Source of the DNA: Singulisphaera sp. GP187
Lineage (GTDB): Bacteria > Chloroflexota > Chloroflexia > Chloroflexales > Roseiflexaceae
Length of the DNA stretch: 32,794 bases
Direction: 5' to 3'
NCBI GenBank assembly: GCA_943328915.2
Contig: CALQBW020000012.1
Coordinates: 1-32,794, forward strand
The position numbers and the translations under genes are program-made. The notes under the pieces were generated by a model. That model saw only the letters and a list, made by a program, of their open reading frames with translations, was not told where the DNA came from and did no database searches. Positions 1 through 32,794 of this stretch are shown here, piece by piece. Within the stretch, counting starts at the first letter, position 1; every line of letters starts with the position of its first letter.

Positions 1-10
1 TCAACCAAAA

Positions 11-1876
11 TTACTTGGAAGCCTTGTGGAGGTTGGCAACAACCAATGGTGCGGTGTGGTGCCAGAAGGCGCCATTCGTACCACCGGCCACATTGTCAGT
101 TGTGGGCCAGTTGGTCCAGTAGGTCTGGTTGTAAGGAATGCGGTGGAGCCACTGAATGACCGGAATATCGATTTGGTCTTTCCAGTAGATTTCCATGGCC
201 TGGGTGGCCAATTCGGTGAACTTCGGATCGCTTGCATTCAACGGAGCCATTGCTTCGACAATCTTGTCGTAGGCTGGGTTTTTGTAGCGTGAGAAGCGGT
301 TACCACCGGCGGTTGAACCGATAGCAGCGCTGTAGCGACCTTGGTAAAGTTGCAATGCGGCTTCGGGATCACCTAAGCTAGCACCGTGACCGAACATGTA
401 AAGACCTTCTTTACCGTCGGCCATGTTCTGATAGGCATCGGCACCGAAGTTGACGTCAGCATCGAAACCAGCGGTCTTCAACATTTCAACCAACACCGGA
501 ACGATGTCGCTGTGAATGCCTTCGAAACCGTTGATTACGCAGTTGACGGTCTTGCCGCCTTTTTCCCACAAGCCATCAGCGTTCTTGGCAAAGCCAGCGC
601 CGGTCATCAACTTGTCACTCTCGGTGAGGTCAAATTTACCGGGTTGTAACTTCTCAACCAACGCCTTCATGCCTGCAGTATCAGCAAACTTCTGCAAACC
701 GGGGTACATTGGGAAGGGGTAAATCGTGGCAACTTTGGCACCTTCGTACACGACTTCATTGATTTGGTCGCGGTCGATGGCCAAGCTCATGGCACGACGT
801 ACATTGGGGTCGTTGTATGGCGCAATTTGGGTATTCATCCACAAGCTGTTTGGCCACCAGTCAAGGTACCCGTACGGCGGGGTATTGCCGGTGTGGGTCG
901 TGACCTTGGGGTTCTGCTTGAGAATGTTACCAATGACCGATGAACGCATGTCCAATGTGGCATCATACTCGTTGTTGACAACTTTTTGTGCAATCACGTC
1001 CATGTTTTGGCCAACGGTACCACCGATGTTCGTAATCACGATACGCTTGACTTCTGGCATTGGCGATTTACCAGCGGCTACAGCCCACCAATCGGTGCGC
1101 ACGTCCATGATTTTTTGGTTCTCGTCCCACAATACGACGTTATAACCGCCGGAGTGTGGCATGTCGAGACCGCCAGCAAACTCGTTGACGTCTTTTTGGG
1201 CGCTCAACACGTGCGCTGGCACAATGTCGATACCCGTATCGAACTTGGTCATCAATACTTCGAAGGCGAAGCGGGGAGCGGGGATTTTGAAGGTCACAAC
1301 AACCGTCAAATCATCCACAGCCTTGACTTCCTTGACGTACTGATCGAAATTGGCATGGTAACCCAACTTTTCGTTCTTCAATTGGCCTTCGAACGTAAAG
1401 ACAACGTCTTTTGACGTCAAAGCTACGCCGTCGCTCCACTTGGCATCCTTGTTGAGCTTGATGGTCAACTCGGTGAAGTCGGGCTTGGTGTAGTCCATGC
1501 TGTCGGCCAACCACATCACTGGCTTGTCGGCATAGATGGCGTAGTAAGCCAATGGCTCCCACAACATCGCATTACCAGCCTGGTGTGTGTAACCGACTGA
1601 TGCCCAAGGATTGGTTACGCCAGGATTGCTGGTGCTCCAAGCCAAGTTCAACGTCTCTTCGCGGGCTACTGCAGCCAAACCAGCGGGAGCTGGGACTGCG
1701 GTGGCGGCAGGGGCTTCTGGGGCAGCAGTGGCTTCCGGTGCAGCCGGAGCTTCGGTTGCTGCTGGGGCTTCAGGTGCAGCCGTTGGCTCTGCGGCCGGTG
1801 CTGCGGCACCACCACAAGCAACGACCATAAAGGCCATTACCAGCAGTGCAGCCAGGGTTTTGAAGCGAAACTTCAT
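11..1876 (-). CDS. ABC transporter solute-binding lipoprotein, family 5 (peptide/nickel type)
   Basis: Predicted extracytoplasmic binding protein that delivers oligopeptides or a similar ligand to an ABC importer. The 621-residue product starts with a lipoprotein signal peptide (hydrophobic residues 8-20, lipobox ending at Cys21), followed by an Ala/Pro/Glu/Thr linker to about residue 65. The mature part has the SBP_bac_5 layout: 'LNLAWSTSNPG' at the start, the 'KDAKWSDGVALTSKDVVFTFE' type segment, and 'NDPNVRRAMSLAIDRDQIN' in the middle. The ATG at 1876 was chosen over an upstream in-frame start because a GGAG ribosome site precedes it and the signal peptide begins there. A consensus promoter lies about 160 bases upstream. 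Permease and ATPase genes are not in the window; they could lie beyond base 1. The ligand cannot be told from sequence alone. Confidence 0.9.
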   Translation of the reverse strand: MKFRFKTLAALLVMAFMVVACGGAAAPAAEPTAAPEAPAATEAPAAPEATAAPEAPAATAVPAPAGLAAVAREETLNLAWSTSNPGVTNPWASVGYTHQAGNAMLWEPLAYYAIYADKPVMWLADSMDYTKPDFTELTIKLNKDAKWSDGVALTSKDVVFTFEGQLKNEKLGYHANFDQYVKEVKAVDDLTVVVTFKIPAPRFAFEVLMTKFDTGIDIVPAHVLSAQKDVNEFAGGLDMPHSGGYNVVLWDENQKIMDVRTDWWAVAAGKSPMPEVKRIVITNIGGTVGQNMDVIAQKVVNNEYDATLDMRSSVIGNILKQNPKVTTHTGNTPPYGYLDWWPNSLWMNTQIAPYNDPNVRRAMSLAIDRDQINEVVYEGAKVATIYPFPMYPGLQKFADTAGMKALVEKLQPGKFDLTESDKLMTGAGFAKNADGLWEKGGKTVNCVINGFEGIHSDIVPVLVEMLKTAGFDADVNFGADAYQNMADGKEGLYMFGHGASLGDPEAALQLYQGRYSAAIGSTAGGNRFSRYKNPAYDKIVEAMAPLNASDPKFTELATQAMEIYWKDQIDIPVIQWLHRIPYNQTYWTNWPTTDNVAGGTNGAFWHHTAPLVVANLHKASK

Positions 1877-2016
1877 AGTTGTCTCCTTCGACATTAAATC
1901 TATGCCATATCGGCACGTATCCCCAATTTTCATTACTTCACCACCACCTTGGTATTCCCTATGACAAAAATGCCACTGCGATTACCACATATGCTGTTGA
2001 ACAAACGAAACTGAGA

Positions 2017-2050
2017 ATCTCATGAGATACTGACAGATTTATTGTATCTC
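2017..2050. promoter_or_regulatory. Operator-like palindrome and inverted repeat over the -10/start region
   Basis: A perfect 12-base palindrome (ATCTCATGAGAT) lies at 2017-2028, just downstream of the predicted transcription start. A second inverted repeat pairs GAGATAC at 2024-2030 with GTATCTC at 2044-2050 and covers the -10 box. The position fits a repressor site that controls the binding-protein gene. The regulator is unknown, and no regulator gene sits beside it. Confidence 0.4.
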
Positions 2051-2069
2051 TCATCATATATGTTGTCAA
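2041..2069 (-). promoter_or_regulatory. Sigma70-type promoter of the family 5 binding-protein gene
   Basis: On the minus strand the -35 box is TTGACA (2069-2064) and the -10 box is TACAAT (2046-2041), separated by exactly 17 bases. Transcription should begin near 2034, leaving an untranslated leader of about 158 bases before the ATG at 1876. The -35 box matches the consensus fully and the -10 box at five of six positions, so this is among the strongest promoter predictions in the window. Confidence 0.7.
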
Positions 2070-2233
2070 TTGAATTTTGTGTGAATCTATTGCATTTATC
2101 AACTCATTTCCCTATCGCTTATTCTTACTTTCATCACTAACACATTAAATGAGTTAAATCATTCGCTATTTTCAAAGAAAAACACCCCAGCAGACATATT
2201 CAAATATAAATGACTCATTCGCCTTTGGTATGC

Positions 2234-2267
2234 AAAAAAAATGCATGGCGCCGACCAGCACCATGCA
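2234..2267 (-). terminator. Rho-independent terminator after the diol dehydratase genes
   Basis: On the minus strand, a 10-base-pair stem (2267-2258 with 2251-2242, one G-U pair) and a 6-base loop are followed at once by eight T residues (2241-2234). It lies about 50 bases after the small-subunit stop codon, and so ends the dehydratase transcript. Confidence 0.8.
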
Positions 2268-2316
2268 ATCTCAAATCGATGCATCGCCGAGAATATTTAC
2301 TGAACAGCACATATAC

Positions 2317-2727
2317 TCAGAACGCTAGCGGGCGCCGCACCATATTGCGCTCCAAATAAACCTGGGCCGCCTCACGCACAAATGCCCCACATATCGGCGC
2401 AACGTATACATCCTCCAGCCGTGTGGCCAAAGCAATCAATTCAGCATACGACGACCGCCCTGGACGCAATTGCTGATACATGTCGATGATTTCGGCCCGC
2501 GGCACTACAGTGAGCTCTGCAGCCCGCGCCAAGTTTTGCGCCAATTGGGCATAACCCGCCTGACGGGCGATCTCGGCTTGGGCTTGCAATGCCGCTTTGT
2601 CAATCTGTAAGTCTTCGAGGGTAATCTCGCCGGCGACCGTCGCCGCAACGGTCACCTCATCCAAGGCTCGCCCACTCGCCGCATGCAAATCAGCGTGAGG
2701 ATCACTATATAACGGATAGGTTGGCAT
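2317..2727 (-). CDS. pduE: Diol/glycerol dehydratase small subunit (PduE-like)
   Basis: Gamma subunit of a coenzyme B12-dependent diol/glycerol dehydratase, which converts 1,2-diols or glycerol to aldehydes. The 136-residue product carries the family segments 'LEDLQIDKAALQAQAEIA', 'LARAAELTVVPRAEIIDMYQ' and 'LRPGRSSYAEL'. It is shorter than PduE of enteric bacteria (about 173 residues) because the N-terminal extension is missing. The ATG at 2727 was chosen: a GGAGG site lies 7 bases upstream, inside the last codons of the fused large/medium gene, which stops at 2730. That 2-base gap and the buried ribosome site indicate tight translational coupling. A longer in-frame reading runs back into the upstream gene but has no support. 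Confidence 0.9.
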   Translation of the reverse strand: MPTYPLYSDPHADLHAASGRALDEVTVAATVAGEITLEDLQIDKAALQAQAEIARQAGYAQLAQNLARAAELTVVPRAEIIDMYQQLRPGRSSYAELIALATRLEDVYVAPICGAFVREAAQVYLERNMVRRPLAF

Positions 2728-2729
2728 CT

Positions 2730-4964
2730 CTATACCTCCGGTTCCCAATCGAAGCGCAATGCTTCGGGGGGTAATTGACGAATCTCTTCGGTTTCTTTGC
2801 GGTGCAACAAGGCCGTTTTGACAATCAAGCGCAAGCGTGCCCAATTATCGACGGTCACCGGCACCGGCGTGGTGATTTTTTTGGCGGCATAACGGGCGGC
2901 GTTACGCCCCATGGCCCGATAGGTGTCGACGGTCATACTCGGCGACTGCGAAAAGAGCTCGAGGTTGTTGAGTCGCGCTAAATCGACGCGGTGAATAATC
3001 GACGTGCCCCGCGATTGGATACCAATCGCAATCCCCGAACCACTCAATTGCGCACCCACATGGCCGATTTCGGCGCAATCAGACGAATGCCAGATACGCA
3101 CAATCCGCCCAATCAAGCCCTCTTCGGCAATCCCCGTCAACACCGCTTTGAGGACTTCTTCGTGAGGGATCCCGCCTATGGTCCGGGTAATTATCCGCCC
3201 AAATGCTGGCCCAATCGCCACCACCACCTCGGTATGCCCACCCCGCTTGGCGTCACCATACCGGTCGAGTCCGTCGATAGGCAAGCCCAAGCGGTCGGCA
3301 ATAAAGTCGCGGGGGGATTTGGCTTGGCGAATGTTGGCGATTTCGTCCCAGCGAGCCCCTTCCACTCGGTAACCCGTCCCTGGGCCGTTGTAGTCGTTGG
3401 GGTCATTGATGGCGCTTTTGACGACAAAGTCACGGTCAAAAATAGCCGCGGGCTGTAGGTAGTCACCGGCAATCCGTTGCCGCCCCATGGTGAGCAGGTT
3501 TTCGGCAGTCTGGGCAAACCCGCGCCGCGCCAAGGCTGCCACCACATCCATCACACTGCGGTCGCCCGCCAAAAAGTCATCGGCAGCAGCCAAGTCAGGA
3601 ACAATATCGCGCACAGGCATGTCGTCACTCGAATGCGCTACCACCGCTGCTTCGACTTCGATATCACTTATTATGGGGAAGCCCAATTCGGCATAGACTG
3701 CTTGGATAGCCTGCGCCCCGGCGCGACGAATGTCGGCAGCTTCAGCTTCGCTGATCGAGCGCGTACCACCATCGATTTGCATATCGCGTTGCAATACGGC
3801 GTAATCGTCTAAATCATCCGCATCGAAATTACCACCGCCAAACATATTGTCACGGCGAGGGACAGCGCTATACCCAGAAAAAATAAAATCAGTGCCGGGA
3901 ATAAATTGCAACATCAATTTGGCCGATTTGCGGATGGCCGAATGCGATGCGAGGGCATCGTTGCCCGAGGCAACTTCCAGCCCTAACAACGACGCCATCA
4001 GATTTTCGGCCAATACGGCCCGCACACCGCCCGGCAATGATTCGGGCAAGGCAATACACGATATCGAGCCGTTTTGCACCCCTTGGCTGCCAGCGCCGCG
4101 GGTCACACACAAACAGCGTGCCTCGAGGTAGAGCATCGAGCGTTGTTCGGCGCTGCCCATCAATGCTTCTGAGCCGGTGCCCGACGTAAACCGCACTTTG
4201 ACGCCCCGCGATGCATACGCCGATGCCAGGAAGCCTTTGGACCACGGCGAATCATCGCCATCGATAAAGGCTTGTTCGGTGCCGTAGACCGACAATGTCT
4301 CGGCGTAGGTGGTTAGTCCCTTCATCGCCAAGCGCAACCCCAAGGCTTCTTCGACGGCACATTGGGTCATCACGCCGCCACGCCCCGTCTGGGCCCCTAC
4401 CAAAATCGCGAGGGCATTAAACGGCGCTGCCCGCGCCACGCCGACTGTCGTCTCGATTTCCGAAAACCCGCGCAAGGCGGCTTCGGCGGCATCTGCCGCC
4501 AACAGCGCCGGGTTTTCGCGGCGGTTGGTGACGTGGGCTTGATTGGCGGGGACGCGCCGCACGCGCATTTTTGACAAACCGTTCATCATCTCGAGCACAT
4601 TCATATGGCGCATGATGTCGACTAATTTAGCCGGCGTACACCCGGTTGCGAGGCGCAACAAGGTATTGCGGGGAATGTTGATATCGGCAAGCATATGCGC
4701 AAATTGCAACGATTCAAGCGCCATCGCCTCAGGGGCCACGGTTAAATCAATACCGTGGTGGGCGATAAAAGTATCGAGCGTATCGAAATCTGCTTCTTGC
4801 CGGCCATCCAGCTCGACCACCCGCCCGGCCACGATACGCAATGACGGTTGCGGGTCATATGGGCTATCGGCAACCGTTAATCCAGCTTCTGGCCACGGCT
4901 CGACAAAAGTTTCTTTGTTGATATCGCGCTCATCCAAGGCACGGAAACGTAGCAGATTCGTCAT
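2730..4964 (-). CDS. pduCD: Fused large and medium subunits of B12-dependent diol/glycerol dehydratase
   Basis: Adenosylcobalamin-dependent radical enzyme that dehydrates 1,2-propanediol or glycerol; cytosolic. Residues 1 to about 565 match the large subunit PduC, and about 590 to 735 match the medium subunit PduD ('AIGPAFG', 'LSGSGIAIGIQSRGTS', 'LNNLELF', 'NAARYAAK'), in one 744-residue chain with a short linker. Relative to the Klebsiella large subunit the numbering is offset by one. Gln142, His144, Glu171, Glu222, Glu281, Gln297, Asp336 and Ser363 align with its substrate- and metal-binding residues Q141, H143, E170, E221, E280, Q296, D335 and S362. The position of Gln336 is Ala337 here. 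The PduD N-terminal microcompartment-targeting segment is absent. AAGGA precedes the ATG at 4964. No reactivase, shell or aldehyde dehydrogenase gene is visible in the window. Confidence 0.93.
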   Translation of the reverse strand: MTNLLRFRALDERDINKETFVEPWPEAGLTVADSPYDPQPSLRIVAGRVVELDGRQEADFDTLDTFIAHHGIDLTVAPEAMALESLQFAHMLADINIPRNTLLRLATGCTPAKLVDIMRHMNVLEMMNGLSKMRVRRVPANQAHVTNRRENPALLAADAAEAALRGFSEIETTVGVARAAPFNALAILVGAQTGRGGVMTQCAVEEALGLRLAMKGLTTYAETLSVYGTEQAFIDGDDSPWSKGFLASAYASRGVKVRFTSGTGSEALMGSAEQRSMLYLEARCLCVTRGAGSQGVQNGSISCIALPESLPGGVRAVLAENLMASLLGLEVASGNDALASHSAIRKSAKLMLQFIPGTDFIFSGYSAVPRRDNMFGGGNFDADDLDDYAVLQRDMQIDGGTRSISEAEAADIRRAGAQAIQAVYAELGFPIISDIEVEAAVVAHSSDDMPVRDIVPDLAAADDFLAGDRSVMDVVAALARRGFAQTAENLLTMGRQRIAGDYLQPAAIFDRDFVVKSAINDPNDYNGPGTGYRVEGARWDEIANIRQAKSPRDFIADRLGLPIDGLDRYGDAKRGGHTEVVVAIGPAFGRIITRTIGGIPHEEVLKAVLTGIAEEGLIGRIVRIWHSSDCAEIGHVGAQLSGSGIAIGIQSRGTSIIHRVDLARLNNLELFSQSPSMTVDTYRAMGRNAARYAAKKITTPVPVTVDNWARLRLIVKTALLHRKETEEIRQLPPEALRFDWEPEV

Positions 4965-5011
4965 GGCGGCCTGTTCCTTATGGGCAGTTTTGGTTCTACC
5001 TTACTATACAC

Positions 5012-5049
5012 AAAAAACCACGGGAAGGTGTAAAACACCTTCCCGTGGT
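5012..5049 (-). terminator. Rho-independent terminator of the small lipoprotein gene
   Basis: A perfect 15-base-pair stem (5017-5031 with 5035-5049) and a 3-base loop are followed on the minus strand by a T run (5017-5012). It lies 13 bases after the lipoprotein stop codon. It separates that gene from the dehydratase genes downstream on the same strand, which therefore probably need their own promoter in the short stretch 4965-5011; a TATAGT sequence is present there, but no clear -35 box. Confidence 0.88.
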
Positions 5050-5062
5050 AACACCAAACGAC

Positions 5063-5533
5063 TTAGTTCGGGCAGCCTAACGCACCCGAAATAACTGCTA
5101 CGTTGGTGCGACCATCGACGGTTTTGAGGAACACATAGAACCCCACGCCGATTTTGGATTGATAGGCAATAATCGTGTCCGCATCGGTCATCCCCAAATA
5201 AGTGGTACCGATTTTTTTCAAGTCTGCACTGACGGGTACTTCGGCAAAGTCGGCTTTTGTCTTCAAGAAGTCGGTGTAAATTGGAGTGACTTCTTCGATT
5301 GATTGTTCGGTAGAAAACTCAATCATACCGGTTTTTGGAACCACATTCATCCCCTTGTATTTGGTCTGAATGTCGGTGGTAATCACACATCCCTGTACAT
5401 CGGTAAATGACGTGGGGCAACTAAACGTATCAGGCGTATCAATTGTTACCGTCGTCACACAACTACTCGTCGTACACGATGCCAAAACCACCATTGCCAA
5501 CAATGCCAACATCAACACTTTGAACCGTTGCAT
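5063..5533 (-). CDS. Small hypothetical lipoprotein
   Basis: Family not recognised. The 156-residue product has a lipoprotein signal peptide (hydrophobic residues 6-19, lipobox LASC with Cys20) and so is likely anchored to the outer face of the membrane. The mature part is Thr/Val-rich and has four more cysteines: Cys25, two in the next 30 residues, and one three residues from the C-terminus. Disulfides are therefore possible. Its mixed alpha/beta pattern, with 'TPIYTDFLKTKADF' and 'VGFYVFLKTVDGRTNVAVI', recalls small secreted domains, but no function is assigned. The ATG at 5533 has a GGAGG site 6 bases upstream; an in-frame TTG six bases earlier is less likely. It is a single-gene unit with its own promoter and terminator. 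Confidence 0.8.
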   Translation of the reverse strand: MQRFKVLMLALLAMVVLASCTTSSCVTTVTIDTPDTFSCPTSFTDVQGCVITTDIQTKYKGMNVVPKTGMIEFSTEQSIEEVTPIYTDFLKTKADFAEVPVSADLKKIGTTYLGMTDADTIIAYQSKIGVGFYVFLKTVDGRTNVAVISGALGCPN

Positions 5534-5580
5534 ACACAACCTCCGCTCTATCTTGCTGTTTGTAAAATGCTACCTTTATC

Positions 5581-5608
5581 AAAATACACTATATCTTTAT
5601 TTTGTCAA
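5581..5608 (-). promoter_or_regulatory. Candidate promoter of the small lipoprotein gene
   Basis: On the minus strand TTGACA (5608-5603) is followed after 16 bases by TATTTT (5586-5581). Transcription would begin near 5574, about 40 bases before the ATG at 5533. The -35 box is perfect and the -10 box is weak, and the AT-rich surroundings make chance matches likely. Confidence 0.45.
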
Positions 5609-5814
5609 TATTACTTTGGAAATACAACTTTTTTTATCACCATCCAACAAAGTATTTAATGTACATAAAGCAAAATTTTTTATTTATTATGGTAAATAAT
5701 TTTAATTATTTTAATATAATATACATATCACGGTAATATAATTTTAAAAAAAATAATACCACTATTTATAATTCACATTCCATTACCGCACGTACAGCAC
5801 TTATGGGTTATTTT

Positions 5815-5823
5815 TGTTACAAT
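5815..5823 (+). promoter_or_regulatory. Candidate extended -10 promoter element of the sensor gene
   Basis: TGTTACAAT fits an extended -10 element (TG, one base, then TACAAT at 5818-5823) about 36 bases before the sensor start codon. No convincing -35 box stands at the usual distance, which would suit an activated or extended -10 promoter. Confidence 0.4.
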
Positions 5824-5858
5824 CGGGGTATACCGGCATCCAATGGAGGGTGTAATAG

Positions 5859-8800
5859 ATGGTAGCGCGCCACCGCATCGCAGTCCAAGTCGGCATGCAT
5901 GACCCGTATTGGGTACACGTCCGCGAAGCGGTGATTCGGCATGCCGTACAACGCAACGTCGAAGTCGTCCAACTGGGGACGCCGTCACGAAATATTACGA
6001 ATCTCGAGTTGTTGTCCCACGAAATTGATGAGTATTTCGAAGAATTACTGGTGCAAGATGTCCATGGATTGATCTGTAATACCGTTGCAGAGCCCTTGTT
6101 GCGCCGGATTGTGACACATGGCATCCCGATTATTGATGCCTCCGAGAGTTTTTTGCGCTATCCATTATTTACGTCACGGCGTGGATTATACGATGCCGCC
6201 CACACGGTCGGGCGGTGGATTGCAGAACGACTGCAACCCAATGCGCGGGTGTTAATCGTTGGTGGCTACGACGATATGGGGTTGTCACGCCTAATGGGAA
6301 TGCGTGATGCATTTGCGACCGTACCAACAATCCAGTTAATTCATATCCCCTGTGAATGGCTGTATCACGATGGAGTGGCAGCCACCGAAACCTGGGTGAA
6401 TAGCGATGTGACACCGATTGATGCCGTATTTGGCTTGTCGGATTCACTTGCAATTGCCGGGCGGGACGTACTTGCCCGCCACAATCGCCTGCCACCCCAC
6501 ACCTTGATTACCGGGATCAACGGCGACCCCATGATGATGGCCGAGATCAATCACGGCCAGATGCATATGACCGTCGAGACGGTGATTGACTCATTTGCTG
6601 CCCAAATGATTGATTTGGCGATTTACGGTATCCAAACTAAACAACTGCCTGCCACTTATGACCCACCACGCCGCGTTATTGAGCGGCACAATGTGGCCCA
6701 AATCGCCGTCGAAAAATTAGTTTCTTTTGCCGATTTAACCAATCAACTCGTCGGCGTGAATCGCCAAAGTGAACAACGCCGATTACGCCAAATCGAAACC
6801 AGCATTGCCATCACCCAACGTGTAGGGGCAATCCTCGATCACACCCAACTCATCAGCGAAATCAGTAACTTGATACGCATTAATTATGGCTATGACCGTG
6901 TGTTGTTGTGGCGATTTGATGAGCTTGGTCAACTGCATACCGATGCTGTACCTGCACCACCACTTGCAGGAACTGCGCTCGGTGCAGCCCTCCAAGACCA
7001 ACGACCTATTTTCATCCCCGACACATCGTTTAGTACCCGCTACGTGAGCGATGTGTTCCAGCGCGACACCCGTACGCGCGTGATTATCCCGATTCGTTTC
7101 AACAATACGATTACCGGCCTCCTCGATGTGCAAAGTACAACCCTCGTACCTCACACGCATGACGAAATCGACGGGTTGCAATTGGTGGCCGACCAAATCG
7201 GGATTGCCTTGCGCAATATCGACTTATATCAAGCCGCCAAAACCGCCCAATATGCGGCTGAGCAGGCTGACCGCCTCAAAACCCGCTTGTTGGCAAATGT
7301 GAGCCATGAATTGCGCACCCCTCTGCACATCATCCTTGGTTATAGTCAATTACTTCTCACCGACCCGACACCCCATGGTGTCGCCCTCCACGATAGTGTG
7401 CGCGCTGACATTGTGACCATCCAGCGCAGTGCGGAGCATTTGATTTTGTTGATTAATGACTTGCTCGATTTGTCACGGGCCGAAATCGACGAGCTGGTGT
7501 TGTTTGCCGAGACCATTTCTCCGCATGCTCTGATTACCCAGATTTTTGGCGAATTGCGTACCACATTCCACCATCCGCTGGTGACGTGGGATTTGCAGAT
7601 CCCAGATGAATTACCGATGGTGTATGTAGACCCGGTACGGGTACGCCAAATTATCACCAATTTGTTGAGTAATGCGGCCAAGTTCACCGATCAGGGAACA
7701 ATCACCCTCGGTGTTTGCGTCAGTCCACCTTATTTGCATATTTGGGTCAAGGATACGGGGAATGGCATTGATCTCGCACATCAAGCGCGCATTTTTGAAC
7801 CATTTGTCACCATTGATCAGCAGTACCAATCACCTAATGGGGTAGGCTTAGGGCTTGCAATTACGCGACGGTTGGTGGCACTCCATCAAGGATTATTGAA
7901 TGTTGAAAGTCAATTCGGCGTAGGAAGTACCTTCAACGCCTACTTCCCTTTACGGGGGCTGGATGCCACTACACTTCCGCCGCAACCTTCAACTTTACCG
8001 GCGGTGCTGATAACCCTGAGCGAAACGGACCAAATCCAACCAGCACTGCAACAGGTCGCCCAAAGAAATCAACTCACTATCAAATGCGCACAAACAATCA
8101 CCCAATTAGAGGAATTGATCCGTCACTATCACCCAGTGGCCATCAGCTGGGATAGTAGCAATTCGTTTGATGAAGCAGCGCCCCTCATCGAGTATATCCA
8201 AACACATGCGTTGCTTGGACGGATACCGTTTCTGGTCTACAACAATACAAATACCTTTGGGACTACCCCTATTTTGCAAAAACCAATGAGCAATGATTCA
8301 TTCATGGCGTCCATTCGCCTGTTGGTAACACAACACCATGCGGAAGAAACGCGATTTTTGATTGTCGATGATCACCCCCAAATGGATGTATTGTACCGAA
8401 GCATCATTACGCGAACCTTTACCAATGCAACATTTACTTCCTGTCATGACGGTATCCAGGCGCGCGAAATGTTACTCAACAGTGCCATTCCACATGCAAT
8501 TATTTTGGATTTGGTGATGCCCGAAGGTGATGGGTTTGAATTGCTGGCTTGGATTCGCAATAACGAACAATTCCAGTCAGTGCCGGTGATTATTATTAGT
8601 GGCAGGATACTTACCCGCAACGAGATTCAGCAGCTTAATTACCCAAATACGGTCATGCGTCCCAAACTGGGTGGCACTATCGATACTATTGATCAATTAT
8701 TGCTGGGGATTGCGCGCGGGATTACGGTGAACCCGCCACACCTGAGTAGTGTGGCCCGCATTGCCATGACCTACATCCAGCAACACTATACCCAGCGGGT

Positions 8801-9083
8801 GAGTCGTGAGCAGATTGCAAGTGTGGTGGGCGTCAGCGAAAGCTACCTCACCCAAGTTTTCCAGCTTGAATTAGGGGTAACGCCATGGGTATATCTCACA
8901 CGGTATCGGATCGCTATTGCCTGCCAATTATTGCGTGATCGATCCGATGCCATCACCGATGTTGCCATTGCGGTCGGATTTGATGATCCCGGCTACTTTA
9001 GCAAAGTCTTCCGTCACGAAATTGGTCAATCACCGCGTGAATACCGGAACAATAAAAATGAAGCAACTCCATTTCGAGGATGA
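5859..9083 (+). CDS. Hybrid sensor: PBP-like, GAF, histidine kinase, two receivers, AraC domain
   Basis: A 1074-residue soluble sensor and transcription regulator, with no signal peptide or membrane segment. Domains in order: LacI/periplasmic-binding-protein-like ligand domain (about 1-275); GAF (310-455); HisKA (472-545) with the H-box 'NVSHELRTPLH' and His483; ATPase (590-700) with N-box 'QIITNLLSNAAKF' and 'DTGNGID', 'GVGLGLAI'; a degenerate receiver (711-822); a complete receiver (829-950) with the 'VDD' pair and Asp884; and an AraC-type double helix-turn-helix (975-1068) ending 'GFDDPGYFSKVFRHEIGQSPREYR'. The first and last domains resemble the pairing in E. coli XylR, here with a phosphorelay between them. 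The sugar transporter genes and GH4 gene just downstream suggest it binds the same sugar in the cytoplasm and controls them (inference). The ATG at 5859 has GGAGGG 8 bases upstream. Confidence 0.92.
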   Translation: MVARHRIAVQVGMHDPYWVHVREAVIRHAVQRNVEVVQLGTPSRNITNLELLSHEIDEYFEELLVQDVHGLICNTVAEPLLRRIVTHGIPIIDASESFLRYPLFTSRRGLYDAAHTVGRWIAERLQPNARVLIVGGYDDMGLSRLMGMRDAFATVPTIQLIHIPCEWLYHDGVAATETWVNSDVTPIDAVFGLSDSLAIAGRDVLARHNRLPPHTLITGINGDPMMMAEINHGQMHMTVETVIDSFAAQMIDLAIYGIQTKQLPATYDPPRRVIERHNVAQIAVEKLVSFADLTNQLVGVNRQSEQRRLRQIETSIAITQRVGAILDHTQLISEISNLIRINYGYDRVLLWRFDELGQLHTDAVPAPPLAGTALGAALQDQRPIFIPDTSFSTRYVSDVFQRDTRTRVIIPIRFNNTITGLLDVQSTTLVPHTHDEIDGLQLVADQIGIALRNIDLYQAAKTAQYAAEQADRLKTRLLANVSHELRTPLHIILGYSQLLLTDPTPHGVALHDSVRADIVTIQRSAEHLILLINDLLDLSRAEIDELVLFAETISPHALITQIFGELRTTFHHPLVTWDLQIPDELPMVYVDPVRVRQIITNLLSNAAKFTDQGTITLGVCVSPPYLHIWVKDTGNGIDLAHQARIFEPFVTIDQQYQSPNGVGLGLAITRRLVALHQGLLNVESQFGVGSTFNAYFPLRGLDATTLPPQPSTLPAVLITLSETDQIQPALQQVAQRNQLTIKCAQTITQLEELIRHYHPVAISWDSSNSFDEAAPLIEYIQTHALLGRIPFLVYNNTNTFGTTPILQKPMSNDSFMASIRLLVTQHHAEETRFLIVDDHPQMDVLYRSIITRTFTNATFTSCHDGIQAREMLLNSAIPHAIILDLVMPEGDGFELLAWIRNNEQFQSVPVIIISGRILTRNEIQQLNYPNTVMRPKLGGTIDTIDQLLLGIARGITVNPPHLSSVARIAMTYIQQHYTQRVSREQIASVVGVSESYLTQVFQLELGVTPWVYLTRYRIAIACQLLRDRSDAITDVAIAVGFDDPGYFSKVFRHEIGQSPREYRNNKNEATPFRG

Positions 9084-9110
9084 CATTGACGCTAAAGATA
9101 CCGCCTGACA

Positions 9111-9135
9111 ATTGCGTGGTGCGCAATCATGTTTT
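9111..9135 (+). terminator. Weak hairpin after the sensor gene
   Basis: A 6-base-pair stem (9111-9116 with 9122-9127) and a 5-base loop are followed within a few bases by TTTT (9132-9135). It lies 28 bases after the sensor stop. The stem is short, so this may be an inefficient terminator that lets some transcription into the receiver and transporter genes. Confidence 0.3.
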
Positions 9136-9294
9136 CCACGAGCCCGAAATCGTTGTTTCCAACAGCTTTATAAAAAATAGCAGATTTTTCACTTTTTTTC
9201 CCACTATTTTGTCGTTTTATCCAAGCCAATCAAAGGAACACGATGTAATGTAACTATTAAGGAAAGCAAGGTTCGGAAAGTGGGAGTGGATGCA

Positions 9295-9651
9295 ATGGCG
9301 GCGGAGCCGAGCGCGGTACTTATTATCGAACACGACCCTTTGATTGAGTCACTGTATAACCGAACACTCCAACCAGAATATACCGTATTGACGGCACACA
9401 CTATTGCCCAGTGTAAGACATTTTGTAATCGTTCAGATTTACGCGTCGTGATAATTGAACCCCATCGCCCTGACGGATTAGGTCCAGAATTATTAACGTT
9501 GGTGCAACAACAGTTCCACGATCGAAACATACCGGTTATTGTCTGTAGTGTCCTGAACTCCCAACGAACTACCCAAGATGCGGGTATATTTCGCTACTTA
9601 GTAAAACCAATTTCTCCAGATGTATTACGGCAACTCATTCTCCAGATATAA
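9295..9651 (+). CDS. Stand-alone receiver-domain protein with Glu at the phosphorylation site
   Basis: A 118-residue protein that is only a response-regulator receiver fold, with no output domain. It keeps the hydrophobic beta strands ('AVLIIEHDP', 'VVIIEP', 'IPVIVCSV') and the late Lys in 'LVKPIS'. The acidic pair is Glu12-His13 instead of two acidic residues, and the phospho-acceptor Asp is Glu55 ('IIEPHRPDG'). Normal Mg-dependent phosphorylation is therefore unlikely, and Glu55 may mimic the phosphorylated state. The ATG at 9295 with GGGAG upstream puts the start right at the receiver fold; an in-frame GTG at 9280 is an alternative. It is 58 bases ahead of the permease gene on the same strand, so it probably heads the transporter operon. 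Confidence 0.82.
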   Translation: MAAEPSAVLIIEHDPLIESLYNRTLQPEYTVLTAHTIAQCKTFCNRSDLRVVIIEPHRPDGLGPELLTLVQQQFHDRNIPVIVCSVLNSQRTTQDAGIFRYLVKPISPDVLRQLILQI

Positions 9652-9709
9652 TAAAATTACGTAACGTGTGATCAGAAGGTCACTGTTTTTGCAGCGAGGG
9701 AACGTCACG

Positions 9710-10606
9710 ATGACTACACACCGCCAACCACGATTGGCAGCACGGCGTGAGGCCTTGTACGCATGGGCGTTTGTGGCACCGAGTTTAATTGGGTTTCTTG
9801 TATTTTTTGCGGTGCCATCGATCCGTGGGTTGTTGATGAGTTTTACCGACTGGGATTTGTTACGTCCGGCCAAATTTGTTGGGGTTGCCAATTATGTCCG
9901 TCTCCTCGGCGATGCTGATTTTCGTCATGCATTAAAAGTCACGGCATACTATGTTATTCTCAATATTCCCATCCAAACAATGTTGGCATTGGGGATGGCG
10001 GTGATGATGGACAAATTTTCGAAGTCGACGATTATTCGTGGGATCTTGGTGTTGCCGTGGTTGTTACCAAATATCGTCGTGGCACTGATTTGGTTATGGT
10101 TACTCGACCCCACCATGGGATTCCTCAATCAAATCATCATGGGGCTGGGTTTTCAGCGTCAGCCTTTTTTGGGGTCGATCGATCAAGCAATGCCGACAAT
10201 TGCCGCCATCAATATTTGGCGGCACGCAGGCTATACGGCGATTTTGATTTATGCCGGGTTGCAAACCATTCCCAAGGAACTCTACGAGGCGGCAGCGATT
10301 GATGGTGCCAATGAGCGGCAGAAGTTTTTGGGGATAACGATACCATTGCTTCGCCCAGTACTCGTATTTGTGTTGGTCACTACAATTATTGGTTCGTTTC
10401 AGATTTTTGACACGATTGCGATTACCACCAAGGGTGGACCGGTCGATGCGACGCGGGTGGTCTATTGGTACATCTATGAATATGCATTTGTCCGCTTCAA
10501 GATGGGCTATGCCACGACAATTTCGGTGGCACTATTCGCCATCCTGATTACGATTACCTTCATCCAGATGCGCTACTTCAACGCCAATTCGTCGGATTTA
10601 GATTAG
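9710..10606 (+). CDS. Sugar ABC transporter permease, MalF/UgpA type
   Basis: Inner-membrane permease of a carbohydrate (CUT1) ABC importer. The 298-residue protein has about six hydrophobic segments, starting with 'YAWAFVAPSLIGFLVFFAV'. It also has the cytoplasmic EAA loop that docks the ATPase, 'EAAAIDGANERQKFLGITIP', at about residues 200-220. A longer upstream in-frame start exists, but the ATG at 9710 is preceded by GAGGG and gives the usual family N-terminus. The second permease follows after 24 bases. No ATPase gene is in the operon, so a shared MsmK/UgpC-type ATPase encoded elsewhere is likely. Confidence 0.93.
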   Translation: MTTHRQPRLAARREALYAWAFVAPSLIGFLVFFAVPSIRGLLMSFTDWDLLRPAKFVGVANYVRLLGDADFRHALKVTAYYVILNIPIQTMLALGMAVMMDKFSKSTIIRGILVLPWLLPNIVVALIWLWLLDPTMGFLNQIIMGLGFQRQPFLGSIDQAMPTIAAINIWRHAGYTAILIYAGLQTIPKELYEAAAIDGANERQKFLGITIPLLRPVLVFVLVTTIIGSFQIFDTIAITTKGGPVDATRVVYWYIYEYAFVRFKMGYATTISVALFAILITITFIQMRYFNANSSDLD

Positions 10607-10630
10607 TAGAGGCAACTGAGGAGTACGATT

Positions 10631-11533
10631 ATGAGCCGCGCGCAATCAGGCACAGCCCCCACAATCCAAATTTCGAGCATCTTGGCATGGGTTGCCTTTG
10701 GTTTGGTCATGGTGGTGACGTTATTCCCTGTGTATTGGGTACTACGCACTTCCCTATCTGATCACAAAGAAATCTATGTCCAAACGGCAGTAATTTGGCC
10801 GGTCGGATTAACCCTCGACAACTTCAAGCGGGTACTTGGGATGTTTACGGCAGAGCAATCTGTGGCCATGGGTGGCACCGTAACAGGAATTAATTTTTGG
10901 TTGTATCTGCGGAATTCCTTTGTTGTTTCGACCTTTTTGGTGGCCGGCCAGACTTTTTTTAGTGCGATGGCAGCCTATGCATTTGCTCGCTTACGCTTCA
11001 CCGGTCGCGATCAACTCTTTTTCTTTTATTTGACTGCCATGATGATTCCCGGAGTCGTGACGTTGATTCCCAACTTCATATTGATTCGTGATCTTAAATG
11101 GTTAGATACGTTTCAAGGGATTATGGCGCCAGGGTTTTTGATGACGCCATTCACCGTGTTCTTTTTGCGACAATTCTTCCTAGGTATCAATCACGAACTC
11201 GAGGAAGCGGCGACAATTGATGGCGCCAACATCCCGACGATATTTTTGCGCGTGGCCTTGCCATTGAGCATTCCCGCCTTGAGTACACTAGCGATTTTGC
11301 AGTTCATTGCCACCTGGAACGACTATCTCTGGCCGTTTTTGGTTGGCAAAAAAGAAGCAGTGCGCGTCCTGACGGTCGCATTAGCAATCTTCCAGTCACA
11401 GACTCCCCAAGGAGCACCAGACTGGGGTGGCTTGATGGCCGGGACGGCACTGAGTCTTATCCCCACACTGGTTATTTTCTTAGTCTTTGGACGCCGGGCG
11501 GTCAATGCGATTCAGTTTACCGGCTTCCGCTGA
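10631..11533 (+). CDS. Sugar ABC transporter permease, MalG/UgpE type
   Basis: Second membrane subunit of the same CUT1 importer; 300 residues with about six membrane segments. The EAA loop reads 'EEAATIDGANIPTIFLRVAL', and the C-terminus 'RRAVNAIQFTGFR' ends in the way typical of MalG/UgpE proteins. GAGGAG precedes the ATG at 10631. The solute-binding gene follows 67 bases later on the same strand. The pair MalF-type plus MalG-type should form the transmembrane heterodimer. Confidence 0.93.
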   Translation: MSRAQSGTAPTIQISSILAWVAFGLVMVVTLFPVYWVLRTSLSDHKEIYVQTAVIWPVGLTLDNFKRVLGMFTAEQSVAMGGTVTGINFWLYLRNSFVVSTFLVAGQTFFSAMAAYAFARLRFTGRDQLFFFYLTAMMIPGVVTLIPNFILIRDLKWLDTFQGIMAPGFLMTPFTVFFLRQFFLGINHELEEAATIDGANIPTIFLRVALPLSIPALSTLAILQFIATWNDYLWPFLVGKKEAVRVLTVALAIFQSQTPQGAPDWGGLMAGTALSLIPTLVIFLVFGRRAVNAIQFTGFR

Positions 11534-11600
11534 TTCATTTGGCATCAACGGTGCATTCGCACCGAGTTGCATACAGGTTGTTTTCGTTTTAGGAGGACTC

Positions 11601-13001
11601 ATGCGTTCACGTATCAACGCGTTGGCATTCGCACTCATGGTGATCACCAGCATGCTCTTGGTAGCATGTGGTGCCAAAGCACCTGCAGCCGAGCCGACCA
11701 CGGCACCAGATGCCGCCGCCGCCCCTGCTGCCACCGCAGCTCCTTCGACCGAAGCTGTCACCATCCGTTACGGTTTGTGGGACGGCAATCAACAGCCGGC
11801 CTACGAAGCTTGTGCAGCTGCCTTCACCAAGACCAACCCAAACATCACTGTGAAGGTTGAGCAAGCAGGTTGGGGCGACTACTGGAACGGCGTGCAGACC
11901 GGAATGGTCAGCGACACCGCACCCGACGTCTTTACCAATCACTTGGCCAAGTATCCTGAGTTTGCTTCCAAGCAACAATTGGTCGACCTCAAGCCATTCA
12001 TCGACCGTGATGGCGTCGACACCAAGCAATACTTGGCTGGTTTGGCCGATCTTTGGGGCCGCGATGGCAAGACCTATGGTTTGCCCAAGGACTGGGACAC
12101 CATTGCCGTTGTGTACAACCAAGATATGCTCGACAAAGCCGGCGTTACCGTTGACGAACTCAACAACGCCGAGTGGAATGCCAAGGATGGCGGTTCGTTC
12201 AGTCAAATCATCAAGAAGTTGACCGTCGATGCCAACGGCAAGAACGCCCTTGACAAAGACTTCGACAAGACCAAAGTCGTGCAATACGGCTTTATTCCTG
12301 GCGGTGGTGGTGGTGCATATGGTCAGACCCAATGGAGCCATTGGGCCGTTTCGAACGGCTTCAAGTTCAACGACGGTCTCTATGCCACCAAGTACTACTA
12401 TGACGATCCCAAGTTGGCCGAAACCATTCAATGGTATGCCAACTTGAATCTCGTTGATGGCGTAGCCCCCGCATTGGCCGACATCAAGAGCCTCGGCGCC
12501 AACGCCCTCTTCACCGGCGGTAAGGGTGCGTTGACCACCGATGGTTCATGGATGATTGGTGCATACACCAAGGACACCAAGTTCAAAGTCGGCTTCGCTC
12601 GTTTGCCAAAGGGCCCAGAAGGTCGCAAGTCGATGTTCAACGGTCTCGCCGACTCAATCTGGGTTGGTAGCAAGCACCAAGAAGAATCCTGGCAGTGGTT
12701 GAAGTTCGCCTCATCACCAGCCTGTGAAAACATCGTTGGTAGCTATGGCGTCGTATTCCCAGCCGTTCAATCAGGCGTAGATGCCGCTTTGGCAGCCTAC
12801 AAAGCCAAGGGTCTCGACGTCTCAGCCTACACGGCTCAGGCCACCGAAGCCAATGGTACCTTCTTGTTCCCCGTAACTGACCATGCGTCAGAAATCGGAC
12901 CAATCATGGATGCAATGATGGACAGCATTATGCTTGGCCAAAAGACTGCCGCCGATGGTCTCAAAGAAGGCAACGACCAAGTCAACGCCCTCTTCAAGTA
13001 A
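11601..13001 (+). CDS. Sugar ABC transporter solute-binding lipoprotein, family 1
   Basis: Extracytoplasmic sugar receptor for the adjacent permeases; 466 residues. The lipoprotein signal peptide has its lipobox at Cys23 ('LLVACGAK'), followed by an Ala/Pro/Thr linker to about residue 50. The mature part shows the family 1 pattern: 'AFTKTNPNITVKVEQAGW', 'DVFTNHLAKYPEF', 'YGLPKDWDTIAVVYNQDML', 'GKGALTTDGSWMIGAY' and 'SWQWLKFASSPACENI'. The ATG at 11601 has AGGAGG upstream; an earlier in-frame start lies inside the permease gene and lacks a signal peptide. The family covers maltose, raffinose, melibiose and glycerol-phosphate receptors; the neighbouring GH4 gene favours an alpha-galactoside or related sugar. 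A strong terminator follows. Confidence 0.93.
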   Translation: MRSRINALAFALMVITSMLLVACGAKAPAAEPTTAPDAAAAPAATAAPSTEAVTIRYGLWDGNQQPAYEACAAAFTKTNPNITVKVEQAGWGDYWNGVQTGMVSDTAPDVFTNHLAKYPEFASKQQLVDLKPFIDRDGVDTKQYLAGLADLWGRDGKTYGLPKDWDTIAVVYNQDMLDKAGVTVDELNNAEWNAKDGGSFSQIIKKLTVDANGKNALDKDFDKTKVVQYGFIPGGGGGAYGQTQWSHWAVSNGFKFNDGLYATKYYYDDPKLAETIQWYANLNLVDGVAPALADIKSLGANALFTGGKGALTTDGSWMIGAYTKDTKFKVGFARLPKGPEGRKSMFNGLADSIWVGSKHQEESWQWLKFASSPACENIVGSYGVVFPAVQSGVDAALAAYKAKGLDVSAYTAQATEANGTFLFPVTDHASEIGPIMDAMMDSIMLGQKTAADGLKEGNDQVNALFK

Positions 13002-13016
13002 CTTCGGGTTACACCG

Positions 13017-13057
13017 ACGCTTGGTGGCTGGGGCAACCCATCCACCAAGCGTTTTTT
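13017..13057 (+). terminator. Rho-independent terminator of the sugar transporter operon
   Basis: A perfect 11-base-pair stem (13017-13027 with 13042-13052) and a 14-base loop run into a T tract (13052-13057). It stands 15 bases after the binding-protein stop and separates the transporter operon from the GH4 gene. Confidence 0.88.
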
Positions 13058-13088
13058 ATTTCCGTGAAGAATATACCCAAACTCAGTT

Positions 13089-13124
13089 TTGACAATGTAC
13101 TTCCTACAGTGCTACACCGGTGTA
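13089..13124 (+). promoter_or_regulatory. Candidate promoter and operator palindrome upstream of the GH4 gene
   Basis: TTGACA at 13089-13094 is a perfect -35 box, but the base stretch 17 bases on (CTACAC) is a poor -10 box. A perfect 12-base palindrome, TACACCGGTGTA, occupies 13113-13124, where a -10 region would be. The arrangement fits a regulated promoter, possibly activator dependent. The leader to the ATG at 13230 would be about 100 bases. Confidence 0.4.
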
Positions 13125-13229
13125 CCCACTGGAAAATGATATCGAGAGAACCGCGATACCTTTTTTACGATGAACCTCTCGTTGCCTAGTTTCTATCATC
13201 TCACTTGGTCAGAAAGGAATCGACAATTC

Positions 13230-14528
13230 ATGGCTATTATTACCTTTATTGGCGCTGGGAGTACTGTTTTTGCAAAAAACTTGCTGGGCGACATTTTGTC
13301 GTTCCCTGAGCTCTCCGATGCGACCATTCGCTTGTTTGATATCGACACCGAACGACTCAAGACATCGGAAGTCGTTGCGCACAAAGTGGCCGAAGCCTTG
13401 GGCGCAAAACCAACTATCGTTGCCACCACCGATCGCAAAAAAGCCCTCGATGGTGCCGATTATGCTATCGCCATGTTCCAAGTAGGGGGCTACAAACCGT
13501 CGACAGTCATCGACTTTGACATCCCCAAACGCTACGGCTTGCGCCAAACCATCGCCGACACTCTCGGCATCGGCGGGATTATGCGCGGCTTGCGCACTAT
13601 CCCCGTGATGCTCGAAATGTGCCGCGATATGGAACAAGTCGCCGGAGATATTACGTTCCTCAATTACGTCAACCCGATGGCGATGAACTGCTGGGCTATG
13701 TCACGCGCCACCCCCATCACCACCGTCGGCTTGTGCCACTCGGTACAAGGTACTGCCGAACAATTGGCCGATGACATCGGCGTGCCCATCGATGAAATCA
13801 ACTATGTCAGCGCCGGGATCAACCACATGGCCTTTTATCTCAAATTCGAAAAAGATGGTCAGAGCCTCTACCCCGCCATCCAAAAAGTCTACAACGAAAA
13901 ACGTGTTCCCGATTGGAACCGCGTACGCTACGAAATTTTCAACCGCTTCGGCTACTTTGTTACCGAATCAAGCGAACATTTCGCCGAATATACTCCGTGG
14001 TTCATCAAGCGCGACCGCCCCGAACTCATCGAAGACTTCAACATCCCAATCGATGAATACATTCGCCGTTGCGAAAACCAAATCGCCGGCTGGCATCAGC
14101 TCCGCAGCGATTTGCTCACCTCCAACGCCCCCATCGAAGTGCGCCGGAGCCACGAATATGGCTCACTCATCATCCATAGCATGGAAACAGGCCAGCCCCG
14201 TGTGGTCTATGGCAACGTGCCCAACAAAGGCCTCATCGACAACTTGCCCGCAGGTTGCTGTGTAGAAGTCCCCGTATTGGTCGACAAAAGCGGCTTGCAA
14301 CCGACCAAAATCGGCGCATTACCACCTCACTTGGCGGCAATGATGCAAACAAATATTAACGTGCAGTCAATGACAGTTGAAGCCGCATTGACCGGCAAGC
14401 GCGAACATGTCTACCACGCAGCCGCCTTTGACCCACACACCGCCGCCGAGCTTTCGCTCGACCAGATTTGGAATTTGTGCGACGATTTGATTGCCGCCCA
14501 CGGCGATATGATGCCCACGTTGAAGTAG
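13230..14528 (+). CDS. melA: GH4 family glycosidase, alpha-galactosidase (MelA-like)
   Basis: Cytoplasmic glycoside hydrolase of family 4, which uses NAD and a divalent metal and cleaves by an oxidation-elimination route. The 432-residue protein begins with the dinucleotide-binding motif 'FIGAGSTVFAKNL' (residues 6-18). Metal ligands are expected at Cys169 in 'GLCHSVQGT' and His199 in 'GINHMAFYL', both present. The order 'LNYVNPMAMNCWA', 'CHSVQGT', 'NHMAFYLKF' follows alpha-galactosidases of the MelA group rather than the phospho-alpha-glucosidases. Other GH4 specificities (alpha-glucosidase, glucuronidase) remain possible. The ATG at 13230 was preferred to an upstream start because the nucleotide-binding motif then lies at the N-terminus; an AAAGGA lies upstream. 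It probably hydrolyses the sugar brought in by the preceding transporter. Confidence 0.88.
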   Translation: MAIITFIGAGSTVFAKNLLGDILSFPELSDATIRLFDIDTERLKTSEVVAHKVAEALGAKPTIVATTDRKKALDGADYAIAMFQVGGYKPSTVIDFDIPKRYGLRQTIADTLGIGGIMRGLRTIPVMLEMCRDMEQVAGDITFLNYVNPMAMNCWAMSRATPITTVGLCHSVQGTAEQLADDIGVPIDEINYVSAGINHMAFYLKFEKDGQSLYPAIQKVYNEKRVPDWNRVRYEIFNRFGYFVTESSEHFAEYTPWFIKRDRPELIEDFNIPIDEYIRRCENQIAGWHQLRSDLLTSNAPIEVRRSHEYGSLIIHSMETGQPRVVYGNVPNKGLIDNLPAGCCVEVPVLVDKSGLQPTKIGALPPHLAAMMQTNINVQSMTVEAALTGKREHVYHAAAFDPHTAAELSLDQIWNLCDDLIAAHGDMMPTLK

Positions 14529-14551
14529 AACGCAGCCTGCTACGACTCCGT

Positions 14552-14588
14552 GATCGTAGGTGCGAGGCATGTCCTCGCACCTGCGATC
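14552..14588. repeat. Long hairpin between convergent genes
   Basis: A 15-base-pair inverted repeat (14552-14566 with 14574-14588, one mismatch that is G-U on one strand) with a 7-base loop lies between the GH4 gene and the minus-strand EamA gene, whose stop is 3 bases away. There is no T tract on either strand. It may end transcription from both sides or be a dispersed palindromic repeat. Confidence 0.6.
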
Positions 14589-14591
14589 AAT

Positions 14592-15470
14592 TTAATGCGG
14601 CGTTGCATTGCGACGTGCCAACCAAATGCAGACCATGACGGCTCCTGACGCAAGCAACAATACCGGCGATGGCACTTCACCGTCTATCGGCCACGCCCAC
14701 ATCATCGTCAAAAACGATTGCAATAATTGGATCTGACTCACCCGTGGGATACCGCCAAGAGCCAACCCATGATACCAGGCAAAAAAACCAAAAAACATAC
14801 TAAATACACCCAAATAACTCAACGCCAGCCAGGCTGCCAGCGGGACTACAACCGTCGGGGCAGTGGCGATGGTCGGCCAAATCAACACTGGGGCTGCCAA
14901 CACGTTCGCCCAACAAATCGTGCGCCAACCACCGAGTTCCCCAGCCAATTTACCTCCATACACATACCCGACTGCAGCAATTAACACCGCAGCAATCATG
15001 GCCGAATCACCAATGGTAATCCCAGCACCACTGTTCCACAACACCACACCCACTGCAATACTACTGCCCGTTACTGCCGCCAGCCAAAACTGCCAGCGCA
15101 AACGGTAATGCAACACCACCGCTCCCAAGGCCACCGTGGCGAGCGGCAACAACCCATTCACTACCGCACCATGACCGGCGGGGACATACTTCATCGCAAA
15201 TGAAGAAAAAATTGGGAAGCCGATGGTAACACCGCTAGCCGTAATCGCTAAACGGCGGAGCTGATCACGCGTCGGCCAGGGCGTCCGTGTGACCAATAAG
15301 GCAATCACCGACAATGCTCCTGCTAGCAACGCACGAGCCGCTCCCACAAACAACGGGTCCAAACTCGCGACCGCAATACGTGTCACCGGGAGCGACACAC
15401 TAAAAATCAATACGCCAACAAATCCCCACGCCATCCCGGCATTTGCTTGTGTTTGTGTAGTCACATTCAT
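14592..15470 (-). CDS. EamA/DMT-family transporter (first of three)
   Basis: Predicted inner-membrane exporter of the drug/metabolite transporter superfamily. It has 292 residues with about ten membrane segments in two related halves, such as 'ARALLAGALSVIALLV' in the first half and 'LALSYLGVFSMFFGFFAWY' in the second. The segment 'AMKYVPAGHGAVVNGLLPLATV' is the usual EamA signature region. The ATG at 15470 has AAAGG four bases upstream. The substrate is unknown; relatives export amino acids or other small metabolites. It is divergent from the PfkB-family kinase gene, with 183 bases between start codons. Confidence 0.87.
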   Translation of the reverse strand: MNVTTQTQANAGMAWGFVGVLIFSVSLPVTRIAVASLDPLFVGAARALLAGALSVIALLVTRTPWPTRDQLRRLAITASGVTIGFPIFSSFAMKYVPAGHGAVVNGLLPLATVALGAVVLHYRLRWQFWLAAVTGSSIAVGVVLWNSGAGITIGDSAMIAAVLIAAVGYVYGGKLAGELGGWRTICWANVLAAPVLIWPTIATAPTVVVPLAAWLALSYLGVFSMFFGFFAWYHGLALGGIPRVSQIQLLQSFLTMMWAWPIDGEVPSPVLLLASGAVMVCIWLARRNATPH

Positions 15471-15653
15471 CCTTTGACAATGTCGATATTTGGTATCATA
15501 GCCTATGCGAACGCCCGGTCAGCTGATTTACGCAATACCGGTGCTACAATGCAGCTACACGATTACCCATTCACGCCACACCACTCCGTTTTTACACAAA
15601 ACTAACACCCTCACATGATATGTGACTCATTTCGTACCGAAAAAGAGGCTACT

Positions 15654-16727
15654 ATGACACGAATCATTGTCGCCGGACATCTTTGTCTTGATATCATCCC
15701 CGATCTCCGCACACTACCGGTGTCAGCAATGGAACTCCCCGGCCGGCTCAACGAAGTGGGACCGTTAACCATGGCGCTGGGCGGAGCGGTGGCAAACACG
15801 GGCCTCACCCTGCATACATTGGGGAGCGAAGTGACGTTGGTAGGGTTGTGTGGCTCCGATTTCGTGGGGAATGCCATCTATCAAGCGCTCTATACCCGCG
15901 ACCCACAGCTGGTACGGGCCTTGACCATTGATCCCCGGCAATCGACATCGTATTCGGTGGTAGTGGCGCCGAGTGGTCAAGATCGCTCGTTTTGGTACTA
16001 CCCTGGGACCACTGCCCACCTCGATATGCCACATATCACCCCTCATCTCGCCGATGCAGATTGGTTGCATATCGGGTACCCGCCGATGCTCACTGCATTG
16101 ATGGCAGACGATGCAGCGCCACTCGTTGCCTTGCTCAAAGCGGCGCACACGCATGGATTAACCACGAGCATCGACATGGTGCTCCCCGATCCAAATGCGC
16201 CTTCTGGACAATACCCTTGGCCGTATATCCTCTCGCGCATCTTGCCACATACCGATGTGTTTATCCCGAGTGCCAGCGAAATCTGTGCCATGCTCCGCCC
16301 TGACCTGTATGCCCTTTGGGGGCATGATTGTGATATGCAATTGAGCCACGCAGATGCCACCAGTATATGTACGGAATTAATAGCACTCGGCGTGGCAGTT
16401 GCCGGTATCAAACTGGGGAGCCGTGGGCTCTATCTGCATACCGGGCCAGCCACTGCGTTCACCCATCTCCCCTGGCTCGATACTGCCCAATGGGCCAGTC
16501 AACGCCACGCACAACCCGCCTACCCCGTCACAGTGGCGGGCACGGTGGGGGCAGGGGATGCCTGCGTTGCCGGCTTGATTCATGGCATTACAAAAAAACT
16601 CCCTGTACACGTGTGTGCACAGGGAGCATGCGCCGTGGCGGCTTGTTGTGTGGAAGGAGTCGACGCCGTCAGTGGGATTGTGGCGTGGGACGCTACCCTG
16701 CGCCGCTTTGGCATCACCCCAGATTAA
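15654..16727 (+). CDS. PfkB-family carbohydrate kinase
   Basis: Cytoplasmic ribokinase-like enzyme that phosphorylates a sugar or sugar-like alcohol with ATP; 357 residues. The N-terminal strand 'IIVAGHLCLDIIPDL', the glycine pair 'ALGGAVANTGLTLHTLG' (about 40-55) and the C-terminal signature 'GTVGAGDACVAG' with catalytic Asp302 define the family. Residues 58-70 ('VTLVGLCGSDFVG') match ribokinase and fructokinase relatives. The region around 245-285 is longer than usual. Substrate is undetermined; phosphorylation of sugar freed by the upstream GH4 enzyme is possible, but there is no operon link. The ATG at 15654 with AGAGG upstream was chosen over an earlier ATG at 15615 that lacks a ribosome site. 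Its stop codon overlaps the stop of the next, convergent gene by 4 bases. Confidence 0.87.
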   Translation: MTRIIVAGHLCLDIIPDLRTLPVSAMELPGRLNEVGPLTMALGGAVANTGLTLHTLGSEVTLVGLCGSDFVGNAIYQALYTRDPQLVRALTIDPRQSTSYSVVVAPSGQDRSFWYYPGTTAHLDMPHITPHLADADWLHIGYPPMLTALMADDAAPLVALLKAAHTHGLTTSIDMVLPDPNAPSGQYPWPYILSRILPHTDVFIPSASEICAMLRPDLYALWGHDCDMQLSHADATSICTELIALGVAVAGIKLGSRGLYLHTGPATAFTHLPWLDTAQWASQRHAQPAYPVTVAGTVGAGDACVAGLIHGITKKLPVHVCAQGACAVAACCVEGVDAVSGIVAWDATLRRFGITPD

Positions 16728-18919
16728 TCTGCTGTCTGCAAGACAATCGAGATGCCACCCCGTAAGGCGGCGGGGATGTCTTGCGCGGCACCGTGATAGC
16801 GCGCGGCTTCGGCATCGCCAAGGATGACTGCCACCAAAGCCTGTACGATTTGGGCCTCGCTATAGCCGGCAATCGCTTGACAGGCGTCAATGATATCCGC
16901 AGGCAACCCTGCCGCCAACAAATGCGCCAAGGTCAGCGCCGTAATGTCGCGTTTGACTGTTACCAAAGCCTTGGTCACCGCAGGTACGTAACGGCTCATG
17001 TCACCCGCCAGCGTTTCGGTTTCGAAGTCACCATCAGAAAATCCGGAGGGCAGTGCATTGAACACTCGGCTCGACGGTACCTGCTTTGCCCGACTCTGGC
17101 GTGGTGATTGTGATGCCGAGGTTAGTTTATCAGGCACCGCACGATTCGTACGAGGACTACTCTTGCGTGAACTAATCGCAGGTCCCGAAAGACTGGCGAC
17201 TATCATTTGTGGCATATACATCACTTGGTCATTGAGTACCCCCGCACTGCCATGCCAGTCATAGGCCAGTTCTTGTGCGACCACAGTCTTGACCGCCGTG
17301 CCAATCACTTTGGCATCGCTGGCGTGGGTCGCCACTGCCACTACCGCCGTCTGCTCCGACAGTAGTTGATGCTGCTCGGCCCACGCTTGTTGGGCATCTC
17401 CTACCAAATCAGCGAGGTGCAGGGCAGCAATCGTACGCACAAAATCATTCGTCAGCGTATCGGGAACTGTTGTCGTGGTAATCGGGATATGTACCGTACC
17501 AACCCGCAACTGTGGGGTGACTACACGATCAAGTACTGCCGTCAACAATGCCGTATCGCCGACGTATTGTAGGCGCCGGCTTTGTTGCCACGCCACGACA
17601 CCTTCACCATACTCGATAGCCACATCAAGCACCGGTGTTGCCTGGATCCGGCGCACAATCCGCGCCATGGCATCGTCGATGCGCTCGTTGGGCGTAATCA
17701 CTTCACAAAAGCCACCCGTAATTTGGGCCAATTTTTGGAGCTGACCATCGGCCGGGGCAAAGCCAATCACCAGCGGGTAAATCCGGTGGCCAGATTGCAC
17801 TGCGCGATTTGCGACGGTCTCGACATTGTATGTTTCACCGTCGGTAATCAAAATCACATCACAGTCAGTCTCATTGGTAGGCATATCAAGGACATATTCA
17901 ACAGCCTTCACCGTTTCGGTGCCACCGAGGTCAGAATTGACGGTTTTGATCCACGCATTCATCTGTTTGCGCACCGCATTGCCCACCGTCATCAAACCGG
18001 CAGTGACGTCTTGGACCTCACTACCAAAACGCGTGACGGCAATCGAGTCGCCGTCCTTGAGCAACTGCAACAACCGTACCACCGCTTGGCGGGCTTGGGT
18101 GATAGAGGTACCACCCATCGACCCCGAGCAATCAATCAACAGTTTGACATGCATGGGGGCAACGACCGGTGCGGCGTCAATTTTGGGAATGGTCACGTAA
18201 TTTGCAAACCAATGTTGGCGTTCATAATTTGTGGTCAAACTGCCACGATAATCGGCATAGCCTTGCGCCAACACCACCACATCACGATTCATACTCACGC
18301 CATCAATCGCAATGGTCGTGACGGTTTCATCACTCGCAATGGTAGCGATGTGACTCGGCACTTCAAATGTACTGGCTGCCCGCCCCCATACCGTCAATTG
18401 ATAGGTGAACGGATAACGCACAAATAAATCACTAAACGGCACTTGTTCGGGGCGCATCGATGTGGGTGGCGTGCCATAGCGGGGGGCAATGGTCGTGGGC
18501 AAACTCACCCGCACCACGCCGTCGTTGGGTACCAACATTTCACCATAGGTGATATGGATGGCGACTGCTTCGCCTGCAGGCACATTGCCGATTTGGATGG
18601 TGTAGAGGTCCGCAACCTGCGTCACCAAAATTGCCGTGTCGCCGGCGTCAACGGCTTCGGTGTATTTTTTGCTGGCTTTGGGTTTGGCAAATACCTGCGA
18701 TTGATAGACCACACCACGTACATGAATCTCTGCTTGGAGCAATACCGCAGCCGCTGGCAAGGGGAATGTATACATCACTTCCAATGGGTCATGCGTATTG
18801 TTATGGTAGCGTTGCTTGATTGTCATCCGCAGAAACAACCCGACTAGCGAACCAACTGCGTCAACGCCCAATAACGGAATGACCACTCCACTTTTTGTTT
18901 CGATTTGTGCTTCTGACAT
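16724..18919 (-). CDS. VIT and VWA domain protein
   Basis: A 731-residue protein with an N-terminal VIT domain (about 3-135, with 'YTFPLPAAAVLLQAEIHV' and 'VFAKPKASKKYTEAVDAGDT') and a von Willebrand A domain (about 255-430). The A domain has the metal-site motif 'DCSGSMG' (Asp263, Ser265, Ser267) and a later 'ILITDGETYN'. The C-terminal third holds a further helical region. There is no signal peptide or membrane segment, so a cytoplasmic location is likely, unlike the inter-alpha-trypsin-inhibitor relatives of animals. The family mediates protein-protein contact via a bound metal ion; the partner here is unknown. AGGAG precedes the ATG at 18919, and a good promoter lies just upstream. It stands alone, divergent from the LPDTG/sortase pair. 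Confidence 0.9.
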   Translation of the reverse strand: MSEAQIETKSGVVIPLLGVDAVGSLVGLFLRMTIKQRYHNNTHDPLEVMYTFPLPAAAVLLQAEIHVRGVVYQSQVFAKPKASKKYTEAVDAGDTAILVTQVADLYTIQIGNVPAGEAVAIHITYGEMLVPNDGVVRVSLPTTIAPRYGTPPTSMRPEQVPFSDLFVRYPFTYQLTVWGRAASTFEVPSHIATIASDETVTTIAIDGVSMNRDVVVLAQGYADYRGSLTTNYERQHWFANYVTIPKIDAAPVVAPMHVKLLIDCSGSMGGTSITQARQAVVRLLQLLKDGDSIAVTRFGSEVQDVTAGLMTVGNAVRKQMNAWIKTVNSDLGGTETVKAVEYVLDMPTNETDCDVILITDGETYNVETVANRAVQSGHRIYPLVIGFAPADGQLQKLAQITGGFCEVITPNERIDDAMARIVRRIQATPVLDVAIEYGEGVVAWQQSRRLQYVGDTALLTAVLDRVVTPQLRVGTVHIPITTTTVPDTLTNDFVRTIAALHLADLVGDAQQAWAEQHQLLSEQTAVVAVATHASDAKVIGTAVKTVVAQELAYDWHGSAGVLNDQVMYMPQMIVASLSGPAISSRKSSPRTNRAVPDKLTSASQSPRQSRAKQVPSSRVFNALPSGFSDGDFETETLAGDMSRYVPAVTKALVTVKRDITALTLAHLLAAGLPADIIDACQAIAGYSEAQIVQALVAVILGDAEAARYHGAAQDIPAALRGGISIVLQTAD

Positions 18920-18950
18920 GTGAATTCTCCTTTTTCTATTTCTCAAGATG

Positions 18951-18978
18951 ATTATACACTATAACGTAGTAATGTAAA
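18951..18978 (-). promoter_or_regulatory. Sigma70-type promoter of the VIT/VWA gene
   Basis: On the minus strand TTTACA (18978-18973) is followed after 16 bases by a perfect TATAAT (18956-18951). The transcript would start near 18944, giving a leader of about 25 bases before the ATG at 18919. Confidence 0.65.
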
Positions 18979-18998
18979 TAGTGTTTTTGGATAGAATT

Positions 18999-19020
18999 CC
19001 ACGAAGTTGCTCTTTCGTGG
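18999..19020. repeat. Small inverted repeat in the divergent region
   Basis: CCACGAA at 18999-19005 is mirrored by TTCGTGG at 19014-19020, with an 8-base loop and no T tract. It lies between the divergent VIT/VWA and LPDTG genes and could be a regulator site; nothing else supports that. Confidence 0.25.
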
Positions 19021-19198
19021 TACGTTGCACATCAATTACGTGTATTTGGACAATAATGAATCAAAGATTGCTGTTTTCCTGCCAAAAACTCGATATCCAC
19101 TCTGGATCCTTTCATAACCGTTTTCAAATTGTAATAATTGAGGCTATGGATTTACCTTGAACCGTCTATACTACGACTGTAGTATGACGAGGTTTAGT

Positions 19199-19612
19199 AT
19201 GCGTACATTTATCGTATTTTTGCTTTTGATCCTCTGTGTGGTATTGATGGTGGGAATCTATATCCAACAACCTCAGTTGTTTGGTGATAGCACGACGGTA
19301 ATCTCTACACCGGTGCTTTCGACTACTGCTACGTCGGTGAATATTGCAGGCGCTGAGGGGCAAGGCGAACAATCAACCCAAACGGCTATCGCGAATCAAA
19401 CGAACGTTACTGCGTTCCCGCTTGTCGCAACACCCGTGATCCAAGTGCCCGCAACGATCCAGCCAACAATCGCCAAACCGGCCCGCCTCCCCGATACCGG
19501 GAGTGCCGATAGCAGTGATATTTGGCGCAATATACCGCTCATCAGCTTAATTGGGTTGTGCGTGATACTAGGGTTCGGCCTGTACTGGCAGAACACTCGT
19601 GTATTGAAATAA
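19199..19612 (+). CDS. Small LPXTG cell-surface protein (LPDTG)
   Basis: A 137-residue predicted sortase substrate. An N-terminal hydrophobic segment (about 3-22) acts as signal or anchor. It is followed by a Thr/Ala/Gln/Pro-rich extracellular stretch of roughly 70 residues without a recognised fold, the sorting motif LPDTG at 97-101, a hydrophobic segment (about 111-129), and a short positively charged end 'NTRVLK'. This is the complete cell-wall sorting signal known from Gram-positive bacteria. A sortase gene follows after 17 bases on the same strand. The ATG at 19199 has GAGG six bases upstream; earlier in-frame starts would add residues before the signal peptide. The protein is too short to carry an enzyme domain; it may be a spacer or a minor surface subunit. 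Confidence 0.85.
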   Translation: MRTFIVFLLLILCVVLMVGIYIQQPQLFGDSTTVISTPVLSTTATSVNIAGAEGQGEQSTQTAIANQTNVTAFPLVATPVIQVPATIQPTIAKPARLPDTGSADSSDIWRNIPLISLIGLCVILGFGLYWQNTRVLK

Positions 19613-19629
19613 CCCTAATTGGTAGATAC

Positions 19630-20451
19630 ATGACCGAAAAGAAGCAGCGTCCACAAACCCCTTGGCAGCATATTAAAAAACAACTCCACATCTTACGGAG
19701 TCGACGTCGTAATCTACTTTGGAATGACGCACAGCTGCCGCAGCGGCGACGATTCCAACAAATGACCCGCACGTTCATCACCCCTATAATCGTCGTGGCG
19801 TCTGTGGCAACCATCTATCTCGGCATGCAGGCGACAGTAATCCAAGTCAATCAATTACGCACCCCCGCACCCAACAGCGTGCCTGCAACACTCCAAGAAG
19901 ACCAGAATGCTTCCCCGAGTCTCGTCGCCGGTACCAAAATCGGCACACCGATGCTCCAAAGCAACGACTCTGTGCGGAGTCAACCCATCACTCACATTGC
20001 AATTCCTATTATCAAACTCGATAGCCCAGTGGTAGAAGTCAATTGGGATCGCACGACCGATGCCAATGGGCAATCGATTTTGGTCTGGCAAGTTGCCCAA
20101 TATGCGGTGGGGCATCACTTCACTTCTGCCAACCCCGGTCAACCCAACAACATCGTCCTGAGTGGCCACGTGGCAGGCTACGGTAAAGTATTTCGTAATC
20201 TCGATCAACTCCACCCCAATGATCAAATTATCCTTACCAGCGGCACGGACCAATTCACCTATATTGTGCAGCAACAGATTTTGGTTGATGAGCAACATGC
20301 CAGCCCGAGCGAACAAATAGCAAATCTCAGCTATATCGACAATACGCCGAGTGAAATGCTCACCTTGATTACTTGCTGGCCCCCGATTGGGGTGAATCGC
20401 TTTAGTCAACGCTTGATTATCCGCGCGTTGCCACAGCCGGGAAAACACTAA
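19630..20451 (+). CDS. Sortase (class D/E-like transpeptidase)
   Basis: Membrane-bound cysteine transpeptidase that cuts the LPXTG motif and joins the protein to a cell-envelope acceptor. The 273-residue protein has a basic cytoplasmic N-terminus of about 50 residues, one membrane segment (about 54-75), a linker, and the sortase barrel (about 115-270). The catalytic triad is visible: His180 in 'VLSGHVAGYG', Cys249 in 'LTLITCWPP', and Arg261 in 'QRLIIRA'. The 'ITCWPP' context resembles class D or E sortases; the class is not certain. It starts 17 bases after the LPDTG gene with only a weak ribosome site, so the two are probably co-translated. The minus-strand terminator beyond its end belongs to the pepT gene. 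Confidence 0.9.
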   Translation: MTEKKQRPQTPWQHIKKQLHILRSRRRNLLWNDAQLPQRRRFQQMTRTFITPIIVVASVATIYLGMQATVIQVNQLRTPAPNSVPATLQEDQNASPSLVAGTKIGTPMLQSNDSVRSQPITHIAIPIIKLDSPVVEVNWDRTTDANGQSILVWQVAQYAVGHHFTSANPGQPNNIVLSGHVAGYGKVFRNLDQLHPNDQIILTSGTDQFTYIVQQQILVDEQHASPSEQIANLSYIDNTPSEMLTLITCWPPIGVNRFSQRLIIRALPQPGKH

Positions 20452-20508
20452 TCGCCCATTTCAATTACGCGTTTTGAACCGAACAACAATCGGTCAACGC
20501 TCCGTTGC

Positions 20509-20550
20509 AAAAAAGTACCCCCCCAAAGGAACTATCCTGTGGGGGGGGTA
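20509..20550 (-). terminator. Rho-independent terminator of pepT
   Basis: On the minus strand, a 9-base-pair stem built on a C run and a G run (20550-20542 with 20524-20516), plus inner pairing, is followed after a single C by six T residues (20514-20509). It lies 18 bases after the pepT stop codon. On the plus strand there is no T tract, so the convergent sortase gene may not use it. Confidence 0.75.
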
Positions 20551-20567
20551 GTAGGCCAACGATTGTG

Positions 20568-21806
20568 TTACATCGCCCAGCGTTTTGCAAGGGCAATCAT
20601 CACGTCGACACCCCGTTGCATGTCTTGGACGGCGACCCATTCGAGGGGGCCATGATAATTATGTCCACCAGTAAAGACATTGGGGGTGGGCAGGCCACGC
20701 TCGGTCAAGCGTGAGCCATCGGTGCCACCGCGCACCGGCTCGTCGTAGGATACGACGCCGGCATCAGCACAGGCTGCCCGCAATTTGTCCATGATTTCGG
20801 GGCGGTCACGCAACCAATAGCCCATATTGCGGTACGAAGCACTAATAGTGCAACGGACACTGCTGGTGGGGTAGCTGGCTTGCAACGCTTCGCAGATGAG
20901 TTGCAAAGCCTGGCCTTTGGCGGCAAGTTTGTCGTTATCGTGATCCCGAATGATGAAGCGCACCGTGGCCGCAGCAGTATTGCCTTCGATACTCGTGGGG
21001 TGAATAAAACCACCCCGGCCGGTGGTGCTTTCGGGGGCGGCAAATTCGCGGGGCAACATGCCCAACAATTTGCCAGCGAGGTGCACCGCATTGACCATGC
21101 CGTAATCGTGGGCAGTGCCGGGGTGGGTCGAGACGCCGGTGATTTCGACCACGGCACCATCAGCCGAAAACGTCTCCCAGCTCACTTCGCCAACCGCACC
21201 ACCATCAAACGTATAGGCTGCCGAGGCACCGAGATAGGCGATATCGAGATGATCGACGCCATGACCGACTTCTTCGTCGGGATTGAAGCAAACCCGGATC
21301 TTGCCGTGGGGAATGCTCGTGTCGCGCAACAATTGTTGGGCGGCGGTCATGATGATGGCAATACCCGCTTTGTCATCGGCACCGAGCAGGGTGGTACCTG
21401 AAGCGGTGATGACATCTTTGCCCAAGGCCGTCAAAATATTGGCGTACATGGGGTTGTTGGGGTCGATGACTTGGCGCGGATCATCGGGTAACACAATCAC
21501 ACGGCCATCGTAATTGGCATGGATGATGGGTTTGACCCCTTCACCACTAAAGTCGGGAGCGGTATCGACGTGCGCCAAAAACGCCACCACGGGGACATGT
21601 TCGTAGCCGGGGGTGGCAGGGATGGTGGCAAGGACATAGCCATGAGCGGTTATTTCGACCTCACTTGCCCCAATGCCGAGTAATTCACTATGGAGCAATT
21701 TGAGCAAATCCCATTGGCGCTCAGTACTGGGGTAGCTTTTGGAATGCGGGTCGCTAGTGGTGTAGATTTTGACATAGCGCAAGAAGCGCTCACGTAACGT
21801 CGTCAT
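20568..21806 (-). CDS. pepT: Peptidase T (tripeptide aminopeptidase)
   Basis: Cytoplasmic di-zinc exopeptidase of family M20 that removes the N-terminal residue from tripeptides. The 412-residue length matches PepT (about 408). Visible motifs: 'YPSTERQWDLLKLL' in the N-terminus, zinc site 'LAHVDTAPDFSGEGVKP' (about 78-94), 'LLGADDKAGIA' (about 140-150), 'NPDEEVGHG' with the catalytic and zinc Glu pair, and 'GGTDGSRLTERGLPTPN' with 'GGHNYHGPLEWV' near the end. The ATG at 21806 starts the conserved 'LRERFLRYVKI' region; an upstream in-frame start has no support. The gene is a single transcription unit, with its own terminator, divergent from the membrane glycosyltransferase-like gene. Confidence 0.95.
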   Translation of the reverse strand: MTTLRERFLRYVKIYTTSDPHSKSYPSTERQWDLLKLLHSELLGIGASEVEITAHGYVLATIPATPGYEHVPVVAFLAHVDTAPDFSGEGVKPIIHANYDGRVIVLPDDPRQVIDPNNPMYANILTALGKDVITASGTTLLGADDKAGIAIIMTAAQQLLRDTSIPHGKIRVCFNPDEEVGHGVDHLDIAYLGASAAYTFDGGAVGEVSWETFSADGAVVEITGVSTHPGTAHDYGMVNAVHLAGKLLGMLPREFAAPESTTGRGGFIHPTSIEGNTAAATVRFIIRDHDNDKLAAKGQALQLICEALQASYPTSSVRCTISASYRNMGYWLRDRPEIMDKLRAACADAGVVSYDEPVRGGTDGSRLTERGLPTPNVFTGGHNYHGPLEWVAVQDMQRGVDVMIALAKRWAM

Positions 21807-21840
21807 ATCGGCTCTCTTCACTAAAATCACAACTCTTTGC

Positions 21841-21858
21841 ATTATATGCCAAGGCATA
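21841..21858 (-). promoter_or_regulatory. Candidate pepT promoter element with overlapping palindrome
   Basis: A perfect TATAAT lies on the minus strand at 21846-21841, about 35 bases before the pepT start. An inverted repeat, TATGCC and GGCATA with a 2-base spacer, occupies 21845-21858 and overlaps it. No good -35 box is present at the usual distance, so an activator or extended element may be involved. Confidence 0.35.
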
Positions 21859-21996
21859 CAAAATGCGGTGCGAAGCAGTAAAAATTCCGTTTGTCTGCCG
21901 CGCCGATAGGGAGGAATGAGGGGGGCGGATTAGTTTCATCTCTTCATAACGAAATAGATTTATAATCAACAGCATATAACAGTGTAAGGAATCGGC

Positions 21997-23931
21997 GTGA
22001 AGGCGTTTTTAGCAACGACAACCTACCCCGCGCGGCGCTTGTGGGCTGGGCTGGTAGCATTTTTAATTGCGGTAGGCAGCGGGCATTTTTATGCCAGCGA
22101 CGAAGAAAAAATGTACGGCACCACATTGAAGATGTGGGATGCAATTCAACACTTTTATAATCCTGCACACACCGTAGACCCACATATTTTGACATCCTAC
22201 GGCCCGATGCAATCCATCCTTGCCCTACTGACTATGCCATTTGGGACGTTGTTGGGGTGGCTAGGACCAGACGAAATGCAGGCATGGCTCCTTCGTCTGC
22301 CCAGCACATGGATAAATGCGGTGATGGTCGCCTCTATCGCGGTAATCCTCGGCTGGTTAAGCCTGCAACGGCGTCAATCGATGGCAGTCGCTGTAGCAGT
22401 CGCATTGACGTATGCCATCGCAACACCAGCGTTGAAGTATGCCGGCAGTTTTTTTTCAGAGCCGACGGCGTCGTTTTTTTTGTTAGTCGCATTGCTGCCT
22501 GCACTCTTGCCGCAAGCGCAAACCATTACCCGCCAGCGCTGGTATATCCTCTGTGGATTTGCCTGTGTAGGGGCGTTGCTGAGCAAAATCGCCGTCGCAC
22601 CTGCCGTGGTGTTCATTGGCATGTCAGTCGGAATCGTTGCGTTTGCAGACCGCGATTGGCGCAAACTGATACTGTGGGGGAGTGGAGCGGGTCTAGGTGC
22701 GATCGTATTCCTCACGTACAACCTACTGGCGCGGGGGGATTTTTTGAGTTCGGGCTATACCAGTCGCCAAAGTAGCTATGCGATTGACTGGAGCATGATT
22801 ACAACAGGCATATACGGCCAGTTTTTGAGTAGTGGCAAAAGTATTTTTTTGTATGCACCGCTGCTCCTGTTATGGCCCATCGGATTGTGGTTGCAACGCC
22901 GGCAGTGGCGCTGGTTGTTGCCCCCCCTCGCCGTGATTGCGGCCATTGTATTTGTGCATACCAATGTTATTTTTTGGCATGGTGATGGGGCATGGGGCCC
23001 ACGCTACCTCGTGCTTTGTCTGCCCATGATGGTGCTCCCGCTCGGCGAGGTCTATACCTGGCTCGGCCAACAGACGCGAGGCTGGCGTTGGGGCGTGCTC
23101 GGCGTGCTCCTGACGCTCACCGGTGCGGTCCAAATCGCCGCAATTGGGGTCAATTTGAACGCCTATATCATCAGTAGCCGTAATGAGCGGGCGCGCTATC
23201 AAGATCCCTCAGCATCACCGATTGTTGGACATTGGCGCCAACTTAGCCTGCAACTCAGTCGCGATTGGAATGCCCAAACGCAGCCTGGCGTTACACTGAA
23301 GGGCTGGTCGTATAGCGAGGGGGATCGGGATCAAAACGCCCAATTCCCGCGCTTCGGTGGACCACATGCCGAAGTCACAATCAGCCCGCGAAGTGCTGAA
23401 TTTGTCTATTTACTGGCTGATTACCATAGCTGCCTTGATACCAGCGGGCAGATGCACATCACCATCAGCCTTGACCAGCGGCAATTGATTGACGCCCCAG
23501 CTTGTCCGCCCCGCTTGCTGCACCTGCTCATCCCACAACGAATGACGACCATTGCGTTTGGCAGTAGCGGAGTCCATATTGCGGGATTGCCACAACATGA
23601 ATGGTACGAAAAAATCGGCGTGGCAATGCGCCATTTGCGGGTATACGATAGCCACGGTGACTATCCTTTTTGGGCAAAACTGACCCCGCCGTCACGCATG
23701 CCGACGGTCCCCAATGCGATGCGGATATGGGCGAGCGACATCCGACCAGGATATTATGACGTCTGGTGGTATTATCTGCTCTCACCTCCCAGTAGCCGTT
23801 CGGCTTGGCCCGTCGTGACCGTCATATTGATCGTGATTATCGGATTGAGCCTGCTGGCGGGTATGCCCTGCTTGCGCCCAGGCAAACACCACCAAGCAGC
23901 AGAACATCACCCCGGCACCGAACCACGCTGA
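21997..23931 (+). CDS. Multi-pass membrane protein, GT-C glycosyltransferase-like
   Basis: A 644-residue integral membrane protein. About ten hydrophobic segments fill the first 400 residues. The first extracytoplasmic loop carries 'ASDEE' (Asp35-Glu36), the place of the acidic catalytic motif in lipid-linked-sugar (GT39/PMT-like) transferases. A largely soluble beta-rich region follows (about 420-595), then a last membrane segment 'PVVTVILIVIIGLSLLAG' and a short polar tail. This fits a polyprenyl-phosphate-sugar-dependent transferase acting outside the membrane, but the family assignment is by layout and one motif only. It starts with GTG at 21997, preceded by AAGGA six bases upstream. Its last 150 bases overlap the convergent EamA gene. 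Confidence 0.7.
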   Translation: MKAFLATTTYPARRLWAGLVAFLIAVGSGHFYASDEEKMYGTTLKMWDAIQHFYNPAHTVDPHILTSYGPMQSILALLTMPFGTLLGWLGPDEMQAWLLRLPSTWINAVMVASIAVILGWLSLQRRQSMAVAVAVALTYAIATPALKYAGSFFSEPTASFFLLVALLPALLPQAQTITRQRWYILCGFACVGALLSKIAVAPAVVFIGMSVGIVAFADRDWRKLILWGSGAGLGAIVFLTYNLLARGDFLSSGYTSRQSSYAIDWSMITTGIYGQFLSSGKSIFLYAPLLLLWPIGLWLQRRQWRWLLPPLAVIAAIVFVHTNVIFWHGDGAWGPRYLVLCLPMMVLPLGEVYTWLGQQTRGWRWGVLGVLLTLTGAVQIAAIGVNLNAYIISSRNERARYQDPSASPIVGHWRQLSLQLSRDWNAQTQPGVTLKGWSYSEGDRDQNAQFPRFGGPHAEVTISPRSAEFVYLLADYHSCLDTSGQMHITISLDQRQLIDAPACPPRLLHLLIPQRMTTIAFGSSGVHIAGLPQHEWYEKIGVAMRHLRVYDSHGDYPFWAKLTPPSRMPTVPNAMRIWASDIRPGYYDVWWYYLLSPPSSRSAWPVVTVILIVIIGLSLLAGMPCLRPGKHHQAAEHHPGTEPR

Positions 23932-24750
23932 CGACGACAAATGTTCGCCGAGGATGAGCACTGCCAGAATCGTCGAGGTGAGTGGTTCACACAAGGTGAG
24001 GGTCGTCGCAGTGGTGGCAGTCACCTGCTGCAAGCCCCGCACATACAACACATAACTAATACCGGTGGGGACGAGGGCCAAATAACCTAACCCTAGCCAC
24101 GCGAGTGGTGACAATGCCAGGTCGACTGGTTGGGTCAAAACCAACACCCCCGTCAGCGCCACTGCCGCCACGCTAAACATATAGGCCAACGGTGTGGCGG
24201 GGGCGTGATGGGGCGCGACTTGGCGCGATACAATGGCCATAATGCTATAGCAGACCCCCGCAGTGACGGCACAACTTACCCCAAAGAGCAGAGAGCCACC
24301 CACGCTGGGTTTGCCGCCATAAACGAGCAACACTGCCCCGCCAACCGCCCCAAGTAATGCCCACCACTGCCCGCGTCGTAAGCGTTCATGCAACATGATA
24401 CGAGCTACCACCGCAGTGACGATAGGGGCACTACATATATTACACATAACCGCCAAGGCCACGCCGATTTGCGGAATAGCGGCAAAATACGCAACTTGAT
24501 AGCCAGCAAAAGCGAAGCCACCCAGCACTATCAAGAGATGATGACGTGCAGGCATGGCAAACCTCCACCGCCCACTCACCACCCGGTGCCAGCCCAGCAA
24601 TAAAGGAGCAGCAAACACCAAGCGTATCGCGCCGACGGTCAATGGTGCAATGGTCAAGCTCCCAAAGAGCGCTGAAACGACGACGCCAATGCTCCCCCAC
24701 AAGACGGCTGCAATTACCACCAATCCCATACCTGCAATTTTTTTTGACAT
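23782..24750 (-). CDS. EamA/DMT-family transporter (second of three)
   Basis: Inner-membrane drug/metabolite transporter; 322 residues with about ten membrane segments in two EamA halves. 'VVIAAVLWGSIGVVVSALFG' opens the first, and 'CEPLTSTILAVLILGEHLSS' is the signature of the second. After the last membrane segment ('GVMFCCLVVFAWAQAG') comes an unusual polar tail of about 30 residues rich in Gln, Asp, His and Gly, encoded opposite the end of the convergent membrane-protein gene. The ATG at 24750 has AGGG upstream. It is divergent from the M20 peptidase gene. Substrate unknown. Confidence 0.87.
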   Translation of the reverse strand: MSKKIAGMGLVVIAAVLWGSIGVVVSALFGSLTIAPLTVGAIRLVFAAPLLLGWHRVVSGRWRFAMPARHHLLIVLGGFAFAGYQVAYFAAIPQIGVALAVMCNICSAPIVTAVVARIMLHERLRRGQWWALLGAVGGAVLLVYGGKPSVGGSLLFGVSCAVTAGVCYSIMAIVSRQVAPHHAPATPLAYMFSVAAVALTGVLVLTQPVDLALSPLAWLGLGYLALVPTGISYVLYVRGLQQVTATTATTLTLCEPLTSTILAVLILGEHLSSSAWFGAGVMFCCLVVFAWAQAGHTRQQAQSDNHDQYDGHDGPSRTATGR

Positions 24751-24772
24751 GCCACCCTACTTAAAGTGATGG

Positions 24773-24789
24773 ATTTGATACAATCAAAT
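24773..24789. promoter_or_regulatory. Inverted repeat between divergent EamA and M20 genes
   Basis: ATTTGAT (24773-24779) and ATCAAAT (24783-24789) form a perfect 7-base inverted repeat with a 3-base spacer. It lies 22 bases upstream of the EamA start and 73 bases upstream of the M20 start, where it could bind a dimeric regulator of both genes. No regulator gene is adjacent. Confidence 0.35.
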
Positions 24790-24862
24790 ATACAAGGTTT
24801 TCGCGCAACCTTGGTATCTTTCGATTTCCACTTCGTTGTTTTTACATTAGACGGAGCACTTC

Positions 24863-25993
24863 ATGGATCGCACCATTCAATTTTTACATGATATGACCGC
24901 TATTGACTCTGTCAATCCCGATTTGGTGCCCGGTGGCGCAGGCGAGCAGGCCATGGCTTCATATATTGCCGAAACGCTCAGCCGTGCCGGCTTGAGCGTC
25001 CAGCTCCAAGAAGTCGTGCCAGGGCGCGCAAATGTCATCGCCATCGCCAAAGGCAACGGCGGCGGCAAGTCGCTCATCCTCAATGGCCACACCGATACCG
25101 TTGGGGTAGCGGGCATGACCAATCCCCACACCCCCCGCATCGATGGCAATCGCTTGTATGGCCGCGGCGCCTATGACATGAAGGCCGGCGTGGCTGCCTG
25201 TATGAGTGCCGCCATCAATGCCATGCATATTCCCCGCCGCGGCGATGTGCTCTTCACTGCCGTGGTCGACGAAGAATACGCCAGCATCGGCACCGTGGCG
25301 CTCCTGCGCACCCACCACGCCGACGCCGCGATTGTGACCGAACCGACCGGGCTCGATATGGGCATCGCCCATAAAGGATTTGTGTGGTATGCCATCGACG
25401 TACAAGGCAAAGCGGCCCACGGCTCGCAACCGACCCTCGGCATCGACGCGATTGTACGGGCAGGCCGGGTGCTGACCCGCATCGAAGCGCTTGATCTGGA
25501 TTTGCGGCGAGGTCAGCACCCATTGCTCGGCGGGGGCTCCATCCATGCCTCACTGATTAGCGGTGGCCAAGAATTATCGAGCTACCCCGAGCACTGCCGC
25601 ATTTGGCTCGAGCGCCGCACGGCCCCGCCCGAAAGTATCAGCGAGGCGACTGCCCAACTCACTGCCATATTGGCAGAACTCCACGCCGCCGACCCCACCT
25701 TTGCCGCCACGCTCCACGTCGATTTGAGCCGCCCATGGTTCGAAATCAGCGCCGCTGCCCCCATCGTGCAATTGGTGCGCCAATGGACCAGCCATCATAC
25801 GCATCGTACCCCTGCCACGATAGGGTCGTTTGGCTGGATGGAAACGTCGTTGTTCGACACTGCCGGCATCCCTACTTTGTCGTTTGGCCCCGGTGGAGCC
25901 GGCGCCCATGCCGTCGAAGAATGGGCCGACATCGATCAGACCATCCAATGCGCCACGATTTTGACCAGCGTTTTAACCGAGTTTTGTCAATAA
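24863..25993 (+). CDS. M20-family metallohydrolase (ArgE/DapE/CPG2-like)
   Basis: Cytoplasmic di-zinc amidohydrolase of the acetylornithine deacetylase, succinyl-diaminopimelate desuccinylase and carboxypeptidase G2 group; 376 residues. Zinc and catalytic residues are all visible: His76 and Asp78 in 'NGHTDTV', bridging Asp105 in 'YGRGAYDMKAG', Glu137-Glu138 in 'VVDEEYAS', and a late His in 'GAGAHAVEEW'. A dimerisation lid lies at about 170-280 ('AHKGFVWYAIDVQGKAAHGS'). The substrate cannot be told from motifs, and no arginine or lysine biosynthesis genes flank it. GGAG precedes the ATG at 24863. The glycerate kinase gene follows after 22 bases on the same strand, so they are likely co-transcribed. 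Confidence 0.9.
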   Translation: MDRTIQFLHDMTAIDSVNPDLVPGGAGEQAMASYIAETLSRAGLSVQLQEVVPGRANVIAIAKGNGGGKSLILNGHTDTVGVAGMTNPHTPRIDGNRLYGRGAYDMKAGVAACMSAAINAMHIPRRGDVLFTAVVDEEYASIGTVALLRTHHADAAIVTEPTGLDMGIAHKGFVWYAIDVQGKAAHGSQPTLGIDAIVRAGRVLTRIEALDLDLRRGQHPLLGGGSIHASLISGGQELSSYPEHCRIWLERRTAPPESISEATAQLTAILAELHAADPTFAATLHVDLSRPWFEISAAAPIVQLVRQWTSHHTHRTPATIGSFGWMETSLFDTAGIPTLSFGPGGAGAHAVEEWADIDQTIQCATILTSVLTEFCQ

Positions 25994-26015
25994 AAACGCC
26001 GCCAAGGAGCGACTC

Positions 26016-27323
26016 ATGACATCAACGCGGCGTTTTGCCACAGCCACCAGCCAAAATAATCCCCACGGCGCTACCCTCGAAGCGATGCTGGCCGCAGCCA
26101 CCCAGGCTGCCAACCCACAACAACAAATCACCCGCGCCATTCGCGGCGATGCAACGGGGGTCACGATTGGGGGCACCCACTACACCCCCACCAGTGTAGT
26201 GCTTTTGGCCGTGGGGAAAGCGGCCTTGACGATGGCGGATGCTGCCATGCAGAGCCTCGGCGCACGCGTGTCACACGGGCTGGTCATCTACAAAGACGAT
26301 GATGGCACGCCTCGCCACCCGCAACTGGTCTATCACGCTGCCGGACACCCGGTGCCTGATGCACGGAGCCTCGCGGCGGGGCAACGTGCCCGCCAACTTG
26401 TGCAACAGACCAGTGCCAATCAGCTAATTGTGGTGCTGTTGTCGGGCGGTGGTTCGGCGCTGATGGTTGATCCGCTACCAGGAATAGATGTAGCCCAGAT
26501 GCAACAGTTGACCCGCGATTTGCTGGCAAGTGGCGCCGATATCAACGCCATCAATACCATCCGCCGGCGTATTGATTTAGTCAAAGGAGGGGGATTGGCC
26601 CGCGCCGCCGGGACTACCCCCATGGTGACGTTGATTTTGTCGGATGTGATTGGCAATCCCTTAGCCGCCATCGCCTCGGGGCCGACGGTTGCCAACCCCG
26701 ATAGTGCCCAGGCTGGCTGGGAAGTGGTCCAACAGGCTGGACTGACCAATCTCCCTCCCGCAATCACCACTGCCTTGACGTCACCATTGCCACCCGATTA
26801 CACCAATTATGCTCCCCCACTCATCATTGGCGACATCCAGCAAGCAATTACGGCGGCGGCGCAAGTGGCCCAGCAGGCCGGTTACACGCCATTCATCCTG
26901 AGTGACACTCTCAATGGCGAAGCGCGCGAAGTAGGCCGCACCCTCGGGCATATTGCCGCCTACCATGCCCGCCACGGCCAACACCTGTGCCTACTCGCCG
27001 GCGGCGAGACGACGGTCACGTTGCGGGGGAGCGGGCTTGGCGGGCGCAACCAAGAACTCGCACTTGGGGCGGCACTCAGCATCCAAAACATCCCCAAACT
27101 CATCTGCGCCGCCTATGCCAGTGACGGCGGTGATGGCCCAAGCGATGCTGCCGGTGCGGTGGTTGATGGTCAGACGATAGTGCGCGCCAAAGCCGCAGGG
27201 CACGATGCCCTTGACGCCTTGGCGCGCAACGATAGTTATTATTTTTTTGACGCCATCGCTGATTTGCTCAAACCAGGAGCGACCGGCACCAACGTCAATG
27301 ATTTGTTTGTGGCGTTGCTCTAG
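26016..27323 (+). CDS. gckA: Glycerate 2-kinase (GckA/TtuD, MOFRL family)
   Basis: Cytoplasmic kinase that makes 2-phosphoglycerate from D-glycerate and ATP; older annotations call the family hydroxypyruvate reductase (TtuD). The 435-residue protein has the N-terminal DUF4147 domain, with 'VLLAVGKAALTMADAA', 'HPVPDARSLAAGQRA', 'LLSGGGSALM' and 'SDVIGNPLAAIASGPTV'. It also has the C-terminal MOFRL domain, with 'GGETTVTLRGSGLGGRNQEL' and 'SDGGDGPSDAAGAVVDGQT'. AAGGAG precedes the ATG at 26016. It likely shares a transcript with the M20 hydrolase gene 22 bases upstream. Its TAG stop overlaps the antiporter stop by 4 bases. It could feed glycerate from serine, glyoxylate or glycerol routes into lower glycolysis. 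Confidence 0.93.
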   Translation: MTSTRRFATATSQNNPHGATLEAMLAAATQAANPQQQITRAIRGDATGVTIGGTHYTPTSVVLLAVGKAALTMADAAMQSLGARVSHGLVIYKDDDGTPRHPQLVYHAAGHPVPDARSLAAGQRARQLVQQTSANQLIVVLLSGGGSALMVDPLPGIDVAQMQQLTRDLLASGADINAINTIRRRIDLVKGGGLARAAGTTPMVTLILSDVIGNPLAAIASGPTVANPDSAQAGWEVVQQAGLTNLPPAITTALTSPLPPDYTNYAPPLIIGDIQQAITAAAQVAQQAGYTPFILSDTLNGEAREVGRTLGHIAAYHARHGQHLCLLAGGETTVTLRGSGLGGRNQELALGAALSIQNIPKLICAAYASDGGDGPSDAAGAVVDGQTIVRAKAAGHDALDALARNDSYYFFDAIADLLKPGATGTNVNDLFVALL

Positions 27324-28480
27324 TCACCCGTAGGTACCGGGGGCATTACCCAGCGCAGTAGCGGCGGTGTAACCAACGTAGTGACCAGTGTCATGACGAT
27401 AAGTGCCGAAAAAACCGTGCCACTAATCGCCCCCGCCGCTAACGCCGCCCCTGCGAGGACCAAGGCCACTTCGCCCCGCGACACCATACCGGCGCCAACA
27501 GTCAGTGCGGGGCGCCACGACATGCCACCAATCCGGGCGCCCAACCCACCCCCGATGAGTTTGGTCACAATCGCCACCACCGTAATCACTGCAATCACCA
27601 ACGGTGCCGAGAATACATCGTTTGGTGCTACTTGTAAGCCAATATTGACAAAAAAGATAGGGATAAAAAAAGCATACCCCACCGTGGCGGTGCCATCGAG
27701 GGCGATATGTTTGGCGTCGAGGTGGCGCGTCGCCAAAATTCCGAGTATATAGGCACCGGTAATCGCCGCCACACTCCCTAGTGATTCAGCAGCCCAGGCA
27801 TACAACAACACCAGCGCCATCAAAATCGTCAAGGCGGCTTCGCGGTGGGGTAGGCGATGCTCTAAGCGCACGAGCAACGGCAACAGCCGGTCGCCAACAA
27901 ACCATGCTATGGGCAGAAAGAGCGTCATTTTGAGCAAGGTCATGCCCAAATCACCGACACCCGTAATGACATTGATGACCACGGCAAAAATCAACACGCC
28001 AAGCACATCATCGATAACGGCGGCACCGAGGATGACACTGCCGATTTGGGTACGCATTTGGCCCATTTCACGCAATGTTTGGGCCGAAATACTGACGCTT
28101 GTGGCCATCAACACTGCCCCAATCAATGCCCCAGTCTGCCAATCAAAGCCAAATGCAACCATCGCACTTGCGCCACCCACTAGGGGCAACACGATACCAC
28201 CAAAGGCCGCCAAGAATGCTGGTCGGCCAACGGCGCGCATCGCGACCATGTCAGTTTCCATCCCCGCCATAAACATCAAGAGTACGACGCCTATTTCGGC
28301 CATGACCGCGGTTGTTTCGTTGGGAGTAATCCAACCGAGGACGGCAGGACCAAGAATTAAGCCAATCAATAATTCACCAAACACTGATGGCATCCCGATG
28401 CGCATACTCAGCACGCCGGCCACTTTGGCAGCTATCAACATGCCGGCGATCGGCACTAATGCATAAATCACGTGGTGCAT
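27320..28480 (-). CDS. CPA2-family cation/proton antiporter
   Basis: Inner-membrane sodium or potassium/proton exchanger; 386 residues and about 12-13 membrane segments with no cytoplasmic RCK/TrkA-N domain. The ion-binding pair of adjacent aspartates is present in 'GAAVIDDVLGVLIFAVV', as in electrogenic NapA-type CPA2 proteins. The first segments 'FGELLIGLILGPAVLGWI' and 'MAEIGVVLLMFMAGMETDM' are typical of the family. The ATG at 28480 with GGAAAG ten bases upstream was chosen; a TTG nine bases earlier is possible. Probable role: pH and sodium homeostasis. It is divergent from an EamA gene across a region with an 18-base palindrome. Confidence 0.9.
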   Translation of the reverse strand: MHHVIYALVPIAGMLIAAKVAGVLSMRIGMPSVFGELLIGLILGPAVLGWITPNETTAVMAEIGVVLLMFMAGMETDMVAMRAVGRPAFLAAFGGIVLPLVGGASAMVAFGFDWQTGALIGAVLMATSVSISAQTLREMGQMRTQIGSVILGAAVIDDVLGVLIFAVVINVITGVGDLGMTLLKMTLFLPIAWFVGDRLLPLLVRLEHRLPHREAALTILMALVLLYAWAAESLGSVAAITGAYILGILATRHLDAKHIALDGTATVGYAFFIPIFFVNIGLQVAPNDVFSAPLVIAVITVVAIVTKLIGGGLGARIGGMSWRPALTVGAGMVSRGEVALVLAGAALAAGAISGTVFSALIVMTLVTTLVTPPLLRWVMPPVPTGD

Positions 28481-28500
28481 GGTCAACAATCTTTCCGTCT

Positions 28501-28518
28501 TCTACGCGCGCGCGTAGA
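28501..28518. promoter_or_regulatory. Perfect 18-base palindrome in a divergent promoter region
   Basis: TCTACGCGCGCGCGTAGA reads the same on both strands. It lies 20 bases upstream of the antiporter ATG and 69 bases upstream of the EamA ATG, so one bound protein could control both. The core is a run of alternating C and G, which can also adopt Z-DNA. The binding protein is unknown. Confidence 0.45.
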
Positions 28519-28587
28519 CCAATCTATCCGATACTTTTTCCGCATACAATAGCCTCAACGCATATTTCATTATACAAGGGTTTCACC

Positions 28588-29442
28588 ATGACGACGACCC
28601 GTAAGGCTTGGTTCGCCCTGATTGCCGGCGCTATCATTATTAGTACATCACCAATTGTGGTCAAAATGGCCGGCGTACCAGGGACGTCGTCAGCTTTTTA
28701 TCGTGTTTTTATCGGATTTTTATCCCTTTTGCCGTTGTTTTTTTGGCGAAAACCAACCGGCATACCGACGGGTAAGACGCGTTGGGCAATTATCGCTGGG
28801 GGGTTATTTTTTGCCATCGACTTAGTCTTGTGGAATGAGGGGCTGATGCGGTCGCCGGCGGCTAGTGCATCGTTGATGGCCAATAGCGCCCCGCTGTGGG
28901 TCGGGTTAGCGTCGATGCTGTTGTTCAAAGAAAAACTGACCCGTAATTATTGGATCGGACTTGCCATCGCCATGGTGGGCATGGTGGTAGTGGCTAGTGG
29001 CGCTTTGCAGATTAGTCCCAACGATTTGTTTGGATTGTCACTGGCGGCCGGGGCAAGTTTTTGTTATGCCGGCTATATTTTGAGCACACGCCACGCTCGC
29101 GGTGGCACCGATACCATCACCTTTATGGTCTGGTCATTGGCGATTGCAAGTATTGTAATTTACCCGATTGCGTTGTGGCTCGGGACACCGTTGTGGGGCT
29201 TTGATTTGCGCTCCTGGTTGTTTATATTGTTCTTGGGGATATTCACCCAATCCATCGGCTGGATTGCCATCAACTATGCCCTCGGCCATTTGCCCGCCCC
29301 GATTACCTCGGTCGCATTGCTCGGGCAAGTCGTGCTGGCGGCGTTGCTGGCAGTCCCGTTACTGGGTGAGCCGATTCGGGCGAGTCAATTGATTGGCGGC
29401 GCATTTATTTTGGCCGGGATTGTGTTAGTCAATCGCAAATGA
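28588..29442 (+). CDS. EamA/DMT-family transporter (third of three)
   Basis: Inner-membrane drug/metabolite transporter of 284 residues with ten membrane segments. The two EamA halves carry 'APLWVGLASMLLFKEKLT' in the first and 'SVALLGQVVLAALLAVPLLGE' in the second. The ATG at 28588 has AAGGG seven bases upstream and begins the first membrane segment; a longer in-frame reading extends back through the palindromic promoter region and the antiporter gene and is not credible. The fmt gene starts 45 bases downstream on the same strand, so both may share a transcript. Substrate unknown. Confidence 0.9.
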   Translation: MTTTRKAWFALIAGAIIISTSPIVVKMAGVPGTSSAFYRVFIGFLSLLPLFFWRKPTGIPTGKTRWAIIAGGLFFAIDLVLWNEGLMRSPAASASLMANSAPLWVGLASMLLFKEKLTRNYWIGLAIAMVGMVVVASGALQISPNDLFGLSLAAGASFCYAGYILSTRHARGGTDTITFMVWSLAIASIVIYPIALWLGTPLWGFDLRSWLFILFLGIFTQSIGWIAINYALGHLPAPITSVALLGQVVLAALLAVPLLGEPIRASQLIGGAFILAGIVLVNRK

Positions 29443-29487
29443 TGCACGCAGTATAATTACGGTACATTGCACACCAAAAGGGGCCCC

Positions 29488-30453
29488 ATGCGGATAATCT
29501 ACCTCGGTACTCCCCAATTAGCCACCATCCCCCTCGCGGCATTGGCCAACATTCCCGGCATCGAGATTGTGGCGGTTATCACGCAACCCGACCGCCCCAG
29601 TGGGCGCGGCCGCCAACTCACGCCGCCTCCAGTCAAAATCATGGCGCAGGATCTTGGTATCGCCACGATTCTGCAACCCGAAACCCTCAAAGACGATGCC
29701 GTGGTAGCCCAAATCGCCGCACTCGAACCCGACATGGGAGTGGTCGCTGCCTATGGTGAGATTTTGCGCAAAAACGTCCTCGCCATCCCGCGGCACGGCT
29801 ACCTCAACATCCACCCCTCGTTGTTACCGTTGCACCGCGGCCCCGCCCCAGTGACCAGTGCCATCCTCGCCGGTGATCACGACGTCGGGGTATCGGTGAT
29901 CCAACTCGGCAGCAAAATGGACGCTGGGCCGATCCTCGCCCAGCACCGCCGCCCCATGCCCTCAGATGCACGCGCCGGCACATTGACCGAAGCATTGTTC
30001 CATGTCGGTGCCCAGATGTTGTGCGATGTCATCATGCCGTACGCCGCTGGCACCCTGATACCGACTCCCCAAGACGAACAGTTCGCCAGTTACATCGGGT
30101 TGCTTAGTCGTGACAATGGCCGGATCGATTGGCATCAACCGGCCACGACCATCGAACGCATGATCCGGGCCTATGACCCATGGCCTGGTACCCACACAAC
30201 CGTCCTCGGCCAACCACTCCGCATTCTGCAGGCAAGCTTCACCAACATCAACGGAAACCATACCCCAGGCAGCGTGATTGATGGAGTAGACGGCGTGGTC
30301 GTGGTCTGCGGACAAGGTGCATTGTTACTCCTGCACGTGCAACCTGCCGGTGGCAAAGCAATGGTGGCGAGCGATTGGCGACGCGGATTGCGCTCCTTGC
30401 CGGTGTTCGGTGAGCCGAATCTACCCTTGCCAGGTACGCATTTTAACGGTTAA
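29488..30453 (+). CDS. fmt: Methionyl-tRNA formyltransferase
   Basis: Transfers a formyl group from 10-formyltetrahydrofolate to Met-tRNA, which bacteria need for normal translation initiation; cytoplasmic. The 321-residue length matches the family (about 310-320). N-terminal 'IIYLGTPQLATIPL', 'ITQPDRPSGRG' and the catalytic triad are visible: Asn107 and His109 in 'LNIHPSLLPLHRGPAPV' and Asp145 in 'KMDAGPIL', corresponding to N106, H108 and D144 of E. coli Fmt. The C-terminal domain follows from about residue 205 ('IGLLSRDNGRIDW'). AAGGGG precedes the ATG at 29488. The usual partner, peptide deformylase (def), is not adjacent. Confidence 0.95.
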   Translation: MRIIYLGTPQLATIPLAALANIPGIEIVAVITQPDRPSGRGRQLTPPPVKIMAQDLGIATILQPETLKDDAVVAQIAALEPDMGVVAAYGEILRKNVLAIPRHGYLNIHPSLLPLHRGPAPVTSAILAGDHDVGVSVIQLGSKMDAGPILAQHRRPMPSDARAGTLTEALFHVGAQMLCDVIMPYAAGTLIPTPQDEQFASYIGLLSRDNGRIDWHQPATTIERMIRAYDPWPGTHTTVLGQPLRILQASFTNINGNHTPGSVIDGVDGVVVVCGQGALLLLHVQPAGGKAMVASDWRRGLRSLPVFGEPNLPLPGTHFNG

Positions 30454-30588
30454 CACAAAAATGCTCTAGTATATTACCCATTACGGGCGTCTCGCATCCC
30501 CAACAGGGTTTTTGCAACAAAAAATAGCACATTACAGTAGTATGCATAACATAATTTATCGCATCAAGCGGTCAAAGAGAGGGAACAA

Positions 30589-31017
30589 ATGAATAGTTTC
30601 GCTTCTTTTTTATGGGTGATTGGACTCGTATGGGCGGTATGGTGGATTATTGGCCGACTATTTGGGCGGAGCAACCGTGGCGGCACCAACACCGGTAATA
30701 ACGGTTTGGGGCAACAGCCCAATTCGCCGAACAGTACCGGGGCGTTCCTCGGCGGGATGGGCGTAGGGTGGTTGTTTGGGAATGGGCAGCAACACGATCA
30801 CCACCACCACATCAACAATAATGACACAATTATTGATTCCAACAATGACGGTATTCCTGATGCCGCATACGAACAGGACCGTGGTGCCGTATGGGACAAT
30901 GATACCAACGATTACGATAATAATGGCGGGGTGGACAGCAATCAACACGACAATAGTGGCGGGTGGGACGGCGATAATAGTGATAGCGGCGGTGGGTGGG
31001 GGAGTGATTCTGCGTAA
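30589..31017 (+). CDS. Small membrane protein with Asn/Asp/Gly/His-rich tail
   Basis: Family not recognised. The 142-residue product begins with one membrane segment (about 5-23, 'FLWVIGLVWAVWWIIG') followed by 'RLFGRSNRGG'. Next come a Gly/Asn-rich stretch, a short Gly-rich hydrophobic patch ('GAFLGGMGVGWLFG'), a His cluster (residues about 69-74), and a strongly acidic Asn/Asp/Gly/Ser tail. The tail holds 'DSNNDGIPD', which matches the Asp/Asn spacing of thrombospondin type 3-like calcium loops. Metal binding by the His cluster and calcium binding by the tail are inferences. GAGGG upstream supports the ATG at 30589. There is one loop only, so it is not a classic repeat protein. Confidence 0.72.
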   Translation: MNSFASFLWVIGLVWAVWWIIGRLFGRSNRGGTNTGNNGLGQQPNSPNSTGAFLGGMGVGWLFGNGQQHDHHHHINNNDTIIDSNNDGIPDAAYEQDRGAVWDNDTNDYDNNGGVDSNQHDNSGGWDGDNSDSGGGWGSDSA

Positions 31018-31034
31018 TAGTGCCGATAGTTTGA

Positions 31035-31064
31035 TGTAACCCTATGTCCTATGGAAGGGTTACA
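31035..31064 (+). terminator. Hairpin after the small membrane-protein gene
   Basis: TGTAACCCT (31035-31043) pairs with AGGGTTACA (31056-31064) around a 12-base loop, 17 bases after the stop codon. There is no T tract, so termination would be weak or factor-assisted. Confidence 0.4.
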
Positions 31065-31263
31065 CGGATGGCAGGAATATTTTGCTTTACGGTCATTGGG
31101 GCGTTGATTGGCAGCAGCGTGGTCCAGGGGTAAATAGCGACCAATCCTGGTATCAATAAGCGCATCGGCATATTCATCATCAGGACCATTCCCACACTCA
31201 CCATCATCATTAGCACATCGGTTTGAGCGACAACGCACCCCTGTATTTTTCAATCCAACGTGT

Positions 31264-31296
31264 GTGCGCCGATGGGAACAGTTCCCATCGGCGCAC
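31264..31296. repeat. Long palindrome: 16-base-pair inverted repeat with one-base spacer
   Basis: The arms 31264-31279 and 31281-31296 are exact reverse complements around a single A. The repeat ends 37 bases upstream of the SGNH hydrolase ATG. There is no T tract on either strand, so it is not a standard terminator; a regulator site, cruciform-forming element or dispersed repeat are the alternatives. Confidence 0.6.
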
Positions 31297-31333
31297 CGTC
31301 ACAAGCATACTCTCCTTACCCAGAGGAATTTTC

Positions 31334-32704
31334 ATGCGCCGTTGCACCCAACTATTGTTTTTGATGTGGATTATCTTTTACACCATCCCGCACACGCATG
31401 CCGCAAGCATTGATTGCACGGCACGCAGCATACATGTCGATTTGCATGGATGTAACCTGTCGGGTGCCGATTTGGGTGGGCTTAACCTGAGTGGCGCAAA
31501 CCTCAGCGATACTATTTTGACTGGTGCCAATTTGGCGGGGACCGATCTGCAAAACGCCATATTGACCGGGGCAACCTCGGGCGGCATCATCGGACTCCCC
31601 CACGCGCTTCCCATCACACCTGCCAGTATTAAACGCGTGTTGTTTATCGGCAATAGTTATACTGCGGTCAATAACTTACCAACTATTTTTGGCTCAATCA
31701 TCAAAAACAGTGGCAATCCAGTGCCCGTCATCACTGCCGTTACCCCGGGTGGGCAAACCTTCAAAGGTCATTTGACATACGCCGCCACCCAAGCCGCAAT
31801 CAATGCCGGCAACTGGGACGTGGTGGTACTCCAAGACCAGAGCCAAGAGCCGGCCTTTGCTGAAATCGATGCCCAAAGTCGTACTAATATGGTCCAAAGT
31901 GCCGCGGAACTCTGCCGGCGAATCCGGCTCAAAAGCCCCAATGCCCGCATTTTCTTTTATGAAACCTGGGCACGCCACCCATACTACTGGGCCAACAACC
32001 AACCACACAGCGAAGGCGCCAACCCTACCGAAATGCAGGCGCGCTTGCGGAAATGGTACGGCGCGGTCGCCCAAGCCAACCACGCCACCGTCGCCGTTGT
32101 CGGCGATGCGTGGGAATACCATTACTCCTCGCTCAATCCGACTCGCCTCCATGCCAGTGATAATTCGCATCCAGTATATGCAGGGAGTTACCTAGCAGGG
32201 CTTATTTTTTATGGCAAAATCTATGGCGTGACCCTACCAACCATTACCTGGAACGGCTCGCTGAGTGCCAGTGTGGCCCAACAGATGCAAACCACTGCCG
32301 CCTACACCCTGGCTGCCACCACCGCAACAGGACTCCCGCACGGTTGGCACCTGCAGAACGGGTATTTGCTCGGGCCAGGAGCCAACCTAACCGGCGCTGA
32401 TTTGGGCAATCTAGACCTCGCTGGCATCGACCTCAGCGGCGCAACGCTCGGCAACGTCACATGGCACAATACGATTTGCCCTGATGGCAGCAATAGCGAT
32501 AGCCATGCCGCGAGTTGTCAGCTCGCGTTTGCCACCCAAACATTCACCCCCACTCCCTCCAAAACCGCTACCCTAACCAACACGGCGACTTCAACCAAAA
32601 CCTCCTCTATAACCAAAACAGCGCGGCCAACCAAGTCAAACACCGCTACCAAAATGCCAAAAACAACTACGACAAACACCGCTACAAAAACACCGACCCC
32701 CTAG
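31334..32704 (+). CDS. Secreted SGNH hydrolase flanked by pentapeptide repeats, with Thr-rich tail
   Basis: A 456-residue secreted protein. It has a signal peptide (1-23), then pentapeptide repeats (about 34-82, 'NLSGADLGGLNLSGANL'), then an SGNH/GDSL-type hydrolase domain (about 100-335). The putative catalytic residues are Ser108 in 'LFIGNSYT' and Asp276/His279 in 'DNSHPVYAGSY', with 'VVLQDQSQ' at the block III position. The pentapeptide repeats resume at about 345-375 and end in the 'TICPDGSNSDSHAASC' cap often seen on such proteins. A Thr/Lys/Pro-rich tail closes the chain. Likely substrate: an acyl or acetyl ester on extracellular polysaccharide (family inference only). AGAGG seven bases before the ATG at 31334 supports the start. 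There is no sorting signal or membrane anchor at the C-terminus. Confidence 0.85.
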   Translation: MRRCTQLLFLMWIIFYTIPHTHAASIDCTARSIHVDLHGCNLSGADLGGLNLSGANLSDTILTGANLAGTDLQNAILTGATSGGIIGLPHALPITPASIKRVLFIGNSYTAVNNLPTIFGSIIKNSGNPVPVITAVTPGGQTFKGHLTYAATQAAINAGNWDVVVLQDQSQEPAFAEIDAQSRTNMVQSAAELCRRIRLKSPNARIFFYETWARHPYYWANNQPHSEGANPTEMQARLRKWYGAVAQANHATVAVVGDAWEYHYSSLNPTRLHASDNSHPVYAGSYLAGLIFYGKIYGVTLPTITWNGSLSASVAQQMQTTAAYTLAATTATGLPHGWHLQNGYLLGPGANLTGADLGNLDLAGIDLSGATLGNVTWHNTICPDGSNSDSHAASCQLAFATQTFTPTPSKTATLTNTATSTKTSSITKTARPTKSNTATKMPKTTTTNTATKTPTP

Positions 32705-32794
32705 GAAGTTTCCAAATATACCCAACAGCAGATTGCGCTCAGACTACATCGCCAGGCTATGCGTGTGGTTTTGGGCGGTACCATCGTCAAACAA

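Follow-up and report, generated by a model that had tools for sequence, protein, structure and literature searches.

A putative cytoplasmic phosphorelay regulator of glycoside uptake and its predicted pseudo-receiver partner in Chloroflexota

Hybrid two-component systems (HTCSs) have been termed unique to Bacteroidetes (PMC3878776), and their DNA binding depends on phosphorylation (PMC11253607). In BT1754 of Bacteroides thetaiotaomicron, a sugar sensor of the periplasmic-binding-protein (PBP) type, a kinase, a receiver and an AraC domain are combined in one chain (PMC3243724, PMC3878776). Direct repeats have been predicted as binding sites of Bacteroides HTCSs, with site and spacer adding up to 21 bp (16+5 or 12+9) or 20 bp (14+6) (PMC3878776). 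A cytoplasmic LacI/PBP-type sensor shares one chain with an AraC domain in E. coli XylR (cited in PMC11253607). Aspartate-less receivers most often carry Glu instead, and this phosphate mimic activates in some cases but not in others (PMC12632262); the same article calls the molecular mechanisms of bacterial pseudo-receivers a mystery. Here, we analysed a 32,794-nucleotide stretch of DNA (the window) from a freshwater Chloroflexota bacterium (contig CALQBW020000012.1). Our best reading is that it encodes an activator of glycoside uptake that is gated by a phosphorelay and partnered by a pseudo-receiver.

Domain architecture and predicted localization of the regulator

The regulator gene (5859-9083, + strand) starts with ATG and encodes 1,074 amino acids. 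A sequence-only reading of the same DNA had proposed that one chain holds a PBP-like domain, a GAF domain, a kinase, a receiver and an AraC domain, and we obtained Pfam matches in exactly that order. The N-terminal PBP-type ligand-binding domain (Peripla_BP_4, RbsB/BT1754-like; residues 1-295, 5859-6743), assigned by Pfam, structure model and profile search, matched Pfam at residues 16-255 barely above the curated cut-off (E 7e-9). It is followed by the GAF domain (residues 329-451, 6843-7211; E 9e-13) and a histidine kinase core (residues 474-699, 7278-7955) composed of HisKA (474-542, E 1.5e-17) and HATPase_c (591-699, E 2.4e-22). A canonical receiver, REC2 (residues ~832-952, 8352-8714; Response_reg at 834-916, E 3.4e-12), and an AraC-type DNA-binding domain (residues ~965-1064, 8751-9050; HTH_18 at 986-1064, E 1.4e-21) complete the protein. 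That is, kinase, receiver and AraC domain, the output part of an HTCS, are united in a single chain. A chance assembly of domains within this open reading frame was ruled out by the domain E-values together with their conservation.

Both residues previously proposed as phospho-sites are correctly placed. H483 (codon 7305-7307) is the histidine within VSHELRTP, and D884 (codon 8508-8510) ends strand 3 of REC2 (IILDLVMP), in which D837, D838 and K936 are conserved as well. With the exception of L035 (see below), all aligned relatives covering these positions have H483 and D884, and D837, K936 and the ATPase motifs are kept with few or no changes.

Two receivers had been claimed. REC2 fits this description, whereas the stretch between kinase and REC2, REC1 (residues ~713-823, 7995-8327; assigned by alignment, model and receiver matches of relatives), is degenerate: it has no Pfam match in this protein and lacks the acidic pair, while D765 and K808 are retained. 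REC1 is degenerate in all aligned relatives. The REC1 of L039 does match Pfam, giving two receiver stretches in that protein, and the REC1 of L036 matches a receiver in tblastn (E 1e-6). In the full-length structure model, which is poor (overall pLDDT 67) and served solely for the strand order of REC1, the region has the alternating strand/helix order. As it is homologous to receivers but has lost one or more of the five key residues, REC1 is, judged by alignment, best called a pseudo-receiver.

The structure of the PBP domain was predicted with confidence (pLDDT 89.6). Its best structural matches were sugar-binding proteins (5dte and ribose-binding proteins), and 2x7x, the fructose-binding domain of BT1754, was matched too. 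A profile search gave an RbsB-type protein as the closest type (E 8.5e-21), with 2x7x at E 1.4e-12; E. coli XylR was not named among the 57 PDB sequences found at E up to 1e-6. The sequence-only reading had taken XylR as its comparison, and in this respect it has to be corrected in favour of RbsB-type sensors and BT1754. D15, P16, W18, E96, W167, S194, D195 and N221 are invariant across the aligned orthologues; several of them coincide with what we take to be sugar-contact positions of RbsB, which we regard as a lead only.

The regulator is predicted to be soluble and cytoplasmic, in agreement with the earlier proposal. Kyte-Doolittle means of 19-residue windows stayed at or below 1.26 along the whole chain and at or below 0.66 in the first 60 windows; neither a signal peptide nor a membrane helix was detected. 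As positive controls, a permease and the binding protein encoded in the window reached 2.26 and 2.33, and a PBP-type HTCS of Hymenobacter displayed a helix of 1.9 between PBP and kinase, where the regulator carries its GAF domain. Single windows of 1.6-1.9 occur in some relatives; those of L034 and L028 fall in REC1, a region expected to contain buried strands. On hydropathy, with these three controls, we rejected an exported sensor.

Conservation of the family, its neighbourhood and a candidate operator

Orthologues were found in 9 of 11 genomes of the genus, source genome included, with identities of 83-86% and 53-54%. Outside the genus they occur at about 40% identity in other Roseiflexaceae genera and at 38% in G255 (locus L058), a member of a distant Chloroflexota family, where the domain order is identical and GAF is present. 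The closest relatives that bear a name are Roseiflexaceae MAGs, one or more of which came from a lake. A search for the domain order across genomes, suggested earlier as a check, accordingly recovered it in Roseiflexaceae and one distant Chloroflexota family, and its persistence at 83-86%, about 54% and about 40% identity points to an established family. The many relatives with this architecture rule out a fusion unique to this genome. The GAF-bearing form appears uncommon, since the sensor profile exceeded 250 bits in only 6 of 400 genomes sampled evenly from the phylum. Our literature search found no description of the architecture in Chloroflexota.

One relative is built differently. L035 of genome G015 (L035:1476-4079) encodes 868 residues with PBP, GAF, a kinase-like region and an AraC domain; both receivers are absent, and its histidine box reads GEELRAPL, with Glu in place of the phospho-His. 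No stand-alone receiver was detected in the L035 contig by tblastn, nor in the G015 genome by a protein-level search; the absence from the genome is tentative because the same search, at its threshold, also missed the homologues of the genus, which are more diverged from the query. The joint loss of the histidine and both receivers, seen in one genome, would be expected if these parts form one functional unit.

The gene adjoining the regulator encodes a stand-alone receiver of 123 amino acids (9280-9651, + strand; Response_reg match and alignment) and heads the predicted target operon. Its phospho-Asp site is occupied by Glu (E60, codon 9457-9459). The same replacement, with Lys and Ser/Thr kept, was found in all stand-alone receivers examined (those of the window, L026, L028, L031, L032, L033, L036, L058, G008, G011 and G022). 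The protein is a receiver domain with its phospho-Asp replaced, that is, an aspartate-less receiver, and it is probably unable to be phosphorylated.

Downstream on the + strand follow ABC permeases of UgpA/MalF type (9668-10606) and UgpE/MalG type (10631-11533), a solute-binding lipoprotein (SBP_bac_1, 11601-13001) and a GH4 enzyme (13170-14528), all identified by profile matches. The binding protein frame was listed from 11487, and the ATG at 11601 with its lipobox-like leader is the likelier start. With 691 bits against NF011657 (cut-off 486) and a CHSV motif, the GH4 protein fits the model of the alpha-galactosidase subfamily and is a predicted member of it. The matches at 9668-14528 agree with the claim that the regulator stands beside sugar-uptake genes and a GH4 gene. 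In L025, L026, L028, L031 and L032, the genes for the stand-alone receiver, two permeases and the binding protein lie either downstream of the regulator or divergently from it, with GH4 close by (the second permease of L025 was swallowed by a longer overlapping frame in our simple ORF calling). Parts of this order are seen on the shorter contigs L027, L029 and L036 and in L033, which contains frameshifts. The linkage is kept down to about 40% regulator identity. In L058, regulator and stand-alone receiver are followed by an Opp-kind ABC ATPase (assigned from sequence) and SBP_bac_5, and in G011 the stand-alone receiver is separated from the regulator by about 9 kb and adjoins an Opp-type binding protein, a GH4 gene also being in the vicinity; from these two orders, regulator and receiver stay paired while the transporter type switches.

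Some further genes vary around this core. An FG-GAP/ASPIC-UnbV repeat protein is encoded between binding protein and GH4 in L028 (8829-10478) and L031 (15454-17103), and L031 and L032 have a membrane protein there as well; the window has neither. On the other side of the regulator, an open reading frame on the - strand (2730-4964) fuses the large and medium subunits of a diol/glycerol dehydratase and is followed by a small conserved frame (2317-2844, - strand) that may be the small subunit. The dehydratase also neighbours the regulator in L025, L029, L030, L031 and L032. Given a GH4 alpha-galactosidase near this dehydratase, a galactosyl-glycerol might be guessed as the substrate, an idea that gained no other support. 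Further away, 16724-18946 (- strand) encodes a VIT and VWA protein similar to members of the marine sortase target family, with a score well under the family cut-off.

The promoter of the operon contains a candidate operator, a direct repeat of 21-bp period (TTTTCCCACTATTTTGTCGTTTTATCCAAG, 9196-9225, + strand), identified by a cross-lineage period scan, shuffles and a pattern search within the genus. Repeat pairs of this period are TTTTTTCCCAC/TTTTATCCAAG in the window, ATTATTCCCAT/AATCTTCCAAG in L032, TATTGTCCAAC/TATTCTCCAAG in L033 and TTTTGTCCAAG/TTTTGTCCAAG in L036. The joint cross-lineage score at period 21 was 71 of 88, compared to at most 61 for the other periods from 14 to 35 and at most 58 in 150 dinucleotide shuffles. 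Within the window's own promoter the repeat scored 9 of 13, which about 10% of shuffles equalled; single-promoter statistics are weak, and only the cross-lineage test is convincing. The pattern TNNTCCNA-N13-TNNTCCAAG was present at the locus of the regulator in every genus genome encoding it (9/9), its remaining matches in the genus fall inside long open frames, and the reversed pattern, used as control, had zero matches in the genus. There was no match in G003 and none at this locus in G008; the contig of G008 ends at the pseudo-receiver, so the upstream region is missing and the absence of the regulator is at least partly due to the contig break. Since the pattern was chosen after the alignments had been seen, the genus count serves to check consistency; a fairer test comes from the period scan and the shuffles, although our attention was first drawn to period 21 by eye as well. 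The pattern was not found beside the orthologues L034, L035 and L058 or beside the Chloroflexales paralogues, and a search of 9060-9330 revealed no consensus sigma-70 promoter. In L039 (9243-9446), a suggestive TGTCCATG/TCTCCAAG pair lies 21 bp apart between a LacI-type Chloroflexales paralogue and the binding protein and permeases that follow it. The gap between regulator and operon holds different short repeat arrays, or Ns, in L025 (13202-13754), L026 (3516-4177) and L027 (5310-5699). In close relatives the last ~110 bp before the operon, with the operator, are conserved despite these variable arrays.

The adjoining operon had been named as the regulator's target before, and we consider this likely because an operator of 21-bp period recurs and the linkage is conserved. 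Both the conserved DNA signals and the gene order point to control of the neighbouring sugar-uptake genes by the regulator.

Proposed mechanism and alternative explanations

We propose, with a probability of roughly two in three, that this single cytoplasmic chain is a hybrid two-component regulator in which a sugar-gated phosphorelay would, via phosphorylated D884 and the AraC domain, activate the operon, with feedback by the pseudo-receiver. An intracellular sugar, either imported or released from an imported glycoside, would bind the N-terminal PBP domain, and this ligand and the GAF input would jointly set the activity of a dimeric histidine kinase. Phosphate would then move from H483 to D884 of REC2, freeing the AraC domain to bind the direct repeat at 9196-9225. 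The bound domain would activate the genes for pseudo-receiver, both permeases and binding protein, and probably GH4 too. The outline of ligand-gated autophosphorylation, transfer to the receiver, AraC release and activation at a tandem repeat follows what has been shown for HTCS proteins (PMC11253607). The Glu-site pseudo-receiver would most likely bind to the kinase or elsewhere on the regulator; because its gene is the first behind the predicted operator, feedback is the simplest guess for its role.

The relative L035 is a counterpoint to this explanation. It has dispensed with the relay, keeping PBP, GAF, ATPase and AraC domains, and together with the degenerate REC1 of all relatives it would fit a protein in which, as in XylR, conformational change in the PBP domain is the main control on the AraC domain, while kinase and receivers are a scaffold for dimerisation and coupling with minor regulatory weight. 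For the family as a whole we consider this unlikely, since the conservation of H483, D884, D837, K936 and the ATPase motifs in the other aligned relatives would be hard to keep without use. Quite improbable is also that the 21-bp repeat serves another regulator, leaving the hybrid kinase in control of other genes. A LacI-family gene does lie on the far side of the regulator in L029 and L032, but LacI-family operators are palindromes and the repeat here is direct, with the period of AraC/HTCS sites; moreover, no LacI-type gene was present among the window neighbours scanned, and repeat and regulator co-occur in the genus.

We give a similarly low, marginally smaller weight to a phosphorelay-gated repressor, or to a pseudo-receiver that acts as activating partner instead of feedback element. 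AraC-type tandem sites adjoining promoters are usually activator sites, which argues against repression. On the other hand, the sign is not fixed by the sequence, and a Glu in a receiver mimics phosphate in some cases but not in all (PMC12632262). A strict HTCS of the Bacteroides type with exported sensor would have the same output order and an RbsB/BT1754-type sensor, yet it is very improbable here, given that neither signal peptide nor membrane helix was found and that a GAF domain replaces the hydrophobic helix of the Hymenobacter protein.

From the phosphorelay-gated activator we tentatively extend to a broader picture, to which we give somewhat less than an even chance. In it, a soluble sugar-sensing phosphorelay regulator and a dedicated Glu-site pseudo-receiver, supplied by its own target operon as feedback partner, would form a two-gene cytoplasmic module used with varied transporters across Chloroflexota, which in L035 may have been reduced to a ligand-only switch lacking the histidine and the receivers.

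Comparison with known systems

Within the order, Chloroflexales proteins of ~1200 aa (L037-L043 and L047) share the order sensor-HisKA-HATPase-REC1-REC2-AraC, but their sensor is a LacI-type Peripla_BP_3 domain. No GAF match was found in the three that were scanned (L037, L039 and L040), and no Glu-site stand-alone receiver adjoins these genes in the loci searched. With XylR the regulator has in common a PBP/LacI-type sensor and an AraC domain in a chain lacking signal or membrane segment. XylR has neither kinase nor receiver, whereas here kinase and receivers lie between sensor and AraC domain, and the sensor is nearer to RbsB/BT1754-type domains. The product of 9280-9651 resembles described aspartate-less receivers (PMC12632262) in its Response_reg match, the Glu at the Asp site and the kept Lys and Ser/Thr; it differs in being a stand-alone domain conserved beside one hybrid-kinase family.

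The closest known kind is the Bacteroides HTCS BT1754, and the present protein is predicted to be a cytoplasmic counterpart of these regulators, which are known from gut bacteria. The likeness extends to the sensor fold (match to 2x7x) and to direct-repeat sites of 21-bp period, as predicted for several HTCSs (PMC3878776). BT1754 senses in the periplasm, whereas the regulator is predicted to be cytoplasmic and has in addition a GAF domain, a second, degenerate receiver and a pseudo-receiver encoded by a gene of its own. An HTCS has a periplasmic, membrane-anchored N-terminal sensor (PMC3878776); hydropathy with positive controls revealed none in the regulator, and we therefore withhold the name, while by analogy the view stands that it would work like an HTCS. 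The family comes with an operator and a target operon, both predicted, and with a conserved pseudo-receiver that has a testable role, and L035, as a natural comparison lacking phospho-histidine and receivers, makes it possible to ask what the phosphorelay contributes to ligand-driven AraC regulation. HTCSs have been described as a Bacteroidetes speciality for reading extracytoplasmic sugars; here, the same output stands behind a predicted intracellular sugar receptor.
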